In this document: positions 1 through 64,000 of the stretch, in pieces
How positions within the stretch are numbered: position 1 is the stretch's first letter
Layout of the letters: every line of letters starts with the position of its first letter
Position numbers and translations under genes: made by a program
Source of the DNA: Anaeropeptidivorans aminofermentans
GTDB lineage: Bacteria; Bacillota; Clostridia; Lachnospirales; UBA5962
Length of the DNA: 64,000 nucleotides
Assembly (NCBI RefSeq): GCF_940670685.1
Contig: NZ_OW711693.1
Span: 1,240,001-1,304,000 of the forward strand
Reading direction: 5' to 3'
Notes under the pieces: generated by a model
Told to the model about the DNA's origin: nothing
Databases searched by the model: none
The model's input: the letters and a program-made list of their open reading frames with translations, nothing else

Positions 1-1018
<1,018 letters not shown>

Positions 1019-1175
1019 AATAAAAAGGGTATATGAAAATATATCAAAGATGCAAGGCTAAAGAAACAGCTTATCGAAAGATAGCTTACGCTATGGTTAA
1101 GCATCACAATCGTTTCAGATCCTTCTTTCTCTATTTAGTTTTTAGGGTATTGATTTAATTGAATAAGTTTTTTAT

Positions 1176-1257
1176 GGGGGAATTCCCGAGTGGCCAAAGG
1201 GGGCAGACTGTAAATCTGTTAGCAACGCTTTCGAAGGTTCGAATCCTTCTTCCCCCA
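1176..1257 (+). tRNA. tRNA-Tyr (GTA)
   Basis: A long-variable-arm tRNA with acceptor GGGGGAA (1176-1182) pairing with TTCCCCC (1250-1256) and discriminator A at 1257. The anticodon loop reads CTGTAAATC and the T-loop reads GGTTCGAATCC. CCA is not encoded. It lies about 160 bp after the 23S gene, in the position where a 5S gene might be expected. Confidence 0.96.
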
Positions 1258-1278
1258 TGTCTTTATTTTTTGGAATAA

Positions 1279-1315
1279 AAGCTTAGTAGATTTTAAAATC
1301 TATTAAGCTTTTTTT
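1279..1315 (+). terminator. Rho-independent terminator of the rRNA/tRNA-Tyr unit
   Basis: Long hairpin with arms AAGCTTAGTAGATTTT and AAAATCTATTAAGCTT (one mismatch), directly followed by a run of T. It lies about 20 bp after tRNA-Tyr. Confidence 0.85.
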
Positions 1316-1462
1316 GAATTTAATTAGAAATATTTGTTTAAATTAATTTCCAAGAAAAATTTAATCTCTATTTTTACTGTTTTAATAACTAGAAAGCAAG
1401 AATTAAAATACTATAAAAATAATATCGATGGATAATAAAATACAATATTTGATATAAATTTT

Positions 1463-1490
1463 AAAATGCCTAATATATTAGGCATTTTTT
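1463..1490. terminator. Terminator-like hairpin, possibly bidirectional
   Basis: Perfect arms AAATGCCTAA and TTAGGCATTT around TATA, flanked by A and T runs. No gene sits directly beside it. Apart from this and the leader structure at 1747-1812, I see nothing in 1316-1880. Confidence 0.6.
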
Positions 1491-1746
1491 AATGGACCTT
1501 TATAAAAATATTTATTAAGAAGCTTTAAGCCAATAAATATGCATAATCATCTGCAAATATAATATTTCAATTATATATAGGGAATTTATTTTAATAATGA
1601 AGGTAGAAAAATGTCTTGCTATAGGCAGATGATGTTATTTAATGCCTGTTTTTTTCAAACAGTTTATCTTTTTTATTTGTTCTAAATTTATTCTATTGTC
1701 CATAATTATAAATAAGATTGTTCAAAATAAAAAATAAAATTTAATG

Positions 1747-1812
1747 ATACTTTACTAAAATTCTGTAGGGCATAAAAGGGCATAAGCTTTATTTTAGCGC
1801 CCTGTAAAGTAT
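1747..1812 (+). promoter_or_regulatory. Structured leader upstream of the liv operon
   Basis: A closing stem ATACTTTAC (1747-1755)/GTAAAGTAT (1804-1812) encloses an inner stem AGGGC (1767-1771)/GCCCT (1799-1803). A second AGGGC at 1777-1781 could compete for the same partner. The structure ends about 87 bp before the livJ start, so it could be a leader RNA element or a large operator. It matches no riboswitch class that I recognise. Confidence 0.35.
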
Positions 1813-1898
1813 GTAGTTCAATTTTCATCGAACTCATTATTTTAAACATAAATTAATGTTCATACGAATCAAATAATAAAGAGAGGACAGTGTTATTT

Positions 1899-3074
1899 AT
1901 GAAAAAGAAACTTGCTATATTTATGGCTTGTGTCATGTCTTTTGGTATGCTTGGAGGATGCTCAGGAAATAGTACAGATACTGCTTCAAAATCGGACTCT
2001 TCAGGCGATGTTATCAAGATAGGCGTTTTCATGCCGCTTACCGGAGCCAATGCGGCAGGAGGAGAGCTTGAGATTGAAGGGATTAAGCTTGCAAACGAGC
2101 TTTATCCCGAAGTTCTCGGTAAGAAGGTTGAGCTTGTTATTGTAGACAATAAGTCTGACAAGCAGGAAGCTGCCAATGCTGTAACAAGGCTTATAGAAAA
2201 GGATAAGGTTCCTGCAATCATCGGAACTTATGGCTCTTCTCTTGCTATGGCAGCCGGAAATGTCGTAAAGGAAGCAAAGATTCCCACAATAGGTACATCA
2301 TGTACAAATCCCCAGGTTACACTTAATAATCCTTATTATTTCCGTGTTGCATTTATTGACCCCTTCCAAGGAAAGGTAATGGCCCATTACGCCTATGAGA
2401 ATTTAGGTGCAAGAAAGGTCGCTCTCGTACAGGAAATCTCCAACGACTACTCCGTTGGCCTTGTTAAGTTCTTTACTGAAGAATTTAAAGCACTTACAGG
2501 TGACGAAAACTGTATTGTTGAGACAGGCAATTATCAGACAGGGGATACGGATTTCAGTGCTATTTTAACATCGATTAAAGGTAAGAATCCCGATGCTATA
2601 TTTGCCCCTGGAAATTATACGGAATCTGCAATGCTCATTAAGCAGGCCAGAGACCTTGGCATGGATGTTCCCTTCATGGGCTGCGATACATGGGAAGTTA
2701 ATGAGTTTATAGAAATAGGCGCTTCTGCAGTTGAGGGTGCGGTTTTAAGCACATTCTTCTCAGAAGAATATGCCATTACTAAAGAAGGTGAGAAATTCCT
2801 TGAAGAGTATGCAAAGAGATATCCTGATAAGCCTGCAGCTGCTTTAACGGCTCTTGGATACGATGCGTACATACTTATGATAGATGCAATTGAGAGAGCA
2901 GGAAGTACGGATTCTGATGCTATAAGAGATGCCATTGCGGTAACGGAAAATTTTGAAGGTGCCGCCGGCAATGTTACCCTCGATGAAAATGGCGATGCCG
3001 TTAAAGACGCTATAATCAAAGTAGTTAAAGATGGTGAGTTCAGATACCTTGATTTTATCTCATTTGCAAAATAA
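1899..3074 (+). CDS. livJ: Branched-chain amino acid ABC transporter, substrate-binding lipoprotein
   Basis: Type I periplasmic-binding-fold receptor of the LivJ/LivK family, about 390 residues as usual. The N-terminus has MKKK, a hydrophobic stretch and lipobox LGGC, so the mature protein should be lipid-anchored on the outer face of the membrane. The receptor motifs KIGVFMPLTG, GTYGSSLAMAAG and TSCTNPQVT are all present. An in-frame ATG at 1890 would leave only 3 nt after the GAGAGG site (1881-1886). The ATG at 1899 gives 12 nt and a normal lipoprotein signal, so I chose it. It heads livHMGF and is separated from livH by 524 bp containing hairpins, which would allow extra receptor to be made. 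Substrate by family: leucine, isoleucine or valine; related amides are possible. Confidence 0.9.
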   Translation: MKKKLAIFMACVMSFGMLGGCSGNSTDTASKSDSSGDVIKIGVFMPLTGANAAGGELEIEGIKLANELYPEVLGKKVELVIVDNKSDKQEAANAVTRLIEKDKVPAIIGTYGSSLAMAAGNVVKEAKIPTIGTSCTNPQVTLNNPYYFRVAFIDPFQGKVMAHYAYENLGARKVALVQEISNDYSVGLVKFFTEEFKALTGDENCIVETGNYQTGDTDFSAILTSIKGKNPDAIFAPGNYTESAMLIKQARDLGMDVPFMGCDTWEVNEFIEIGASAVEGAVLSTFFSEEYAITKEGEKFLEEYAKRYPDKPAAALTALGYDAYILMIDAIERAGSTDSDAIRDAIAVTENFEGAAGNVTLDENGDAVKDAIIKVVKDGEFRYLDFISFAK

Positions 3075-3125
3075 GACCCGCTTTTTGGTATTTTCAAAAT
3101 AAAACTAATTATTAAAGATAGTAAA

Positions 3126-3155
3126 GGGGCTCTGGAATTTATCAGCCGGAGCCCC
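3126..3155 (+). terminator. Stem-loop after livJ, probable attenuator
   Basis: GC-rich 10-bp stem GGGGCTCTGG/CCGGAGCCCC with one G.T pair and a 10-nt loop. It is not followed by a clear T run. Its position between the receptor gene and the permease genes suits partial termination or mRNA stabilisation that raises receptor levels. Confidence 0.5.
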
Positions 3156-3396
3156 AGATTTGCTCTATGTGTAACAGTTGTATGAGGAAAGTTGACTTTA
3201 AAATATTTAATATTTTCTAAGGGGGCGCTGTAAAAAGGCGTCGTCATAATAAATTGATTTCCTCATGAAAAGTACTTGGTTTCATCTTTTCCAGTAAAAA
3301 ATCCTTTTTAAACCGTGAGAGCTATTTCTGATGAAGATATTAAATAAATTTAAACGGGTTTATACTTGAATTCCTATGAAATAATCCCAAGGCAAT

Positions 3397-3465
3397 TCGA
3401 TTTCTCTTATTTTACTTTTTATGCCCTTGTCGCTAAATACTTACAATGGCATAAAAGCAAATCGA
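3397..3465 (+). promoter_or_regulatory. Nested inverted repeats in the livJ-livH gap
   Basis: Outer arms TCGATTT (3397-3403)/AAATCGA (3459-3465) enclose TTTTATGCC (3417-3425)/GGCATAAAA (3448-3456). Together they can fold into one extended hairpin about 130 bp before livH. No function is recognised. The rest of 3156-3585 is AT-rich with no gene. Confidence 0.3.
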
Positions 3466-3598
3466 CTATATTTAATATTCTTATTGGTTTCAATGATTTT
3501 AGGTCCTGCCTAAATGTTGTATTATGATAATATTTTTTTATCTTAGAGAACCGATGAACTATACTATGATTTTATTTAAATTTACGGAGGTGAGATAA

Positions 3599-4594
3599 TT
3601 GGATTCAGCTATAAAAGCTAAAAATATGGCAGTAATGAAATTTCTTCTTTGGGGAATAGGCCTTATACTGCTTTTGGTAACGCTCTGTATATGGCGGGGC
3701 ATGAGGCCTTCGGTTTTTGCCCAGTATTTTACGAACGGAATCTCCCTTGGAAGCCTATATGCCCTTATAGCCATAGGGTATACAATGGTTTATGGAATAT
3801 TAAGCCTTATTAATTTTGCCCATGGTGATATTTTTATGATGGCCTGTTATTTTGGGTTTTACGGCATAGCCCTTTTCAGAATGCCCTGGTATTTATCCTT
3901 TGTTTTTACTGTCGCAGCTACGGCTCTTCTTGGAATATTAATTGAAAAGATAGCCTACAAGCCTTTAAGAAATGCCCCTAAGAATTCTGTGCTTATTTCA
4001 GCTATAGCAGTATCTTGGCTTTTGGAAAACTTTGCTACATATTCTTTCAGCGGAAAGCCTAAAAGCTTCCCAGAAATTCCCGGAGCCATGACAGTGTACA
4101 ATATTTATGGCGTTAGCATACAGAAGATTACTTTTATAATTCCCGTAGTGGCCATAATTTTCATGTCTCTTCTTCTTTATCTTGTGGATAAAACAAAGCT
4201 TGGCATGGCCATGAGAGCCGTTTCCAGAGACCATGAAATCTCAGGAGTAATGGGTATAAACGTGAATAGGATTATAAGCTTTACTTTTGTTATAGGCTCT
4301 GCCCTTGCAGGGGTCGGTGCCTTCTTGTGGGGAATAAAATACACCTCTGTAATGCCTTTAATGGGTGTTATGCCGGGTCTTAAATGCTTTATCGCAGCCG
4401 TAATCGGAGGCATCGGCAATATTAAAGGCGCTCTCTTAGGAGGGTTTCTTCTTGGGATGATTGAGATACTGGTTGTAGGGTTTTTCCCGGAGCTTTCCGG
4501 CTATAAGGATGCTTTTGCGTTTATTATGCTTATACTGATACTCTTCATTAAACCGGCAGGATTATTAGGAAAGCCGACAACGGAGAAGGTGTGA
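3599..4594 (+). CDS. livH: Branched-chain amino acid ABC transporter permease LivH
   Basis: Polytopic membrane protein of 331 residues, the normal size for LivH. It shows the family pattern: SLYALIAIGYTMVYG, LINFAHGDIFM near residue 75, and a late EAA-like loop followed by AAVIGGIGNIKGALLGG. It pairs with LivM to form the transmembrane channel. The start is TTG at 3599, 6 nt after a strong GGAGGTG (3586-3592). Its stop lies one base before the livM start. Confidence 0.93.
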   Translation: MDSAIKAKNMAVMKFLLWGIGLILLLVTLCIWRGMRPSVFAQYFTNGISLGSLYALIAIGYTMVYGILSLINFAHGDIFMMACYFGFYGIALFRMPWYLSFVFTVAATALLGILIEKIAYKPLRNAPKNSVLISAIAVSWLLENFATYSFSGKPKSFPEIPGAMTVYNIYGVSIQKITFIIPVVAIIFMSLLLYLVDKTKLGMAMRAVSRDHEISGVMGINVNRIISFTFVIGSALAGVGAFLWGIKYTSVMPLMGVMPGLKCFIAAVIGGIGNIKGALLGGFLLGMIEILVVGFFPELSGYKDAFAFIMLILILFIKPAGLLGKPTTEKV

Positions 4595-4595
4595 T

Positions 4596-5687
4596 ATGAA
4601 TAAAACAAATAAAAACCTAAAAAGCAAAAGAAATATAGTCTTTATAGTAATAATTATAGCCGTTCTTTTATGTTCCTTTGCTGGGGACAGCATTCTTGAT
4701 TCTTATGCAAAGAGAATATTGAACCTTTGTGCTATTTATACGATAATTGCGCTTTCTATGAACCTTGTAAATGGCTTTACTGGTCAGTTCTCTCTGGGAC
4801 AGGCAGGATTTATGGCCATAGGGGCTTATGTTGTAGGAATATTCACTCTGCCCATCGAATACCGTGATGCCATATTTTTTGTAGAGCCGATGCTTCCTGC
4901 TATTAAAAATATATACATTCCGCTTTTACCTGCTTTGCTTTTGGGAGGCGCTCTTTCGGCTGTTTTTGCCTTCTTTATAGGTCTTCCTGTTTTAAGGCTT
5001 AGAGGGGATTATCTTGCAATAGCAACTTTAGGGTTTTCCGAAATAATCCGTATCGTTCTTACGAATGCTCAGAGCGTTACCAACGGTGCTTTGGGAATAA
5101 AGGATATCCCTACCATGACAAATATGTTCTATATCCATATTGTTCTTATAGTTACCATCGTATTTATGGCCTTACTAATAAATTCCTCTTACGGAAGGGC
5201 ATTTAAAGCCATCAGAGAAGATGAAATTGCAGCTCAGGCTATGGGCGTGTCCCTTTTAAGGCATAAGCTTCTGGCCTTTATAATAAGCGCTTTTATAGCA
5301 GGGGTTGGGGGAGGCCTTACAGTAGTTCTCATAGGAACCGTTGACCCTAAAGCCTTTATATTCACATTTACTTATAATTTCCTCCTTATGATTGTCCTTG
5401 GAGGAATGGGAAGCATCACAGGTACGGTAATAGCTTCTTATGTAGTAACCATTGCTTTGGAGCAGCTTCGATTTTTCGATGAACCGCTTTCCATATTGGG
5501 AATGAATCTGCCGTTTTTCAGACCAGGCCTTAGAATGCTTATGTTTTCTCTGCTTCTGCTTATTATTGTTCTTTTCTTCCCTAACGGAATTATGGGCAAT
5601 AGAGAGCTTTCTTTAAGCTTCCTTAAGGAAAAATGGAGCAATATAAAATCCCGCTTTCATTCTAAAAAAGGGGGTGAGGTATCATGA
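4596..5687 (+). CDS. livM: Branched-chain amino acid ABC transporter permease LivM
   Basis: Second permease subunit, 363 residues with about ten hydrophobic segments. The LivM landmarks are NLVNGFTGQFSLGQAGFMAIGAY (in pieces, near residues 58-80), LRLRGDYLAIATLGFSEI near 130-150, and LGGMGSITGTVIAS near 270. Its ATG at 4596 almost abuts the livH stop and is preceded by GGAGAAGGTG. Its 3' end overlaps livG by ATGA. It is translationally coupled to its neighbours and forms the pore with LivH. Confidence 0.93.
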   Translation: MNKTNKNLKSKRNIVFIVIIIAVLLCSFAGDSILDSYAKRILNLCAIYTIIALSMNLVNGFTGQFSLGQAGFMAIGAYVVGIFTLPIEYRDAIFFVEPMLPAIKNIYIPLLPALLLGGALSAVFAFFIGLPVLRLRGDYLAIATLGFSEIIRIVLTNAQSVTNGALGIKDIPTMTNMFYIHIVLIVTIVFMALLINSSYGRAFKAIREDEIAAQAMGVSLLRHKLLAFIISAFIAGVGGGLTVVLIGTVDPKAFIFTFTYNFLLMIVLGGMGSITGTVIASYVVTIALEQLRFFDEPLSILGMNLPFFRPGLRMLMFSLLLLIIVLFFPNGIMGNRELSLSFLKEKWSNIKSRFHSKKGGEVS

Positions 5688-6454
5688 GCGTTCTAAATCT
5701 TAATAACGTTACCATGCGTTTTGGCGGAGTAACGGCTGTAAATAATCTTAATCTTAATATAGAAAAAGGCGAAATAGTAGCCCTGATAGGCCCTAACGGT
5801 GCTGGAAAAACAACAGCTTTTAATCTTATAACGGGAGTATATACCCCTACAGAAGGGGAAATAGGATTTCTCAATGCAGATATTACGGGAAAGCTTCCCA
5901 ATAATATTGCAAAGCTTGGCATAGGCCGCACTTTCCAAAATATCCGTCTTTTTAAAGACTTGAGTGTTTATGAAAACGTAATCATAGCCCAGCATCTTCA
6001 TATAAAATCTAATTTTGTTTCCGCTGTTTTAAGGCTTCCGGGATATATGAAAGAAGAAAAGAAAATGAGAGAAAAAACAGATTTTCTTCTTGAAAAGCTG
6101 GAGCTTTCCGAATATAAAAATTATAAATCCAGCTCGCTGCCTTACGGAAAGCAAAGAAGGCTTGAGATTGCAAGGGCTCTTGCAACAGACCCTAAGCTTC
6201 TCCTTCTTGATGAACCTGTAGCCGGAATGAACCCCCAAGAGACTATGGAGCTCGGAGAATTTATAGGCCAGATAAAAGAAGAATTCGACCTTACGGTGCT
6301 TTTAATAGAGCATCATATGGATATGGTTATGGAAATTTCCGACAGAATATACGTCCTTGATTTCGGAAATAAAATAGCGGAAGGAACGCCTATGGAGATA
6401 CAGAATAATCAAAGAGTTATTGCCGCATATCTTGGAGGTGAGACCAGTGCTTGA
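5684..6454 (+). CDS. livG: Branched-chain amino acid ABC transporter ATP-binding protein LivG
   Basis: ABC ATPase of 256 residues. Walker A GPNGAGKTT is at residues 36-44, Walker B LLLLDEPVAGMN near 175-186, and an H-loop lies in LIEHHMDMV. The signature is LPYGKQRR rather than LSGGQ, which is normal for LivG. The start ATG overlaps the livM stop by four bases, and its 3' end overlaps livF by 8 bp. It powers the transporter with LivF. Confidence 0.94.
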   Translation: MSVLNLNNVTMRFGGVTAVNNLNLNIEKGEIVALIGPNGAGKTTAFNLITGVYTPTEGEIGFLNADITGKLPNNIAKLGIGRTFQNIRLFKDLSVYENVIIAQHLHIKSNFVSAVLRLPGYMKEEKKMREKTDFLLEKLELSEYKNYKSSSLPYGKQRRLEIARALATDPKLLLLDEPVAGMNPQETMELGEFIGQIKEEFDLTVLLIEHHMDMVMEISDRIYVLDFGNKIAEGTPMEIQNNQRVIAAYLGGETSA

Positions 6455-7166
6455 AATTAATAAGATATCCGTAGCTTATGGCGGAATCCAAGCCTTACGT
6501 AATGTATCCCTAAGCATACCGGAAGGCAAAATCATAACCCTCATAGGAGCAAACGGCGCAGGCAAGTCTACGGTTCTCCGTACCGTTATGGGTCTCGTAA
6601 AATCGAGGGAAGGCTCTGTTACCTATAATAAAGAAGAAATAACGGGGAAAACCTCCAGGGAAATAGTTTCTAAAGGTATCACTATGGTTCCCGAGGGAAG
6701 AAGGATATTTCCAAACCTTACAGTTATTGAAAACCTCAAAATAGGAGCGTATCTGCGAAATGATAAAGAAGAAATAAAAGCGGACATTAATCATGTATTT
6801 GAGCTATTTCCAAGGCTTCAGGAAAGGCAATGGCAGCCGGCAGGCACTTTATCAGGGGGAGAGCAGCAAATGCTTGCCGTAGGCAGAGCACTGCTGTCTA
6901 AACCGAAATTGCTTCTTATGGATGAGCCTTCTCTGGGCCTTGCACCCTTAGTTGTACAGGATATTTTCAGCATAATTAAAACAATAAATGAAGACGGCGT
7001 GACCATTCTCCTGGTTGAGCAAAACGCCAATATGGCCCTTAAAGTTGCGGATTTTGCCTATGTTCTTGAAACAGGTCAAATATCACTTTCAGGAAAGGGC
7101 TCGGAATTGCTTAAAGATGAAGGTATACAGGCCGCCTATCTGGGTAAAAAAAGAGAGTCAAAATAA
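6447..7166 (+). CDS. livF: Branched-chain amino acid ABC transporter ATP-binding protein LivF
   Basis: ABC ATPase of 239 residues with Walker A GANGAGKST, signature LSGGEQQM and Walker B LLLMDEPSLGL, the typical LivF set. I chose the GTG at 6447: it lies 6 nt after GGAGGTG (6434-6440) and gives the standard VLEINKISVAYGG start. A longer in-frame reading from 6420 has no ribosome site. It is the last gene of the operon, with a terminator at 7334-7369. Confidence 0.93.
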   Translation: MLEINKISVAYGGIQALRNVSLSIPEGKIITLIGANGAGKSTVLRTVMGLVKSREGSVTYNKEEITGKTSREIVSKGITMVPEGRRIFPNLTVIENLKIGAYLRNDKEEIKADINHVFELFPRLQERQWQPAGTLSGGEQQMLAVGRALLSKPKLLLMDEPSLGLAPLVVQDIFSIIKTINEDGVTILLVEQNANMALKVADFAYVLETGQISLSGKGSELLKDEGIQAAYLGKKRESK

Positions 7167-7258
7167 CTTTAGATTGTTTTATTTATATCAAGGGAATTTG
7201 AAAAGTTATATAAGCATAAGCTTGTAAGCCGTTTTTCAAGTGAGCACTTTCTTATGGC

Positions 7259-7311
7259 TAACAAACAAATTTTCAAGTTTGTTAACTATAGTATCCTAAT
7301 AAAATACTATA
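7259..7311. other. Two adjacent inverted repeats after livF
   Basis: TAACAAAC (7259-7266)/GTTTGTTA (7277-7284), then TATAGTAT (7287-7294)/ATACTATA (7304-7311). With the terminator that follows they make three consecutive hairpins at the end of the liv transcript. Role unknown. Confidence 0.3.
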
Positions 7312-7333
7312 AGTGATTCTCATTAAGCTTTAA

Positions 7334-7369
7334 AATATAAGCCATGTCCTTGACGTGGTTTATATTTTT
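7334..7369 (+). terminator. Terminator of the liv operon
   Basis: 15-bp stem AATATAAGCCATGTC/GACGTGGTTTATATT with two G.T pairs and a 3-nt loop, followed by T residues. Confidence 0.8.
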
Positions 7370-7415
7370 GGGAAAAGAAGGTTAAAATCACGTTAAAAGT
7401 ATTTTCAACTAATCC

Positions 7416-7444
7416 TTGACAAACAAACAATTATAGGGTATACT
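7416..7444 (+). promoter_or_regulatory. Promoter of tRNA-fMet
   Basis: A consensus sigma-A promoter: -35 TTGACA at 7416-7421, a 17-bp spacer, and -10 TATACT at 7439-7444. The tRNA starts 26 bp downstream. Confidence 0.85.
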
Positions 7445-7470
7445 TATTTTTGGTTGTGCAACTACAATAT

Positions 7471-7547
<77 letters not shown>

Positions 7548-7550
7548 GAA

Positions 7551-7585
7551 GAAGCCAGTAAACATCAGTGTTTACTGGCTTCTTT
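7551..7585 (+). terminator. tRNA-fMet terminator (element-supplied copy)
   Basis: Perfect 14-bp stem GAAGCCAGTAAACA/TGTTTACTGGCTTC with loop TCAG, then T residues. A matching hairpin with loop CTGA follows the second att copy at 35337. Confidence 0.85.
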
Positions 7586-7615
7586 GTTTGTGTATTTTAA
7601 TACTGCTTATTGAAA

Positions 7616-7637
7616 TGGGTACTATTTGGGTACTAAA
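7616..7637 (+). repeat. Left arm-type integrase site of element A
   Basis: Two TGGGTACTA units with an 11-bp period, about one helical turn. The 22-bp block is identical, in the same orientation, to 35154-35175 near the other end. The pattern and positions fit arm-binding sites of a tyrosine integrase. Confidence 0.7.
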
Positions 7638-7985
7638 GGTGCTAAGAAATACAATAATACGCAACATATTAGGCAAAATCTAATTCTTGCAATTCTTATT
7701 TGACCTTTATTTATATTAATTGATTTATTATTTATATATGCAGCAGAATATCCTTTTGCTTCTGTTTAATCTCCCCATTCTTAGAATGCTGTGTTAAGCT
7801 AAACCTAAATAAATATTCTATCCCAACATGAGAACTCTCCATAGACAAATGAATATAAGGTTTCTTAAAAGTTTTTGATACCCATAGAAATAATTTTTAA
7901 AATATATGTTATAAATTTTATTATATTCGGAGTGTTATCTGCCGAAGAATAATATGAAAGTTCGATAAATGGGGGTGTACTTTAA

Positions 7986-9944
7986 TTGGCATATAAAGAT
8001 TTTAAAAGTTATTTATACGCAAACTATAAGGAGCTTATACAAATCCATATTGAAGCGTTTATTAACAAAAATTATAATGAATTAGGCCTATCTTATGTTA
8101 GGGAATTCTCATTATGCCCTCGGACAGTAGAAGGCATTGAAATTAAGAGTCTTTGTTGTCATGAAGATGTTGATTCAAGGATTAGAATGGAGATTTATTG
8201 TGATGTAAAGCTTGTAACACTGGGCTTTGAAAAAGTAAAAGTTCAAACAAATAAAATTATCAAGTATTTTACTGTATATGCACAAGCAACTTTATCTAAC
8301 AAACTAGAAGATTTTTGTATCGACAATATTAAAGAATGTAATCCCGATGAATTTGATAAAGTAAGATTTTTAGACGAGTACTTAATCCCCTACATACCTT
8401 ATGAGCAGCTTGAGGATGAAGCTGACCGTTTTTACAAGCTCTATTGCGAAAATGTTCCATATTTCGACCTGTTGAGATTACCAATAGAATCTATTATTGA
8501 GGAGCTAGGCATTGAGTATTATGAAGCTCCTTTACCGAAAAATGTATTTGGTAGAATGTACTTTATCCCATCTAAAGAAGAGGTATATGAATCTATACCA
8601 TATACGATAACTGGTAGGAATGAAAAACGTACTGTAATGAAAGAAATTAAGGCAGGAACTATGCTTATTAGTCATGATAATTACTTTATGAAAGATATAG
8701 GAAGCCGACTAAATACGATTGCGCATGAGATCATCCACTGGGAAAAACACCAAAAATTCTTTAAAATTCTTTCATTGTTAAATGAGAATGAGAATAGTCT
8801 ATCATGTATAGTAGAACCTGTGATGACACCAAATAATCTTGAAGGCATTCAAAAAGCTATTTGGTGGGCAGAATGGCAAGCAAACGCAATAGCACCACGT
8901 ATACTGATGCCAAGAGCTATATTTATAGGTTTATTTAGCCAAGTTTTCGAAGAACAAATGCATACGCCACATTTCCGAAATGGCGACATAATTGAAAAAA
9001 CTCTTGATAAGGTAAGTAAGCTTTTTAGTGTTTCGAAATATGCTGCAAAAACTCGTGCTATTCAACTGGGGATTGATGTTGCAGAAGGCGCTTATACTTT
9101 TGTTGATAACAAGTATTATCCTCCAGTATTTTTTCCTATAGGAACGCTTGGGAGAAATCAGACTTTTATTGTAGACAAGGCGACTGCGCAAAAGTTAATA
9201 GAAGGCAATAGATGTCTAGGAAAATTAGTAGAAAACAAAGCGATTATATATACGGGCAGTGTCTTTTGCATTAATGATTCAAGGTATATTGAGGTATCAG
9301 AAAATTCACAAGAAGAATATAAGTTAACGCAATATGCACTTGAACATGCCGAAAAGTGCTGTTTAATTTTTCAAAGATCATTTAGCAAAGATGTATTTAC
9401 ACAGGAAGCTGAATTATATAGCGTCTTTTACCTTTCGAGGAATGTTACTGCTTCAAGTTATGTTGAGGCATACTATGATTCTAAATTCACTCATAATCAG
9501 GAGGTGGAAGATATAGCGGCTCAGTTATCAATAATAAATAAGGCTCTTGCGGAAGTGAATAAAGTTATAAAAGAGCTTCCCGATAAATTTGAAAGCACAC
9601 TAAAATATCATATGAAAAGAAAGAAAATATCAATTTCTAAGCTTGCAGAAAGAACCGAGTTGAGTGATACAACAATTAAAAATTATACTTCTGGAAGGGT
9701 AAATCCATCTTTAGATAATCTTATGGCCATTTTTATTGGGCTTAATCTTCTAGAGCCATATTGTGATGACATGCTTGATAAGGCTGGGTATAAATTAAAT
9801 AATTTGTATCTACATGAAATATACCGGTATTTAATAAAAAATCATTCCGATGGGAATATAAAGCAGTGGAATGATGTGCTTAAAGCCGCTGACTTTGAAA
9901 AAATTCCTAAAAATAAATTATTAGAGGAACCGTTGGTTCCCTAA
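7986..9944 (+). CDS. ImmA/IrrE-type metallopeptidase with C-terminal XRE HTH
   Basis: 652 residues. The zinc-protease motif HEIIH lies near residues 246-250 in AHEIIHWEKH, with the expected downstream EWQANAIAPRILMP helix near 300. A Cro/C1-type HTH (KLAERTELSDTTIKNYTSGR) sits near 545-565. The first ~170 residues match nothing I recognise. The family (ImmA of ICEBs1, IrrE) cleaves a repressor to derepress mobile genes. Here protease and DNA-binding domain are joined, so it may be repressor and antirepressor in one chain, or a sensor. The start is TTG at 7986 after GGGGGTG (7971-7977). It is the first gene inside element A, and a strong terminator follows at 9949-9988. Confidence 0.75.
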   Translation: MAYKDFKSYLYANYKELIQIHIEAFINKNYNELGLSYVREFSLCPRTVEGIEIKSLCCHEDVDSRIRMEIYCDVKLVTLGFEKVKVQTNKIIKYFTVYAQATLSNKLEDFCIDNIKECNPDEFDKVRFLDEYLIPYIPYEQLEDEADRFYKLYCENVPYFDLLRLPIESIIEELGIEYYEAPLPKNVFGRMYFIPSKEEVYESIPYTITGRNEKRTVMKEIKAGTMLISHDNYFMKDIGSRLNTIAHEIIHWEKHQKFFKILSLLNENENSLSCIVEPVMTPNNLEGIQKAIWWAEWQANAIAPRILMPRAIFIGLFSQVFEEQMHTPHFRNGDIIEKTLDKVSKLFSVSKYAAKTRAIQLGIDVAEGAYTFVDNKYYPPVFFPIGTLGRNQTFIVDKATAQKLIEGNRCLGKLVENKAIIYTGSVFCINDSRYIEVSENSQEEYKLTQYALEHAEKCCLIFQRSFSKDVFTQEAELYSVFYLSRNVTASSYVEAYYDSKFTHNQEVEDIAAQLSIINKALAEVNKVIKELPDKFESTLKYHMKRKKISISKLAERTELSDTTIKNYTSGRVNPSLDNLMAIFIGLNLLEPYCDDMLDKAGYKLNNLYLHEIYRYLIKNHSDGNIKQWNDVLKAADFEKIPKNKLLEEPLVP

Positions 9945-10018
9945 ATAGAGGCTTTATGTGATGAAATAATCACATAAAGCCTTTTTTTCTGCCCTTTTTT
10001 CAGGGAACCTTTGGTTCC
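9926..10018. repeat. Pair of GGAACC-N3-GGTTCC palindromes
   Basis: GGAACC-GTT-GGTTCC at 9926-9940, in the last codons of the preceding gene, and GGAACC-TTT-GGTTCC at 10004-10018. They bracket the terminator at 9949-9988. They may be operator sites for a regulator of the element, possibly the HTH protein just upstream. Confidence 0.5.
9949..9988 (+). terminator. Terminator after the IrrE-HTH gene
   Basis: Perfect 14-bp stem AGGCTTTATGTGAT/ATCACATAAAGCCT with a 6-nt loop, followed by seven T. Confidence 0.9.
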
Positions 10019-10191
10019 TTGGCAGATTTAAGAAAATAGGCAATAATAAAGGAAATAGCTGAAACACAAGTTTCGAGGCATATTCTAAGATAGCATGGGG
10101 ACCCATTTGAATAGTTTGTTACATAAAAGGTATCCACTAATCATAAATAGCCATGAAGATGTAGTTTCAAAGCTTAAATAAGGAGGTTTAT

Positions 10192-12042
10192 ATGATTAAA
10201 ATTAGAAGAAAGGGCGAAATGGGAAGTTGTGATGGCTTACATAAAGAATCTGTTGCACCTAACAACGATACCAGTATCTTAGAGACTACAAAATCACTAA
10301 AACTCAGACGGCGCTCTGAAGAGGAGGCTAGGGCAAATACGTCCGAACGAAAGCTCAGAGATGCCTGTAAAACAAATCGAAATAACCTGTTAAAAATTGA
10401 AGCATTAGAGGAAAGGATTCAATCCTTGTCTACAGAGCATAAAAATAGCTTTACAGAGACGGACATACCTCTGAATTATTTGAAAAGAAGAGACAATGGA
10501 CGTTGCCCCAAGTCTTCTGAAAACCATTACAATAAGAGAAACGATTCCCACAGTATGTATCCGTCCCATATTCGAAGCAGCTCTTATCGTTCTTACGATG
10601 AGGAAAACGTCTATGGAAGCTACTGGCAGAATGATGAGGACAACTGGCAGGAAAATCCTTTATTAAATGAACCGTCTTACTATCCTGACACCTACGACAA
10701 TGAGACATGCAACAGATATACCGACAGCTCTCAGCGTAAAAGCAAGCCCACATATGAAAGTATCGCAAAAGAGCTTCTGAGTTCGACCAGTTTCTTTCAA
10801 TATAATAATTATTTGTTTTTATATACCGGCAAGAGCTACAAATTAGTGGAAACCGACGAAAGATTCAGACTGGAAGCCCGCCGATTGCTTGCTGATAATA
10901 AAAAATATGAGGTATTGAAATCACATTTAAACGAGGTAAAAGAGATGATTTTAACGGACATACCCCGTATTAGTAATGATGAAATGGAACGGTATGACCA
11001 CTATATTGCTTTTGAAAACTGCATTTATGATGCCAAAAGAAATAAAAGCCTTCCGCATTCACCTGATTATTTAACCATTGGCTTTATTAAGGCAAATTAT
11101 TATGAGAACCTACATTTAGAGAATCCGCCCAAACGGTTTATAAATTATCTAAAATCTGTCACCAAGGGAGATCAATTAGAGGTAAAAAGACTATGCGAAG
11201 CCTTTGCTTACTGGCTGTCTAATTACAATAAAATCAGATGCTATTTTGTACTATTTGGGGTATCTCAGAGTGGCAAGAGTACATTGACAACTTTGTTACA
11301 GCATCTTCATGGTGAGGAGTATGTTTCGGCAGTTCCCTTCCATAAACTGGATAAAAGCTTTTATATAGCTGAGTTCTTTGGCAAAAAGATTAATATTTGC
11401 GGTGAGATTTCTTCAAGTAAGCTTCAGGATGATGGCATATTTAAAATGCTTACGGGGAATGACTTGATAATGGCAGATAAAAAATACGGGCAGCCCTTTA
11501 GTTTTTATAATAAAGCAAAGATAATTTTCAATGGTAACATCCCTATGAGAATAGAGACAGAAGATAACTCAGAAGCTATACCGAACCGAATAGAGATATT
11601 TAATTTCCCCTATTCTTTTCCTAAAGATGAAGTTATACCGGACTTTTACATCCAGCTTTTAAAAGAGAAGGACGCCATTGTTTCATTCCTTATGGAAACA
11701 CTTCAAGAACTGGTAGCATCGGGGTTTTTACTGACAAAAACGCCCCAATCTGAGAAATTGAAGGAGGAATTTACATCCTGCATAAATCCTATAAGGCGCT
11801 TCGTAGAAGAAAACTGCATTTTAAATGCTAAGACATTTGTTTTAAAGGATTTACTGTACAAAAAATATAAAGAAAGCGCTCAGGGAAACTTTAAAAGCAA
11901 GCAAGAGTTCTACGCATACATAGAAGCAAACTATAGTGTGAATCAGCACAAGAAAAGGCTCCCGGGCAGCAAAAATCCAAGGGCGATATTTGTAGGTATA
12001 GGCTTGAAAGAAGAATGGGAGGCTGAAAGGCATGATGATTGA
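10192..12042 (+). CDS. Phage/plasmid primase-helicase, P4/D5 family
   Basis: 616 residues. The C-terminal half is an SF3-type helicase: Walker A GVSQSGKST near residues 355-363, the family pattern FFGKKINICGEIS near 400, and GNDLIMADKKYGQPFSF then AKIIFNGNIP near 425-450. The N-terminal ~190 residues are polar, low in complexity and rich in Asn, Tyr and Arg, with no recognisable primase catalytic core. It starts replication of the excised element by opening or unwinding the origin. The start ATG follows AAGGAGG. Its end overlaps the next gene by 11 bp. Confidence 0.85.
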   Translation: MIKIRRKGEMGSCDGLHKESVAPNNDTSILETTKSLKLRRRSEEEARANTSERKLRDACKTNRNNLLKIEALEERIQSLSTEHKNSFTETDIPLNYLKRRDNGRCPKSSENHYNKRNDSHSMYPSHIRSSSYRSYDEENVYGSYWQNDEDNWQENPLLNEPSYYPDTYDNETCNRYTDSSQRKSKPTYESIAKELLSSTSFFQYNNYLFLYTGKSYKLVETDERFRLEARRLLADNKKYEVLKSHLNEVKEMILTDIPRISNDEMERYDHYIAFENCIYDAKRNKSLPHSPDYLTIGFIKANYYENLHLENPPKRFINYLKSVTKGDQLEVKRLCEAFAYWLSNYNKIRCYFVLFGVSQSGKSTLTTLLQHLHGEEYVSAVPFHKLDKSFYIAEFFGKKINICGEISSSKLQDDGIFKMLTGNDLIMADKKYGQPFSFYNKAKIIFNGNIPMRIETEDNSEAIPNRIEIFNFPYSFPKDEVIPDFYIQLLKEKDAIVSFLMETLQELVASGFLLTKTPQSEKLKEEFTSCINPIRRFVEENCILNAKTFVLKDLLYKKYKESAQGNFKSKQEFYAYIEANYSVNQHKKRLPGSKNPRAIFVGIGLKEEWEAERHDD

Positions 12043-12466
12043 TTATGATGAAGCGGTTCTGAGTTTGGCGGCTTCATTTGACTGTAACACATCTACATAC
12101 TCCTTTGGTTATGTTATCAAGTACGGAGAACATCCTATGGAAAGTTATAGCCATAAAGATAACAAAGGAGAATATGCCAAAGAGGGTGCAATTGCAGGCT
12201 TGGTATCAGGGATATCTAAAGGAATTAACAGGGCAAACTGGCGTAATTACTATAAAATAACCATCTGCCATAATTCAGAAGTATTGCAGAAATGGGTAAC
12301 GGGTAGCTACAAAGCAAAATCAAACAGCGGTAAGCGTTTAAAGAAAATACTAATGGACCCTATGTTAAATTTGAACTTTGTATTACTAAAAAATGCTGAT
12401 AGAGATGAGGCCTTTTCGACGGCAAAAAATTTGGCCCAAAGGTGTATAAAGAAAAGCCTTTACTAA
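12032..12466 (+). CDS. Small protein resembling an RNase H fold
   Basis: 144 residues, overlapping the primase-helicase gene and probably co-translated with it. The order of a central EYAKEGAIAGLVSGI helix, a KITICHNSEVLQKWVTGSYKAKS strand-helix (in pieces) and a C-terminal helix recalls RNase H-like proteins. A full catalytic D-E-D set is not evident, so the resemblance is weak and it may be inactive. There are two possible starts, ATG 12032 and ATG 12035. By position it belongs to the replication operon. Confidence 0.5.
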   Translation: MMIDYDEAVLSLAASFDCNTSTYSFGYVIKYGEHPMESYSHKDNKGEYAKEGAIAGLVSGISKGINRANWRNYYKITICHNSEVLQKWVTGSYKAKSNSGKRLKKILMDPMLNLNFVLLKNADRDEAFSTAKNLAQRCIKKSLY

Positions 12467-12534
12467 AAGCAAGCATTATAGGTAAAAACAGTCATTTTGA
12501 ATATATATTATATCTTTGAATGGGAGGATTTGTA

Positions 12535-12741
12535 ATGGGTAAAATGATAACGATTAAGCAGGCGGCTTGTGAATTCGGTTTATCGGAGTATGAGCTTCGG
12601 ATGGGGATAAAAAACGGCAAATATCCCTATATAAGAGTGGGAGAGAAAAACGGTAAGTACTTGTTAAGCCGGGAGCAGATGACGGAACGGATTTATAAAA
12701 TGAGCATTAACAATATGAAAAGTGCTGAAGCTTTTGATTAA
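12535..12741 (+). CDS. Excisionase/HTH DNA-binding protein
   Basis: 68 residues. ITIKQAACEFGLSEYELRMGIKNGKYPYIRVG is a winged-helix excisionase-like pattern. The start ATG 12535 is 7 nt after GGGAGG (12522-12527); an upstream in-frame start at 12520 would overlap the ribosome site. It lies 58 bp before the integrase, the normal xis-int order, and likely directs the integrase toward excision. Confidence 0.75.
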   Translation: MGKMITIKQAACEFGLSEYELRMGIKNGKYPYIRVGEKNGKYLLSREQMTERIYKMSINNMKSAEAFD

Positions 12742-12799
12742 TATATCTTACAGGGTGGGTGTTCTTATCCCCACCCTGTTTATTTTGGGAGGCTAATAT

Positions 12800-14194
12800 A
12801 TGAAAAAAATTAAGGGCGTAGAGCCTAGAGGGACAAACAGCTATCGTTTAACTGTTTCCTGCGGATACAATAGTTACGGCAAGAAGCTTATTAAGCGAAG
12901 AACCATCACTGTTCCTGAAAAATTTAATAAGATGACAGAAAACAAAAAAGAAGAATACCTTATAAAACAGTTTCTTCTCTTTAAGCTGGAGGTCGAGAAT
13001 GGTACATACCTAGACGGTGAAAAAATGACCTTGAATGAATTTATAGATAAATGGCTGGAACGGGAAAAGGTAAAAAAGCTTCGTCCCACTACCCTTGCCA
13101 GATATGATGAGTTGTTACGCCGCATAAGGCCTGCACTTGGTCATTATAAATTGACAAAAATACAAACCATACACCTAAACGATTTTTATGGCAGCCTAAG
13201 TAAGGGCGGTACCCGATTTGACTATACGTACACCTTAAATCAGGAATATGTAAATCAGGTTACTAAAGAAGCAAGCAAAATTGCAAAGCAATCTGGCTTA
13301 AATATTCGTACGATAAAAGGTACGGTAAAAGGAAAGCCTGTATCAATGAAAACGGCGAATTCAATAAGTGAATATTTAGGGGTTTCCTTCCAGAAGACAT
13401 TTTCTCCCCTAGTCAAGGGAAAAGGTCTATCTGAAAAGAATATTATTCACCATCACAGACTTATCTCAACAATTTTATCTACTGCTAAGGATTGGAATTT
13501 AATTAACAGCAATCCGGCTGAAAGTGCTGATGTTCCTGCATTAGAAGCAAGGGAAGCCAATTTTTACAGCATAGAAGAGACAAAGCAGCTTTTAGAATTA
13601 CTAAAGCAAGAGCCTATCAAATATCAGACGATGATAAATATAGCCTTGTTTTGCGGTTTAAGGCTTGGAGAACTGGCAAATCTTGAGTGGAAGGACATCG
13701 ATTTTAATAACTTAACTTTAAACGTAAGCAAACAGCTTCAGTATCTTCCGGCAAAAGGTATCTATGAAGCTGAATATACGAAAACAAAGTCGGGCACACG
13801 AGAAATGTCCATACCGCAGATATTAGCGGATTTATTAAATGAGTACAAAATATGGCAGGAGGGAGAACGAGCAAAGTATGGCGATTTATGGATTGAAACC
13901 GATAAAATATTTACTAAAAACGGAGGAGGCGCAATTTTTCCGGGAACTCCGTCAGCATGGTTTAGAAAGTTTGTAGAGCGGCATAATATGCCTAAACTTA
14001 CCTTCCATCAAATAAGGCATACAAATGCTTCTTTGCTCATCGGCACAGGTGTTGATATTGCAACCGTGAGTAAGAGACTTGGACATGCAGACAAATCGGT
14101 TACCTTAAAAATATATACCCATGCAATAAAAGAGATGGACCGCCATGCGGCGGACAGCTTAGAAGAGACGTTTAATAAACACAACTTAGCCTAA
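12800..14194 (+). CDS. Tyrosine recombinase (integrase) of element A
   Basis: 464 residues. Catalytic set: Arg in CGLRLGELANLEWKDI, HxxR in FHQIRHTNASLL, and His and Tyr in LGHADKSVTLKIYTH. The N-terminal arm-binding region and SAM-like core-binding domain (TLNEFIDKWLE...) are present. The core-binding region is interrupted by about 70 extra residues (roughly 135-215) that read like a Cro/C1 HTH: KEASKIAKQSGLNIRTI then SMKTANSISEYLGVS. It most likely catalyses integration at tRNA-fMet. A terminator follows at 14245-14286. Confidence 0.93.
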   Translation: MKKIKGVEPRGTNSYRLTVSCGYNSYGKKLIKRRTITVPEKFNKMTENKKEEYLIKQFLLFKLEVENGTYLDGEKMTLNEFIDKWLEREKVKKLRPTTLARYDELLRRIRPALGHYKLTKIQTIHLNDFYGSLSKGGTRFDYTYTLNQEYVNQVTKEASKIAKQSGLNIRTIKGTVKGKPVSMKTANSISEYLGVSFQKTFSPLVKGKGLSEKNIIHHHRLISTILSTAKDWNLINSNPAESADVPALEAREANFYSIEETKQLLELLKQEPIKYQTMINIALFCGLRLGELANLEWKDIDFNNLTLNVSKQLQYLPAKGIYEAEYTKTKSGTREMSIPQILADLLNEYKIWQEGERAKYGDLWIETDKIFTKNGGGAIFPGTPSAWFRKFVERHNMPKLTFHQIRHTNASLLIGTGVDIATVSKRLGHADKSVTLKIYTHAIKEMDRHAADSLEETFNKHNLA

Positions 14195-14202
14195 TTTATT
14201 CT

Positions 14203-14441
14203 TGTTCCAAATGTTCCAGACTTAAAAACCTTATTACATATTATAATAACCCAGCCCAATATCGATAATTGGCTGGGTTATTTTTTATTCTAAGATACTG
14301 GAACAGTGCCCAGATGCTTTGTTTAAAAGAAAGGAATGATTGGAACATCCGGAACAAGCGTACTATTGAAGAGTATTTTAAAAATAGTGCTATATTAATT
14401 ATATTTGTATAGATATAAAAAAGTCCGGAACTTTCGGAACA
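14203..14441. repeat. Cluster of TGTTCC/GGAACA paired boxes
   Basis: Three paired sites with a 9-bp period: TGTTCC-AAA-TGTTCC (14203-14217), GGAACA-TCC-GGAACA (14342-14356) and GGAACT-TTC-GGAACA (14427-14441), plus a single GGAACA at 14300. They fill the gap between the integrase and doc. This could be a regulator binding array. No protein can be assigned. Confidence 0.45.
14245..14286 (+). terminator. Terminator after the integrase
   Basis: 12-bp stem AATAACCCAGCC/GGCTGGGTTATT followed by six T. Confidence 0.88.
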
Positions 14442-14518
14442 GGCTTTACCATTAAAAAAACCTTTTATTTATATTAAAACAGCTTATATTAAGGGATATC
14501 TTATTTCAAATAAAGGGC

Positions 14519-14893
14519 CTAAATATGCTCATTTATCCACTTCAAAAGCTCTTTCTGAGAGACTTTCCCATCGGCAAGTCCAAGCCCTAAATCAATTAAT
14601 TCTTGCTGCTCGTAGCTTAGAAAAATATTGTTGCTTTCTAAGAATACAAGCATAGCAAAGATACCGATCCTTTTATTTCCGTCAATAAATGCATGGTTAT
14701 TAACAAGAGAAAAACAAAGCTTGGCTGCCTTTTCAGGAATAGACGGATAAAGGTCGGTATCGTCAAAAGAAGCGTCTATTGAATATATAGCGGATTCCAG
14801 CAGACCTTCATCTCTAAGGCCTGCTTCGCCTCCAGTTTTTTCTATAAGCATATGGTGCATTTTAAGAATTTGACTTTTGCTAAGTTTTATCAT
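14519..14893 (-). CDS. doc: Death-on-curing toxin (Doc/Fic fold)
   Basis: 124 residues, the usual Doc length. The Fic-type motif HAFIDGNKRIG is near residues 66-76 and the helical Doc pattern LRDEGLLESAI near 25-35. Family knowledge: Doc phosphorylates EF-Tu, halts translation and is neutralised by Phd. Its start overlaps the antitoxin stop by ATGA, so the two are coupled. It probably stabilises element A. Confidence 0.9.
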   Translation of the reverse strand: MIKLSKSQILKMHHMLIEKTGGEAGLRDEGLLESAIYSIDASFDDTDLYPSIPEKAAKLCFSLVNNHAFIDGNKRIGIFAMLVFLESNNIFLSYEQQELIDLGLGLADGKVSQKELLKWINEHI

Positions 14894-15132
14894 TTGGCAA
14901 GCTCCTTAAAGGCCTCAAGGTTTTTAGAAAGCACCTTTTCAGCCACAGATATAATTTTGTCATCTTGGCTTTCTTGCAGTTTTTCCATTTGGCTGTATTC
15001 CATAATAACGTATTTAGGTACATTGTTTTTTAAAACTACGGCAAAGCCGTTTTCATCGACTGTTCTTGCAACCTTTGAAAAGTTTTGGTTTGCTTCTGTT
15101 ATGGATACCAATTGATTTGTGTTAATCTGCAT
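14890..15132 (-). CDS. phd: Phd/YefM-family antitoxin
   Basis: 80 residues. The N-terminal Phd DNA-binding pattern is QLVSITEANQNFSKVARTVD and the C-terminal half is an acidic, toxin-binding helix. It lies immediately upstream of doc on the minus strand, in the normal antitoxin-first order, with AGGAGG before its ATG. It should repress its own operon and neutralise Doc. Confidence 0.88.
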   Translation of the reverse strand: MQINTNQLVSITEANQNFSKVARTVDENGFAVVLKNNVPKYVIMEYSQMEKLQESQDDKIISVAEKVLSKNLEAFKELAK

Positions 15133-15272
15133 CTTATATCCTCCTTTTCTGAATAAGCGGTATGCTTAGTTGAATAATGCGCTCTAATAAAAATATAGTT
15201 CTAATTATATTATATACTAAATAATAGGATTAATTCAACCTACTGTTGAAAGTTTTAAGGATTAATGCTATT

Positions 15273-17400
15273 CGTAAAAGACCTTATTTCAATTATATAT
15301 TATAACTTTGATATTAATTTATATAGGGGGTATACATATGTCTGTAACAGATGATTCATTAATTTACGAAGAAGCTTTGGAAGATGATACGGAATTGTTT
15401 ATATGCGAACACTGCGGAGCAGAAGTTTCAGAAGAAGCAGCGACTCTTTTTGAAAATGAAATGCTCTGCGATACATGCCTTGAGGAACAAACCTTCCTAT
15501 GCTTCGAATGTGGTAATAGACATTGGAGAGACGAAGCCAATGACTACTGCGGAAATGAAATATGTGATAGGTGCTATGATTATAACTTTATATGCTGTGA
15601 GGAGTGCAGAAGAACTATTCGAAATGATGACGCAAACTACATAGATGATTACGAAGATATGCCTTATTGCAACGATTGTTTTCAAGATAAAAATAAAATA
15701 ATACATGGTTATGATTATAAGCCTGAACCTTTATTTTATGGTTCAGGCTTATTTTATGGCGTTGAGCTTGAAATTGATGAAGGCGGAGAAGACCGCGGTA
15801 ATGCAGAAAAACTGCTTGATGTTGCCAATCAGTATGAGGATCATATTTACATTAAGCATGATGGAAGCCTTATAAATGGCATGGAAATCGTTACTCACCC
15901 TATGTCCCTTCATTATCATACTAAAGTTATGTCATGGGATAAACTTTTAGCTAAAGCACTGGATATGGGGTATTACTCTCACCAATGCAATACCTGTGGG
16001 TTGCACATTCATGTGGGACGTAACGAGTTAGGAGAAAGCATACAGGAACAGGAAAATACCATAGGGCGTATTCTATATTTCATAGAAAAATTCTGGGACA
16101 AGCTGATTATATTCAGCAGAAGAACGGAAGTCCAGCTGATTAAATGGGCAAAGAGATACGGTCTTCTTGATAGTCCTAAAAATACACTGGAGGAGGCAAA
16201 TAAGAATAAAGGCGGCAGATATGTATGCTTGAATCTTCAAAATTACCATACCATTGAATTCAGGCTGTTCAGAGGCACTTTAAAACTTTCCACCTTTCTT
16301 GCAACCTTGCAGATGGTAGATGAAATTTGTACTGTTGCAAAGAAATTAGATGACGATGAATTTCAAGGACTTTGCTGGGTTGATTTTATAAATGGCGTTA
16401 ATACAGACGTCAAGCCAGAGTTAATGGCTTATTTAAAGGACAGAAAATTATTAAATGGAGGGAACTAACATGTGCGGAATATTCGGTTATCTTGATTATG
16501 GTAATTGTATTAAAAATGCAGACTTAAAGGACATAACAGAATCGTTGGCCTATGAAAGTGCAATGAGGGGTATTGATGCTACAGGTATTGCTTTTATAAA
16601 TAACAAAAGCAAACTGGAAATACAAAAGGCCCCTAAGCCCTCTTACAGTTTTAAGATGAACTTTCCTAAAATAAACCCTCCTGTATTAATCGGCCATACA
16701 AGGCACACCACTCAAGGTACAGAAAAGCTTAACATTAATAATCATCCTTTTTTAGGGGGAAAAGGCAACAATCAATTTGCCCTCGCTCATAATGGAATCC
16801 TTTATAACGATAAAGAGTTAAGGAAAGAAAATAAACTTCCGGATACGAAGATTCAGACGGATTCTTACATAGCTGTACAATTACTTGAACAATCAGGAGA
16901 TATAAGCTTAATGTCCGTAGCTTCTATGTCCGAAAAAATCGAAGGTTCTTTTGTATTTACCATACTTGATAGAAATAATAATCTTTACATATCCAAGAAA
17001 GACAATCCCATTTCCATTATCCATCATAAGGCTCTAAAACTTTACGTCTATGCTTCCACAGAGAAAATACTCATGTCCACCCTTATGAACTCGAATCTTA
17101 TAAGCCACTTTACACCCATAGAAAAAAATATAGGTGATATTGAATTTGTAGAACTAGAGGACAGAGAGGTCTTAAATTTTAATAATAAAGGCATTGTTAG
17201 TAAAGCGCGCTTTAAACCTAAAAAAATAAATATTTTAAAATGGTACGAAACAGGCTTTAATTTTAGTCTTAATGACTGTAATAATGATTACTGGCAGGAT
17301 CTAATAGGGATTGCCAAATTGATGGGGTATGATGAAGAATTTATAGAATCCTTGATTTCAGAGGGCTTTTCACCTGATGAAATCGAGGATTTTATTTATG
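15273..17400 (+). repeat. Duplicated cargo segment, copy A (copy B at 41230-43418)
   Basis: Near-identity with copy B begins about 65 bp before the amidoligase start, at CGTAAAAG (15273 and 41230), and includes leader and ribosome site. It runs through the amidoligase into the amidotransferase. A 320-bp stretch (16605-16924 and 42607-42926) is identical base for base. Similarity then falls toward the 3' end of the amidotransferase gene. Confidence 0.85.
15338..16468 (+). CDS. Amidoligase-family protein with N-terminal zinc-finger pairs (copy A)
   Basis: 376 residues. Residues 20-115 hold repeated Cys pairs (C23/C26, C44/C47, C55/C58, C71/C76/C79, C86/C87/C90, C111/C114) like LIM or treble-clef zinc fingers. 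Residues 141-314 match the glutamine-synthetase-like amidoligase pattern: GVELE (141-145), HDGS (174-177), GMEIVTHP (181-188), CGLHIHVGR (220-228) and TIEFRLFRGT (305-314). The family is predicted to join an amine or ammonia to a carboxylate using ATP. ATG 15338 is 7 nt after AGGGGG; the longer reading has no site. The amidotransferase gene starts 1 bp after its stop, implying ammonia channelling between the two. Substrate unknown. Confidence 0.8.
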   Translation: MSVTDDSLIYEEALEDDTELFICEHCGAEVSEEAATLFENEMLCDTCLEEQTFLCFECGNRHWRDEANDYCGNEICDRCYDYNFICCEECRRTIRNDDANYIDDYEDMPYCNDCFQDKNKIIHGYDYKPEPLFYGSGLFYGVELEIDEGGEDRGNAEKLLDVANQYEDHIYIKHDGSLINGMEIVTHPMSLHYHTKVMSWDKLLAKALDMGYYSHQCNTCGLHIHVGRNELGESIQEQENTIGRILYFIEKFWDKLIIFSRRTEVQLIKWAKRYGLLDSPKNTLEEANKNKGGRYVCLNLQNYHTIEFRLFRGTLKLSTFLATLQMVDEICTVAKKLDDDEFQGLCWVDFINGVNTDVKPELMAYLKDRKLLNGGN

Positions 17401-17423
17401 AGGAAGCATACTTTCAAAATTAG
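16470..17423 (+). CDS. Class II glutamine amidotransferase (copy A)
   Basis: 317 residues. It begins MCGIFGYL, so after Met removal Cys is the N-terminal nucleophile of an Ntn amidotransferase. Other family motifs are GHTRHTTQG near residue 80, ALAHNGILYN near 108 and TDSYIAVQLLEQSG near 133. No synthase domain follows, so ammonia is probably handed to the amidoligase encoded just upstream. The last ~70 residues end in a conserved helical motif, GYDEEFIESLISEGFS. ATG 16470 lies 7 nt after GGAGGG; the reading from 16455 would block the N-terminal Cys. Confidence 0.88.
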   Translation: MCGIFGYLDYGNCIKNADLKDITESLAYESAMRGIDATGIAFINNKSKLEIQKAPKPSYSFKMNFPKINPPVLIGHTRHTTQGTEKLNINNHPFLGGKGNNQFALAHNGILYNDKELRKENKLPDTKIQTDSYIAVQLLEQSGDISLMSVASMSEKIEGSFVFTILDRNNNLYISKKDNPISIIHHKALKLYVYASTEKILMSTLMNSNLISHFTPIEKNIGDIEFVELEDREVLNFNNKGIVSKARFKPKKINILKWYETGFNFSLNDCNNDYWQDLIGIAKLMGYDEEFIESLISEGFSPDEIEDFIYEEAYFQN

Positions 17424-17551
17424 AGTGAAAACGGGTACTAAAATAATCCTTAGATTAGGGGCTATTTTAGTATCCAGATTAGAGGCGATAAATTATTTTA
17501 CATTGGTTATAGTAGTAGAAAAGCTTAAAACGGACTCAGGTTTCACTCTAA
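17420..17551 (+). other. Nested inverted-repeat structure after the amidotransferase
   Basis: Outer perfect 11-bp arms TTAGAGTGAAA (17420-17430)/TTTCACTCTAA (17541-17551) enclose a 13-bp stem (17433-17445 with 17463-17475). It is missing from the equivalent place in copy B. It could be a structured RNA, a terminator variant or a small MITE-like insertion. No clear target duplication is seen. Confidence 0.45.
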
Positions 17552-17626
17552 CTTCCTTAAACCACAATAGATTGAATTTAGTTTTGTCTATTTAAATTAA
17601 GCTTTTACTATTTTTGATAAAGGAGG

Positions 17627-17980
17627 GTGGATGTTATAAGTGTTGACGAATACAATGCAAAATTTAATGAGCCTTATGGGGAAATCGCTAATAGTACAGG
17701 AGAAGAAACGGCAATTAAGATTTATAAGATGTTTAATGGTAGAAATATAAAGTTTCCCCGGAGATTATATTCCGATTTTTATATTTATGAATATGTAAAG
17801 CTTCTTATTAAGGAAAAAGGATATGATCTTAAAAACTCAAGGGATTATAGTAAAATAGTGAATCATATCATTAGTGATTTTAATTATTGTGAACAGACAG
17901 CCAGAAAGAAATTAAAAGAAATGATGGTAAATAAAGGTTTTATTAATGATTCATCAATTTATAAAAGAGAGGATACCTAA
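17627..17980 (+). CDS. Small Mor-like DNA-binding protein, start unclear
   Basis: About 117 residues. The segment AIKIYKMFNGRNIKFPRRL followed by a long helix-turn-helix-like C-terminus resembles Mor/C-type activators, weakly. The frame opens with GTG 17627, but that base is inside the ribosome site AGGAGGG (17621-17627). The well-placed ATG at 17631 is out of frame and stops after two codons. Either a rare start codon near 17636 is used or a one-base change has broken the start. It abuts the next gene, so the region reads as one operon. Confidence 0.5.
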   Translation: MDVISVDEYNAKFNEPYGEIANSTGEETAIKIYKMFNGRNIKFPRRLYSDFYIYEYVKLLIKEKGYDLKNSRDYSKIVNHIISDFNYCEQTARKKLKEMMVNKGFINDSSIYKREDT

Positions 17981-18577
17981 ATGGATTTTTGTACTAAATG
18001 CGGTTCTAAAATTGAAGAAGGTGTGAAATTCTGTGGGAATTGTGGTTATAAAATCAATGTAGACGTTCTACATGAAAATGGTGAAAAAACAAATCCCTCT
18101 GATACCATTAGCACATATCATCAATCTAAAGAAATGGCTGTTTTGATGGAGCCAGCAATGGCAAATGAATCAAAGCTTGTTTTAGAGCTACAGGATGCTT
18201 ATGTTCCTGAGTTCGGCTATCCAAAATTTATTGAACGCCTTGCCGGATATGCGGTAGATTGCAGTATAATGGCGGCTATTGTATCTGTAGGGGCTGTTAT
18301 TATTCCTATCATCGGCGGTATAATAGGCGGATTTCTATACTTTTTCCTTATGGAGGCTCATTTTGGTGCTACCGTGGGTATGAAATCCTTTGGTTTACAG
18401 ATTGTTGATATAAAAGGCAATAAGCTAATGACAGCATTGGCATTTAAGCACTGCATGCTCAGGCTTTTATCATATTTTCTTTTGCTTGTTCCATTTTTCC
18501 ATGCCCTTTCGGATGAAAAAGCAGCAACACTTTTTGATAAATGGGCAGGCTGCGTAATGATTAAAACAAAGGCTTAA
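17981..18577 (+). CDS. Zinc-ribbon plus RDD-family membrane protein
   Basis: 198 residues. An N-terminal double-zinc-ribbon finger (CTKCG ... CGNCG, residues 4-22) is followed by a polar linker. The RDD membrane domain comes next: ERLAGYAVDCSIMAA, two hydrophobic segments, GMKSFGLQIVDIKG, then a final hydrophobic segment with DKWAGCVMI. Its ATG directly follows the previous stop. The role is unknown. With the following zinc-ribbon protein it suggests a membrane-associated part of the amidoligase module. Confidence 0.75.
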   Translation: MDFCTKCGSKIEEGVKFCGNCGYKINVDVLHENGEKTNPSDTISTYHQSKEMAVLMEPAMANESKLVLELQDAYVPEFGYPKFIERLAGYAVDCSIMAAIVSVGAVIIPIIGGIIGGFLYFFLMEAHFGATVGMKSFGLQIVDIKGNKLMTALAFKHCMLRLLSYFLLLVPFFHALSDEKAATLFDKWAGCVMIKTKA

Positions 18578-18594
18578 GATAAGGAGATGATTTG

Positions 18595-20212
18595 ATGATA
18601 TGTCCTTATTGTAAAAAGGAAACTGATGTAAACAGCCGTTTTTGCGGTAATTGTGGAAAATTTCTTGATTTACCTGAGATTCCTGCAAAGAATAGTGCAC
18701 CTAAAAAGAATGCCAAGGGCATTATCATAACGGTTTTAGGCGGAGTTTTTGCAGCATTTGTCATTTTTATCGTCATAGGAGCTATGCTAAGTAAAAGCGA
18801 CTTTTCAGATAAAAGTAGTACAGAAGAGAAGGAGGAAGTAAGCCCTATTTCAAAAGAAAATTTTCCTGAAGGAGAAAATATAATAACAGAAACTACTGAT
18901 AAAAAACAAAGCAAAAATGTTCTTACCAAGGATCAGGTTCTGGGAATGCTTATGGACGGAGAAGCTTACAAAGGTAAAAAAGTAGAAGCTCTTCCTGTTA
19001 AAGTATTTAACATTATAGGGTATTCTGAAGGTTCAGGATATCAGTTTCAAGGGTATACGGATATTTTTGAAAAAACAGCAGTGCTTATCGTATCTGATGA
19101 AAAACTCAGTTTACAAGCAAATGATTATGTTCTTGTTGATGGAACGGTAAAAGGTACCCATAAGGGCACAAATGCTTTCGGCGGTACTGTATATAATTCT
19201 GTTATATATGCATCAAAGATACAGGCAGGAGATTTTACAATACTTAACCCTGCTGTTAAGACTTTGGAGGTAAACGGAACCATAGAACAGAGTGGTCTTT
19301 CTGTAACACTGGAAAAGGTGGAGCTTTCAGAAAACTCCACAAGATTGTATCTCTATATAGTAAATAATACAGGCATGAAAGCAGGTGTTCAGGATTATGG
19401 AAATTATATTGTCCAGAATGCAAAGCAGTATAATGATTCGGGCATTATTTCAGAGACCATAATAAACCCCAGTATGGTAACGGGAACCGTTCAAGAAGCT
19501 GTACTATCCAGTTGAGCCTATAGACTCTTTAGAAAATCCTTTTACCATAGGATTAAGCCCTTACTATGAAGATATTTTTGCAGATATTGACGAATTTATA
19601 TTTAATATAGAGCCTATAAGCAATGTACCAGCCCAAGAGCCATTAGACCCAGGTATTTTATATTCTCTAAGCAGCGAAGAAAGAAAAGAACTTAATTTAT
19701 TCCTGAGTAATTTCGCTGAAACAAATTTATTTTATATAGATGGTGAGGACGAAGACAGTCTGATTGATTTCGGTATATTCCATAATATTATCAATAGTAA
19801 TAAGGTAAAAGAAAACGGCAATCAGCAAAGCCTTGAGGCAGAGTTCGTTGAAAAAGCAGTAGAAGGATATCTCGGCAAGGGTATAAAAAATCATTCTACA
19901 GATACTTTTGAATACGGTAACGGAATGTACTACTGGGAAAGGATAGAGGATTCTTATCTTAAATTTGTACAAGCCAATTCCCTTACGGAAAATGAAGACG
20001 GAACCTATACTGTCACATTTAGTGTTTATGATGCAAGCCCTTATTCAGATGATAGGGTTCCAGAGGAACTATACTGTCCAAAAGAAGAATGGGGAAGCCT
20101 TGCAGAGGATAATGTAAGTTATTACATTGACGGAAATGCCCATATAAAAAGAGAAAAAGCAGGAGAAAAATATACCTATAAGCTGCTGTTTTATGCTCTT
20201 ATGGCACAATAA
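18595..20212 (+). pseudogene. Zinc-ribbon membrane-anchored protein, split by a frameshift
   Basis: The first part (18595-19515) has a zinc ribbon CPYCKKE...CGNCGK, one transmembrane helix near residues 42-65, an OB-like stretch, then a beta-sandwich ending out of frame. The +1 frame is open from after 19475 to 20212 without a stop and continues sensibly (EPFKKLYYPVEPID...). Removing one G from the GGG run at 19482-19484 would join both into one protein of about 538 residues. This is either a true frameshift mutation or a programmed one. ATG 18595 follows AAGGAG at 8 nt. A related but shorter protein sits in element B at 45449. Confidence 0.65.
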
Positions 20213-20228
20213 ATAATAGGAGGACAAA

Positions 20229-21461
20229 ATGTACGATAAAGACAATTTCTTTAAAGCTTTAGGACTAAATCCAAGTGAGAAGCAGAAAAGCGCAATCATA
20301 AACCGGCTTTCCGCTGTTCTTAATTATGAACCTAAAATAGGCGTACTTGGAAAAACCGGAGTAGGAAAATCAAGTCTCTGCAACGCCCTTTTCGGAAAAG
20401 ACCTTTTTAACATCAGTGACGTTGAAGCCTGTACAAGAAATGTTCAGGAGGAATTTCTCCGCATAGGAGATTCCAAAGGGCTAAAGCTGATTGATGTTCC
20501 CGGCGTAGGAGAGAGCAAAGGCAGAGACGAGGAATATGCCAAACTTTATGCAGAGCTGATGCCGAAGCTTGATTTAGTTTTATGGGTTATTAAGGCAGAT
20601 GACAGAGCCTTATCCTCTGACGAGAGCTTTTATAAAAATATTGTAAAGCCTCATATTAAAGAAGGAAAGCCTTTCTTCTTCGTTTTAAATCAAGTAGATA
20701 AAATTGAGCCTTTAAGAGAATGGGATATAGAAAAGCATATCCCCGGTTTAAAGCAATTTCAGAATATAAACGCCAAGGTTTTAGATGTGGCAAGATTCTT
20801 CGAGGTTCCGGCTTCCAGAATAATATATGTTTCAGCCAGTGAAAAATACAATTTAACCGAGCTTGTAAATGAAATCGTATTTGCTTTACCAAAGGAAAGA
20901 AAGATAACCTTTTTTAAAGAGGTCAATACCGACTTTCAATCGGAGGTAGCCGGAGAACATGTAAAAAAGTCCTTTCTTGATGTAGTTGGAGATATCGTAG
21001 TAGATGTTCTTGAGGTTGCAGGGGATACTCTTGTAAAGGTTAAAGATTCCATCGGTGAAGCAGCAGAAGAAATCTTTGATGGTGTTATAGAGAAGGCTCC
21101 GGCCTTTATAGCCGATGCTGCAAAAAAAATAATAGGAGGCTGTTATATTACTACCGCTGTTTGTACATATTTAGGAAAACCTGATGACTGCTATGAGCTT
21201 ACTCAATTAAGAAAATTCAGAGATAAGTGGCTAAGGCATCAGCCTGACGGTCCGGCTCTCATTGAGGAATATTATGCTAAAGCACCAGGAATCGTTGAGA
21301 AGCTGGAGAAAAGAGAGAATAAAGATGAGATCTATCAGTATGTAAATAACGTTTATCTCCTTCCTTGCGTGAAGCTTATAGAAGAGGAGAAATATGAGGA
21401 GTGTAAGAGGTTGTATTTAGATATGGTAGAGGAGTTAGAAAAGCATAAAAGCTTTAGATGA
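20229..21461 (+). CDS. YfjP/Era-like GTPase with C-terminal CFI-box domain (copy A)
   Basis: 410 residues. G1 GKTGVGKS is at residues 41-48, G3 DVPG at 89-92, G4 NQVDK at 154-158, and G5-like SAS at 202-204. A helical, Val-rich linker (240-300) leads to CYITTA at 305-310, the start of a CFI-box C-terminal domain with CYELTQLRKFRDKWL. The family resembles prophage and island GTPases such as YfjP; its partners are unknown. ATG follows GGAGG at 6 nt. The element B copy at 43531 lacks the CFI-box part. It is the last gene of module A, with a hairpin at 21558-21600. Confidence 0.82.
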   Translation: MYDKDNFFKALGLNPSEKQKSAIINRLSAVLNYEPKIGVLGKTGVGKSSLCNALFGKDLFNISDVEACTRNVQEEFLRIGDSKGLKLIDVPGVGESKGRDEEYAKLYAELMPKLDLVLWVIKADDRALSSDESFYKNIVKPHIKEGKPFFFVLNQVDKIEPLREWDIEKHIPGLKQFQNINAKVLDVARFFEVPASRIIYVSASEKYNLTELVNEIVFALPKERKITFFKEVNTDFQSEVAGEHVKKSFLDVVGDIVVDVLEVAGDTLVKVKDSIGEAAEEIFDGVIEKAPAFIADAAKKIIGGCYITTAVCTYLGKPDDCYELTQLRKFRDKWLRHQPDGPALIEEYYAKAPGIVEKLEKRENKDEIYQYVNNVYLLPCVKLIEEEKYEECKRLYLDMVEELEKHKSFR

Positions 21462-21557
21462 AATTGACCACATAGCTACCAGTTAGGCTGGGAAAATTAA
21501 GAAAGTACGAGTAAATGTCATTACACTATACTACGCATATAGATAACGTCAGTTTTT

Positions 21558-21600
21558 AAAGCTCCGATTTATACTCTAAGATGGTAAATCGGGGCTTTAA
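21558..21600 (+). terminator. Terminator-like hairpin after the GTPase gene
   Basis: 14-bp arms AAAGCTCCGATTTA/TAAATCGGGGCTTT with one G.T pair and a 13-nt loop. Only a weak A/T tail follows. Confidence 0.6.
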
Positions 21601-22147
21601 TATTTAGAAAAATATTCTTACTCTTCTTAAACATAAAATCAAAATAGATGCCCTAGATGAGGATTTCTTATTTGGTATTATGACGAAAAGCATTTTATTT
21701 ATTTCTCTACAGTACTCCCCTTCTTACCTATTTTTATGGGAGAAAGATATACGAGAACCCTCGTGAAAAGTAAGTTAAAGTATTCTATAATTTATTATCT
21801 TTTCGTCAAAAAGTTGAAGTTAGCTACATCTTATTTAAACATATGGTACATTGAAACATATTACACATTGTGATATTATTGATTGGCACGTTTCAAGCAT
21901 GTACTGTAAAAGGCTTTGTGTTATAAATCTATTTATGTAGTTAAATGTCAAAATGAATAGCTAAATAGATACTTGAATTTCCAAAAAAATACATATTTTG
22001 CTGGATAGAGGTTTTTCTATAAGAGATCTATGTTTTAATATAAGTATAAAATGTAGTAAACTTTAGAGAGCTTTAAAAAATAAAAGGTTAAATTTAAGAG
22101 AAAAGACTTTTTGATACGGGCACTAAAATAAACTTAATATAACCTAC
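21601..22147. other. AT-rich stretch without a recognised gene
   Basis: 547 bases between the GTPase hairpin and the IS630 remnant. I see no ORF with a ribosome site, no RNA gene and no clear repeat. It may be decayed DNA. Confidence 0.5.
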
Positions 22148-22657
22148 TAGTACTCCATCCGTCTTGCAATAATACTTTTCAATTATAGAAAATTTTGCTA
22201 TACTCCATTAAAAACGGTATTGGAGGATGCAAATATGCCACGTTACATTGTCACTCTGACAAACGATGAAATACAGGAATTAAAAACATTGATACAAAAA
22301 GGTGGGAAGGGCTACCGCATTAAGCATGCACAAATACTACTGAAACTGGATCATAAACCAGAAAATAAGGCATGGACATATGACCGCATGGAAGATGCAT
22401 ATGGAACCTCCCGCAGTACGATTGCTGGTATCGCAAAACGGTTCGTTATGGAGGGGCTAGAGGCAGCCCTTGGAAGGAAAATACAGGAAAACCGCTTCCA
22501 GATCTGGAAAGTTTCAAAAAGCAGGTGCGCTCCTGGACGATCAGGCGTAATGCAGAACACACAAAAATAAATTGGCAGTTTAAAACACAGGACGCAAGAA
22601 TCAAGTTATCTAAACTGTATCCGGCTGTAGTTTAAAAGCTATCCGAATACAGTACTA
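22148..22657 (+). mobile_element. Deleted IS630-family element, about 510 bp
   Basis: Imperfect terminal repeats TAGTACTCCATCCG (22148-22161) and, on the other strand, TAGTACTGTATTCGG (22657-22643) enclose the two ends of an IS630-type transposase gene with its middle missing. It is a MITE-like internal-deletion derivative. Confidence 0.7.
22235..22635 (+). pseudogene. IS630 transposase remnant with internal deletion
   Basis: The N-terminal ~90 residues carry the helix-turn-helix of IS630 transposases (GYRIKHAQILLKLD, YGTSRSTIAGIAKRFV, ALGRKIQENR). After about 22500 the sequence jumps, in a shifted frame, to the C-terminal end of such proteins (ESFKKQVRSWTIRRNAEH, INWQFKTQDARIKLSKLYP). The DDE catalytic domain is absent. 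ATG 22235 follows GGAGG. Confidence 0.75.
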
Positions 22658-22729
22658 CGTATAAAAGTTATGATTACGAGACATTCCTTAGGCATTTAAT
22701 TTATTTTATAAGAAAGGGTGGCGTTAATA

Positions 22730-23206
22730 ATGAAAGGAAAAAAATACTCTATCAAGTTTATTCTTGTTATAGGTATATTGGTAGTAATGTACTTATATCA
22801 TACTTCAAAATTTAATAGGATTTATAAGGTATGTGAAGACCCAAATAAAATCGCCAAAATAGAGATACATACCGAACAAAAAGGTATTGATAAAGTGGTA
22901 GTAACCGACAAAGAAAGCATTGAGGCATTTAGTAAAGTGATTAGCTCCGTAACTTTTATTAAAAGCCAAAATAACAGTTATGATAAAGAGTACACCTTAT
23001 GTGTATTTCCATCGGAGGTTGAATATTTCTATTCGATTTCAGTTCCAAACGGTATATTGGTTAAAGCATACCCAGGTACAGAGGTAATGACGCCATTGTA
23101 CAATATGGAAAATTATGATGCTCTTCTTTCATGGATAAATGAAATGAAAGATAAGTCAATTTTAAAGGAGGGAAAAGATATAAAAAATGCAGAAAAGGAG
23201 GACTAG
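22730..23206 (+). CDS. Small membrane-anchored protein of unknown function
   Basis: About 158 residues. One N-terminal hydrophobic helix (FILVIGILVVMYLYH) with a Lys-rich start indicates a membrane anchor or signal, followed by a mixed alpha/beta outer domain. ATG 22730 is preferred over the in-frame GTG 22718, which overlaps AAGGG. It lies 50 bp before the large secreted protein gene and may be co-transcribed. No family recognised. Confidence 0.6.
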   Translation: MKGKKYSIKFILVIGILVVMYLYHTSKFNRIYKVCEDPNKIAKIEIHTEQKGIDKVVVTDKESIEAFSKVISSVTFIKSQNNSYDKEYTLCVFPSEVEYFYSISVPNGILVKAYPGTEVMTPLYNMENYDALLSWINEMKDKSILKEGKDIKNAEKED

Positions 23207-23256
23207 GCTAAATTATAACGGAATTTAAAAAATCATAATAGATAAGGGTGAATAAC

Positions 23257-26200
23257 ATGTTTATTAGAAAAAAGATGTTAAAGAAAGCAATATCCTTAAT
23301 TATGACAGCATCGATTCTTCTTAATTATAATATTTACAGTGTATTTGCGGAAAAAGGTAATAATTTTAAAGCGAGTAAAGCTGCAAATCATACAGTACAT
23401 AATGAGAACTGTGTAGAAAATCATTCAGAAGAAGTGGTAGATAAAGACTTTGTTGTCTATGATTTGTTAATGAAAACAGGAATATTAGCAAATAGTTCTA
23501 GAGAAGCCAGTCAACATTCCAAAGAAAATTCAAATGACAAAAGTGAAATCGATGATAATATAAAAGAAAATGCAACAAAGATAGTGGATAGCGGAGCATA
23601 TGACAAGACGGAAATGACAGATACTATCGATAAAATAGACAGTAATGAAAACATTGAAAACGCCTCCGACAAAGAGGCTGCAGATATAGAAAAAGAAATT
23701 GATAAAAATATTACCCTAGATATAAACGGCAATAAGAATAGTGAAAATTCAGCAACGTTCAAAGATGCATTAGATGAGACGACAGATGATAAGGATTCTT
23801 TTTTTATAGGATATAAAATTACTCAGGGAACACAAGATTCCCTTCTTTCGGATAGTATCGCAGAAGCAGAATTAATGTATCTTGCTACATATATGAACAA
23901 AGAATATGATGATATAGAACAATCAGAAGTTATATATGATGTTGAAGATAACCCTACTTATCTAGCTATATCTTTTATTTCCGGTGGATATGCAATAATG
24001 ATAAGAAGCAATCTTATTGTAACAGAGTATAGCTATAATGATAAAAGTCCTTATAGTGATTCTATTGGAGGGAAAAACTACTATCTTGGTGTTTTAAATT
24101 ATTATAATGGAGAAAATATTACTGATATGCAAAATATAATGTCGGGGGATCGTCTTTCCGACGATAGCATTGAGACCTTTCAAAAATTAAATGACGAGTA
24201 TAATCAGGTTTCTCCACCTGTTTTACTTGAAGAAATCTATATGGATAAGGAATTAAAAGAGGCGGTTATTCATAACAGTGATAATATAGATCAAACTTTA
24301 TCTGCAACACTAGATATAGAAGCGAGAGATGAAGAAGCAGAGCAATATCCTTACAGCACAGAAACGGCCAAGGAAAATAATATAGACCAGCAACAGAATG
24401 AAGCCATCGAATATCCTCAAAGTGTTACCATTGTTAGTGCAGCAGATATTGCTTATCCAGATACGATACGGAATTCAATCTTTGGAGACAATGAAGGTAC
24501 ATCGTGCGGCGTAATAGCCTCTGAAATCTTATTGAGATATTACAACGACCATTACGCTGATGGACTGGTAGAGACTAAGTATTATTCAGGTCCATTTAAT
24601 GACTTTCATGCTCTCCTTAAGTCGGAGTATTGGCTTACAAAATTTTTAGATGGAAGCATGCCCTATAATAATGCGGAGTTGGTAAACTATTACATTGGAA
24701 ATGATTCCAACAGAAGGAATCTGGGGTATCATTCTAAGTATAAGATAATTGTAGGAGTAGAAAGTGAAGCCAAGTCCCGTATTGATGAGGGGTACCCTGT
24801 AATACTTTACACTGTTATGGACAATGCCTATGGAAATCATGCAATGGTGGCATATGGGTATGAAGAAAGATTTAGCTCAGAATCAGAATTCACTAATACA
24901 TACTTTAGATTACATGAAGGCTGGCTTACAGGTTCTAAGGATAAGTTTGTAAATACTACATTTTTCTACGGCGGTATCACATGGCTTGAGAAGTTTGACA
25001 GTCACTCTCATGATTTTAGTAAATATACAATTTTTCCGAGAGTTGATGAAACAGAAAACTATCATGCAGCAACATGCACTGAATGTGAATTATTTACAAA
25101 AAAGGCACATCAATATGAGCATTTTGAATCATTTCCCGGCGATCCTCAAAGTCATGGGTATAGATGCAGTCTATGTAACCAAACAAAATCAATATGTAAC
25201 AATCCTGATATTTACTATACAGACAATGGCAACAACCATACTGTTAAATGTAACAATTGTTTATTTGTTATGACAGAAGGACATGAGTACGGAGATTGGA
25301 TTAAAACGCCTTCTGAACACAAAACAGTATGTAAAAAATGCAGCCACTCAGAATCTTCACCTCATAAAAATCTTGTTTGGGTTAGGCAAAACGATTTGCA
25401 GCATAGCGTTCAATGCAGTATTTGTGGCTATTTAACGCTTAGTAATCATAATTATTCTTCTTGGATGAACTTAGGGACTCAGCATAGTAAAGTGTGCAGT
25501 ACCTGTAATGATACTGTCAATGAAAAGCATAGATTGGTGTTTTCTGGAAGAACTTCTGCTGGTCATACTCTATCATGTACAAAATGCGGATATTCCTCAA
25601 CTAGCGGGCATAAGTTCAGCCCATGGTCTTCCAATTCATCTTTTTCACTGGGTTCTACTTCACTATCTTTTGATACAACCTTGAACCAAGATTTAGAGGT
25701 TTTTAAAGATGAAGCTTTATTATTGTTAGATGGTGAGGATATAGCAACCAATAAAACTTATCTTTGTAACGAATCAGAATGCGACGATGAGCATTATATA
25801 ACAGATGATTATACGTTAAATAATATACAGGCTTTAAGTGCTACCGAGGGTCACTCTCGCCGATGTTTAGATTGCGACTATGAGGAAAATGGAAATCATG
25901 CTTATTCTTCATGGAGCTATAGTTCGTTTGAGCATAGTAGAACTTGCAATATATGTGGTCACAAACAATCAGGAAAACACTCATATGGAAGTTGGACAAG
26001 TAATTCCTCCTTACAGCACAGGCGTTCATGTTCCTGTGGCTATACAGAAACTGCAAGTCATTCCCTTGGAAACTGGAGCAGTGAAGGCAGCTCACAGCAT
26101 ATAAGAAGTTGTTCTTCCTGCGATTACACTGAGAAGCAAAGTCATAATGTGCCATACGCTTGGAGTTCTGATTCCTCCAAACATTATAAAAAATGTAGTA

Positions 26201-26724
26201 CTTGTGGATATAGTGAATCAGGTAATCATTCCTATGGTTCATGGAGCGGTACACAAGCTAATCATACACAAAAATGTTATACGTGCGGGTATATAGATAC
26301 CAAGTCTCACAGCTTTGGAACATATAGTTCGGATTACAGCGGTTCGACTCATTCTAGGACGTGTTATACTTGTAACTATAAGGATTCTCAATCACATAAT
26401 TTTGGCTCATGGTCATCTTGGCAAAGCAACCGTCATGAACGCAGTTGCAGGACGTGCTCATATACAGATACAAAACCCCATAATTTCGGTTCTTATTCAT
26501 CAAATAGCTGGAGCAGTCAGCATGAACGAACTTGTCGGACATGTTATTATGCAGAAAGAGAAAATCATTCATATTCTACAGGTTCATGGCAATCTGTAAG
26601 TAAACCTAACCACTGCCGCTCTAGACAGCAAACTTGTAGTAAATGTGGCCACTCCCAGTGGGAATATGATTATACACATTGGATGCTGGGAAATAGCTGT
26701 ATGGATTGTCGATATAGAAAGTAG
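23257..26724 (+). CDS. Large secreted papain-like protein with HxxxCxxC repeats
   Basis: About 1155 residues. A signal peptide (KKAISLIMTASILLNYNIYSVFA) is followed by an acidic, Asn/Glu-rich spacer to about residue 400. Then comes a C39/papain-like domain: GTSCGVIASEILLRYY (Cys near 417), GNHAMVAYGYEE (His near 526) and FRLHEGW. From about residue 600 the chain is a string of ~30-residue units with HxxxCxxC followed by a His, about 16 in all, so it is likely a zinc- or disulfide-stabilised rod. No LPXTG or other anchor is seen. ATG 23257 is preferred over GTG 23248. Function unknown: wall hydrolase, adhesin or effector are all possible. Confidence 0.7.
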   Translation: MFIRKKMLKKAISLIMTASILLNYNIYSVFAEKGNNFKASKAANHTVHNENCVENHSEEVVDKDFVVYDLLMKTGILANSSREASQHSKENSNDKSEIDDNIKENATKIVDSGAYDKTEMTDTIDKIDSNENIENASDKEAADIEKEIDKNITLDINGNKNSENSATFKDALDETTDDKDSFFIGYKITQGTQDSLLSDSIAEAELMYLATYMNKEYDDIEQSEVIYDVEDNPTYLAISFISGGYAIMIRSNLIVTEYSYNDKSPYSDSIGGKNYYLGVLNYYNGENITDMQNIMSGDRLSDDSIETFQKLNDEYNQVSPPVLLEEIYMDKELKEAVIHNSDNIDQTLSATLDIEARDEEAEQYPYSTETAKENNIDQQQNEAIEYPQSVTIVSAADIAYPDTIRNSIFGDNEGTSCGVIASEILLRYYNDHYADGLVETKYYSGPFNDFHALLKSEYWLTKFLDGSMPYNNAELVNYYIGNDSNRRNLGYHSKYKIIVGVESEAKSRIDEGYPVILYTVMDNAYGNHAMVAYGYEERFSSESEFTNTYFRLHEGWLTGSKDKFVNTTFFYGGITWLEKFDSHSHDFSKYTIFPRVDETENYHAATCTECELFTKKAHQYEHFESFPGDPQSHGYRCSLCNQTKSICNNPDIYYTDNGNNHTVKCNNCLFVMTEGHEYGDWIKTPSEHKTVCKKCSHSESSPHKNLVWVRQNDLQHSVQCSICGYLTLSNHNYSSWMNLGTQHSKVCSTCNDTVNEKHRLVFSGRTSAGHTLSCTKCGYSSTSGHKFSPWSSNSSFSLGSTSLSFDTTLNQDLEVFKDEALLLLDGEDIATNKTYLCNESECDDEHYITDDYTLNNIQALSATEGHSRRCLDCDYEENGNHAYSSWSYSSFEHSRTCNICGHKQSGKHSYGSWTSNSSLQHRRSCSCGYTETASHSLGNWSSEGSSQHIRSCSSCDYTEKQSHNVPYAWSSDSSKHYKKCSTCGYSESGNHSYGSWSGTQANHTQKCYTCGYIDTKSHSFGTYSSDYSGSTHSRTCYTCNYKDSQSHNFGSWSSWQSNRHERSCRTCSYTDTKPHNFGSYSSNSWSSQHERTCRTCYYAERENHSYSTGSWQSVSKPNHCRSRQQTCSKCGHSQWEYDYTHWMLGNSCMDCRYRK
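25063..26668 (+). repeat. Tandem HxxxCxxC protein repeats
   Basis: About 16 copies of HxxxCxxC, for example HSKVCSTC, HSRTCNIC, HYKKCSTC, HTQKCYTC and HERTCRTC, each followed 8-10 residues later by a His and then by a Gly/Ser-Trp or Tyr motif. One unit reads HRRSCSC, missing a residue. A non-repeat insert rich in Asp and Leu lies near 25660-25830. Confidence 0.85.
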
Positions 26725-26840
26725 CACAGACTAGATGCCTTATATACCTTAATTAGCAGAATCATGAAGATAATAATGTTGTAAATGATAGAATGCAACT
26801 CCTCTATCTCCAATTCAAATCTGAGAGATACCTTTATTAA

Positions 26841-26888
26841 AAACATAGGAAAGCCAGGGTTTATATAAACTTTGGGTTTCCTATGTTT
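26841..26888 (+). terminator. Terminator after the secreted protein gene
   Basis: Long hairpin with outer arms AAACATAGGAAA/TTTCCTATGTTT and inner GGTTTATATAAAC pairing. It ends in GTTT. The remaining bases to 27042 hold no gene. Confidence 0.8.
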
Positions 26889-27042
26889 GCCTCCTTAAAA
26901 TAAACAAGCACTATATCTTCACTGTTTGGCTGAAATAGATATTAGGAAAGCCTACCTCTTATTGGTATCCGGTAAATATCTGAACCCATAGACATAACAA
27001 AAGCCCTCAGCATGTAAAGGGAGCGCATTTTAGCAAAAATAT

Positions 27043-28568
27043 CTATCCTTTAAGCACAAAGCAATAATCCGGCAAAGATTCACTCCAAGGCAGCAGCATT
27101 TCAATGGCGGATGTATTTATATGTGGTAAAGTTTCCAGGAGAAACTCCATATATTTAAAGGGATGCAGACCATTTTCCTTAGCAGTTTCGATGATGGAAT
27201 ACATAATAGAGCTTGCCCTGGCGCCAGCAGGGGTGCATGAAAACAGCCACGCCTTTCTGCCCATGACAAAAGGTTTGACGGTCCTCTCAGCTCGATTATT
27301 CGAGATTTCTGTCCTGCCATCAAGAAATACATTTTCCAGATATCTCTTCTGGGAAAGGGCATAACCAGCGGCTTCGCCAAGAGGCACTTTAGGAAGTGCG
27401 CCAAGATTTTCTACCCATGCAAAGAAAGCATTAGAAACAGGCTTGGACTGTTCCAGCCGCTTTTGATACCGCTCATCGGCAGTAAGCTTTTCAAACTTTC
27501 GCTCTAGGTCAAACAAAGCGTTGATATAAGCCATTCCTTGAGCCGCCTCTGAATCTTTACGCTTTTCTATGGACGTGTTTTTAACGATGGCTTCAAAGCG
27601 TCTGCGAACATGCGACCAACAGCCAATGACTGTAATATCGGGTGGCAGATTATGATAAACCTTATAGCCATCTGTATGTAATAAGCCCTTGAAATCCTTC
27701 AAAAAAGCTTTGGGATGCTCTTGGCTTTGGGTTTCCTGATACTCATAGATGGCAATTTTTCGCTCGGCAGCACCACTTGTGCGATAAATCCACTCATAAG
27801 ATTTGGTTTGAGCAGATCGGCCATCCTCCCGCAAAACCTGGACCCAGGTTTCGTCTGCGTGAAGTACTGTTTCCTGCAATAGATGAGCTCTCAACCGTTC
27901 ATAAATGGCCTCCAGATACCTTTCAGAACAGGCAATAGTCCAACTCACCATGTTTTGCCGGGAGATATTCACCCCATCGTAGCGGAAACCATTTTCCAGG
28001 CGATATAAAGGCATCCCGTTGGCATATTTTTGTACAGCTATATGCGCTACCAGAGATGGTGATGCTAAAGAACCGCTGATCAACGGTTTAGGGGCTTCGG
28101 CTTTGACGAAAGGAACCTCTGTGCCGGTTTGTTCGCAGTTTCTGCAAGCATAGGAATGGGTGACATGCTCCAAAACAACAACTTGGCCGGAATCAGCTTA
28201 AGCTCCCGGCGAGTCTGCGTACCTATATCTCTCATAGTATCACCGCAAGCTGGACAGGTACGTTCTTTTTCGGAAAGCTCGTAATCTATGCGCTCCACAG
28301 GTAACCCTGATAAATCCTCTTCACGCTTGCCCTTGCGCTTTTTGCGGGAATATGAGATTTCCTCGGCTTCAGGCGGAGGAGCAACTTCACCAGCGGTAAA
28401 CAAAGTCATTTGCCTGAGGTCAACATCACTTTTCTCACTGGAAGCACCAAACTGACGGCGCTTCAAAAACAGAAGCTGCTGCTCATAATGCTTTACAAGG
28501 ATTTCTAACTCGGATATGCGGTTTTTAAGTTTATCTATATTTTCGGAGGATTCATGAGTATTTTCCAT
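27043..28568 (-). pseudogene. tnpC: IS66 transposase TnpC, frameshifted
   Basis: The N-terminal part (28568 to about 28170) has a coiled coil, the QFGASSEK motif and a zinc finger (CPACGDTM). The C-terminal part (to 27043) has the DDE domain: HADETWVQV, HTDGYKVYH, and GRTEISNNRAERTVKPFVMGRKAWLF in pieces. The two frames meet in the TTG/TTT run at about 28170-28184, where one missing G would restore a single protein of about 510 residues. Confidence 0.88.
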
Positions 28569-28623
28569 ATACTAAGTATAACACATAGCATACCAAAAAC
28601 CAAGTAAATACAGGGGTTCTAAC

Positions 28624-28995
28624 TCATATAACCCATCGTTCAGATACCTCTTTGCGCTTTAATTTCAACTCCACTTTTGCTCCGCCAAGAAGTATTTGCA
28701 GTTCCTCAGGAGTCAAGGTCATGGTTGCTTCGCTCCCTTCTGTAGGCCAGCGAAAACGGCCTTTTTCAAGTCGCTTGAAGTATAGCCAAAAGCCATCGCA
28801 ATCCCATTCAAGTATTTTGATTCTGTCACGGTTTCTATTGCAGAATACAAAAATGGCCTCGCTGAAGGGGTCGAGATGGAAACTGCTCTCCACTATGGCT
28901 GCCAGGCCGTTTATTGATTTCCTCATATCGGTTCTGCCACAGGCAAGGTATGCCTTCTTGCCATCTATCTTCAACATGGCCCGGCCAACTCTCAC
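28624..28995 (-). CDS. tnpB: IS66 accessory protein TnpB
   Basis: 123 residues with the typical TnpB pattern: ACGRTDMRKSINGLAAIV, FVFCNRNRDRIKILEWD and GFWLYFKRLEKGRFRWP. It appears intact. Its start overlaps the tnpA stop by four bases. Confidence 0.93.
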   Translation of the reverse strand: MRVGRAMLKIDGKKAYLACGRTDMRKSINGLAAIVESSFHLDPFSEAIFVFCNRNRDRIKILEWDCDGFWLYFKRLEKGRFRWPTEGSEATMTLTPEELQILLGGAKVELKLKRKEVSERWVI

Positions 28996-29333
28996 AGTAA
29001 GCCCGCAAGCTTTTCCGTTGGATATGAACTATCTACTGTTATTTTTATTCCCTTAATTTCGATATGTAGTGTATCGGGCATCGGGTTTTCAGGCTGTGCA
29101 GAATTTCCATCCATTACCTGAACTTCTGTGAATCCGGATACAGCAAGGGCCGTATTGTTTTCAGTTACTTGCTGTTTCTCTATGTGAGAGATTGCGGTTT
29201 CTCTCAATTTCCTTTGCCAGTAGTAATACACATTTTCATGAAAACCTTCTCGCTCGCAAAATCCTCTTATGCTAAGATCACTTTCCCGGCGATCCCGCAT
29301 TATCCCTGCCCAGTGTGATAAGCGATATTTCAC
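28992..29333 (-). CDS. tnpA: IS66 accessory protein TnpA
   Basis: 113 residues. The N-terminal helix-turn-helix-like SIRGFCEREGFHENVYYYWQRK motif (in two pieces) is typical of IS66 TnpA, followed by a variable region and a C-terminal IEIKGIKITVDS strand pair. First gene of the IS operon. Confidence 0.88.
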   Translation of the reverse strand: MKYRLSHWAGIMRDRRESDLSIRGFCEREGFHENVYYYWQRKLRETAISHIEKQQVTENNTALAVSGFTEVQVMDGNSAQPENPMPDTLHIEIKGIKITVDSSYPTEKLAGLL

Positions 29334-29452
29334 TGCTTACGAAAGGGACTGTATTTGGCGATGGCAGAGGAATTGGAATATAAGTTTAATAATTAATTTG
29401 TAAAATAAAAAATTTCCTTTTTATGTAAAGTAGAAAGATTAAAAATAAAATT

Positions 29453-29488
29453 AAGATAGGTAAGCCCAGAATGAGGCTTACCTATCTT
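29453..29488. terminator. Strong hairpin, terminator-like
   Basis: Perfect 14-bp arms AAGATAGGTAAGCC/GGCTTACCTATCTT with an 8-nt loop, flanked by AT-rich sequence. It lies between the IS66 element and a gene remnant. Confidence 0.65.
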
Positions 29489-29565
29489 AGCTATATATTA
29501 TTATGAAGCCATAGGTCAGAAAACAATGAGGTTTATTGTTTTTCAGTAAAGTTTTTAGATAGAAT

Positions 29566-29679
29566 TTATTTACTAATGATTTTTTCAGATGAGTTTTCAG
29601 TGTTCGAACTTTCTGATGAAGGCTCTTCAGTAATAGCTTCTTCATCTTTACTATTTCCATTAAAGTCAGAAGTTGGCGC
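29566..29679 (-). pseudogene. 3' fragment of an acidic, Ser-rich protein
   Basis: About 37 codons open from a TGA to a TAA. They read as a Ser/Glu-rich tail (EEPSSESSNTENSSEK). There is no start or ribosome site, so it is probably the decayed end of a lipoprotein or surface-protein gene. The rest of 29334-29893 shows nothing else. Confidence 0.3.
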
Positions 29680-29893
29680 TCATATTAACTGATTTAACGA
29701 ATTATTCGACGTATCTTTTAAAAAGATTTAACCTTCTTTAGCAAAGACTTTGCTGTTGTTGATATCATTATAATTGAATTAGAAAAAATACTTTAGGAAT
29801 ATTAAATCTTTCATAAATAAGAACTATTTTTACATATAAAAACCTGTGCAATTTTGAATACAAAATAAGGCATAATATTGCCAAGCACTGTTC

Positions 29894-31732
29894 TTAAATA
29901 AGGTATTTATTAAGTAATTGGCTAAACAAATTTGCATGCTCAAGGGAGTTTTCCTCTTTGTTTTCAGTCAAAGTAATTATATCCGCTTGGGGAAAAATTT
30001 TCCCAGGTGTCATACTTCTATCATAAATATCTATTAAAACATCATTATCCTCATCTGATTGACCATTAAAAATACAGAGCCCTAATAATTTGTTATCTGT
30101 ATTTGCGGGGCTAATAGAAAAAATATATTTAAAGGCTAAAGCAGGTACATGGTATCTTTTAACAGTAGAAATAGTACTGAATTTCGCATCAGAAATTAAA
30201 TAATAAATATCTTTGCCTTTTTCAATTTTAATAAGGTAGTCTGGAGAATAGTAGACTCCCTTTGCCTCTCCTTTGTCTATATAATTTTCATAGGATATAC
30301 TGGTATTCCTGTAAATTTCAATGCCATTTGATAATTGAAAGCTATCGCTGTAAATTACTGGTTGATAATAAAGAGTAACTATCTGCTCATTGTAAGAAAA
30401 AACAAACGTATTATTGCACTCAACATTTTGATAGAGCGTTTTTCCCGCAAACGAATAGGGAAATTGGTAGCTACTAATAAGTTCATATCCGCATTCTTTA
30501 AAATACGAGTATAATTTAGATAGTACATAGCATTCATACAAGATATCTCCCTTTAGAAAGGATAGCATGAACCGCTCTCTTTTTAAGTCATAGATACCCA
30601 TTTTAAACCATAAGATAATACAGTCATATATCTGAAAATATTGGGGAATTGAAAGAAAGATTGCTGTTGGTTTAGGAACGTCACAAACTTGAACTTCCGT
30701 TACTTTTAAGGCATAACTGTAAGCGTTAAAAAGAATATTATACTTATCAGAAAGTGCATTCAATTGCTCCTGATAATATGAAAGTGTTTTCTTAGTACTA
30801 CTATAAATATAGAAAGAAGATAACACATAGCCATCAATTTCTTTCTCATCATCTGGGAAGCCTTTAATCATATTAGATATTGCTACCCTTATCTCATCAA
30901 TTGATAAGATAAGGGTCTTTAAAAAACCTACTACAATTTGGTTTTCGTATATATCATATACATATATGCTTTTTGCCATTAAGGTTTTTTGAGGCTGATA
31001 GTACTGCCCATTAAATTCTATACCTGATTTGTAATTTACTTGTACTAGCTGTTCAGGATGCTGAGTTAAGTACTTAATTGTCCTATCTGCAATGAATTGA
31101 AGTCTCTCAAAAGAATCAACCGTATCTTGTTTATCGGTTTTAAACCTACTATTGACCTTAAAATAACTATAGTACTCTTCATAATAATATAAAATCTCTT
31201 TTAGCAAAGCAATGCGTGATTCCATACTCTTATTTTCATTTTTCGATAAATCACTAATATTTCTAGGGCGGACAGAATCTTGATATAATAAATCCTCATT
31301 ATGTTTATAGATATACTCCACCATACGGCGGACAGAGTTATTTTGTTTTCCTTTTCGAACCATAACAGCAACATAAGGAGAGGATAAATTAATTTTATGA
31401 TTTTTACTGCTCAAGTTCATTGAAATCTGGATAAATCCGTAGCAGGAAGAAAAAATTCTATTGCCATATTCCTCGTTCTTAAATACAATGTTCCCATTTA
31501 ATAATATTTCAGTATTTATATGAAAATCATTTATGAAAAAGTCTATTGATTCAAGAGGTTCTTCACCTTCAAAGGGAGAACATATAAAAGCCTCATAGGG
31601 TAAATCTGAAAAGACTTTAATATCAATGGATGGATGAGAATCTATGTATGAATTTTTGTTACTTGAATCAAATAATGGAACAATTTGTTTAGATTTACCA
31701 TGAGGGCAAAGGATAATCTCATATTGCGGCAT
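29894..31732 (-). CDS. McrC-like restriction subunit (DUF2357 type) with PD-(D/E)XK nuclease
   Basis: 612 residues. The central part has the predicted DUF2357-like fold. Near residues 500-530, SPDYLIKI ... YYLISDAKF gives the D...(D/E)xK arrangement of a PD-(D/E)XK nuclease, followed by a helix with RYHVPALAFKYIF. It is encoded 17 bp downstream of an McrB-like AAA+ ATPase. The pair would sense and cut foreign (probably modified) DNA in an NTP-dependent way, as a type IV-like defence system. GGAGGG precedes its ATG. It sits at the right end of element A, as defence cargo often does. Confidence 0.75.
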   Translation of the reverse strand: MPQYEIILCPHGKSKQIVPLFDSSNKNSYIDSHPSIDIKVFSDLPYEAFICSPFEGEEPLESIDFFINDFHINTEILLNGNIVFKNEEYGNRIFSSCYGFIQISMNLSSKNHKINLSSPYVAVMVRKGKQNNSVRRMVEYIYKHNEDLLYQDSVRPRNISDLSKNENKSMESRIALLKEILYYYEEYYSYFKVNSRFKTDKQDTVDSFERLQFIADRTIKYLTQHPEQLVQVNYKSGIEFNGQYYQPQKTLMAKSIYVYDIYENQIVVGFLKTLILSIDEIRVAISNMIKGFPDDEKEIDGYVLSSFYIYSSTKKTLSYYQEQLNALSDKYNILFNAYSYALKVTEVQVCDVPKPTAIFLSIPQYFQIYDCIILWFKMGIYDLKRERFMLSFLKGDILYECYVLSKLYSYFKECGYELISSYQFPYSFAGKTLYQNVECNNTFVFSYNEQIVTLYYQPVIYSDSFQLSNGIEIYRNTSISYENYIDKGEAKGVYYSPDYLIKIEKGKDIYYLISDAKFSTISTVKRYHVPALAFKYIFSISPANTDNKLLGLCIFNGQSDEDNDVLIDIYDRSMTPGKIFPQADIITLTENKEENSLEHANLFSQLLNKYLI

Positions 31733-31749
31733 ATATTAGCCCCTCCCTT

Positions 31750-34335
31750 TTAGCTAAAAAATTGATAAAACTTCATCCGGCGGTCACCTTTTTCAATTAT
31801 ACTTTTCAACAAGGTACTTGATTGACGCAAATTACTGTCACTGCAAATATCATAAATTGAATTAAGAAACTTTCTATATTCGTCACCACTGTCTCTGAGT
31901 AGTGGTAAAATCTTTTGAGCAATGGCATAATCTAACGCAACAATAGATGCATTTGTTCCATCACTGTCATTTTCGAAAAGATTTTTTGCAACGGACCAAT
32001 ATCTTCTAATTGCATTATCTACTCTAAAACTTAAAGATCCAAATAAGGCGTATAGTCGCTCATAAATTTCCTTTGCTTCACCATCCATAGGATTTAATGG
32101 CTCTACAGAAGAACCAAAAGTTTCCTTTAAGGAACTCCACGTAATCATTTCGATATCTTTGCTATTATAACGTAATTCTTTAGCAGTTCCAGGTACTACG
32201 GAAGGAAGCAAAATAACCCAAGCTCTATCTAAAAGTCTAGGCGATAAGGTTTCTGTCGTATGGTCATTATTAATGGTTGCAACAAAGCGCAGGGATTCAG
32301 GAATGCTGAGTTGATAATTTTCCCCTAAATTAATGCCATGACTTTCGTCCCAATCATCGCAGATATTCATAAAATCTGCCCAATAATACTCCATAGGGCT
32401 TAGATTTGCTTCGTCCAATAAAAATAAAAAAGGTAAATCTGTTAAATCTCCTTTTGCTTCAGTGTCCAAAATCTTAAAGCCATCAAAAATACGGCAATTA
32501 CTTTTATCAAAATTTCTAGTGAGAGGATTGTAATAGCCGACAAAATCTCTTTTAGAGGTCCAACCTTTTTCTACCGAAACAGGAATATATCTATTAGGTT
32601 CGTAAGAATTTTTTTGCTTTTCTAATAGGTTTTTGGGTAACATTAGCCCCAATGAGTGGGCTAATATATTACAGATAGATGTTTTTCCTGTCCCAGGCTC
32701 ACCTGAAAAAACAGTTAAAAATCCTTGACTGACACAAATCAAGATGTTTATAATATCATTTTTACTGTAATTGGGTCGGCAATCTTTAATTTTTTCACAA
32801 ATATATTCAACAAGAGCTTCGCCGCGTTTTTGTGATTTTGGGATATTACGTAACTGATATATTAAACTTTCATAAGCATCTTCACATTGTTGCGTTTCCC
32901 ATGCAGCCGCTTGTTTAAGAAGCTTATTTGCCAGCATACCATCAAAAGCGAAATCTACTGCTTTATCTTCACTGTTTTTAAATTTGTTATCAAGCCGAGT
33001 TTCTATTTCTGAAATCTTTTTATCTAATTCGCGTTCGCGATCTTCTTTATATCTAACTTTCCTCTCGAGAGAAGTTAATTTTTCTTGAAGATCAGAGCCG
33101 TTCTCAAAAAAATTTAGCTCTACTCTAAGCTTTTCAATTTCTTTCTGAATATCATCTTTTGTTTTTATTTTTTCATCTATTTCGGCTTGATGCTCTGCAA
33201 GAATTTCTTCAGACAATTCAGAGCTATTTTTTATTTCTATTTCTTCAAGAAGAATACTTTTTTTACGTGTTAGTTCGTCAAGGTCTGCCTTTAAAGCATC
33301 TACACGCCCAAAAATTTCCCTGAAACTTTGTACCTTGCTCATAAATTCTTTATTATTAGATAAATGGGAGACAACAGAAGAAAATTGGGTTGAATCCTTA
33401 TATTTCAGTAACAAAGCTGGTATCACGCTAGATAGAAAGTTAAAGGTATCTTCTAAATTGCTCTCATCTGTAAAAAAATTACGAAGACGCTCTAACCTTT
33501 TGTCTTGTATCTCTTTTGGGACCATACTGCCTATAATAGTAGATTTCCGATACGAGTCTAATAATTTAACTATATCAGTTAAATTAATCTTGCCATCTTT
33601 AATAAAATCATCAGCAAGAGAATCTCTAAAATTTTGAAGTAATTCTTCATCTTGAATTACATCAATATCTATTATTGGAAAACTTTCGGGTTTATGCCAA
33701 ATTTTCCTCTCACTCTCATATCCACCATACACTTGTATGTTATCATTTTCGCTATTATTTAAAACTAACCCTCTAATAATATATTGCGATTCTTTTAATT
33801 TGGTATTTACGTAAAATTGTTTTCCATGTAGTCTTAAGCCAACTTTATATGGTCCAATCAGTTCATTCTCATCTATTTGCAGAAAAACATCCTGTCCATC
33901 ATATAGACCTACGTCATTCACCTCTAGTATAGGATTAACACAATAATTTCCAACAATTTTTTCTTTTGGAATTACTTGAAAAAAATTAAGCTGCGACATT
34001 TCTTGAATTTTATTTGAAGAAAGTGTAGAAATATCTACCTTGTAGCCTGTACGATTTCTTTCGCCCGTGGTGAATGAAATACTATCCTCTAGTTCAGAAG
34101 TAACAAAATCAAAAAATATGTACGCAGTATTGTGAAAATACTCTTTTAATGGATATTCAGACTTAGAACTATAAAAATTAATATTTCCGAATTCTGACTC
34201 AGGTAATAATTCCTGACGATCATTATTATTTAGATAGCTAAGAGTGGTTCCGTTTAGTTGATAAAGTGGCTTAAAATTATAAAAAGTGTTGCTAACAGAA
34301 ATTTTTTCTTCAATAAAACCTAAATACTTGCCCAT
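31750..34335 (-). CDS. McrB-like AAA+ NTPase with coiled coil
   Basis: 861 residues. An N-terminal ~330-residue region of unknown fold is followed by a strong coiled coil near 340-440 (Glu/Lys/Leu heptads). The AAA+ domain follows: Walker A GEPGTGKTS near 540, Walker B FLLDEANLSPMEYYWADF near 645, and sensor NNDHTTETLSPRLLDRAW near 695-712. The classical McrB GTPase NTAD motif is replaced by TINNDHT, so nucleotide preference is uncertain. It is the motor partner of the DUF2357 nuclease and the first gene of that operon, with AGGAGG before its ATG. Confidence 0.75.
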   Translation of the reverse strand: MGKYLGFIEEKISVSNTFYNFKPLYQLNGTTLSYLNNNDRQELLPESEFGNINFYSSKSEYPLKEYFHNTAYIFFDFVTSELEDSISFTTGERNRTGYKVDISTLSSNKIQEMSQLNFFQVIPKEKIVGNYCVNPILEVNDVGLYDGQDVFLQIDENELIGPYKVGLRLHGKQFYVNTKLKESQYIIRGLVLNNSENDNIQVYGGYESERKIWHKPESFPIIDIDVIQDEELLQNFRDSLADDFIKDGKINLTDIVKLLDSYRKSTIIGSMVPKEIQDKRLERLRNFFTDESNLEDTFNFLSSVIPALLLKYKDSTQFSSVVSHLSNNKEFMSKVQSFREIFGRVDALKADLDELTRKKSILLEEIEIKNSSELSEEILAEHQAEIDEKIKTKDDIQKEIEKLRVELNFFENGSDLQEKLTSLERKVRYKEDRERELDKKISEIETRLDNKFKNSEDKAVDFAFDGMLANKLLKQAAAWETQQCEDAYESLIYQLRNIPKSQKRGEALVEYICEKIKDCRPNYSKNDIINILICVSQGFLTVFSGEPGTGKTSICNILAHSLGLMLPKNLLEKQKNSYEPNRYIPVSVEKGWTSKRDFVGYYNPLTRNFDKSNCRIFDGFKILDTEAKGDLTDLPFLFLLDEANLSPMEYYWADFMNICDDWDESHGINLGENYQLSIPESLRFVATINNDHTTETLSPRLLDRAWVILLPSVVPGTAKELRYNSKDIEMITWSSLKETFGSSVEPLNPMDGEAKEIYERLYALFGSLSFRVDNAIRRYWSVAKNLFENDSDGTNASIVALDYAIAQKILPLLRDSGDEYRKFLNSIYDICSDSNLRQSSTLLKSIIEKGDRRMKFYQFFS

Positions 34336-34779
34336 TTTATTCCTCCTATTAGAAATATAATATAATATAGTTTGCTATATATTATAAAGCTATCTTCAAA
34401 GCCTCCTTTTTATTTTTTAATCGACTCAGTTTGTGTAATAAACTAATATTTTATCTTTTATAGTTTAAACGTCTGGTTAGGTTAACTGAATATAATTATC
34501 AAATATGATATACATTTGCTCCATTTATACATTCATTTACACCACGGTCTCCTCCTTTGTTGATATCGGCACAATACAAAAGAAAAATTAGAATACCTTT
34601 GAAAATTAAAAGATAGCCAAAATAATTGGTGTGGCAAAATTAAATTGTTGATAAAAGTATCAAATTAATTGAATCAGATTCCTCACCAAAGACGACCTTC
34701 GTTACTTTATACTATACTTCGAATAGCACGAAGTGAAGTTGATTGGTAAATTTATCTAAAGATACGCAGGAAGGTGCCA

Positions 34780-34968
34780 ATGTATTATCTTTACAATAAG
34801 CCTCATGTGAAGTTTTTAAAAAATATTGTTTCAGAAAACAATATTCGTGGAACAAAGGGATATTGGATTACATCCAACAGCGGGATAGAGAGTATGCTAA
34901 GTATCTTAAATAGAGCATCGGTGGCCCTTTGTAATATAACAGAATATCCTGTAAAGATCACTGTTTAG
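34780..34968 (+). CDS. Possible small protein, unknown
   Basis: 62 residues (MYYLYNKPHVKFLKNIVSEN...) with AGGAAGG just upstream. It has no recognised family and sits alone in a 955-bp gap, so it may not be real. Outside it, 34336-35153 holds no other gene. Confidence 0.25.
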   Translation: MYYLYNKPHVKFLKNIVSENNIRGTKGYWITSNSGIESMLSILNRASVALCNITEYPVKITV

Positions 34969-35153
34969 TAGAATTATTTTCCTTAAAATTAAAGAGTCTT
35001 GGATGTATCGCTGCTCGTTTATGATAAGTTGGTATATTATTTTCTTTCCTTTATATATTATTGCTTCTGTTGCTATTTTCAGAAATATCACAGTCTTCTT
35101 AGCTTTTCAGAAATACTTTAAATGAATTCAACAATAATTAATAGTGAAATAAT

Positions 35154-35175
35154 TGGGTACTATTTGGGTACTAAA
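35154..35175 (+). repeat. Right arm-type integrase site of element A
   Basis: 22 bp identical to 7616-7637, same orientation: two TGGGTACTA units 11 bp apart. It lies 115 bp inside the right 45-bp att repeat. Confidence 0.7.
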
Positions 35176-35290
35176 TATACAAAGCTTTATACAAAGATAC
35201 ACTAAAATATAGCGAAATATATGCTGAAAGTCCTTATAAAGTAACGCATTGCCAGAAAACGACATAACCTACAAAAAGCAATAAAGTGAA

Positions 35291-35335
35291 CTCATAACCC
35301 AAAGGTCGTAGGTTCAAATCCTGCCTCCGCAATTA
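35291..35335 (+). repeat. Second att site: 3' half of tRNA-fMet
   Basis: 45 bp identical to 7503-7547, but without the 5' half of the tRNA, so it is not a functional tRNA. It marks the junction between element A and element B. Confidence 0.92.
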
Positions 35336-35336
35336 A

Positions 35337-35373
35337 AAAAAGCCAGTAAACACTGATGTTTACTGGCTTTTTT
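35337..35373 (+). terminator. Terminator after the second att site
   Basis: Stem AAAAAGCCAGTAAACA/TGTTTACTGGCTTTTT with loop CTGA. It is nearly the same hairpin as at 7551-7585 but with the loop in reverse-complement orientation. Confidence 0.85.
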
Positions 35374-35404
35374 GTTTGTCTGATTTTGTATTATATTTTC
35401 TGAA

Positions 35405-35424
35405 ACTAGCAACCGACTAGCAAC
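35405..35424 (+). repeat. Arm-like direct repeats of element B
   Basis: ACTAGCAAC at 35405-35413 and 35416-35424, an 11-bp period. They sit 70 bp beyond the att repeat, as TGGGTACTA does at 7616, and both follow the bases TGAA. Likely a binding site for the second integrase. Confidence 0.55.
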
Positions 35425-36066
35425 GCAGAAATTTTTTAAGAATAATCTATTTATTTTTTATATCTATTCTTTTAACAGCATAATATTTCTTGTTGGAAAA
35501 TAAATATTTTTATCAGCATCTAATTAAATTTTATATATCTAGTTAAATAGCGCATCAGGACACTCTACAGCATCCCTCCGAAGCCCACATATACTATATC
35601 CCCTTACTTTCAGTTGAAATCCTGTTAAAATCGAATTAAAGCACTTTATGTCACGTATAGAATTAATCTATATAGTATCATCTTTATAATTCACAGTTTC
35701 CCCTATCATTGACGATTTCTATATCAATAGGAGATGAAGTTTATTTGTGCCTTAAATGCGTCTGCAATAAATGACAATTCAGTTACCCATAATATATCTC
35801 TTTCTTGTTCTTTAAGCTACCGTCAATTATAGTATAATATTATATGTTTTAGCTAATCTATATTAAGTTACAATAAACTCTAATTATCTTGACTAAGATA
35901 TACAGCATATAATTATTGTATTTGCAGATTCATTTATACAAAGATAGCATAATAATAAAATAAATATTACGAATATTAATTTAATTCTGTCAATTTATTA
36001 AAATGATAGTATTAAATATTTTCTATTGAAGATGTGGATATAGCTTATTTATTTTCAATTTAAATC

Positions 36067-36197
36067 CGTATTAAATTAACATAAAATACGAATAGAATTA
36101 AACAGTATTTGAATAAAATTATCAAATTTCCTTATTAAATTCAAAATATGCGTATTAAATTATTGGTTACTAGAAATAAATTTGATAATTTAATACG
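36067..36197. repeat. Iteron-like AT-rich repeats, candidate origin of element B
   Basis: CGTATTAAATTA occurs at 36067-36078 and 36151-36162 and inverted at 36186-36197. A perfect 14-bp inverted repeat AAATTATCAAATTT (36116-36129)/AAATTTGATAATTT (36178-36191) overlaps them. Degenerate copies lie nearby. The cluster is beside two replication-type genes. The rest of 35425-36325 is very AT-rich with no gene. Confidence 0.45.
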
Positions 36198-36325
36198 GAA
36201 AATCATCAATATTTAAGTTAAATTACGTATTTTCGCTATTTCATGAATAGGTTTTTATTGTTTTCTATAAAAATCTAGTGTTCTAATCTAAAATAAAGCT
36301 ATCTCGTGTTAATTTAAAATGGAAA

Positions 36326-38266
36326 TCAGCTTTGTCCTTTATTTTCCTTCTCTTTTATAAAACCATATTCTTTGTCAGGTTTTGTTCTTTTAGATCCCTT
36401 TTCTAAATATCTAATTGATTTCTTTAGCAAATCCGTTTGTCCAAATTGCTCAAGTACAGAATTTATAATCACTTCCATTCTCTTGTAAAAAGTATTCTTT
36501 GTAGCTATTTTACTTAAAGAATTTTCCTCACAATAGCTTTCGTAACGAGAAAATAATTCTGTAGCTAATAGGGTGTAAACAGGTACCCCTTTTTCATTTA
36601 TCGAAAAATCAAATTCAAAATATTCACTGATAAAAGCCTGTAACTGCTGTTTTTCTTCTTCTACCTTTTTTTCGTATGTAGTCTTAGGTTCCTTTTTTGT
36701 TGCTGCTTCGGAGGTACTTTCGGGTAAACAATTATTATCTGCCAAAATGGATGGATATTCCTCAGTTACATTAGTAGGATATGAAAATGCATAATTATTT
36801 TTAATTAAATTTTTAAGGCCTAATATCATCCAGCTTAAAAATCCACTTGTAAGCTCGGCCTTACTAATTATTTCTAAAAGCTTTTTGATGGAAGGCGAGT
36901 CCCCTTTTGTAAAATCAAGATGTATAGTACAGAATTTAAAATTTTCTTCTTCTCTGATATCTTTAAAAGAGGGACGTTCATTTCCTAAAAAAATAAATTT
37001 TACAGTCGGTAAATAAGTATAGGCTTTAGAAGTATTTATATTTTCAACTCTTTTCAAGCCTATTAACTCTTTGATATGATCTACTTTCATATATTTATCA
37101 TAAGGTAGATATTCGTATATATTTATGTACTTATTGTAAGTCTCGCATTTTTCAATTTTATCTTTCAGCTCTTTTGGGTTTAGCCGGGAAATATAATTAC
37201 TTGAAAATAAGTGGTCGAAAAACATAGATATTTCCGTAGGATTTTCATAGGTTATTAAGAAGGCCTTATTTACTTCTGCATGATTTGAAATAATATATCC
37301 TAAGAATTCCTGAAGGGTTTTTAGCTTCATTGGTTCGATAGCTTCGCTTTTGAGGCCTGAGTTTTTTTCAAAACACTTTATGGCATCATTAGAGAGGTCT
37401 ATTGCTTCTATATCCTTTAAATTTAAACAATTCATACCAAAGTAATTGCTTAGTATTTTATTTGTATTTAAGTCAATTACCTTTCCGGAGAAAAAAATAA
37501 GATTTTTATTGATATTATAAAAAAAGTCTTCGTTAATAAGGGGGGGTGTTAAATAGATGGTATCGTATAGTTTTTTCAATGAATCAATAAATGATTTTGT
37601 ATAGTTTATTTCATCAGCTATAAGGGTTTCTTTATCTAGTCCATCACGATTTTGGGTTTCATTCCAATAAGCGTTATGCCTTGAATACATTGTTAATAAT
37701 AATAGTAGGCCAGTTTTTCTTTTTGTATAGAATTTAACAAAATTACTAAAGATGGATATAAAATTTTCAAAGTTTATAACACTCTCCAGTGCCATTTTAG
37801 TTTCACCATAAAAGGGCATACTAAATAATAAATTCATTCTCTTAAACATAAAAATTCTATCCATATTGGCTGCAAATTCTTTTTCGCATATCTCTAATCT
37901 TTTGCCATGGTAATGAGATATTTTTCGCTGAAATACCCTTATATGAGGTCTTTTAAATAAATTATCTATATTAGAACGGTCTTTTTCATTGTACTGTCTT
38001 TTTTCAGTGTCCTTTTCTTTATCCTTTTCTGTAATCACATTAGGTTCTTCATCTTTATCCTTTTCTGTAATCAGATCAGGTTCTTCATTTTTATCGTTTT
38101 CTGTAATCGCATAAAGTTCTTCATCTTTATATATTTTCTTCTCATCATCCTCATCTTTGTTGTTATTTTTATCTATATCGCTTTTTCTGTTTATGTATCT
38201 ACGAGAATGTGGTTTTCTATTTTGCGCTCTAGAGCCATATTTACCGTTATAAGAGTTCTTATCCAT
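36326..38266 (-). CDS. D5/P4-primase-like protein lacking an obvious Walker A
   Basis: 646 residues. The ~100-residue N-terminus is charged and includes three 12-residue repeats. The later pattern YLPTVKFIFLGNERPSFKDI, then LTSGFLSWMILGLKNLI, and a C-terminal VYTLLATELFSRYESYCEEN region follow the order seen in D5/P4 helicases. Where the P-loop should be, the sequence reads FLITYENPTEISMFFDHLF, with no GxxxxGK[ST]. It looks like a degenerate helicase kept as a structural replication protein, or one of unknown role. It is divergent from the rep gene at 38581. Confidence 0.55.
   Translation of the reverse strand: MDKNSYNGKYGSRAQNRKPHSRRYINRKSDIDKNNNKDEDDEKKIYKDEELYAITENDKNEEPDLITEKDKDEEPNVITEKDKEKDTEKRQYNEKDRSNIDNLFKRPHIRVFQRKISHYHGKRLEICEKEFAANMDRIFMFKRMNLLFSMPFYGETKMALESVINFENFISIFSNFVKFYTKRKTGLLLLLTMYSRHNAYWNETQNRDGLDKETLIADEINYTKSFIDSLKKLYDTIYLTPPLINEDFFYNINKNLIFFSGKVIDLNTNKILSNYFGMNCLNLKDIEAIDLSNDAIKCFEKNSGLKSEAIEPMKLKTLQEFLGYIISNHAEVNKAFLITYENPTEISMFFDHLFSSNYISRLNPKELKDKIEKCETYNKYINIYEYLPYDKYMKVDHIKELIGLKRVENINTSKAYTYLPTVKFIFLGNERPSFKDIREEENFKFCTIHLDFTKGDSPSIKKLLEIISKAELTSGFLSWMILGLKNLIKNNYAFSYPTNVTEEYPSILADNNCLPESTSEAATKKEPKTTYEKKVEEEKQQLQAFISEYFEFDFSINEKGVPVYTLLATELFSRYESYCEENSLSKIATKNTFYKRMEVIINSVLEQFGQTDLLKKSIRYLEKGSKRTKPDKEYGFIKEKENKGQS
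38023..38130 (-). repeat. Three 36-bp tandem repeats inside the D5-like gene
   Basis: Units at 38023-38058, 38059-38094 and 38095-38130 encode variants of ITEKDKDEEPNV. The copy number of such repeats varies easily by slippage. Confidence 0.8.
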
Positions 38267-38527
38267 CTAAATATCCTTCTTAAAAGTCAAGGTCATAATA
38301 AATTATTATAGCATACCAAACAAAAGTATAGCAGCAGTACACGAAGAAAATCGCAGGATAAAAAGATGCTATGGAAAAGTACACATCCATAAACAAATTG
38401 ATAGCATTAAAAAATATATTGTACGAAAGGGTATCTATATTTAAAAAGAGACAATAAATAGATATAGGTTAAATTAATACAATCTACATAACTATTAGTT
38501 AATAGATAGAAATACTAACTATATACC

Positions 38528-38545
38528 TATAGTACATGTACTATA
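38528..38545. promoter_or_regulatory. 18-bp palindrome upstream of rep
   Basis: TATAGTACATGTACTATA is a perfect palindrome 35 bp before the rep start, in the divergent promoter region (38267-38580). It is a probable operator controlling rep. Confidence 0.5.
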
Positions 38546-38580
38546 AAACTGCGCAATAAAAAATAAATAGGAGGATTGAT

Positions 38581-39594
38581 ATGATTCATACCTTTGAATT
38601 ATCAAATCAAATTACCTTAAGTGAGGCAAGGCTTTTAGATGAAAAACTAACGGCCTTTTTTAATGCAAAAAGCATATTTGAATCTAAAAGCAGTACAAAG
38701 TTTTATGGTCATTATTCTAAAATTCCTTTTAAACTAGGAATTAGGACCATTGATGCAAAAGGCGGCATCTTTAAGTATCTCGTCCTTACCATAAATCCTA
38801 TGAAGGTAATGGAAAAGGATTATATTAATGTATCTTCGATTGACAGAGCATGTGAATCTCTTGACGAGGTAAAGAAAGTTTTTTATGACATGGGTATTGG
38901 TGAACTGTTTCCCATGCTTCTGTTAAGCAGGATTGATTATGCATTTGATGTTCATTTTAAAAGCCAAGAAGAAGTTGAATCTTACATAAAGCTCATAAAA
39001 AGAGGAGGTATACCAAACCGATTTAAGGTGAAAACCTGGTGGGATAATGTATCCCATAGACAAACTACTTATATAGACTCAGTTTATATGCAAAACTCAT
39101 CTGCAACTATAAATTTTTATAATAAATATAATGAGCTTGCGTGTAAAGCTTCTGATTTTATTGATTGTGAAAAAGCGAGAGGAATTCTTCGGCTGGAGGT
39201 TCAATGTAAGGGCCGAAAGGTACAGGATTTGAAGAAAAATTATAAATTTGATGCTAGAACACCTACTAATTATTTAGATGAGCAAATTGCGAGAAGGGTT
39301 GTTACAAGTTGCCTTAAGGGTATCGTTAGAGAAGGCGACTACTATAAGCTGCGTACAGCAAAAGAAATTATTTTAAATTCTGATATTCAAAACAAATACA
39401 AAAGAGAAATTATAGCTTTTATTACAGAGGTAAATGATGTCAGGAGCCTTTACAAAGTGAAAATGTCTGGCAAATACTCAAATACTGATTTCAATAGGAT
39501 ACTGAGACAGCTAAGCAGCATAAATGTTAATCCTGTGACAATCCCGTCAAGTTGGTCATATTCTTACCTGCCAAATCTTTTAACCCTTATATAA
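38581..39594 (+). CDS. Replication initiator-like protein (plasmid/phage Rep)
   Basis: 337 residues. Motifs LLSRIDYAFDVHF near residue 120, ATINFYNKYNEL near 175 and GILRLEVQCKGRKV near 200 resemble Rep or gene-II-type initiators of rolling-circle replicons, though a catalytic Tyr cannot be assigned with certainty. ATG follows AGGAGG. The next genes are an excisionase-like gene and the integrase, so this is the replication module of element B. Confidence 0.55.
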   Translation: MIHTFELSNQITLSEARLLDEKLTAFFNAKSIFESKSSTKFYGHYSKIPFKLGIRTIDAKGGIFKYLVLTINPMKVMEKDYINVSSIDRACESLDEVKKVFYDMGIGELFPMLLLSRIDYAFDVHFKSQEEVESYIKLIKRGGIPNRFKVKTWWDNVSHRQTTYIDSVYMQNSSATINFYNKYNELACKASDFIDCEKARGILRLEVQCKGRKVQDLKKNYKFDARTPTNYLDEQIARRVVTSCLKGIVREGDYYKLRTAKEIILNSDIQNKYKREIIAFITEVNDVRSLYKVKMSGKYSNTDFNRILRQLSSINVNPVTIPSSWSYSYLPNLLTLI

Positions 39595-39694
39595 AAGGCA
39601 AATAAAAACAATATAAATATACATTATATAGATGAAGCTTATAAAAGGAAAATTTAATTATCTATAAATAAACTTTTGGAAGGAGCTTATACGT

Positions 39695-39889
39695 ATGGAA
39701 AATATAGAAAGAGGCTTAGAACCTATTGTTTATACCATTGAAGAATTAGCGGCAGTATTAAAAATCGGGAAATCAAAAGCTTATGAATTATCGGATTTAA
39801 GAGATTTTCCAGTAAAAAAGGTAGGAAGAAGAAAGCTTGTGTCAAGAGTAGGCCTTGAGAAATGGCTTTTAGAAAATAATACGTTTTAG
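39695..39889 (+). CDS. Excisionase-like helix-turn-helix protein
   Basis: 64 residues with the MerR/excisionase-type pattern YTIEELAAVLKIGKSKAYEL then FPVKKVGRRKLVSRVGLEKWL. It is 8 bp before the integrase gene and is likely the recombination directionality factor of element B. Confidence 0.8.
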   Translation: MENIERGLEPIVYTIEELAAVLKIGKSKAYELSDLRDFPVKKVGRRKLVSRVGLEKWLLENNTF

Positions 39890-39897
39890 GTGATGTT

Positions 39898-41118
39898 ATG
39901 GAGGATAATGTTAGAAGTACCAAGAAAAAACGCAGTAACGGAGAAGGCAGTATCTATAAAACAAATAAAGGCGGATATACCGGAGCCATCTCCTACCATG
40001 ATGAAACAGGTAAAAGGAAACGAAAAACATTTGCACGAAAAACAAAGCGAGAAGTTTTGAATGCAATGGACGAATTCAGAAATAAGCATCATGGCAAACA
40101 GTATATATCTTCAAAAGAAAATATTACTGTAAAAGAATGGTTTCATATCTGGTTTAACGAATATGCTATTAATTCTATAAAGCAGTCTACCCGGGTTACT
40201 TATGAAAGTTACATAAAAAATCACATTAATCCCAGGTTTGGCAGTATGAAACTATCAGCTGTCAGAAGCGACATGATACAAAGCTTTTATAATGAAAAGC
40301 TTGCAGGCGGTAATCTGAGACGGGAAGGTGGTATGAAGCCAAAGACCATAAAAAATATACATAATATGCTTCACAAGGCATTTGAGCAGGCTGTTAATAA
40401 TGACATCATCATTAAAAATCCTGTTAAGAACACCAGCCTGCCTAAGATTGAAAAGAAATCTATAGAGATTTTAACTGTAGAGCAGCAGAAGAAATTATTA
40501 AAGGCAGTCGTTGATGAACGGCTTGGCATCGGTATCTTTTTAGCTTTAGGAACAGGAATGAGAATCGGAGAAATTACAGGCCTGCAATGGAAGGATATCG
40601 ACTTTGAAAAAGAGATTATAAATGTAAAATATACCTTTAACCGTTTAAAGGATTATGGTCCCAATCCTAGAAATAAGACGGAGCTTGTGTTAGGTTCTGC
40701 AAAAACAAAAGGTTCTGTAAGGAGTATTCCTATTTCACCGGAGCTTATGACAAGAATAGAAATATATCAAAATATGGTTGAATCAGAAAAAGAATTCTTT
40801 GGTGCTGAATATAGCGACAGAGGATTTTTTATTTGCAATGAAACAGGCAATCCTATAGAACCCAGATATTATCAGAAATACTTTAAAGAGTTACTTAAAA
40901 AACTAGAACTCCCTGAAATGGGTTTTCATTCATTGCGTCATACTTTTGCTACAAGAGCGATTGAAATGAATATTCCGATTAAAGTAGTTTCGGACATTTT
41001 AGGTCATAGCTCTATAACGATTACCATGGACCTTTATGCCCATGTGTTAGAAAATACAAAAAGGAATGAAATAGAAAAAATATCTGCGATGTTTCTATCT
41101 ATTGGAGATGAAGTATAA
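39898..41118 (+). CDS. Tyrosine recombinase (integrase) of element B
   Basis: 406 residues, Tn916-Int-like layout. The N-terminal AP2-like arm-binding domain contains GSIYKTNKGGYTGAISYHD, followed by a SAM-like core-binding domain. The catalytic set is Arg in GTGMRIGEITGLQWKDI, HxxR in HSLRHTFATRA, and His and Tyr in LGHSSITITMDLYAHV. It lacks the HTH insertion seen in the element A integrase. It probably acts at the same tRNA-fMet core with different arm sites. Confidence 0.93.
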   Translation: MEDNVRSTKKKRSNGEGSIYKTNKGGYTGAISYHDETGKRKRKTFARKTKREVLNAMDEFRNKHHGKQYISSKENITVKEWFHIWFNEYAINSIKQSTRVTYESYIKNHINPRFGSMKLSAVRSDMIQSFYNEKLAGGNLRREGGMKPKTIKNIHNMLHKAFEQAVNNDIIIKNPVKNTSLPKIEKKSIEILTVEQQKKLLKAVVDERLGIGIFLALGTGMRIGEITGLQWKDIDFEKEIINVKYTFNRLKDYGPNPRNKTELVLGSAKTKGSVRSIPISPELMTRIEIYQNMVESEKEFFGAEYSDRGFFICNETGNPIEPRYYQKYFKELLKKLELPEMGFHSLRHTFATRAIEMNIPIKVVSDILGHSSITITMDLYAHVLENTKRNEIEKISAMFLSIGDEV

Positions 41119-41229
41119 AGACTTACAAGCTTTCGAATTATCAAAGCATCTATATCCCCCTATTCTAAATTTCATGCCTATAATCTCCATATATCTTTTA
41201 TGACCCCGATATATTATTAAAAGTAAAAC

Positions 41230-43418
41230 CGTAAAAGCCCTTATTTCAATTATATATTATAACCTTGATATTAATTTATATAGGGGGTATACATATGTCT
41301 GTAACAGATGATTCATTGATTTACGAAGAAGCTTTGGAAGATGATACGGAATTATTTATATGCGAACACTGCGGAGCAGAAGTTTCAGAAGAAGCAGCGA
41401 CTCTTTTTGAAAATGAAATGCTCTGCGATACATGCCTTGACGAACAAACCTTCATATGCTTCGAATGCGGTAATAGACATTGGAGAGACGAAGCCAATGA
41501 CTACTGCGGAAATGAAATATGTGATAGGTGCTATGATTATAACTTTACATGCTGTGAGGAGTGCGGAAGAACTATTCGAAATGATGACGCAAACTACATA
41601 GACGATTACGAAGATATGCCTTATTGCAACGATTGTTTTCAAGATAAAAATAAAATAATACATGGTTATGATTATAAGCCTGAACCTTTATTTTATGGTT
41701 CAGGCTTATTTTATGGCGTTGAGCTTGAAATTGATGAAGGCGGAGAAGACCGCAGCAATGCAGAAAAACTGCTTGATATCGCCAATCAGTATGAGGAGCA
41801 TATTTATATGAAGCATGATGGAAGCCTTATAAATGGCATGGAAATCGTTACTCACCCTATGTCCCTTCATTATCATACTAAAGTTATGCCGTGGGATAAG
41901 ATTTTAGCTAAAGCACTGGATATGGGGTATTACTCTCACCAATGCGGTACCTGTGGGCTACACATTCATGTGGGACGTAACGAGTTAGGAGAAAGCATAC
42001 AAGAACAGGAAAATACCATCGGTCGTATTTTATATTTCATAGAAAAATTCTGGTATAAGCTGATTATATTCAGCAGAAGAACGGAAGTCCAGCTGATTAA
42101 ATGGGCAAAGAGATACGGTCTTCTTGATAGTCCTAAAAATACACTGGAAGAGGCAAAAAAGAATAAAGGCAGCAGATATGTATGCTTGAATCTTCAAAAT
42201 TACCATACCATTGAGTTCAGGTTGTTCAGAGGCACTTTAAAACTTTCCACATTTCTTGCAACCTTGCAGATGGTAGATGAAATTTGTACTGTTGCAAAGA
42301 AATTAGATGATAAAGAGTTTCAAGGAATTAGCTGGGCTAATTTTATATATGGTATCAATACAGACGTCAAGCCAGAGTTAATGGCTTATTTAAAGAACAA
42401 GAAATTAATATAATGAGCATCAAGAAAGATGTTGATTAATGCTTTAATTAGAATAGATGGAGGAAACTAATATGTGCGGAATATTCGGGTACCTTAATTA
42501 CGGTAATTGTATTAAAAATGAGGATTTAAAAGATATAATAGAATCGTTAGCTTATGAAAGTGCTGTAAGGGGTATTGATGCTACAGGCGTGGCTTTTATA
42601 AACAGTAAAAGCAAACTGGAAATACAAAAGGCCCCTAAGCCCTCTTACAGTTTTAAGATGAACTTTCCTAAAATAAACCCTCCTGTATTAATCGGCCATA
42701 CAAGGCACACCACTCAAGGTACAGAAAAGCTTAACATTAATAATCATCCTTTTTTAGGGGGAAAAGGCAACAATCAATTTGCCCTCGCTCATAATGGAAT
42801 CCTTTATAACGATAAAGAGTTAAGGAAAGAAAATAAACTTCCGGATACGAAGATTCAGACGGATTCTTACATAGCTGTACAATTACTTGAACAATCAGGA
42901 GATATAAGCTTAATGTCCGTAGCTTCCATGTCCGAAAAAATCGAAGGTTCTTTTGTATTTACCGTACTGGATAAATACGCTAATCTTTACATATCTAAAA
43001 AGGATAATCCCATTTCAATAATCCATCATAAAGGCATGAAGCTTTATATATACGCTTCTACGGAAAAAATACTCATGTCTGCCCTGATGAAGTCAAACCT
43101 TATAAATTATTTCACCCCTACAGAGAAGAATACCGGCGATATTGAGTTTGTAGAATTAATGGATGGAGAGGTCGTGAAAATTGATAATAAAGGTATTGAC
43201 AGTAAGACAACCTTTAAGCCAAAGAAAACCAGTATTTTGGAATGGTGTGAAGGAGGAATTGATTTTAGATTTTATAACGATGAAGATGCTTACTGGCAAG
43301 ACTTAAAAAATGTCGCCAAATTTATAGGCTATGATGAAGAATTTATAGAATCCTTGATTTCAGAGGGCTTTTCAGCTGATGAAATTGAGGATTTTATTTA
43401 TGGGGAAATAAATAATGA
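41230..43418 (+). repeat. Duplicated cargo segment, copy B
   Basis: Partner of 15273-17400. The upstream leader, ribosome site and both genes are near-identical, and both copies start 100-1100 bp after an integrase gene. Confidence 0.85.
41295..42413 (+). CDS. Amidoligase-family protein with zinc-finger pairs (copy B)
   Basis: 372 residues, over 90% identical to the copy at 15338, with all Cys pairs and the amidoligase motifs GVELE, HDGS, GMEIVTHP, CGLHIHVGR and TIEFRLFRGT retained. Conservation of every motif in both copies indicates that both are under selection or very recently duplicated. ATG 41295 is 7 nt after AGGGGG. Unlike copy A, there is a 58-bp gap before the amidotransferase gene. 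Confidence 0.8.
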   Translation: MSVTDDSLIYEEALEDDTELFICEHCGAEVSEEAATLFENEMLCDTCLDEQTFICFECGNRHWRDEANDYCGNEICDRCYDYNFTCCEECGRTIRNDDANYIDDYEDMPYCNDCFQDKNKIIHGYDYKPEPLFYGSGLFYGVELEIDEGGEDRSNAEKLLDIANQYEEHIYMKHDGSLINGMEIVTHPMSLHYHTKVMPWDKILAKALDMGYYSHQCGTCGLHIHVGRNELGESIQEQENTIGRILYFIEKFWYKLIIFSRRTEVQLIKWAKRYGLLDSPKNTLEEAKKNKGSRYVCLNLQNYHTIEFRLFRGTLKLSTFLATLQMVDEICTVAKKLDDKEFQGISWANFIYGINTDVKPELMAYLKNKKLI

Positions 43419-43437
43419 CCTCAGCTTTAGATTTTAG
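42472..43437 (+). CDS. Class II glutamine amidotransferase (copy B)
   Basis: 321 residues with N-terminal MCGIFGYL, GHTRHTTQG, AHNGILYN and TDSYIAV as in copy A. The middle third is identical to copy A at DNA level; the C-terminal third has diverged (about 60-70%) except for the final GYDEEFIESLISEGFS helix. ATG 42472 is used so that Cys2 becomes the nucleophile. It should supply ammonia to the amidoligase. Confidence 0.88.
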   Translation: MCGIFGYLNYGNCIKNEDLKDIIESLAYESAVRGIDATGVAFINSKSKLEIQKAPKPSYSFKMNFPKINPPVLIGHTRHTTQGTEKLNINNHPFLGGKGNNQFALAHNGILYNDKELRKENKLPDTKIQTDSYIAVQLLEQSGDISLMSVASMSEKIEGSFVFTVLDKYANLYISKKDNPISIIHHKGMKLYIYASTEKILMSALMKSNLINYFTPTEKNTGDIEFVELMDGEVVKIDNKGIDSKTTFKPKKTSILEWCEGGIDFRFYNDEDAYWQDLKNVAKFIGYDEEFIESLISEGFSADEIEDFIYGEINNDLSFRF

Positions 43438-43530
43438 CAGATACCTTTAATATAGTTATAAAGATGCTTTTGTTCCTGCAGAGGGAGCATGCTTTTTAAG
43501 ACTAAAAATGCACATGCATAGGAGGAAAAG

Positions 43531-44448
43531 ATGCAAAATAAAGATAATTTATTTAAAAGATTAAATATTAATATGACAGAAAAACAGAAAAACCTAATTA
43601 TAAATCGCTTAACCTATATTTTAAATTATGAGCCGAAAATAGGCATCCTTGGTAAAACTGGTGTAGGAAAATCAAGCCTTTGCAATGCCCTTTTTGGGAA
43701 GGAGCTTTTTAGTATCAGTGATGTAAAGGCCTGTACGAGAAATATTAAAGAAGGATTTCTTAAAATAGGCAACTCCAAGGGGATCAAGCTCATAGATGTC
43801 CCTGGTGTGGGCGAAAGCCGAAATAGGGACGAGGAATATGCGGAGCTTTATGCAAAGCTTATGCCGGAGCTTGATTTGGTTTTATGGGTTATTAAGGCAG
43901 ATGACAGAGCATTAGCCTCCGACGAGAGCTTTTATAAAAATATCGTAAGGTCCCATATTCAAGAAGGAAAGCCTTTTTTCTTTGTATTAAATCAGGTGGA
44001 TAAAATAGAGCCCTTTCGGGAATGGGATAATCGCAGACACATACCAAGCCCGGCTCAGTTTCAAAATATAAATGTCAAGGTTTTGGAACTGTCAAGGTTC
44101 TTTGAAGTGCCTGCTTCTGCTATTATTTGCGTTTCCGCCAGTGAAAGATACAATTTAACTGAGCTTGTGAACGAAATTATCTTTGCTTTGCCAAATGAGA
44201 GAAAAATAACTTTTTATAAAGAAGTAGGTCCCGAATTTCAATCAGAAGTAGCAGGGGAATATGTGAAAAAGGGCTTTCTTGAGATAGCGGGAGATATTAT
44301 TGTAGAAGTTCTCGAAGTAACGGGAGAAGCCATTGTAAAGGTAAAGGATACTGTAGCAGATATAGCGGAGAAACTTTTAGAAGGTGTTGAGGAAAATGCG
44401 CCGGCCATTATGAGAGGATTTATCAGAAAGTTCATAAGCTGGCTGTAA
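43531..44448 (+). CDS. YfjP/Era-like GTPase without CFI-box (copy B)
   Basis: 305 residues. G1 GKTGVGKS, G3 DVPG, G4 NQVDK and SAS are all intact. About 75% identical to copy A over the GTPase domain and Val-rich helical linker, but it ends in FIRKFISWL, so the whole CFI-box domain (105 residues in copy A) is absent. The upstream zinc-ribbon and Mor-like genes of module A are also missing here. AGGAGG precedes the ATG. Confidence 0.85.
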   Translation: MQNKDNLFKRLNINMTEKQKNLIINRLTYILNYEPKIGILGKTGVGKSSLCNALFGKELFSISDVKACTRNIKEGFLKIGNSKGIKLIDVPGVGESRNRDEEYAELYAKLMPELDLVLWVIKADDRALASDESFYKNIVRSHIQEGKPFFFVLNQVDKIEPFREWDNRRHIPSPAQFQNINVKVLELSRFFEVPASAIICVSASERYNLTELVNEIIFALPNERKITFYKEVGPEFQSEVAGEYVKKGFLEIAGDIIVEVLEVTGEAIVKVKDTVADIAEKLLEGVEENAPAIMRGFIRKFISWL

Positions 44449-44564
44449 AAATCAAGTATTTTAGTAAGCAATCAAAATAAGGAGAGAGTTATTGATAAAA
44501 TATTTTTGCAAGGTTTACTTAAAGAAGCCGGTTACATTCTAATTAAATATAATTTCAAATAAGA

Positions 44565-44600
44565 AAAATAGCTCTGGTTAATTTATCAGAGCTATTTTTT
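44565..44600 (+). terminator. Terminator after GTPase copy B
   Basis: 12-bp arms AAAATAGCTCTG/CAGAGCTATTTT with a 10-nt loop, followed by T residues. Confidence 0.85.
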
Positions 44601-44620
44601 ATAAAATGCAAGAATTTTTT

Positions 44621-44645
44621 CACAATGACATCTGATGTCATTGTG
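44621..44645. promoter_or_regulatory. 25-bp near-perfect palindrome, operator-like
   Basis: Arms CACAATGACATC (44621-44632) and GATGTCATTGTG (44634-44645) with a single central T. It lies 67 bp before the ribbon-helix-helix-like gene and is probably its operator. Confidence 0.6.
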
Positions 44646-44711
44646 ATTCAGTAAAATAAATATAAGAAGTAAGATTTTATATAAATTTATAAAAATATAT
44701 GGAGGAGCCTT

Positions 44712-44891
44712 ATGAAGGAGAAAGAAATAATTCACATTCAAATTTATAGCCATGAGTACTTGGACAAGCTTTTAGATATTTCAAGAGAATATTCTTTACC
44801 CCTTGATTATATGATAAACGTAGCTATTAAGCGATTGACTAATGATGTTGAAGCTATGCGGAGATTAAGGGCTAATATGTATGAGCTATAG
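44712..44891 (+). CDS. Small ribbon-helix-helix-like protein
   Basis: 59 residues, starting at ATG 44712, 5 nt after GGAGGA. The order beta strand (IIHIQIYS), helix (EYLDKLLDISREY), turn, helix (LDYMINVAIKRLTND) fits an RHH DNA-binding protein of the CopG/Arc type. It lies next to a 25-bp palindrome, so autoregulation is likely. It may control the cargo or pair with a lost toxin. Confidence 0.6.
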   Translation: MKEKEIIHIQIYSHEYLDKLLDISREYSLPLDYMINVAIKRLTNDVEAMRRLRANMYEL

Positions 44892-44996
44892 AAGTGATAC
44901 TATAGAAGCTTTTATAGTAAGGGAATTTCTACATCGTTTAGCCAAAACACAAGTAAATAGAAAATAACTTTTTCAAGAGAATTATTTTTCGCTATC

Positions 44997-45323
44997 CTAT
45001 GTATCTAGATACCGGAACATGGTTTTAATTACATCGAGTGCCATTTGTTTCTGTGTGTCAGAACCTTTGCTTATGATCTGTTTAAATTGTTCGACGATAA
45101 TATCTTCCTTGGTGGGAATATAGTCTTGAAGCAAAAAGTCTATTGTAACATTTAGTTTGTTGCAAAGTCTCGTTAATGTATCTAAAGTAAGGCTTCTTTC
45201 CCCACGTTCAATTTGACCGATATAAGTATCCGAAATATCTACAAGTTCGGCAAGCTGAGCCTGTGTTAAGTTATTTTTAGTGCGTTCATCTCTTATTCTT
45301 TGCCCTAACTTTTTATAATCCAT
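44997..45323 (-). CDS. XRE-family transcriptional regulator
   Basis: 108 residues. The N-terminal HTH is RTKNNLTQAQLAELVDISDTYIGQIERGERS (in pieces, residues 14-44), followed by LNVTIDFLLQD and a C-terminal helical tail. It is transcribed away from the zinc-ribbon gene at 45449. The shared 125-bp gap contains an inverted repeat (45361-45387) suited to its binding. Confidence 0.85.
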   Translation of the reverse strand: MDYKKLGQRIRDERTKNNLTQAQLAELVDISDTYIGQIERGERSLTLDTLTRLCNKLNVTIDFLLQDYIPTKEDIIVEQFKQIISKGSDTQKQMALDVIKTMFRYLDT

Positions 45324-45360
45324 GTAATACCTCCTTTAGTCTACATTTAATTGTATAATT

Positions 45361-45387
45361 TTCAGTTTTCAGTTGAAATAAACTGAA
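45361..45387. promoter_or_regulatory. Operator-like inverted repeat between divergent genes
   Basis: TTCAGTTT (45361-45368)/AAACTGAA (45380-45387) with an 11-bp spacer, placed upstream of both the XRE gene and the zinc-ribbon gene. Confidence 0.5.
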
Positions 45388-45448
45388 CGAGGTATTAATA
45401 TATACTATATGTATATTAACGATTAAATATCTTAAAAGGAGAGATTTC

Positions 45449-46399
45449 ATGTTATGCCCAAGATGTACTAAAGAAATTAAAGACGGAAGTAAATTTTGCC
45501 CCTATTGCGGAGAAAATTTAAATCAGAACTTAGAAATAAAGCAGCAAAAAACTAATTTTTATCAACCTGAGAAGATAAATGGGCCTGAATTACAATCCAC
45601 AAGGGCAGCCGGATTTAAACGAATTTTACCTATCGTAATTTTAGGTTTTATAGGAGCAATTATCGTTGCAGGAGTGTTCATTGTTAAAGGGGAAGAGATA
45701 AAAAACATTTTTAAGAAGGACCAAACCCTTGTACTATCTGAAAATAAAGATAAAGAAAACTCTTCTTCTGAGATTTCAAAAAAGTTATCAACAGAGGAAA
45801 CCAAAAACTCCTCGGATAAGGATGATAGAAATGTTTCTGAATTAGAAGAGCGACAAATTCCTAATCTGAAGGAGTTCTATGAAACCAATCAATACCCATT
45901 ATTTTTACTAGAAAATAAAACAGTAGACCAAAGACTGAAGACACTTTTAGGAAGAGATTTTGATTATTTTATGGAATGTTTTGACACTTCTGAAGGAATT
46001 TATAACGAAGAAAGAGATTCTTATATTATTACGGGCGGTGTAAGAGGCCTCTATACAATAATGGAAGGCATTGTAGAAATTACACAATCAGGAGAGCTTT
46101 ATGCCGCTTATTTAGAAGACAACAATGTTAATTACTATTCAAGCAATAAGGAATTTAATTTTGACAATGATACATTCCTGAATTGGATATTCCAGTTTGG
46201 TGACAGGCCTGTAATATACAAAAACCAGCTTGATAATATCCAAATAGGTGGGGTGTACAGCCGGAATGATGACGCAAGATTTGATATTTTATATAAAGAA
46301 GATACAGATAGTATATATTTTGAAGGTTCTGCTTATCCTTATTATCTGCGCAGATGGGTTGACTGGAATCAAGGAGGCAATCACTGCATCTTATCCTAA
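45449..46399 (+). pseudogene. Zinc-ribbon membrane-anchored protein, 3' end cut by IS256 remnant
   Basis: 316 residues as read. Zinc ribbon CPRCTKE...CPYCGEN (residues 3-22), one transmembrane helix near 58-80, a Ser/Lys/Glu-rich linker, then an outer alpha/beta domain. The last ~15 residues (RWVDWNQGGNHCILS) are the transposase sequence read out of frame, so the natural C-terminus is lost. The layout is like the zinc-ribbon protein of module A at 18595. It may still be produced as a fusion-tailed protein. Confidence 0.7.
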
Positions 46400-46862
46400 A
46401 ACGGAATACCAGCGCTGTATCGTTCATCAGGTACGAAATACATTAAAATACGTATCTGGTAAAGAACATAAGCCTTTTGCTACAGACTTAAAGACGATTT
46501 ATCAGGCACCTACGGAGGAAAGGGCCTTAGAGGCCTTGGAGCGAGTTACAGAAAAGTGGGCAGAAAAATATCCAGGTTCCATGAAAAGCTGGAGCCAGAA
46601 TTGGGATGCGATTTCACCGATTTTCAAGTTCTCAGCCAATGTCCGGAAAGTTATCTATACCACAAATGCAATAGAAAGCCTGAATGCAACCTACCGGAAA
46701 CTGAACCGTCAAAGGAGTGTATTTCCAAGCGCAGGAGCATTGCTAAAAGCACTGTATTTATCTACATTTGAAGCCACTAAGAAATGGACCATGCCGATCC
46801 GTAACTGGGGCCAGGTATATGGAGAACTAAGTATCATGTATGAGGGACGTTTACTCGGCTAA
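46355..46862 (+). pseudogene. IS256/Mutator-family transposase, C-terminal fragment
   Basis: About 168 codons starting within ADGLTGIKEAI. Family motifs are CIVHQVRNTLKYV, NWDAISPIFKFS, TTNAIESLNATYRKLNRQR and the C-terminal TKKWTMPIRNWG. The first ~230 residues, including two of the three acidic catalytic residues, are gone. The left edge is fused directly to the preceding gene. Confidence 0.88.
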
Positions 46863-46883
46863 CTCATTATAATAGAGTAAAAA

Positions 46884-46904
46884 GCAGGCGAAAACACCGC
46901 CTGC
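46884..46904. terminator. GC-rich hairpin at the IS256 remnant end
   Basis: Perfect GCAGGCG/CGCCTGC arms around AAAACAC, 22 bp after the transposase stop. It is not followed by a T run and may belong to the IS end. Confidence 0.4.
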
Positions 46905-47039
46905 ACTTGACATGCCCTGAACCATAGGGTATATATAAACTAAGGACTGAAAGCTTATTAAGAAGCCTTCAACCCTACCACTTATCATAGAAGATCTGTT
47001 TTTTTAATTTTACTGACTCAACCAAAGAACATTGGAAAA

Positions 47040-47879
47040 TTAAATAGATTTCTTTATACTCTCGTTTTCCTCTTTTTTAAGTGATAATGGCCTGGAATAT
47101 TCGCAGGGTACTGAAACACTGCATTTGCCGCAGGCTTGAGAAGCTGCAAAATTCGCTGCAACATCATTTGTAAGATAGCGCCTGCATATTTGCTTTTGCC
47201 TTTCTTTTTTTTTTATCGCAGAAACGGGGCAGCGTTTCATGCATACGCCGCATTTTCCTTCTGTAAGATAAGGGCAATAATCATAATAAGTTTTATAATT
47301 ACGTTCCGTACTTTTATATTTAAGTGTAGTTATTACGCTTCCAATTCGTCCGGCACAGCCTCTTTCGGTTATCAGTGCCCTATGTAGACCGAAGGTGCCT
47401 AACCCCGCAACATACGCAATATGGCGTTCTGACCAGTTTGAAGCTGTTTCATAAGAGATAAATCTTTCATCTAACGAAGGTGCAAGCGCCGTACCGTCAA
47501 GCAAAGTTAAATATTCAACCAGATACTTTCTGGCTATATTATTAAACCTTTCCCCAAAGGTTTTAGCATCTATCCATATTTCAGAAGGCAATCCCCGAAA
47601 GCGATTACTGTTACGTATTGCTTTAGAAAAGGGGAGAAAATACGAAATAACAGTTTCTGCTTCCGGCAGCCAATCAATGGGGATAATAAACTGAGGCCCG
47701 ATTACTTGACTGTCTTTAAAATCAGAAAACAACGGATCTTTTGCCGAAGCAAATCCTATTAAGGGAGCATCATATATTCTTGTATTATTATGGGAAGGAA
47801 GGCGGTTATCTGCTGAACTTTCCACAAACGCAGTAAAATCCAGCATTATCCTATGTCTTTTCAAGTCGAAACTTTCCAT
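47040..47879 (-). CDS. QueG-like iron-sulfur protein
   Basis: 279 residues. The C-terminal half has two iron-sulfur motifs: CGVCMKRCPVSAI near residues 210-222 and a second Cys set (CGKCSVSVPCEY) near 248-260. The region AYVAGLGTFGLHRALITERG resembles the epoxyqueuosine reductase family, whose members use a corrinoid plus two [4Fe-4S] clusters. It is shorter than QueG (about 380 residues), and its gene follows an OpuA-like transporter by 96 bp, so a role outside queuosine synthesis, such as reduction linked to methylated-amine metabolism, is possible. Confidence 0.65.
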   Translation of the reverse strand: MESFDLKRHRIMLDFTAFVESSADNRLPSHNNTRIYDAPLIGFASAKDPLFSDFKDSQVIGPQFIIPIDWLPEAETVISYFLPFSKAIRNSNRFRGLPSEIWIDAKTFGERFNNIARKYLVEYLTLLDGTALAPSLDERFISYETASNWSERHIAYVAGLGTFGLHRALITERGCAGRIGSVITTLKYKSTERNYKTYYDYCPYLTEGKCGVCMKRCPVSAIKKKERQKQICRRYLTNDVAANFAASQACGKCSVSVPCEYSRPLSLKKEENESIKKSI

Positions 47880-47974
47880 ATACCTGCCCTCCGTATTTAC
47901 ATATTTTTTTATGTAATTTATAAAAAGAAGCTTTTACTTATATATAAAGTAAAGATTTAAGGTTTCCGACGCAA

Positions 47975-49018
47975 TTACTTCAGCATTTCTCTGTTAGTCA
48001 TCGTTAAGATATCCAAGACAGCCTGTCTTTTTAAAATCCCTGCTGATTGCTTAAGACTATTGTATACCCGAATATCTTTTGATGTAGACATTGTTATAGG
48101 CATTATGTCCCCAAGCGTACTTTCTTCGGTTACTCTTGCGTCGCAGTGTAAGTTTTTATTCTCTGCTTCTGAATCTGAAACACTTAGTAAATCTTTTATC
48201 TTTATAATTTTAAATTTATTTACATCAGAAATAAAGCTATTAACATAGGCGGAAGAAGGCTCAAGCATAATTTCAAAAGGCGATCCGGTCTGCTCAATTT
48301 TTCCATCTTTCATAATAATAACCCTATCGCCTAAATAAAACGCTTCATTAATATCATGGGTTATAAATATTATCGTTTTTTTAAGTTTAAGTTGAAATTG
48401 AAGTAGCTCCTGCTGTAATTGCCTTCTGATTAAGGGATCCAGCGCTGAAAAGGGTTCATCCATCAGAAGCACTTCCGGATCATTTATAAGGGCCCGAGCC
48501 AGCCCCACTCTTTGCTGCATTCCTCCGGAAAGTTCTTTAGGATAACGGTTTTCCCAACCGCTTAAACCGACCATGTCAATAATATTTCTAGCTTTTTCTC
48601 TTCGTTCTTCTTTATTTACTTTACTGATTTCTAAGCCAAATTCAATATTTTGCAATACCGTACGATGCGTAAACAATCCAAAATCCTGAAATACGATGCC
48701 TACTTTTTTTTGACGATAATTGCGTAGCTGCTTTTTATTATAACTTAATATATTTTCACCGCGAAATATTATTTCTCCTGAGTAAGGATAATTTATGAGA
48801 TTCAAGCATTTCAAAAGAGTTGATTTACCGCTCCCTGAGAGACCCATAATAACCAATAGCTCTTGTTCATAAACATCAAAGCTGATATTATCAACGGCAG
48901 TAAAGGCTTTTTTACCTTTGATATTTGCTTTGTCCTTCCTTTTATTTTCTTCCTGATCCCTGCCATAAATCATGTATAAGTTATTAACAGATAATATAGT
49001 CTTATTGTTTTTATCCAT
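47975..49018 (-). CDS. Glycine betaine/proline ABC transporter ATP-binding protein (OpuAA/ProV-like)
   Basis: 347 residues. Walker A GLSGSGKST near 59-67, signature LSGGMQQRVGLARAL near 164-178, Walker B VLLMDEPFSALDP near 185-197, H-loop FITHD. The longer N-terminus ahead of the conserved core and a C-terminal extension in place of well-formed CBS domains are visible. It sits 5 bp after the permease gene in the operon. It drives uptake of betaine-type compatible solutes. Confidence 0.87.
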   Translation of the reverse strand: MDKNNKTILSVNNLYMIYGRDQEENKRKDKANIKGKKAFTAVDNISFDVYEQELLVIMGLSGSGKSTLLKCLNLINYPYSGEIIFRGENILSYNKKQLRNYRQKKVGIVFQDFGLFTHRTVLQNIEFGLEISKVNKEERREKARNIIDMVGLSGWENRYPKELSGGMQQRVGLARALINDPEVLLMDEPFSALDPLIRRQLQQELLQFQLKLKKTIIFITHDINEAFYLGDRVIIMKDGKIEQTGSPFEIMLEPSSAYVNSFISDVNKFKIIKIKDLLSVSDSEAENKNLHCDARVTEESTLGDIMPITMSTSKDIRVYNSLKQSAGILKRQAVLDILTMTNREMLK

Positions 49019-49023
49019 ATATT

Positions 49024-49884
49024 TTAATCCCTACTGAATTTTTTTGCTAGCCCTTGGGTGAGCCTGTCAAGTATAATTGCCACAAAAACAATACATAAAC
49101 CTGCTTCAAAGGCAGTACCGACATCCAGGCGGCCTATTGATGAAAATATTGCAAGCCCTAAACCATTTGCACCAACCATAGATGAAGTTATAATCATTCC
49201 TAACGACATCATTGTAGTCTGATTAATTCCGGCTAAAATCATCGTTGCTGCTTCCGGTAATTGTACCTTCAGTAATTTTTGCCATGCACTGCAGCCGAAG
49301 GAATCAGCAACCATTATTGATGTTTCAGAAACACTGCGGATCCCGAGGTTTGTCATTCTTATAACCGGCGGAACGGCATAAATAGTAGACGCAAAAACCG
49401 CCGGAACCTTGCCTAAGCCAAAGAGCATAACTGCCGGCAGCAAATATACAAAGCTGGGCGTTGTTTGCATGGCATCAAGAATAGGATGGACTATTTTTTC
49501 GGCAAATCTGCTGCGGGCCATTAATATTCCGCAGGGGATACCTAGAGATAAAGAGAAAACAATCGCCGTTGACACAATCGATACTGTCATTACCATTAAG
49601 TCCCAATATCCAAGCCATCCTATAGTAAACAGCATAAATGAAAGTATCGCACCCGATTTTTTTGAAATAAGATAGGCGGCGGAAATAAATACGATAAGAA
49701 TCCATGCCCACCATGGAAGCCAGTTCAGAAACTTTTCGATTCTCACCACAAAGAATAATACAGAGGCCGACAGCGCATCAAGCAGGCCGCCCCAATTTAA
49801 TACCATATGATCCAATGCCTGTTCAACATACACGGCAAAGTCTAAACCAGGAATATTTTTAAATAAGTTGTTAATATAGTCCAT
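49024..49884 (-). CDS. Glycine betaine/proline ABC transporter permease (OpuAB/ProW-like)
   Basis: 286 residues with six or more membrane segments. Family motifs are GIPCGILMARS, PILDAMQTTPSFVYLLPAVMLFG, and the EAA loop SFGCSAWQKLLKVQLPEAATMILAGINQ (in pieces). It is second in a four-gene minus-strand cluster: binding protein, permease, ATPase, QueG-like. Confidence 0.9.
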   Translation of the reverse strand: MDYINNLFKNIPGLDFAVYVEQALDHMVLNWGGLLDALSASVLFFVVRIEKFLNWLPWWAWILIVFISAAYLISKKSGAILSFMLFTIGWLGYWDLMVMTVSIVSTAIVFSLSLGIPCGILMARSRFAEKIVHPILDAMQTTPSFVYLLPAVMLFGLGKVPAVFASTIYAVPPVIRMTNLGIRSVSETSIMVADSFGCSAWQKLLKVQLPEAATMILAGINQTTMMSLGMIITSSMVGANGLGLAIFSSIGRLDVGTAFEAGLCIVFVAIILDRLTQGLAKKFSRD

Positions 49885-49996
49885 TGACGCTCAGCCCTTT
49901 GATGATAGAAATATGCTAAGGTTATTTGTGTTAAACAAATATAAAGATATCCTGCCGATATAAGCAGGACATCTTTATAAAAACTTCAAAGTTTAT

Positions 49997-51085
49997 TTAC
50001 TGCTTATCAAGATAAGCCTGAATATTAGCGGCTACCTTATCATCTACCCATGTACTCCAAGATTCGGCGTTAGCCTTCATCCATTCAATTGCTGCCCCTC
50101 TGGCATCATTATTGTTGTCTGTCATATATCCAATTCCCTTACTGATAATCGGTCCTGAAAGGTGGAACTTCTTCAGAAAGTCAAGTAGTTCAGGAGCTTT
50201 ATCCGGAAAACTAGTCGACGAAGTTACCATATAGTTATCATGAGGAAAATCACATATATAATTATTTTCAGGTGTATATAATTCAGGGTCATATTCTGCC
50301 TCATCTTCAAGCTTAAACAGGTCATACTGACCATATGCATAGGAAACCACAAACCCATAACCTACCCAAGGTTCTCCCTTTTTATATGCCGCATCAAGGG
50401 ATGCGTCAGAGGCCCCCTGACTGCCTAATGTTAAGATATTAAAATGATCGGTAATACCGTATGCTTTAAGCTTATGATCTAAAACCGTAGCTGCAAGATA
50501 ATCGGCAGGAGCATTTACAAAAAGCCCTTTAGTCGGGTCCTCGGGATCAGCAAATATATCTTTATACTTAATTAAATCTTTTATTGTTTTTAAATCAGGG
50601 GTAATAGGATCTATCCCTCTTTCCTTATCTCCATTTATCATATAGGAAGGAACATATACACCTTGAACACCATCGTTATGTATAGCACCCCATTCAAGAA
50701 TTTTTCCAGAGTCTTTTAATTCTTGATAAGATTCAAATGCAATTTCTGCTATATAGGTATGGATATCTACTTCATTATTAGTAACTGCCGTAACCAGCGC
50801 TACATTTGTAGCATTTACTGGCTCTATGGGATAGCCGTAGCCTTCGCCTATTACAATTTCCATAACCTGATTAACAAACATTGAGGATTGCCAACCTGGT
50901 TCAGCATAAGTTATTTTCGGTTTCTCGCTGGAAACTTCACTTTTTGACTCTGCTTCTGCTGAAGGTTCAGCCGAGGGTGCAGCGGAAGGCTGATTGCTTT
51001 CTTGCTGGCCGGAATTAGCTGCGCAGCCAGTTAGTGAGGCAAATAATAAGTTCGTCGCAATAAAAAGTGCAATAAATTTTTTCAT
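49997..51085 (-). CDS. Glycine betaine/proline ABC transporter substrate-binding lipoprotein (OpuAC/ProX-like)
   Basis: 362 residues. A lipoprotein signal with TGC cleavage site near residue 20 is followed by a Ser/Ala/Pro/Glu-rich linker. The OpuAC-type fold has GWQSSMFVNQVMEIVIGEGYGYPIE near the start, then GSQGASDASLDAAYKKGEPWVGY (in pieces) near 225-250. AGGAGG precedes its ATG. The ligand is likely a quaternary amine; aromatic cage residues (several Trp and Tyr) are present but not mapped. Confidence 0.87.
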   Translation of the reverse strand: MKKFIALFIATNLLFASLTGCAANSGQQESNQPSAAPSAEPSAEAESKSEVSSEKPKITYAEPGWQSSMFVNQVMEIVIGEGYGYPIEPVNATNVALVTAVTNNEVDIHTYIAEIAFESYQELKDSGKILEWGAIHNDGVQGVYVPSYMINGDKERGIDPITPDLKTIKDLIKYKDIFADPEDPTKGLFVNAPADYLAATVLDHKLKAYGITDHFNILTLGSQGASDASLDAAYKKGEPWVGYGFVVSYAYGQYDLFKLEDEAEYDPELYTPENNYICDFPHDNYMVTSSTSFPDKAPELLDFLKKFHLSGPIISKGIGYMTDNNNDARGAAIEWMKANAESWSTWVDDKVAANIQAYLDKQ

Positions 51086-51528
51086 TAGTCTCCTCCTAAT
51101 ATTATAATAGTAGATTTTGTTATGTACGAAGACCTCTTTTGTAAGTATAGATTTATAGTTTTGTTAAGTCAATAAACAAAATTTAATAGCAGTATTGAGA
51201 AAGTATAAAGAGACATAATACAAAAACACAGTTAAATCAAAGGAAAGTAATTATTGTAACGATACCTATTAATTCTAAACAAAGCTATGCATTTTGATAA
51301 AGAAGCTATCATATATATTTATAATTCGACAAAAGAGCAATTTATTATTTCTATTTGTATAAGCTTATCGAATAATATATACTACATCTGTAAAATGTGA
51401 TAAACAGTTCAATATATTGATTAAAATAATATAGCGAGCTTTCTTGATAAAGCTTAGAACAATAAATCGTCTAAAATTTTGTTAAATTGACTTTTAAGCA
51501 TTGACCTAAGCAGAAGGGAAGAGAAATT
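51086..51528. promoter_or_regulatory. Divergent promoter region between the betaine and methionine transporter genes
   Basis: 443 AT-rich bases. I looked for S-box, T-box and other leader RNAs ahead of metN and saw none. No clear promoter pair can be chosen among many AT-rich candidates. Confidence 0.35.
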
Positions 51529-52512
51529 TTGATTATTATTAAAGGGCTTCAAAAAAAGTATAGTGGTTTAAAGGTACTGCATGAAATAAATCTTTCTATT
51601 AATGCAGGCGATATTTATGGCCTTGTGGGCAGAAGCGGAGCTGGAAAATCTACACTTCTGAGATGCATCAATGGTTTAGAAGAATATAACAGCGGCCAGC
51701 TTTTAGTTAACGGCCACGAAATACATAATTACAGTAAAAATGAGCTCAGAGAGTTTCGCAAAGGAATTGGAATGATATTCCAGCATTTTTCATTGTTAGA
51801 AAGAAAAACCGTTTATGATAATGTTGCTTTACCGATGGTTTGCTGGAAACATCCAAAGGAGCAGATAAATAAAAAGGTTAAGGAACTTCTTGAACTCGTA
51901 GGCATTTCTGACAAAATCAATGAAAAGCCGCGATATTTAAGCGGAGGGCAAAAACAAAGGGTAGCTATAGCAAGGGCATTATCCTTAAACCCCAAAATTT
52001 TACTTTGTGATGAGGCTACTTCGGCTTTGGATCCGAAAACAACGAAATCTATACTTGAGCTCTTAAAAGAAATTAATGAAAAGCTAGGAATCACTATTGT
52101 CGTCGTTACTCATCAGGTAGAAGTGGTCAGGCATATTTGCAATAAGGCCTGTATATTGGAAAACGGAAGAATCGTTGAGGAAGGGTCCGTAGAAGAGGTT
52201 TTCTTAAGGAATTCTCCTGCCCTTAGGCGTTTTTTAGGAGAAGAGAACACCCTTAATTATGGGAAAGGAAGACATATCCAAGTTTTTCTTCCCGAGAATC
52301 CAGATAACAGAAATATCTTTACTAAAATGGCGCTGGACTTAAACTTTGCATACTCCATTGTCGGTGGAAAAACAGAAAGATATCGAGACAAGATTTTAAG
52401 CTCATTTATTTTAACCTTCAGTGAAGACCAATACCCTGTTGCAGTGAGGTATCTTAAAAGTAAAAACATATTATGGGAGAATATAGAAGTAGAAAAGGAG
52501 ATGACTTGTTAG
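51529..52512 (+). CDS. metN: Methionine ABC transporter ATP-binding protein MetN
   Basis: 327 residues. Walker A GRSGAGKST near 38-46, signature LSGGQKQRVAIARAL near 142-156, Walker B ILLCDEATSALDP near 161-173. A C-terminal NIL-type domain (from about 250) is the methionine-sensing regulatory domain of MetN. The start is TTG 51529 after AGGGAAG. It is followed by metI after 1 bp. Confidence 0.88.
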   Translation: MIIIKGLQKKYSGLKVLHEINLSINAGDIYGLVGRSGAGKSTLLRCINGLEEYNSGQLLVNGHEIHNYSKNELREFRKGIGMIFQHFSLLERKTVYDNVALPMVCWKHPKEQINKKVKELLELVGISDKINEKPRYLSGGQKQRVAIARALSLNPKILLCDEATSALDPKTTKSILELLKEINEKLGITIVVVTHQVEVVRHICNKACILENGRIVEEGSVEEVFLRNSPALRRFLGEENTLNYGKGRHIQVFLPENPDNRNIFTKMALDLNFAYSIVGGKTERYRDKILSSFILTFSEDQYPVAVRYLKSKNILWENIEVEKEMTC

Positions 52513-52513
52513 A

Positions 52514-53176
52514 ATGAGAAATATGAGTATTGCTGAAATATGCCAGATACTTATAGGTCCTGCCCTTTTAAGCACTTTAAAAATGCTCTTAATAGCTTCT
52601 TTTCTTTCTGCCATTTTGGGCTGTATCCTTGCTATACTTCTTATCGTTACAAATAAGGATGGGCTCAGACCAAGACCTCATATCTATAATATTTTAGATA
52701 CAATAGTAAATATTATACGTTCCTTTCCGTTTATAATTCTTATCGTAGCAATTATTCCCTTCACCCGTTTTATAGCAGGAACATCAATAGGCATAAAAGG
52801 TGCTGTGGTTCCTCTTACCATTGCAGCTACCCCCTTTATGGCAAGAGTAATAGAGGGAAGTCTCAAGGAAGTAGATAAATCTCTTATAGAGGCAGCAAAA
52901 TCTTTTGGAGCTTCAGATTGGCAGATAATTTTTAAAGTTATGTTTGTTGAGGCCATACCCTCTATTATTTCAGGGCTCTGTCTTGCCATAGTAAATCTTC
53001 TGGGCGCTACAGCTATGGCAGGTGCCGTAGGCGCCGGTGGTCTTGGCGCGGTGGCTATTACTTATGGTTATCAAAGCTTTAATGACCAAGTGATGTATCT
53101 TGTCGTTATTGTTTTGATTATTATGGTTCAATGCATACAGCTTGCAGGGAATTACTTATATAAGAAACTAAAATGA
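52514..53176 (+). CDS. metI: Methionine ABC transporter permease MetI
   Basis: 220 residues with five hydrophobic segments. MetI landmarks are IVNIIRSFPFIILIVAIIPFTR (in pieces), VIEGSLKEVDKSLIEAAKSFGAS (EAA loop) and NLLGATAMAGAVGAGGLGAVA. It is coupled to metN by an adjacent start. Confidence 0.92.
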   Translation: MRNMSIAEICQILIGPALLSTLKMLLIASFLSAILGCILAILLIVTNKDGLRPRPHIYNILDTIVNIIRSFPFIILIVAIIPFTRFIAGTSIGIKGAVVPLTIAATPFMARVIEGSLKEVDKSLIEAAKSFGASDWQIIFKVMFVEAIPSIISGLCLAIVNLLGATAMAGAVGAGGLGAVAITYGYQSFNDQVMYLVVIVLIIMVQCIQLAGNYLYKKLK

Positions 53177-53407
53177 TAGAAAAATGAATATAAACAGAAC
53201 CTTTAATGTAAGATTTATTTTTTAATGAAGCCCTTATCTATCATTACTTAATGTTTCTAAATATAGAATTTGGTATGTTGTACAGTCAAATTACTTCTAT
53301 TCCACAACAGATATTGGTCCAAAGCAACAGAAAAATAAAAAAGCAATTTGACGATATTACTATTTCTTATTTGTATAAGATATAACATTACTCAGGAGGA
53401 AATCTCG

Positions 53408-54211
53408 ATGAAAAAATTATTAATTGCAGCGATTTTTATGGTAATTGCATTAACCACAGGCTGCCAGAAAGCTGAAAAACCGGCAGAAGAAAAAACCACT
53501 ATTAAGATAGGGACTACTGCAACGGTTGTTGAAGAGGTCGAAGCAGCAAAAAACGGGCTTAAAGAAATGGGTTATGACATGGAAATAGTAATGTTTGATG
53601 ACCCTATTTCCCTTAACGTCGGCCTTCTAGAAGGAGAAATTGATGTCAACTTTTTGCAGCACAGGCCATATCTCGAAAATTTTAATAAAGAAAAAAATGC
53701 AGACTTGTATATGATGGAGGATTTGGTTCATGCTCCTGTATTTGCTCTTTTTTCAGAGAAACATACATCTGTTGAAGAAATACCAGATGATGCCAAGATA
53801 GCTGTTTCTACCGACCCCAGTAACCAGTCAAGAGCGCTTTTTATGCTTCAGGAACTCGGGCTTATAAAGCTTTCAGAGGGAATAGAAGCTCCTACCATAT
53901 ATGATGTTTCTGAAAACAGTAAAAATATAGAATTCGTTGAAGTTGACCTAATGCAACTTACGACAGTTCTTCCAGATGTGGATGCTTCATGTATGGCTGC
54001 CTCTCTTATGATTGCAGCAGGAAAGGATGCTAAATCTGCCATAGCGACATCAGGCACAGATGACCTGGAAAAGTTCGGCGCCGCTCTTACTGTAAGGCAG
54101 GAAGATAAAGATGCAGAGTGGGCCAAAGCTTTAAATAAAGCTTTTCATACAGACGAAATGAGAGAATCTATCCTTAAAATATTTGATGGTGCATTTGTAC
54201 CAATGTTTTAA
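53408..54211 (+). CDS. metQ: Methionine-binding lipoprotein MetQ
   Basis: 267 residues. Lipoprotein signal MKKLLIAAIFMVIALTTGC, then the NlpA/MetQ fold: VMFDDPISLNVGLLEGEIDVNFLQHRPYL (in pieces) and AVSTDPSNQSRALFMLQ near 135. ATG 53408 lies 7 nt after AGGAGGA (53394-53400); the longer frame from 53348 has no site. It binds methionine (D or L) outside the cell. It is 231 bp after metI, with a terminator at 54212. Confidence 0.9.
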   Translation: MKKLLIAAIFMVIALTTGCQKAEKPAEEKTTIKIGTTATVVEEVEAAKNGLKEMGYDMEIVMFDDPISLNVGLLEGEIDVNFLQHRPYLENFNKEKNADLYMMEDLVHAPVFALFSEKHTSVEEIPDDAKIAVSTDPSNQSRALFMLQELGLIKLSEGIEAPTIYDVSENSKNIEFVEVDLMQLTTVLPDVDASCMAASLMIAAGKDAKSAIATSGTDDLEKFGAALTVRQEDKDAEWAKALNKAFHTDEMRESILKIFDGAFVPMF

Positions 54212-54249
54212 AAAATCAGGCTGTCGGATATCCGGCAGCCTGATTTTTA
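54212..54249. terminator. Bidirectional terminator between metQ and the methyltransferase gene
   Basis: Near-perfect hairpin with arms AAAATCAGGCTG and CAGCCTGATTTT, A-rich before and T-rich after. It would serve metQ and probably the convergent gene at 54424. Confidence 0.85.
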
Positions 54250-54423
54250 GCTTTATAAAGAAAACCACAGAACCTAACGAAAAAGTAAATATTAACCTAT
54301 TCTTCTTTTTATTTATTCACCATAAAGTTACTATAGTAAAGCATTTATAAAAAGATCCTTAAAAAATGATAATCTCTGTAAAATAATTATTGTGCTCCAG
54401 AATAGCAAAAATATTTCAATTAA

Positions 54424-55515
54424 TTATCTGATATTTTTCTCTGCATACCTGCAAGGATACCCCTTCTTTGCACTCCGCCCGTATTTTGAAGCTGCATTCA
54501 TAAACGCAATCATGTTTTCTTTTGGTGTTCCTACAGGTGTTGTGCAGCCGGGGCAAAGTAAATACCCCATGGGAGAATCGGATCCTTCCAAAATACAAAT
54601 ACGTACCGCTTCATCAATTTCAGATATTGTTCCGTTTCTGAGGATTTCTACAGGAGTTACATTTCCGCTAATGCTTACCTGATCACCCATAAACGCTTTA
54701 ATTTCTTGAAGGCTTTCACAATTATCCGCCCAAAAACCTGAAATACCGCAAGTGAGGAGATCTTCCCATCTATCTTTGGTTTTTCCGCAAATATGGAGAG
54801 CAGGTGCATTTTGAAATGTTTTAAATGCATCTACTATTTCTTTTAAATAGGGGACTAACCATCGCTCAAACATTTTTCTACTGATGAGATTACCTGAGGC
54901 AATTGGTTCCGAAAGACTTAAGGAGATGCCAAGCTTGGCATTAAGATCTCTTGCACAATTTATTACACAAGCGGTGCTGTATTCCATAAGCAATCTTACT
55001 TCATCCGGTCTTTTTATAATATCTTTTAAAAACTTATCTGCTCCTACTAATGCGCATGCAGTAGTCAATGGACCAGCCATGCCGGAGCTGATAATTCGCT
55101 CTTTACCAAAACGTTCCTGCAATCGAGAGAAGGCCTCAATTAAGATAGGAAGTCTTCCATCCTTATTAATATTTACTGTGCTCATATTGGATAATTGAGA
55201 ATAATCTTTAATTATCGGTTCAGTAATGAAAGAAACATTATCGTCAGTATAATGAAGCTTTGTGCCTATTGCTTCTGCCAATGTACGAAGGCCTAATCCC
55301 ATACCCATATTATCTGCACCAAAGTCTTTTGCCATACGAGATTCAACTTCAATCATAAGGTCAGCAGAAAAGTAGTATTCCCTTATGGAAATACCATATA
55401 AGAAAGGTATTGTCTCACCAGCAGAAAGAGTCGTTGGAATACGATCAACCTCCTCTCCCCTTGCGTATGCAGTCAACCTTTCTCTCGGCGTCATTTCATT
55501 TTGCATCAGTTCCAT
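54424..55515 (-). CDS. Uroporphyrinogen-decarboxylase-family methyltransferase (MtaA/CmuA-like)
   Basis: 363 residues. N-terminal TPRERLTAYARGEEVDRIP is the family hallmark. A zinc site is suggested by H-x-C in LHICGKT and a later Cys in LLCPGCTTPVGTP. Such enzymes move methyl groups between a corrinoid protein and a thiol such as CoM, homocysteine or tetrahydrofolate. They differ from true HemE, which lacks the HxC motif. No corrinoid protein or heme genes are nearby. Betaine and methionine transporters flank it, so a methylated amine or sulfur compound is a plausible substrate (inference). Confidence 0.75.
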   Translation of the reverse strand: MELMQNEMTPRERLTAYARGEEVDRIPTTLSAGETIPFLYGISIREYYFSADLMIEVESRMAKDFGADNMGMGLGLRTLAEAIGTKLHYTDDNVSFITEPIIKDYSQLSNMSTVNINKDGRLPILIEAFSRLQERFGKERIISSGMAGPLTTACALVGADKFLKDIIKRPDEVRLLMEYSTACVINCARDLNAKLGISLSLSEPIASGNLISRKMFERWLVPYLKEIVDAFKTFQNAPALHICGKTKDRWEDLLTCGISGFWADNCESLQEIKAFMGDQVSISGNVTPVEILRNGTISEIDEAVRICILEGSDSPMGYLLCPGCTTPVGTPKENMIAFMNAASKYGRSAKKGYPCRYAEKNIR

Positions 55516-56084
55516 TATTGCACCTCATCTTTATCAGTTATTCCGCTAATTATTTAATTTATAGCAAAAGCCCCGAATAACCGTTATCTTTATCCATGTT
55601 ATAATATATATAGACTACAAAATAATTGAGCTTTAACCTTTTAATGCTCAACAATATTTTATCGCTGCTTTTAAATAGCAGCACAAGCTGGAAAATAAGC
55701 TATTTTTTATGTATTAGGATAAGATTATTCCTTATAAATAATAATTTTATCCTCAATTCCCGATATTATTCGACATGATTATATCATTACGAATACTGCT
55801 TATCAAATTAAAATTACCTATATGTATCTTTTAAATCTATTACAAATATTCATATAGAAGAAATGCAATGCATATGGGTATCTAACAAAAAAATATTAAT
55901 GGACCCTCATAAATAGCAATAAGATAACTCGACAAGATACTCTTCAACTTCTTTTATAGTTTATAACACTTATGAATTATCTCTTGTTGGTTTTATTGAT
56001 TTTTCATTCTGTGTAATTTATAGTTATGTATAAATTGTTTACTGTATCTGTCAACAAACTGTCTACATTAAATAGGAGGCGTGT
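55516..56084. other. AT-rich intergenic region
   Basis: 569 bases between divergent genes. It contains the two promoters by necessity, but I can pick no clear motif. No ORF or RNA gene is seen. Confidence 0.4.
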
Positions 56085-57497
56085 ATGCTAAAATTGAAAA
56101 AACTCCTGTACACCTTAATCGTTACTATGGTTACTCTTTGTTCATTTACTTCTTGTAGCAGTGATATAGCCAGTGAATCTTCAAACACTTTTAGTACAGA
56201 AACCGCTGAAGATCAAACTCCAAAAGAAACCGCAGAAAAAAATACTATTGAACCATCTTTTGTCGCTGATGCAATAGAAGAAGATGAAAATGCAAAAAAA
56301 ATTGAAAACTGGACAGTCGATATTACTTACTTTGAAAATCAGATGGCCTCCTATACCCGTAAATTTCTTGATATTGAAAATAGCAAAGAAAATTTAGAAA
56401 TAAGCAAGAAGGTTGATATTGCATTTGACCGTCTTTATGCAGACTTACCAGAACTTGACGATTTTGATATACAGGTTCGCATGCAACAAATTACCGCTCT
56501 ATTTCAAGATGGGCATATGTTCACAGAAATTGCAGTAGGCATGAGCAGCGGTACCAGATTTCCCTTCTCCTTTCAGACTTTTGCGGATGGTGTTTATTGC
56601 ACTGTTGTCTATGACAAGTCCTATGAAAAAGCCCTCAACTGCCGGCTGGACAAAATAAACGGCGTATCTATCGATGAGGTTTTCAACCGATTTTACCGAC
56701 TCTACAGTGGTGACAATCTCTACAACTCAAGATCTCTGTTCGGATCAAAGTTGTATTATCCCATGATCCTTAAGGCTCTTGATTTAATGGAGAACTTGGA
56801 AGCTTCTGTAAACTATACCTTTACAAGCCTTGATGACAATACCTTTGGTATTTACGTGTATAAACAGATTGCTATAGATAAATTACCTGAAGCTATCGAA
56901 AGCAGGTCTGAAGGAGCGGAGGCTTTCTACAACAGTAAAAGCGAACCTATTTGGCTTGATTATCTTGAGGACAAAAAAGCACTGTATCTAAGGTTATATT
57001 ATATTCCTAGTTCAAGTGAAGGCAAAGATTTGGAAGAACGTCTGGCTTCATTTATAGATAAATACTCCGTTGAAAAAATAATCTTAGACCTTAGAGAAAA
57101 CGGCGGCGGTCAGTTTACTGCCTTAAAGAACGGTTGGGTGGAAATGTTGGTATCCTTCGGTTTAAAAACGAAGTGTCTTTATGTGATTACAGACTACAGT
57201 ACATTTTCAATGGCAGGAACTACCGCGATGTATTTAAAAGATGAGGCCGGCGCCACAGTGGTAGGTCTTCCCCCAGGCGGTGGAAAACCTTATATCGGCA
57301 GCGGACAACGAACTAGCCTCAGAAATTCCAACTTTGTAATGTGGATTCCCACATTGAATTCTTATGACAATAATTTAGGTTATAAACCTAAAAGCCTTGT
57401 AAATCACACTTTATACCCAGATATTGAAATAAGCATTAGTATTGAAGATTATATTAACAAGACAGATCCTGTTCTTAATTTGATTCTGTCATTATAG
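56085..57497 (+). CDS. S41-family peptidase-like lipoprotein
   Basis: 470 residues. Signal with lipobox FTSC near residues 22-25, then a Ser/Thr/Glu-rich linker. The S41 N-terminal helical domain ends in FQDGHMFTEI, and the core has ILDLRENGGGQFTALKNG near 335-350 and YSTFSMAGTTAMYLKDE near 368-384, where the catalytic Ser of tail-specific proteases is expected. A conserved Lys for the dyad is not certain. AGGAGG precedes the ATG. It may belong with the downstream peptide locus, which encodes a second S41-like protein. Confidence 0.7.
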   Translation: MLKLKKLLYTLIVTMVTLCSFTSCSSDIASESSNTFSTETAEDQTPKETAEKNTIEPSFVADAIEEDENAKKIENWTVDITYFENQMASYTRKFLDIENSKENLEISKKVDIAFDRLYADLPELDDFDIQVRMQQITALFQDGHMFTEIAVGMSSGTRFPFSFQTFADGVYCTVVYDKSYEKALNCRLDKINGVSIDEVFNRFYRLYSGDNLYNSRSLFGSKLYYPMILKALDLMENLEASVNYTFTSLDDNTFGIYVYKQIAIDKLPEAIESRSEGAEAFYNSKSEPIWLDYLEDKKALYLRLYYIPSSSEGKDLEERLASFIDKYSVEKIILDLRENGGGQFTALKNGWVEMLVSFGLKTKCLYVITDYSTFSMAGTTAMYLKDEAGATVVGLPPGGGKPYIGSGQRTSLRNSNFVMWIPTLNSYDNNLGYKPKSLVNHTLYPDIEISISIEDYINKTDPVLNLILSL

Positions 57498-57597
57498 CTT
57501 GATAGAAAAAATATAATATTAATATTTGTTTAAAGACTGTGTTCTAGAAAACTGAGAAACCTGCATTAAATTGCAGATTTTCCATTAACAAGTATCC

Positions 57598-57753
57598 CTA
57601 TAGCATCCAGTTATATATCATCTTTACTGAATTATATTTTACCCCCTTAACTACTACATAAGAAGTTGGGCTAAAAATAGAATTATCAACCGCCATTTTG
57701 CCATCTTTATTAATATACGCCCCATCTTTTCCAACAGTAAATTTCAAATGTTC
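57598..57753 (-). pseudogene. C-terminal fragment of a repeat-type surface protein
   Basis: About 50 codons reading HLKFTVGKDGAYINKDGKMA..., ending at a stop at 57598-57600. The GKDGAYINKDGKMA stretch looks like a cell-wall-binding or choline-binding-like repeat. It has no start and is open only from a TAA. Confidence 0.4.
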
Positions 57754-57804
57754 TTAGCGGTTCGCTGATTAACGCGCAATTGCCGCAACAAACACATTTA
57801 TATT

Positions 57805-58047
57805 TTACCCTTTAGAAGAATCCTCCTTATGGTATTGTTGATTAAAGTAGTTTATACCATCTGCCGGTTTAAAATAAAGTCTTATTGCTTCGTTAAAAGT
57901 TTTTATATCAAATTCATTAGTTACTTTATTTATTATAGAGAGCATCTCGCCATTGGAGTTTATCTTTTTTAAAATATTTCCTTTAGGATTTGGGTTGACA
58001 GATTTTGTACACTTTTCAAATATCGATCCTTTGTAATATTTCCAAAC
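57805..58047 (-). pseudogene. C-terminal fragment of an unrecognised protein
   Basis: About 80 codons reading VWKYYKGSIFEKCTKSV ... YFKPADGINYFNQQYHKEDSSKG (abridged), with normal stop but no start. Coding-like composition, decayed context. Confidence 0.35.
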
Positions 58048-58062
58048 TCACTTACATGTTTT

Positions 58063-58236
58063 TTAAAAGAAGCTCTTAAAAACTTACAGGCAGTTAAAGA
58101 AAAATGGAGTTCTGATATCCGCCTGCTGTTAAAAGCTAAGAGACTAAAGGGGATTCATTGGCTACCTTTTTTATATTTCCTGCTAAAAGCTCATGGCAAT
58201 ACTGTATCTCTCTATAGAGAAAATCCGGAAAAATGA
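58063..58236 (+). pseudogene. 3' fragment of an unrecognised gene
   Basis: About 57 codons reading LKEALKNLQAVKEKWSSDI ... FLLKAHGNTVSLYRENPEK (abridged), with stop at 58234-58236 and no start. The composition is protein-like; it may be the tail of a glycosyltransferase-type enzyme, but that is a guess. Confidence 0.3.
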
Positions 58237-58303
58237 ATTAAACGCTATGGCAATGGGGGGATATAGTCATTTCCCAATTGTCATAGCGCATGTATTATTT
58301 ATC

Positions 58304-59015
58304 CTATTTTGGAGCTCCAGACTTAACAGTTGGATAATCTGAATATATCTTATGCCCAGTAGATGAAGTATTATTTGCCATAACTTTATAGTAATAAGTT
58401 GTACCCGTTTTTAGCCCTGTATCTGTATAAGATTTAGTTCCGTTAGTGGTAGAATATATTTGGCTGTAAGTACAGTTTTGACTTGTTGCTCTATATAAAA
58501 TATACCCATTAGGTGGGTTAAAGCTATTATAAGACCATGATAAACGTAATGATGTATTGTATTGCTGGAGACAGTTAACGTTGGTGTTTGTAGTAACCGT
58601 ATTGATTTTACAGCTGACTTTGTAGATAGTGACGTTCCTGCTACAGCTTGAATTGAGTAATCGTAAGAAGTACCCAGTGTAGCTGTATCACTATAACTCG
58701 TACTTGTTGTCGTTCCAATCAATTTGGAATCTCTATAAACATTATATTTCAATGCTCCTGCTACACTTCCCCATGTAATGGATACTACTTTTCCTATATT
58801 AACTAAGGATTTAACTTCAGGCATTCTCATATAAGTAGCAGATGCATAGTTTGAATAGTCAGAATAAAATTCATTGCCGCCTCTGTTTGTAACGGTTTTA
58901 ATCTTATAATAATAAGTCGTACCATCTGACTTACTATTATTATCAGTCCATGTCAATGCTGCATACCTTGTATCTATTAAGGAATATCCTCCAGTAGCTC
59001 TTGTAGACCTATATA
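58304..59015 (-). pseudogene. Fibronectin type III-like protein fragment, frameshifted
   Basis: Repeats of GTTYYYKI/GTSYDYSIQAV with YRDSKLIGTTTSTSY and ITWGSVAGALKYNVY are typical Fn3 units of extracellular clostridial proteins. A frameshift near 58560 separates the last unit (NGYILYRATSQNCTYS, TTYYYKVMANN), which ends at 58304-58306. The 5' end stops at about 59015, where the peptide-gene remnant begins. Confidence 0.7.
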
Positions 59016-59028
59016 TTTCTTATTTATC

Positions 59029-59109
59029 TGCATTGGCTGCGGCTCACCTCCAGAGGTTGAATGTGCACCAAACTATGGTGCATGCGGAACAAGAAGTGTA
59101 ACCCGGTAG
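59029..59109 (+). pseudogene. Truncated third precursor peptide gene
   Basis: In frame it reads CIGCGSPPEVECAPNYGACG then TRSVTR and a TAG. This equals the C-terminal part of the peptide at 59366 (GCGSPPEIECAPNYGACG, TRSIHR). The leader half and start are replaced by the neighbouring Fn3 remnant. Confidence 0.8.
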
Positions 59110-59146
59110 CTATGTTATATTATATTATTTGTCAAAGGAGGTTATT

Positions 59147-59332
59147 ATGAGTGAAAGATTCGAGGTAATTGAACTCGATAATAGCATTGAACCTCAGGAT
59201 ATAAACTATTGCCCTAATTTGGTAATTTGTGAATGTAATTTAATTTGTTCGTGTCCTACAGATGGATTTTGTGGGGATGTTGAATGCTCACCAAATTATG
59301 GTGCATGTGGAACAAGAAGCATTTATAGATAA
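59147..59332 (+). CDS. Cys-rich RiPP precursor peptide 1
   Basis: 61 residues with eight Cys (22, 28, 30, 34, 36, 42, 47, 54). The short leader (SERFEVIELDNSIEP) resembles that of peptide 2 (KKGYEVIDINNNAIP). The C-terminus is ECSPNYGACGTRSIYR, matching the other two copies in all but a few positions. ATG 59147 lies 5 nt after AAAGGAGG. It is upstream of an ABC exporter and a YcaO enzyme, so Cys, Ser or Thr residues, or backbone amides, are likely modified. Which residues form the mature product is unknown. Confidence 0.8.
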   Translation: MSERFEVIELDNSIEPQDINYCPNLVICECNLICSCPTDGFCGDVECSPNYGACGTRSIYR

Positions 59333-59365
59333 ATGTTTGTAGATATATATTTGGGAGAGATATAT

Positions 59366-59602
59366 ATGAAAAAAGGATATGAAGTTATAGATATAAATAA
59401 TAATGCCATTCCATTTGGGTCAAATTATACTTGGTGCCCAAATGAATTTATGTGCAACTGTGGAGTTAATGCAGCAGTATGCAGTTGCGGCGATATTGAC
59501 ATTGAATGTGATTGTACGATTGACTGGGGTTGCGGTTCTCCCCCGGAGATTGAATGTGCTCCAAATTATGGTGCTTGCGGAACAAGAAGCATACATAGGT
59601 AA
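59366..59602 (+). CDS. Cys-rich RiPP precursor peptide 2
   Basis: 78 residues with ten Cys (24, 30, 32, 39, 41, 48, 50, 56, 64, 71), many as CxC pairs. Leader MKKGYEVIDINNN, tail GCGSPPEIECAPNYGACG then TRSIHR. ATG 59366 is preceded by GGGAGAG. The tail shared with peptide 1 suggests either a conserved core or a recognition/processing sequence, while the Cys-rich middle varies in length and sequence. It ends 31 bp before a strong hairpin. Confidence 0.82.
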   Translation: MKKGYEVIDINNNAIPFGSNYTWCPNEFMCNCGVNAAVCSCGDIDIECDCTIDWGCGSPPEIECAPNYGACGTRSIHR

Positions 59603-59633
59603 TTATTGTTCAACGTCTGATATTGTTTAGGTG

Positions 59634-59676
59634 GGGCCTGTTAAAGCTACATTCGGAGCCTTGCTTTAACAGGCCC
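59634..59676 (+). terminator. Strong hairpin between precursor and processing genes
   Basis: Perfect 14-bp stem GGGCCTGTTAAAGC (59634-59647)/GCTTTAACAGGCCC (59663-59676). There is no T run, so it is more likely an attenuator or mRNA stabiliser, keeping peptide mRNA more abundant than the downstream enzyme mRNA. Confidence 0.65.
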
Positions 59677-59759
59677 GAATTATATGCAATTAATAATTTT
59701 ATGTACTAACTTAGAATAAATACGAGAATTGTTTATAAGGATTAGGGGGGTCAAATTGA

Positions 59760-60080
59760 AATATAAAGATAGACGCTATCCAAGCAGCTTTTAAAGCACA
59801 AGGAAAAAAGAGCATATATTTTGATTGCTATAAAACATTCCTTAATTCTTTAGATTCAAATAAAAATCAGAATGAGATAGTCGAATATTTGCATGTATTT
59901 TATAGTAAAGAAGTAGTTAGTAAAGTATTGAATGATTATCACGGTGATTCGTTCAAAGACTATTTCGAAATTATATGCACAGAGGAATGTAATAATTGTC
60001 AAAATATGCATTTTTGCAAGAGATTTGTCGAAAAAAAGGTTCTGTATAGTTCAGGAAAAATGATGGCTCTTACAGAATAA
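59760..60080 (+). CDS. Small Cys-motif protein with unresolved start
   Basis: The frame is open from 59760 (after a TGA) to 60080, about 106 codons. It ends with IICTEECNNCQNMHFCKRF, a CxxxCxxCxxxxxC-like cluster that could bind metal. There is no ATG/GTG at a usable place. The good ribosome site AGGGGGG and TTG at 59756 are in another frame that ends after 12 codons. Options: a frameshift just after the start (mutation or programmed), or initiation at TTG 59889 giving 63 residues. Its gene lies between the precursors and the exporter, so a role in peptide maturation or immunity is possible. Confidence 0.55.
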   Translation, partial: NIKIDAIQAAFKAQGKKSIYFDCYKTFLNSLDSNKNQNEIVEYLHVFYSKEVVSKVLNDYHGDSFKDYFEIICTEECNNCQNMHFCKRFVEKKVLYSSGKMMALTE

Positions 60081-60114
60081 ACTATATAATATAATAAAGA
60101 AGTGAATTGGGACT

Positions 60115-61842
60115 ATGAAAAACACTTTTGAAAATAATTTGTACATGCTAAAGTACGTGTGGAAATATTGTAAAAAGTTTGTACTTTTAACGATATTGAT
60201 ATCAGTTCTATCAAGCGTGCAGTCAATATTGGTTCTCTACTTAACTAAATTTTCCATAGAAGTCATAATTAATCAGGATTTGTTTGAATATTTTATGATG
60301 TATCTGGCGCTTAACTTTTTTATTCATATAGGGCTTTCATTAATTAACAATTATTATCAATATAGTTTGTTACCAAAAAATAATTTGCATTTCATGAAGG
60401 TTATGAGGGAAGAACTATTCCATAAATCGAGGCAGGTTGAGATATCAAAATTTGATGACACCGAATTTTATGATAATTATACTCTCGCCATGAATAATTC
60501 CGATACAAGGGCAATTAATGTATTAAATACGTTTATCAGCTTAATTAATAATATTATAAAAATTATTTCAACCATAGCTGTTATTGTTTATGTGGATTGG
60601 ATTATAATTATAGCTGTTTCTATTAATGTAATGCTCAACTTTATTATAAATTTCAGGCTTTCCAGACTGTCATACTATATTAATTTAGAATCAGTTAAGT
60701 CCAACCGAATTATATCCTATATATCACGTGTTTATTATCTTAAATCTTATGCCAAGGAATTGCGTACAAGCAATGTAAATAAATCATTAAAGCATCATTT
60801 TGACAGTGCAGTAGTTCATGCTGAAAAAATCATAAAGAAATATAGTGGCAAGCAAATATCTAACTTGACTCTACAGAATATCTTCCAGATAATTGCGCAA
60901 TTTGCTATTCAGATACATTTGATATTAAGGGCAGTTAGCAATAAGATTACAATTGGTGATTTTGCAATGATATTAAATGCATCTAATCAGCTGAGCGGAT
61001 CAATTTTAAACTTTTTAAATACATTTCCAAAGCTCTACGAAAACAGTTTATATATAGAAAAATTCCGGAATTTTGTTGAATATTCCTCGGGTAATGATAG
61101 ACGAGTGGAGCTATACGAAATAAATTCTATTGATTCTATAGAATTCAGAAATGTTAGATATATATATAACAACGATAAATTAGAACATGTTTTAGATAGT
61201 ATTAACCTTAAAATTTTTAAAGGAGAGAAAATAGCAATACTTGGACTTAATGGCTCCGGTAAATCCACTTTTGTAAAATTACTGCTGGGATTGTATAGCC
61301 CGAGCGAAGGCGAGGTATTTTTAAATGGTCAAAACTATAATTTATATGACAGCAATGTATTTTTAGGGAATATAGGTGTAGTATTCCAGGATTTTGAGTT
61401 TTTTGCGATTCCAATTATTGAAAATATTTTAATGCGCCCAGTAATTGATAAGGAAAATGATGAGAAGCTGGTAAAAAGTGCATTAGTTAAGGTTGGTATG
61501 TATGAAAAAATATGCTCATTGCCTGAGGGAGTATATACAAACATAAGTAAGGAACTAGATTCATCAGGAACAACGTTTTCGGGAGGCGAATTTCAGCGGT
61601 TGGCTATATCGAGAATCCTCACTAAACATTATCAATTTATAGTACTTGATGAACCTACGAGTAATCTGGATATTATTGGTGAACGAAAAATAATGAATTT
61701 GGTTTTTAACGAATATAAAGATGAGGCTGTGATTGTTATATCCCACAAAATACAATATTTGTCCCAATTCGACCATGTTTATGTATTTGACAAAGGAAAT
61801 ATCGAAGAATATGACAGAAAGCTTGAATTAGTTGAAAATTAA
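60115..61842 (+). CDS. ABC transporter, fused permease and ATPase (peptide exporter type)
   Basis: 575 residues. N-terminal six-helix ABC membrane domain (hydrophobic segments near 20-40, 60-80, 135-180 and 250-285). ATPase: Walker A GLNGSGKST near 376-384, signature FSGGEFQRLAISR near 487-499, Walker B FIVLDEPTSNLD near 508-519. No C39 leader-peptidase domain is present at the N-terminus, so leader removal must be done by another protein, perhaps the S41-like peptidase downstream. Likely exports the modified peptide. Confidence 0.88.
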   Translation: MKNTFENNLYMLKYVWKYCKKFVLLTILISVLSSVQSILVLYLTKFSIEVIINQDLFEYFMMYLALNFFIHIGLSLINNYYQYSLLPKNNLHFMKVMREELFHKSRQVEISKFDDTEFYDNYTLAMNNSDTRAINVLNTFISLINNIIKIISTIAVIVYVDWIIIIAVSINVMLNFIINFRLSRLSYYINLESVKSNRIISYISRVYYLKSYAKELRTSNVNKSLKHHFDSAVVHAEKIIKKYSGKQISNLTLQNIFQIIAQFAIQIHLILRAVSNKITIGDFAMILNASNQLSGSILNFLNTFPKLYENSLYIEKFRNFVEYSSGNDRRVELYEINSIDSIEFRNVRYIYNNDKLEHVLDSINLKIFKGEKIAILGLNGSGKSTFVKLLLGLYSPSEGEVFLNGQNYNLYDSNVFLGNIGVVFQDFEFFAIPIIENILMRPVIDKENDEKLVKSALVKVGMYEKICSLPEGVYTNISKELDSSGTTFSGGEFQRLAISRILTKHYQFIVLDEPTSNLDIIGERKIMNLVFNEYKDEAVIVISHKIQYLSQFDHVYVFDKGNIEEYDRKLELVEN

Positions 61843-61884
61843 ATCCAAATAAATTAATCTTAGTTATAAAATCAGGAGATTTTT

Positions 61885-63588
61885 ATGAATAACCAATATA
61901 AAGATAGAGATCCATATTCCACTATTAAATTAGCTAATTTATTTTTTCTTGAAAGAGAAATTTTGATTACGGAACAGTGGCATGATAATGCAGATATTAA
62001 TTTATATTCTGTGAGTATTGGTGTTGGAAATATCAGCACTAATGGAAAAGGAGTTAGCAAATTATACGCCTTAGCCAGTGCTTATGGTGAATTGATGGAA
62101 AGGGTGCAAAATAAGGCGTTCTTTTATATAAACTCGAATATTGAGAATATGTATGGCGAAGAATTAATAAGCGATTATTGCGTGCACAGCTATTTGGAAT
62201 GGTATAAGATAGTTTCCAAGGAATATATAAATATTTTTTCACAATCACTGTTTGAAAAATTTCTGCTTTCAATGCCATCTGAACAGAAAACCAAAGTATT
62301 CACGTCTTTAGATGGAAAAAGCACTGTAGCACTACCCAATAATTTATTGAGCATTATTTATGGTAGTAACGGTATGGTGGCAGGTAATTCCGAGACGGAA
62401 GCTTATGTTCAGGGATTATCAGAAATTTTGGAACGATATGTGGCAAAAATATATATTGAAGAAAAACAAAAACCTATATATATTAATCCTGAAAGCTTGA
62501 ACTTTCTTGAAAACTTCAGTTTTATTGTTGACATTATTAATAAGATTGAGTCTACAGACTATTTCAGTGTAAAGATTTTGGATTTATCTATGGGTACCGA
62601 TATACCAGCTATCGGCATAATATTAATTAATAAGAGAGATGCCTCTTATTTTGTTAAAATTGGGGTGCATCCAATAATGGAAATTGCAATTGAAAGGTGC
62701 TTTACGGAGATGTTCCAAGGTAGAAGTCTAATTAAATATTCTAAATATATGACGGGTGCTTCTCATAATAAAAATATATTTGAATCCCGTTTGAATTACC
62801 ACAATTTTTATGTAGATGGAAGAGCTGCATTTCCGATTGAATTTTTTTGGGGTAAAGAGATTGACTATGATATGAAAAAATATAATAAATTTAAAAGTAA
62901 TAAAGATATGAAAAAATTTTTGGTCGATTTAATATATGCTTTAGGTTATGAAATTTTTGTTATAAACAATACAGTTTCCGATATATATGCATTTCACTTT
63001 TTAGTGCCTGGTATAAGCGAGGTAGCGCCAATGGATGAAAAAACGCTACTTAATTATTTAGAAGATTTAAACCCTATAGAGTTATTAAATACAAAACTTT
63101 TACATTTGGAGAAAGGCGATGTGCAGATAATTGTTGATTATATTGACAATGGAATTGACAAAAACATGCCCCTTGATACGCTGATATATTCACATAATTT
63201 TTTGAGTTCAAGTGAAGCAAAAAAATTCTATGTATTGGATTTATATATTTCTTTGAATATTAAGTTGGAAAGATATGATGTTATAGTAAATACTATTAGA
63301 GATAGCAAACTATTAATTGAGAATAATAAAACGCATTATAACTTCTATTATTGCCTTAAATTATACTGCCAGCTAAAAATCTATGGGTATCAGTATAACT
63401 ATATCAGTGCCGTTTTATCTAATTTTTATAAAAGTGAAACTCTAAACAATTTAAATAAATATATAGACAATCCGCTTTGCTTTTTTAATATTGAAACATG
63501 TCTGGATAATTGTTTCTCATGTAAAAAAATAAGCACTGAAGGTCATTGTCAATATAAACTTAAAAAGGAATTGTATTTAATCGTTTGA
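61885..63588 (+). CDS. YcaO-family enzyme, full-length E. coli YcaO type
   Basis: 567 residues. ATP-site motifs are in order: SAYGELMER (65-73), SNGMVAGNS (161-169), EAYVQGLSEILERYV (172-186) and AIERCFTEMFQGR (268-280), then VPGISEVAP near 375. These align along their whole length with E. coli YcaO (about 586 residues) as I remember it, including the helical C-terminal half. The final 40 residues add a Cys-rich tail (CFFNIETCLDNCFSC ... HC). YcaO enzymes activate peptide backbone amides with ATP, yielding azolines, thioamides or amidines. No E1-like partner gene is in the window. Confidence 0.9.
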   Translation: MNNQYKDRDPYSTIKLANLFFLEREILITEQWHDNADINLYSVSIGVGNISTNGKGVSKLYALASAYGELMERVQNKAFFYINSNIENMYGEELISDYCVHSYLEWYKIVSKEYINIFSQSLFEKFLLSMPSEQKTKVFTSLDGKSTVALPNNLLSIIYGSNGMVAGNSETEAYVQGLSEILERYVAKIYIEEKQKPIYINPESLNFLENFSFIVDIINKIESTDYFSVKILDLSMGTDIPAIGIILINKRDASYFVKIGVHPIMEIAIERCFTEMFQGRSLIKYSKYMTGASHNKNIFESRLNYHNFYVDGRAAFPIEFFWGKEIDYDMKKYNKFKSNKDMKKFLVDLIYALGYEIFVINNTVSDIYAFHFLVPGISEVAPMDEKTLLNYLEDLNPIELLNTKLLHLEKGDVQIIVDYIDNGIDKNMPLDTLIYSHNFLSSSEAKKFYVLDLYISLNIKLERYDVIVNTIRDSKLLIENNKTHYNFYYCLKLYCQLKIYGYQYNYISAVLSNFYKSETLNNLNKYIDNPLCFFNIETCLDNCFSCKKISTEGHCQYKLKKELYLIV

Positions 63589-63604
63589 GATAGAAGGAAT
63601 AATT

Positions 63605-64000
63605 ATGAAAAATATTAAAAGTAAATTAAATCGCAAGAATATTATTTTTGCCATATTTGTTATACTCATTATAAAATTTGTTTTTGGTGAAATTCTATCG
63701 CTATATAAATATTATACAGCCCCGTCATTTATAAAGGAATTCAGTGTAGAGGATGCATTGCATGATTATGATTATATGTGGAAAAGGTTGGAAGAAAATT
63801 ATCCATATTTTCAGGTTGCAGAGAGGGTTCTTCAACTTGATATAAATGAAATAAAATTAAGCTATAGAAACAAAATTGCTGAAAAGAGCAGTATTTCCTT
63901 TGATGAATTTTACGATATTATATTTAATTGTTCAAGAGAATTCAAAGAAGTAGGCCACTTTACAGTGCTGCCTTCTGGAAGCTATAAAATGCTTAAAAAC
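63605..64000 (+). CDS. S41 peptidase-like protein, N-terminal part (runs off window)
   Basis: 132 residues are visible. A membrane anchor (IIFAIFVILIIKFVFGEIL) is followed by VEDALHDYDYMWKRLEENYPYF and a region ending FDEFYDIIFNCSREFKEVGHFTVLPS, the pattern of the N-terminal helical domain of S41 tail-specific peptidases (compare 56085). The catalytic domain lies beyond 64000. AAGGA precedes ATG 63605. It could be the leader peptidase of the locus. Confidence 0.6.
   Translation, partial: MKNIKSKLNRKNIIFAIFVILIIKFVFGEILSLYKYYTAPSFIKEFSVEDALHDYDYMWKRLEENYPYFQVAERVLQLDINEIKLSYRNKIAEKSSISFDEFYDIIFNCSREFKEVGHFTVLPSGSYKMLKN

What the first reader, a model, noticed from the sequence alone, without database searches (positions are those of the whole stretch)
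59029..64000. Candidate new RiPP locus: Cys-rich precursors + ABC exporter + YcaO + S41-like peptidase
Seen: two intact short Cys-rich peptides with similar leaders and near-identical tails (EC[S/A]PNYGACGTRSI), a small Cys-motif protein, an exporter without a leader-peptidase domain, a YcaO enzyme and an S41-like protein, all on one strand with short gaps. Known: YcaO enzymes next to short peptides usually modify peptide backbones. Inference: the locus makes a modified peptide. I do not recognise this precursor family among known thiopeptides, TOMMs, thioamitides or bottromycins.
Basis: partly seen in the sequence, partly recalled or inferred. Interest (0 to 1): 0.85.

Follow-up and report, generated by a model that had tools for sequence, protein, structure and literature searches.

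The report
Peptide locus with ribosome-type YcaO enzyme
A Clostridia genome carries a small gene cassette that probably makes and exports a chemically modified, cysteine-rich peptide, using a lone enzyme related to the E. coli enzyme that swaps an oxygen for sulphur in a ribosomal protein; the peptides were found in no other species searched.

Summary
Two intact Cys-rich peptide genes (61 and 78 aa), an ABC exporter without a C39 domain, a 567-aa YcaO and an S41 peptidase lie on one strand. Two points change. The "small Cys-motif protein" is the C-terminal remnant of a second, decayed YcaO, and a third precursor survives only as a tail. The YcaO is not a SagD-type cyclodehydratase: by profile, tree and predicted fold (Z 40.8, nearly full length) it belongs with E. 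coli YcaO, long called an S12 accessory factor but shown in 2026 to thioamidate ribosomal protein uL16. It is the only YcaO found in the genome, and searches for TfuA, PqqD and one E1-like partner family (TIGR03882) found nothing. Of 22 other such loci (Clostridia, Bacilli, one proteobacterium), 10 by my reading also have short, quite different peptides with export, protease or radical SAM genes. Best reading: a RiPP locus in which a ribosome-type YcaO thioamidates a Cys-rich peptide that is exported and then trimmed. The thioamide is inferred, not shown; azoline or amidine remain possible. The precursor family was found credibly only here. The enzyme group's RiPP link is mentioned in one sentence in print.

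The parts
58993..59109 (+). Third precursor copy, tail remnant only (no start, divergent upstream part)
   Evidence: Profile of PreA/PreB matches 58993-59106 at E 5e-8, model positions 38-78 of 78; translation to the stop
59147..59332 (+). PreA, 61-aa Cys-rich precursor peptide (8 Cys)
   Evidence: AGGAGG-type ribosome-binding site and ATG; similar to PreB far beyond shuffles
59366..59602 (+). PreB, 78-aa Cys-rich precursor peptide (10 Cys)
59756..59794 (+). N-terminal remnant of a second YcaO (12 codons and a stop; YKDR motif as in YcaO N-termini, consensus)
   Evidence: Three-frame translation; too short for a test of its own
59760..60080 (+).
   Evidence: 26.7 bits to the YcaO profile, positions 498-580 of 596; maximum of 2000 shuffles 9.0 bits
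60115..61842 (+). ABC exporter, 575 aa, permease plus ATPase, no C39 peptidase domain
   Evidence: PF00005 9.2e-28 and no PF03412 at E up to 1; full-length similarity to MsbA-type exporters
61885..63588 (+). YcaO, 567 aa, E. coli YcaO type, ATP-site residues kept
   Evidence: PF02624 4.2e-39; NF040716 208.7 bits; active-site columns; fold Z 40.8 to 4q86
63605..64000 (+). S41-family peptidase with a hydrophobic N-terminal segment (by eye); first 132 aa in the window, gene continues to L002:8867 (420 aa)
   Evidence: PF03572 1.8e-19 on the full protein; ORF

Best explanation
This is a compact RiPP locus. PreA and PreB are the substrates. The YcaO, an enzyme of the E. coli YcaO type acting without a known partner, activates backbone amides with ATP and most likely replaces oxygen by sulphur (thioamide) at one or a few positions. 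The ABC exporter carries the modified peptide out with its leader still on, as it has no leader peptidase. The S41 peptidase, probably membrane-anchored, then trims it outside the cell. Shown by sequence: the genes and their order, the kept ATP site, the enzyme's family, the absence of TfuA, PqqD and TIGR03882 matches in the genome, and the duplications and decay in the locus. Inferred: that the peptides are the substrates, the thioamide chemistry, the order of steps and the role of S41.
For: NF040716 (E. coli YcaO) 208.7 bits, against 144 for the OsmC/YcaO model, 117 for the general YcaO domain, 47 for the SagD type and 44 for the methanogen thioamidation model. The two PDB sequence matches are E. 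coli YcaO (5e-32) and M. jannaschii MJ1094 (7e-8); E. coli YcaO is a demonstrated thioamide former (PMC13063428). Predicted fold matches E. coli YcaO over 538 residues at Z 40.8, other YcaOs at 26.3 or less. Of 15 active-site-region columns looked at, 12 equal E. coli, among them K9, S71, E75, E78, N187, E191, E199, R203, R286, E290 (site list recalled). It is the only YcaO match in the genome; TfuA, TIGR03882 and PqqD gave none. The PxPxP motif of azoline-forming YcaOs (PMC12670281, passages) is absent. pI 5.56 against 4.44 for E. coli YcaO, in line with the not highly acidic RiPP-context members mentioned in PMC13063428. 10 of 22 other loci have short peptides plus maturation or export genes. 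Precursor and YcaO remnants both lie in this locus.
Against: No product or activity is known and the sulphur source is unknown. The precursors are Cys-rich, which would also suit azolines. The precursor family was found in this genome only, so no independent co-occurrence can be shown. Full-length YcaO relatives are at most 32% identical, and its place in the tree is unsure (long branch). 8 of 22 other loci show no RiPP-like setting, and no control set of unrelated genes was tallied. pI does not separate the groups here: several relatives without a RiPP-like setting are also not acidic (L019 5.58, L020 6.03, L053 5.97, L025 6.10, L022 6.33). In the columns, position 16 is Thr for Ser, 184 Val for Ser and 129 a gap. 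An S41 gene was not noticed beside the other YcaOs. Decayed copies and transposase pieces show an unstable locus.
Confidence: 0.5

Rival explanations
1. RiPP locus, but the YcaO makes azolines (or azoles) at the many Cys residues instead of a thioamide.
For: 8 and 10 Cys in the precursors; single YcaOs of the bottromycin type can act without an E1-like partner (recalled).
Against: Low match to the SagD-type model; no TIGR03882 partner in the genome (other partner models not searched genome-wide); no PxPxP motif (no positive control in that script); no oxidase among the locus proteins scanned; relatives of this enzyme sit beside Ala/Gly peptides without Cys (L051, L052).
Confidence: 0.16
2. RiPP locus in which the YcaO makes a backbone amidine with an amine as nucleophile.
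For: A YcaO (ItfB) from a radical SAM and YcaO cluster forms a backbone amidine (PMC10352776, passages); amines are established YcaO nucleophiles (PMC12670281, passages).
Against: No sequence comparison with ItfB was made; the closest solved relatives include the thioamide-forming E. coli YcaO.
Confidence: 0.12
3. The YcaO is a housekeeping ribosome-modifying enzyme that happens to lie near Cys-rich, possibly metal-binding, exported peptides.
For: The enzyme family is that of uL16-modifying YcaO; the precursors were never seen with a YcaO elsewhere.
Against: Rare: 9 of 391 genomes of the class sample and 14 of 392 of the order sample had any match, own included; long branch; pI 5.56 (see limits above); gaps of 42 and 16 bases between exporter, YcaO and S41; a second YcaO decayed in the same locus.
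Confidence: 0.12
4. A decaying locus: remnants of a former RiPP cluster with no present function.
For: Truncated precursor and YcaO copies; transposase pieces downstream.
Against: Both precursors, exporter, YcaO and S41 are open and the active site is kept. A second assembly (L005) keeps them with 2 differences in 5950 bases, but it is so near that it is hardly independent.
Confidence: 0.08

Closest known systems
E. coli YcaO (EcYcaO), uL16 Met82 thioamide synthetase (PMC13063428; PDB 4q84-4q86)
   Same: Fold and domain order over nearly the full length, ATP site, no TfuA in the genome
   Different: About 28% identity over the core; here beside precursor peptides and an exporter; pI 5.56 against 4.44; a Cys-rich C-terminus
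Not highly acidic EcYcaO-group enzymes in RiPP contexts, mentioned in one sentence of PMC13063428 (Fig. S33, not seen)
   Same: EcYcaO group, not highly acidic, RiPP-like setting
   Different: Whether this locus is among them could not be checked (supplement not held)
YcaO-TfuA thioamidated RiPPs (PMC8120280, start of abstract seen in a listing)
   Same: YcaO plus short peptides, expected thioamide
   Different: No TfuA match in the genome; YcaO of another branch
TOMM / linear azol(in)e peptides
   Same: YcaO and Cys-containing precursors
   Different: No TIGR03882 match in the genome, low SagD score, no PxPxP motif, no oxidase among the locus proteins scanned
L047/L048 loci found here (G843, G931): 40-aa peptides with a CxCxC block, radical SAM-SPASM, YcaO, ABC exporter
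   Same: EcYcaO-type YcaO with short Cys-containing peptides and an ABC exporter; for L047 no C39 match
   Different: Have a radical SAM enzyme; precursors without evident sequence relation

Membership tests
EcYcaO-type YcaO (NF040716) | Full-length profile match above the equivalog cut-off | tested here: not met
   Best NCBIfam match, residues 12-542, 208.7 bits, cut-off 700: homologous, not the same equivalog
EcYcaO-type YcaO (wider group) | EcYcaO fold, including the C-terminal helical domain | tested here: met
   Z 40.8, rmsd 4.2, 538 residues to 4q86; next families Z 26.3 or less over about 290-340 residues; model pLDDT 74
EcYcaO-type YcaO (wider group) | Groups with EcYcaO apart from more distant YcaOs in a tree | tested here: met
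   24 rows including E. coli against 4 more distant YcaOs of undetermined type, support 100/99; own position inside uncertain, the tool warns of long branches
uL16-thioamidating YcaO | Strongly acidic enzyme (E. coli pI 4.4) | tested here: not met
   pI 5.56; the criterion is a correlation in PMC13063428 and does not separate the relatives read here
uL16-thioamidating YcaO | Thioamide on uL16 in the host | not testable with these tools
   Needs mass spectrometry
TOMM / LAP cyclodehydratase | E1-like or ocin-ThiF partner protein | tested here: not met
   No such match among the 7 locus-region proteins scanned; no TIGR03882 match in the genome; other partner models were not searched genome-wide
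TOMM / LAP cyclodehydratase | SagD-type YcaO (TIGR03604 above cut-off) | tested here: not met
   47 bits, cut-off 219
TOMM / LAP cyclodehydratase | PxPxP motif (PMC12670281, passages) | tested here: not met
   Absent from the window's YcaO and from the other 24 rows
YcaO-TfuA thioamidated RiPP | TfuA gene next to the YcaO | tested here: not met
   No PF07812 match in the whole genome
RiPP locus in the wide sense | Short duplicated precursor genes beside a peptide-modifying enzyme | tested here: met
RiPP locus in the wide sense | Precursor is modified by the enzyme | not testable with these tools
   No experiment possible
RRE-dependent RiPP | RiPP recognition element | tested here: inconclusive
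   No PF05402 (PqqD) match in the genome; divergent RREs were not tested

The most novel reading that the evidence does not exclude
Relatives of the ribosome-modifying E. coli YcaO have been recruited in Clostridia and Bacilli, perhaps many times, as self-sufficient thioamide synthetases for very different exported peptides (Cys-rich, Ala/Gly-rich, Nif11-like). Many of them carry a C-terminal four-Cys motif (about C-x2-4-C-x2-C-x5-8-C) that binds a metal or iron-sulphur centre, or carries a persulphide, and supplies the sulphur that other thioamide YcaOs obtain through TfuA. The locus here would be one product line of this class.
Probability: 0.15. Interest if true: 0.82.

Novelty: new variant of a known kind. 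Interest (0 to 1): 0.6.

Why it matters
Searches for YcaO peptides usually lean on partner genes (recalled), and E. coli-type YcaOs are named as ribosomal accessory factors (NCBIfam NF040716), so loci like this one can be missed. If the YcaO acts on the peptides, the E. coli-type enzyme is not restricted to a ribosomal protein. Clostridia and Bacilli would then hold a set of natural substrates with which to ask how such a YcaO chooses its amide and where its sulphur comes from, a question left open in PMC13063428.

Tried and rejected
Housekeeping reading: not the main one because the YcaO is rare, diverged and embedded in the cassette, but kept as a rival. Small Cys-motif protein as a new component: rejected; its sub-threshold Pfam matches are taken as chance. 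Upstream S41 lipoprotein at 56085-57497 as a partner: local similarity only, E 4e-4 for a single comparison, about 1.5 kb away, so not counted. Precursor relatives: none in plasmids or phages at E up to 1; in viral contigs 2 pattern matches, none confirmed. In 392 genomes of the order: the own genome (3 places) and one match at E 0.009 amid unrelated genes, taken as chance. In 8 further YcaO-bearing genomes: one match at E 0.003 in a stretch of translation genes, taken as chance. No PHROGs match. YcaO in viral contigs: none confirmed. Two YcaO matches were left out of the comparison: G973 (stops inside) and G1108 (156-aa frame, E 5e-4). Phylum sample with NF040716: 5 of 398 genomes, own at 207 bits, the other four at 41 bits or less; these four served as outgroup. 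Two further YcaOs (L065, L067) were not placed in the tree: the script found no match for them; a more sensitive one found 43.8 bits for L065 and nothing clear for L067. The C-terminal Cys motif could not be judged in the model: residues 534-554 have pLDDT under 50. A guess that one L054 gene is a subtilase (used as a row label) was not borne out by Pfam. RREs beyond PqqD were not tested.

Tally of the 23 loci, own included, by my reading of ORF lists (ORF listing for L006-L008, my own simple ORF caller for the others; not every gene was scanned against families): peptide plus maturation or export genes 11 (own, L006, L023, L027, L047, L048, L049, L050, L051, L052, L055); peptide only 1 (L008); radical SAM plus ABC without a clear peptide 2 (L026, L054); 31-aa ORF plus asparagine synthase 1 (L046); none 8 (L007, L019, L020, L021, L022, L024, L025, L053; L022 has two ABC-type genes by eye). 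In L006 the C39 exporter is on the other strand. Family labels rest on scans for L006, L023, L026, L027, L046, L047, L048, L049 (M50 below cut-off), L051, L052 and L054; L050 and L055 are labelled by resemblance to L023.

Full report
WHAT IS THERE. The window is part of a single-contig 3.76-Mb genome. A very near copy of the locus is in an assembly titled Clostridiales bacterium UBA11329 (L005), with 2 differences in 5950 bases. On the + strand lie, in order: a precursor tail remnant (58993-59109), PreA (59147-59332), PreB (59366-59602), remnants of a YcaO (59756-60080), an ABC exporter (60115-61842), an intact YcaO (61885-63588) and an S41 peptidase (63605 onwards, complete in L002 as 7605-8867). 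Transposase pieces follow.

THE PEPTIDES. PreA and PreB share a leader-like start ([FY]EVI[ED][LI][DN]N), a variable Cys-rich middle and a near-identical tail (EC[SA]PNYGACGTRSI). Their alignment score is 154, against a maximum of 72 in 2000 shuffles. In the 16-codon tail they have 9 identical codons, 5 synonymous and 2 non-synonymous differences. The remnant copy matches the two-row profile at E 5e-8. Three of 262 small ORFs of the window reach 11% Cys, and only PreA and PreB also have a ribosome-binding site. Because both ends are conserved and the middle varies, it is not clear which part is core and which is recognition sequence.

THE 'SMALL CYS-MOTIF PROTEIN'. Its frame is open from 59760. 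The stretch from 59763 matches the last part of the YcaO family (26.7 bits, positions 498-580 of 596), against at most 9.0 bits for 2000 shuffles. The profile was built from 25 YcaO rows, among them the window's own YcaO, but not the remnant. A TTG-started 12-residue piece with the YKDR sequence of YcaO N-termini (consensus) lies just before it in another frame. It is therefore most likely a decayed second YcaO, not a part of the pathway.

THE YcaO. Pfam YcaO 4.2e-39. Among NCBIfam models NF040716 (E. coli YcaO) gives 208.7 bits (cut-off 700), the OsmC/YcaO model 144, the general YcaO domain 117, the SagD type 47 and the McrA-thioamidation model 44. Sequence search of the PDB at E up to 0.01 gives E. 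coli YcaO (5e-32) and M. jannaschii MJ1094 (7e-8) only. An AlphaFold2 model from 23 related sequences (pLDDT 74, pTM 0.72) matches E. coli YcaO at Z 40.8 over 538 residues; the YcaOs of two methanogens, two cyanobactin-type heterocyclases, the YcaO peptidase 7u58 and microcin McbD follow at Z 26.3 to 18.5 over the core only (Foldseek agrees). Of 15 active-site-region columns looked at (numbers recalled), 12 equal E. coli; position 16 is Thr for Ser, 184 Val for Ser, 129 a gap. The PxPxP motif of azoline-forming YcaOs (PMC12670281, passages) is absent from all 25 rows (no positive control). In a tree, 24 EcYcaO-like rows separate from 4 more distant YcaOs with support 100/99; the window's protein is a long branch without a well-supported sister. 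Its pI is 5.56, that of E. coli YcaO 4.44 (the E. coli frame used starts 11 residues early). The genome has one YcaO match and none to TfuA, TIGR03882 or PqqD.

WHY THIS MATTERS FOR FUNCTION. Of PMC13063428 I saw the abstract and outline, the sections on the AlphaFold3 scan and on distribution and the discussion, and passages. It shows that E. coli YcaO thioamidates uL16 at Met82, in vitro with added sulphide, and that E. coli has no TfuA homologue. It says that most members of the EcYcaO group are acidic and that for a few not highly acidic ones the genomic context 'strongly suggests' RiPP biosynthesis. Its supplement was not seen. The paper leaves the sulphur source open. In my set, pI does not separate RiPP-like from other settings.

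RELATIVES. YcaO relatives were found in 2 of 57, 9 of 391 and 14 of 392 genomes, own included each time and samples overlapping; one search gave four loci, one of them the near copy L005. I read the surroundings of 23 loci, own included; two weak or broken matches were left out. Besides the own locus, 10 of 22 have, by my reading, short peptides next to the YcaO together with maturation or export genes. These are: GG-ending leader peptides (L023: Nif11-leader model 22.8 bits, under its cut-off of 32.3) with radical SAM and B12-radical SAM enzymes and a C39 exporter (L023; L050 and L055 by resemblance); CxCxC peptides with a radical SAM-SPASM enzyme (L047, L048) and an ABC exporter (scanned in L047); Ala/Gly-rich peptides with an M50-type protease (L051, L052; weak in L049), whose best NCBIfam match in L052 is the daptide metalloprotease model, below its cut-off; a short peptide with PqqD and a radical SAM enzyme (L027); and basic peptides with a C39 exporter on the other strand (L006). 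Eight show no such setting; three of these have a YlbF-family gene just before the YcaO (L019, L020, L053; PF06133). No control set of unrelated genes was tallied.

C-TERMINAL CYS MOTIF. 12 of 25 rows carry C-x2-4-C-x2-C-x4-7-C near the C-terminus, and L026 and L054 a three-Cys form. The window's own YcaO does not match that pattern; it has a wider form (C-x3-C-x2-C-x8-C, by eye), and the remnant fits the common form (by eye). E. coli YcaO and L006, L008, L023, L049, L050, L051, L052, L055 lack it. The region is of low confidence in the model. A metal, Fe-S or persulphide role is speculation.

MECHANISM. Most likely the YcaO activates a backbone amide of PreA/PreB with ATP and sulphide attacks, giving a thioamide; the exporter, lacking C39, exports the peptide with its leader; and the S41 enzyme, with one hydrophobic N-terminal segment (by eye), trims it outside. 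The chemistry rests on family kinship, the missing TfuA and E1-like matches and the missing PxPxP motif. Azolines from a lone YcaO or an amidine (PMC10352776 and PMC12670281, passages) are not excluded. A review of leader proteases (PMC10885120, passages) does not hold the whole word S41 in its main text, so the role of S41 is my inference.

WHAT IS IN PRINT. In the listings shown by searches (30 of 73 papers; 2 of 2; 8 of 8; 12 of 20; 4 of 5; 15 of 21) no title or abstract start described these precursors or this gene set. The library holds open-licence PMC papers only. Of PMC10352776, PMC10885120, PMC13289728 and PMC12670281 I saw passages; of the others, listings.

VERDICT. A real and probably active RiPP-type locus built on an E. 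coli-type YcaO: a new variant of a known kind.

Noticed in passing
L049:5566-6082 (-); L051:7200-7391 (-); L052:9717-9908 (+): Ala/Gly-rich short peptides (three copies in L049) beside an EcYcaO-type YcaO and an M50-type protease (best NCBIfam match of the L052 protease: daptide metalloprotease model, below cut-off); a possible second peptide family of the same enzyme type.
   Followed up: partly
L047:5565-6125 (+) and L048:10543-10665 (-): 40-aa peptides with a CxCxC block and a Ser/Gly stretch, followed by radical SAM-SPASM, YcaO and ABC exporter genes.
   Followed up: partly
L023, L050, L055: GG-ending, Nif11-like leader peptides with several radical SAM enzymes (one with a B12 domain), a diphthamide-synthase-family protein, an EcYcaO-type YcaO and a C39 exporter (scanned in L023 only).
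   Followed up: partly
L020:7553-7870, L019:4925-5437, L053:10145-10609: Met-rich proteins next to or near YcaO genes that are preceded by a YlbF-family gene; E. coli YcaO thioamidates a Met residue, so these could be substrates.
   Followed up: no
L046:5851-9727: A 31-aa ORF with a strong ribosome-binding site, an asparagine synthase and a YcaO in a row.
   Followed up: no
window 56085-57497 (+): A second S41-like lipoprotein about 1.5 kb upstream of the locus.
   Followed up: partly
L002:9060-11479 (just beyond the window): Two sets of transposase pieces directly downstream of the S41 gene (IS type not determined).
   Followed up: no

What the first reader, a model, noticed from the sequence alone, without database searches (positions are those of the whole stretch)
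59029..59602. Three copies of one peptide tail with variable Cys-rich middles
Seen: a remnant (59029-59109) and two intact genes share the C-terminal ~20 residues, while the central Cys region differs in length and Cys count (8 against 10). Such a pattern could mean a fixed core with variable spacers, or a fixed recognition tail and diversifying products. The remnant shows that the family once had more members here.
Basis: seen in the sequence. Interest (0 to 1): 0.6.

Follow-up and report, generated by a model that had tools for sequence, protein, structure and literature searches.

The report
Orphan Cys-rich YcaO peptide pair
A clostridial bacterium carries a small gene cluster that probably makes two related cysteine-rich peptides, altered by a YcaO enzyme and exported; the two share a constant tail and differ in the number of Cys-x-Cys modules, and debris of a third peptide gene and of a second YcaO gene lies beside them.

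Summary
Two intact genes (A1 59147-59332, 61 aa, 8 Cys; A2 59366-59602, 78 aa, 10 Cys) and a 3' remnant (~59029-59109) share the last 18 residues (14-15 of 18 identical). The tail is old and constrained: synonymous sites differ at 0.52-0.64, nonsynonymous at 0.09-0.12, so it is neither a recent duplication nor gene conversion. The middle is not free spacer: it is an array of CxC modules (two in A1, three in A2) kept in register; the N-terminus is conserved too. The genes head an operon: peptides, ABC exporter without a C39 domain, YcaO (the genome's only one, ATP/Mg residues kept, E. coli YcaO-like), S41 peptidase. No E1/ThiF partner, TfuA or dehydrogenase was found. New here: the ORF at 59756-60080 is the 3' relic of a second YcaO gene. 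Most likely this is an orphan YcaO RiPP operon, the tail being a docking follower or the shared pharmacophore. The chemistry is unknown.

The parts
59029..59109 (+). 3' remnant of a third precursor gene (26 codons and stop, no start codon)
   Evidence: Translation; E=5.9e-9 to A2; same in a near-clonal assembly
59147..59332 (+). Precursor peptide A1, 61 aa, 8 Cys, 2 CxC modules; RBS AAGGAGG upstream
59366..59602 (+). Precursor peptide A2, 78 aa, 10 Cys, 3 CxC modules
59634..59676 (+). Perfect 14-bp inverted repeat between the peptide genes and the rest of the operon; possible attenuator, processing or stability stem-loop (no clear T run)
59756..60080 (+). Relic of a second YcaO gene: last ~80 residues with the CxxxCxxC..C motif, preceded by an out-of-frame TTG start whose first residues (KYKDRRYPSSF) resemble a YcaO N-terminus; probably an out-of-frame internal deletion
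   Evidence: Profile of 13 YcaOs: E=9e-8 among 1223 open frames of the window, second only to the intact YcaO
60115..61842 (+). ABC exporter, membrane domain plus ATPase in one chain, 575 aa, no C39 peptidase domain
   Evidence: PF00005 E=9e-28; no peptidase domain hit
61885..63588 (+). YcaO, 567 aa, E. coli YcaO-like architecture, ATP/Mg residues kept, C-terminal Cys motif, no PxPxP end, pI 5.6
   Evidence: PF02624 E=4e-39; 4q84 alignment; pI
63605..64000 (+). Start of an S41 serine peptidase with an N-terminal membrane helix; continues to about 64867 in the genome (420 aa)
   Evidence: PF03572 E=1.8e-19 on the full gene

Best explanation
A1 and A2 are precursor peptides of an orphan RiPP operon with a stand-alone YcaO. 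YcaO uses ATP to activate backbone amides in or next to the CxC modules (a thioamide or a Cys-derived azoline; which one is not known). The S41 peptidase trims the product and the ABC exporter releases it. The constant tail (EC[AS]PNYGACGTRS[IV]xR) is taken here as a docking element read by YcaO or the exporter, because no leader-binding partner was found in the operon, while the number of CxC modules sets the variant made. The cluster is old and partly decayed: one more precursor and one more YcaO have been lost down to their 3' ends. Shown: gene content, tail constraint, module count, the two relics, intact YcaO residues. Inferred: that YcaO modifies these peptides, the role of the tail, S41 trimming. 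The RiPP operon reading alone I put at about 0.75; the docking role of the tail on top of it brings the whole statement to 0.45.
For: Operon order and domains. The YcaO aligns to E. coli YcaO (4q84, E=5e-32) with ALASAYGELMER, ETEAYVQGLSEILERY and AIERCFTEMFQGR matching E. coli E75/E78 and E191/E199/E202/R203 (roles of these residues from own knowledge). It is the only YcaO of the genome, and no TfuA is present. Tail pS 0.52-0.64 against pN 0.09-0.12; chance of so many synonymous changes 0.0088, 0.0034 and 0.0009 for the three pairs. Second YcaO relic. Precedents: stand-alone YcaOs acting with a C-terminal follower in bottromycin (PMC7136475); RiPP-context members of the E. coli YcaO group (PMC13063428). 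Distant relatives of this YcaO in other clostridia lie beside peptides with KCxCxC (loci L018, L020).
Against: No homologous cluster was found to show that peptide and YcaO travel together. The N-terminus is conserved too (z=7.4), as expected of an ordinary leader. The tail itself holds two Cys (three with the CG just before it) and could be modified. An unrecognised leader-binding domain could hide in the YcaO C-terminus. dN/dS rests on only 11 to 18 synonymous sites. The relics mean that the operon as a whole may be decaying.
Confidence: 0.45

Rival explanations
1. Same RiPP operon, but the tail is the core or pharmacophore: the N-terminus is a normal leader, the tail is the modified and active part, and the CxC modules are a spacer or a disulfide scaffold.
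For: Tail is the most constrained part; the N-terminal 21 residues keep [FY]EVI[DE][LI][DN]N; most RiPPs carry the core C-terminally (general knowledge).
Against: No leader-binding (RRE) protein found in the operon; the CxC block keeps its register and module structure, which free spacer would not need.
Confidence: 0.3
2. The peptides are metal-binding or disulfide-linked secreted Cys-rich peptides (metallothionein-like CxC pattern, acidic) and the YcaO acts on something else.
For: CxC modules, even Cys numbers (8, 10), pI about 4.
Against: It is the genome's only YcaO and sits in the same tight operon with an exporter and a peptidase; E. coli YcaO, which acts on uL16, is very acidic (pI 4.4, PMC13063428), this one is 5.6.
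Confidence: 0.15
3. Decaying, no longer functional cluster: the peptides are leftovers.
For: Precursor remnant, YcaO relic, broken gene on the left and IS3 copies on the right.
Against: A1, A2, ABC, YcaO and S41 frames are all intact; the tail shows purifying selection.
Confidence: 0.1

Closest known systems
E. coli YcaO (uL16 thioamidase; PDB 4q84-4q86)
   Same: Relation of the enzyme over the YcaO domain, ATP/Mg residues kept, no partner gene
   Different: Here beside small peptide genes and an exporter, less acidic, with a C-terminal Cys motif; far below the NF040716 cut-off
Bottromycin-type stand-alone YcaOs with a follower peptide
   Same: Partner-free YcaO; a C-terminal constant segment could guide the enzyme
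   Different: No sequence relation shown; Cys-rich 61-78 aa precursors; no amidohydrolase in the operon
[quoted passage not shown]
   Same: Cys-rich precursor plus YcaO and ABC exporter
   Different: No E1-like or ThiF-like partner, no SagB-type dehydrogenase in the operon, no PxPxP end
Clostridial radical SAM-YcaO clusters (loci L018, L020)
   Same: YcaO of the same branch with the C-terminal Cys motif, ABC exporter, precursors with CxCxC
   Different: They have a radical SAM/SPASM enzyme and unrelated precursor sequence

Membership tests
RiPP operon (general) | Small precursor gene next to a peptide-modifying enzyme and an exporter | tested here: met
RiPP operon (general) | Precursor is modified after translation | not testable with these tools
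   Needs mass spectrometry
LAP / azoline-forming YcaO system | E1-like or ThiF-like partner next to YcaO | tested here: not met
   No such protein among the operon genes
LAP / azoline-forming YcaO system | PxPxP at the YcaO C-terminus (PMC12338566) | tested here: not met
   Ends ...CQYKLKKELYLIV
Thioamitide (YcaO-TfuA) | TfuA partner | tested here: not met
   PF07812: no match in the genome, control genome positive
YcaO superfamily | YcaO domain with ATP/Mg residues | tested here: met
   PF02624 E=4e-39, alignment to 4q84
E. coli YcaO equivalog (NF040716) | Score over the curated cut-off of 700 bits | tested here: not met
   208.7 bits
Bottromycin-like follower system | Modification guided by a C-terminal follower | not testable with these tools
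   Only the conservation of the tail is shown
Any named precursor family in Pfam or NCBIfam | Match of A1 or A2 | tested here: not met
   No match up to E=10

The most novel reading that the evidence does not exclude
A YcaO peptide class in which a constant C-terminal follower guides a partner-free, E. coli-type YcaO onto a tunable array of CxC modules, so that products of different module number arise from one enzyme.
Probability: 0.25. Interest if true: 0.65.

Novelty: new variant of a known kind. Interest (0 to 1): 0.4.

Why it matters
It links a stand-alone, E. coli-type YcaO to defined small candidate substrates, which would let one test how YcaOs without a leader-binding partner choose their target and whether they thioamidate or cyclise Cys-rich peptides. 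The paralogue pair with different module numbers is a natural substrate series.

Tried and rejected
A weak hit to the peptide tail in another genome (G038, E=0.02) lies antisense in rpoB: chance. Viral contigs gave no relative, and neither did plasmids for the peptide; a DNA search of the region in phages found nothing. Clo7bot-type precursors were recalled as a lead, but no NCBIfam model matched and no held paper names them. A programmed +1 frameshift at 59786-59797 (AGCTTTTAAAGC) was considered for the small ORF; an internal out-of-frame deletion in a second YcaO explains both of its ends more simply. Recent strain exchange of the cluster was considered from the coarse BLAST identities: in fine bins the differences between the two assemblies sit in a patch at 50.5-52 kb, so there is no sign of it. 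Structure prediction was not run: a lone sequence would add little to the clear YcaO alignment.

Full report
Observation. The three copies are real. A1 (59147-59332) and A2 (59366-59602) are complete small genes with ribosome sites; upstream lies a 26-codon 3' remnant ending at 59109. A six-frame search of the 3.76 Mb genome finds these three places and no more. The tail matches at 14 to 15 of 18 residues; 2000 shuffles never exceed 8. An assembly of a near-clonal strain carries the same region with three mismatches in 7.7 kb and none in the three copies.

Anatomy. Each peptide has an N-terminal segment of about 21 residues ([FY]EVI[DE][LI][DN]N ... NY), then CPN, a block of CxC modules (2 in A1, 3 in A2), then CG and the tail EC[AS]PNYGACGTRS[IV]xR. 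All three parts are more alike than shuffles (z 7.4, 5.0, 12.6), so the middle is a module array with an added unit rather than an unrelated insert.

Age and constraint. In the tail, synonymous sites differ at 0.52-0.64 and nonsynonymous at 0.09-0.12; the excess of synonymous change is significant in each pair. The copies are therefore old, were not made alike by recent conversion, and the remnant was once a selected gene. The site numbers are small.

Surroundings. Downstream on the same strand follow an ABC exporter with no C39 domain, a YcaO and an S41 peptidase. The YcaO is the genome's only one; TfuA is absent. It aligns with E. coli YcaO and keeps the residues that, from the known structures, bind ATP and magnesium (residue roles from my own knowledge of 4q84-4q86; alignment). 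It lacks the PxPxP end associated with azoline-forming YcaOs. The match to the E. coli-type model NF040716 is far below its cut-off. E. coli YcaO thioamidates ribosomal protein uL16, and a few less acidic members of its group sit in RiPP contexts (PMC13063428). Nothing was seen that would bind a leader, which leaves room for recognition through the tail, as with the follower peptide of bottromycin (PMC7136475). This is inference.

A second relic. The open frame 59760-60080, between A2 and the exporter, matches the last 80 residues of a profile of 13 YcaOs at E=9e-8 among 1223 frames; only the intact YcaO scores better. An out-of-frame TTG start with its own ribosome site begins KYKDRRYPSSF, like the YKDRDPYSTI of the intact YcaO; this short match is suggestive only. 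The simplest account is a second YcaO gene that lost its middle out of frame. Together with the precursor remnant, whose left end runs into a broken gene on the minus strand, this points to a once larger cluster. IS3-type transposase copies stand at the right edge.

Distribution. A whole-collection scan of 84,980 species found the peptides only in the near-clonal assembly; the scan needs near-exact eight-residue matches. A profile search found none in 391 genomes of the class and 398 of the phylum. The nearest YcaOs found are about 30% identical and lie in other contexts: radical SAM clusters with KCxCxC peptides, loci with a small YlbF-like gene (my reading), others.

Verdict. A real, constrained, two-member (formerly at least three-member) precursor family of an orphan YcaO operon. 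The tail's role is open between docking and core; chemistry and activity are unknown.

Noticed in passing
window 59756-60080: Relic of a second YcaO gene (3' end, with an out-of-frame 5' start) between A2 and the exporter.
   Followed up: yes
window 58411-59025, minus strand: Broken gene for a repeated beta-sandwich (fibronectin III-like) protein that meets the precursor remnant at about 59020-59030: a deletion or recombination joint.
   Followed up: partly
L004 10061-12480 (window-equivalent 65060-67479): Two degraded IS3-type transposase copies at the right edge of the cluster.
   Followed up: partly
L018 4065-4625 and L020 9043-9165: Small peptides without a family match, with KC[AM]C[LM]C and a conserved acidic tail (GI[LF]E[ED]E), beside radical SAM, YcaO and ABC genes in another clostridial family.
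   Followed up: partly
L019 2925-3437, L034 6553-6870, L024 8145-8609: Met-rich repeat proteins (MHSMQSM...) near a small YlbF-like gene and a YcaO in three genomes; possibly a substrate or partner.
   Followed up: no
window 56085-57497: A second S41-type lipoprotein peptidase 1.5 kb upstream, only distantly like the one in the operon.
   Followed up: partly
window 50500-52000: Patch of several percent divergence between two otherwise near-identical assemblies, at transporter genes.
   Followed up: no
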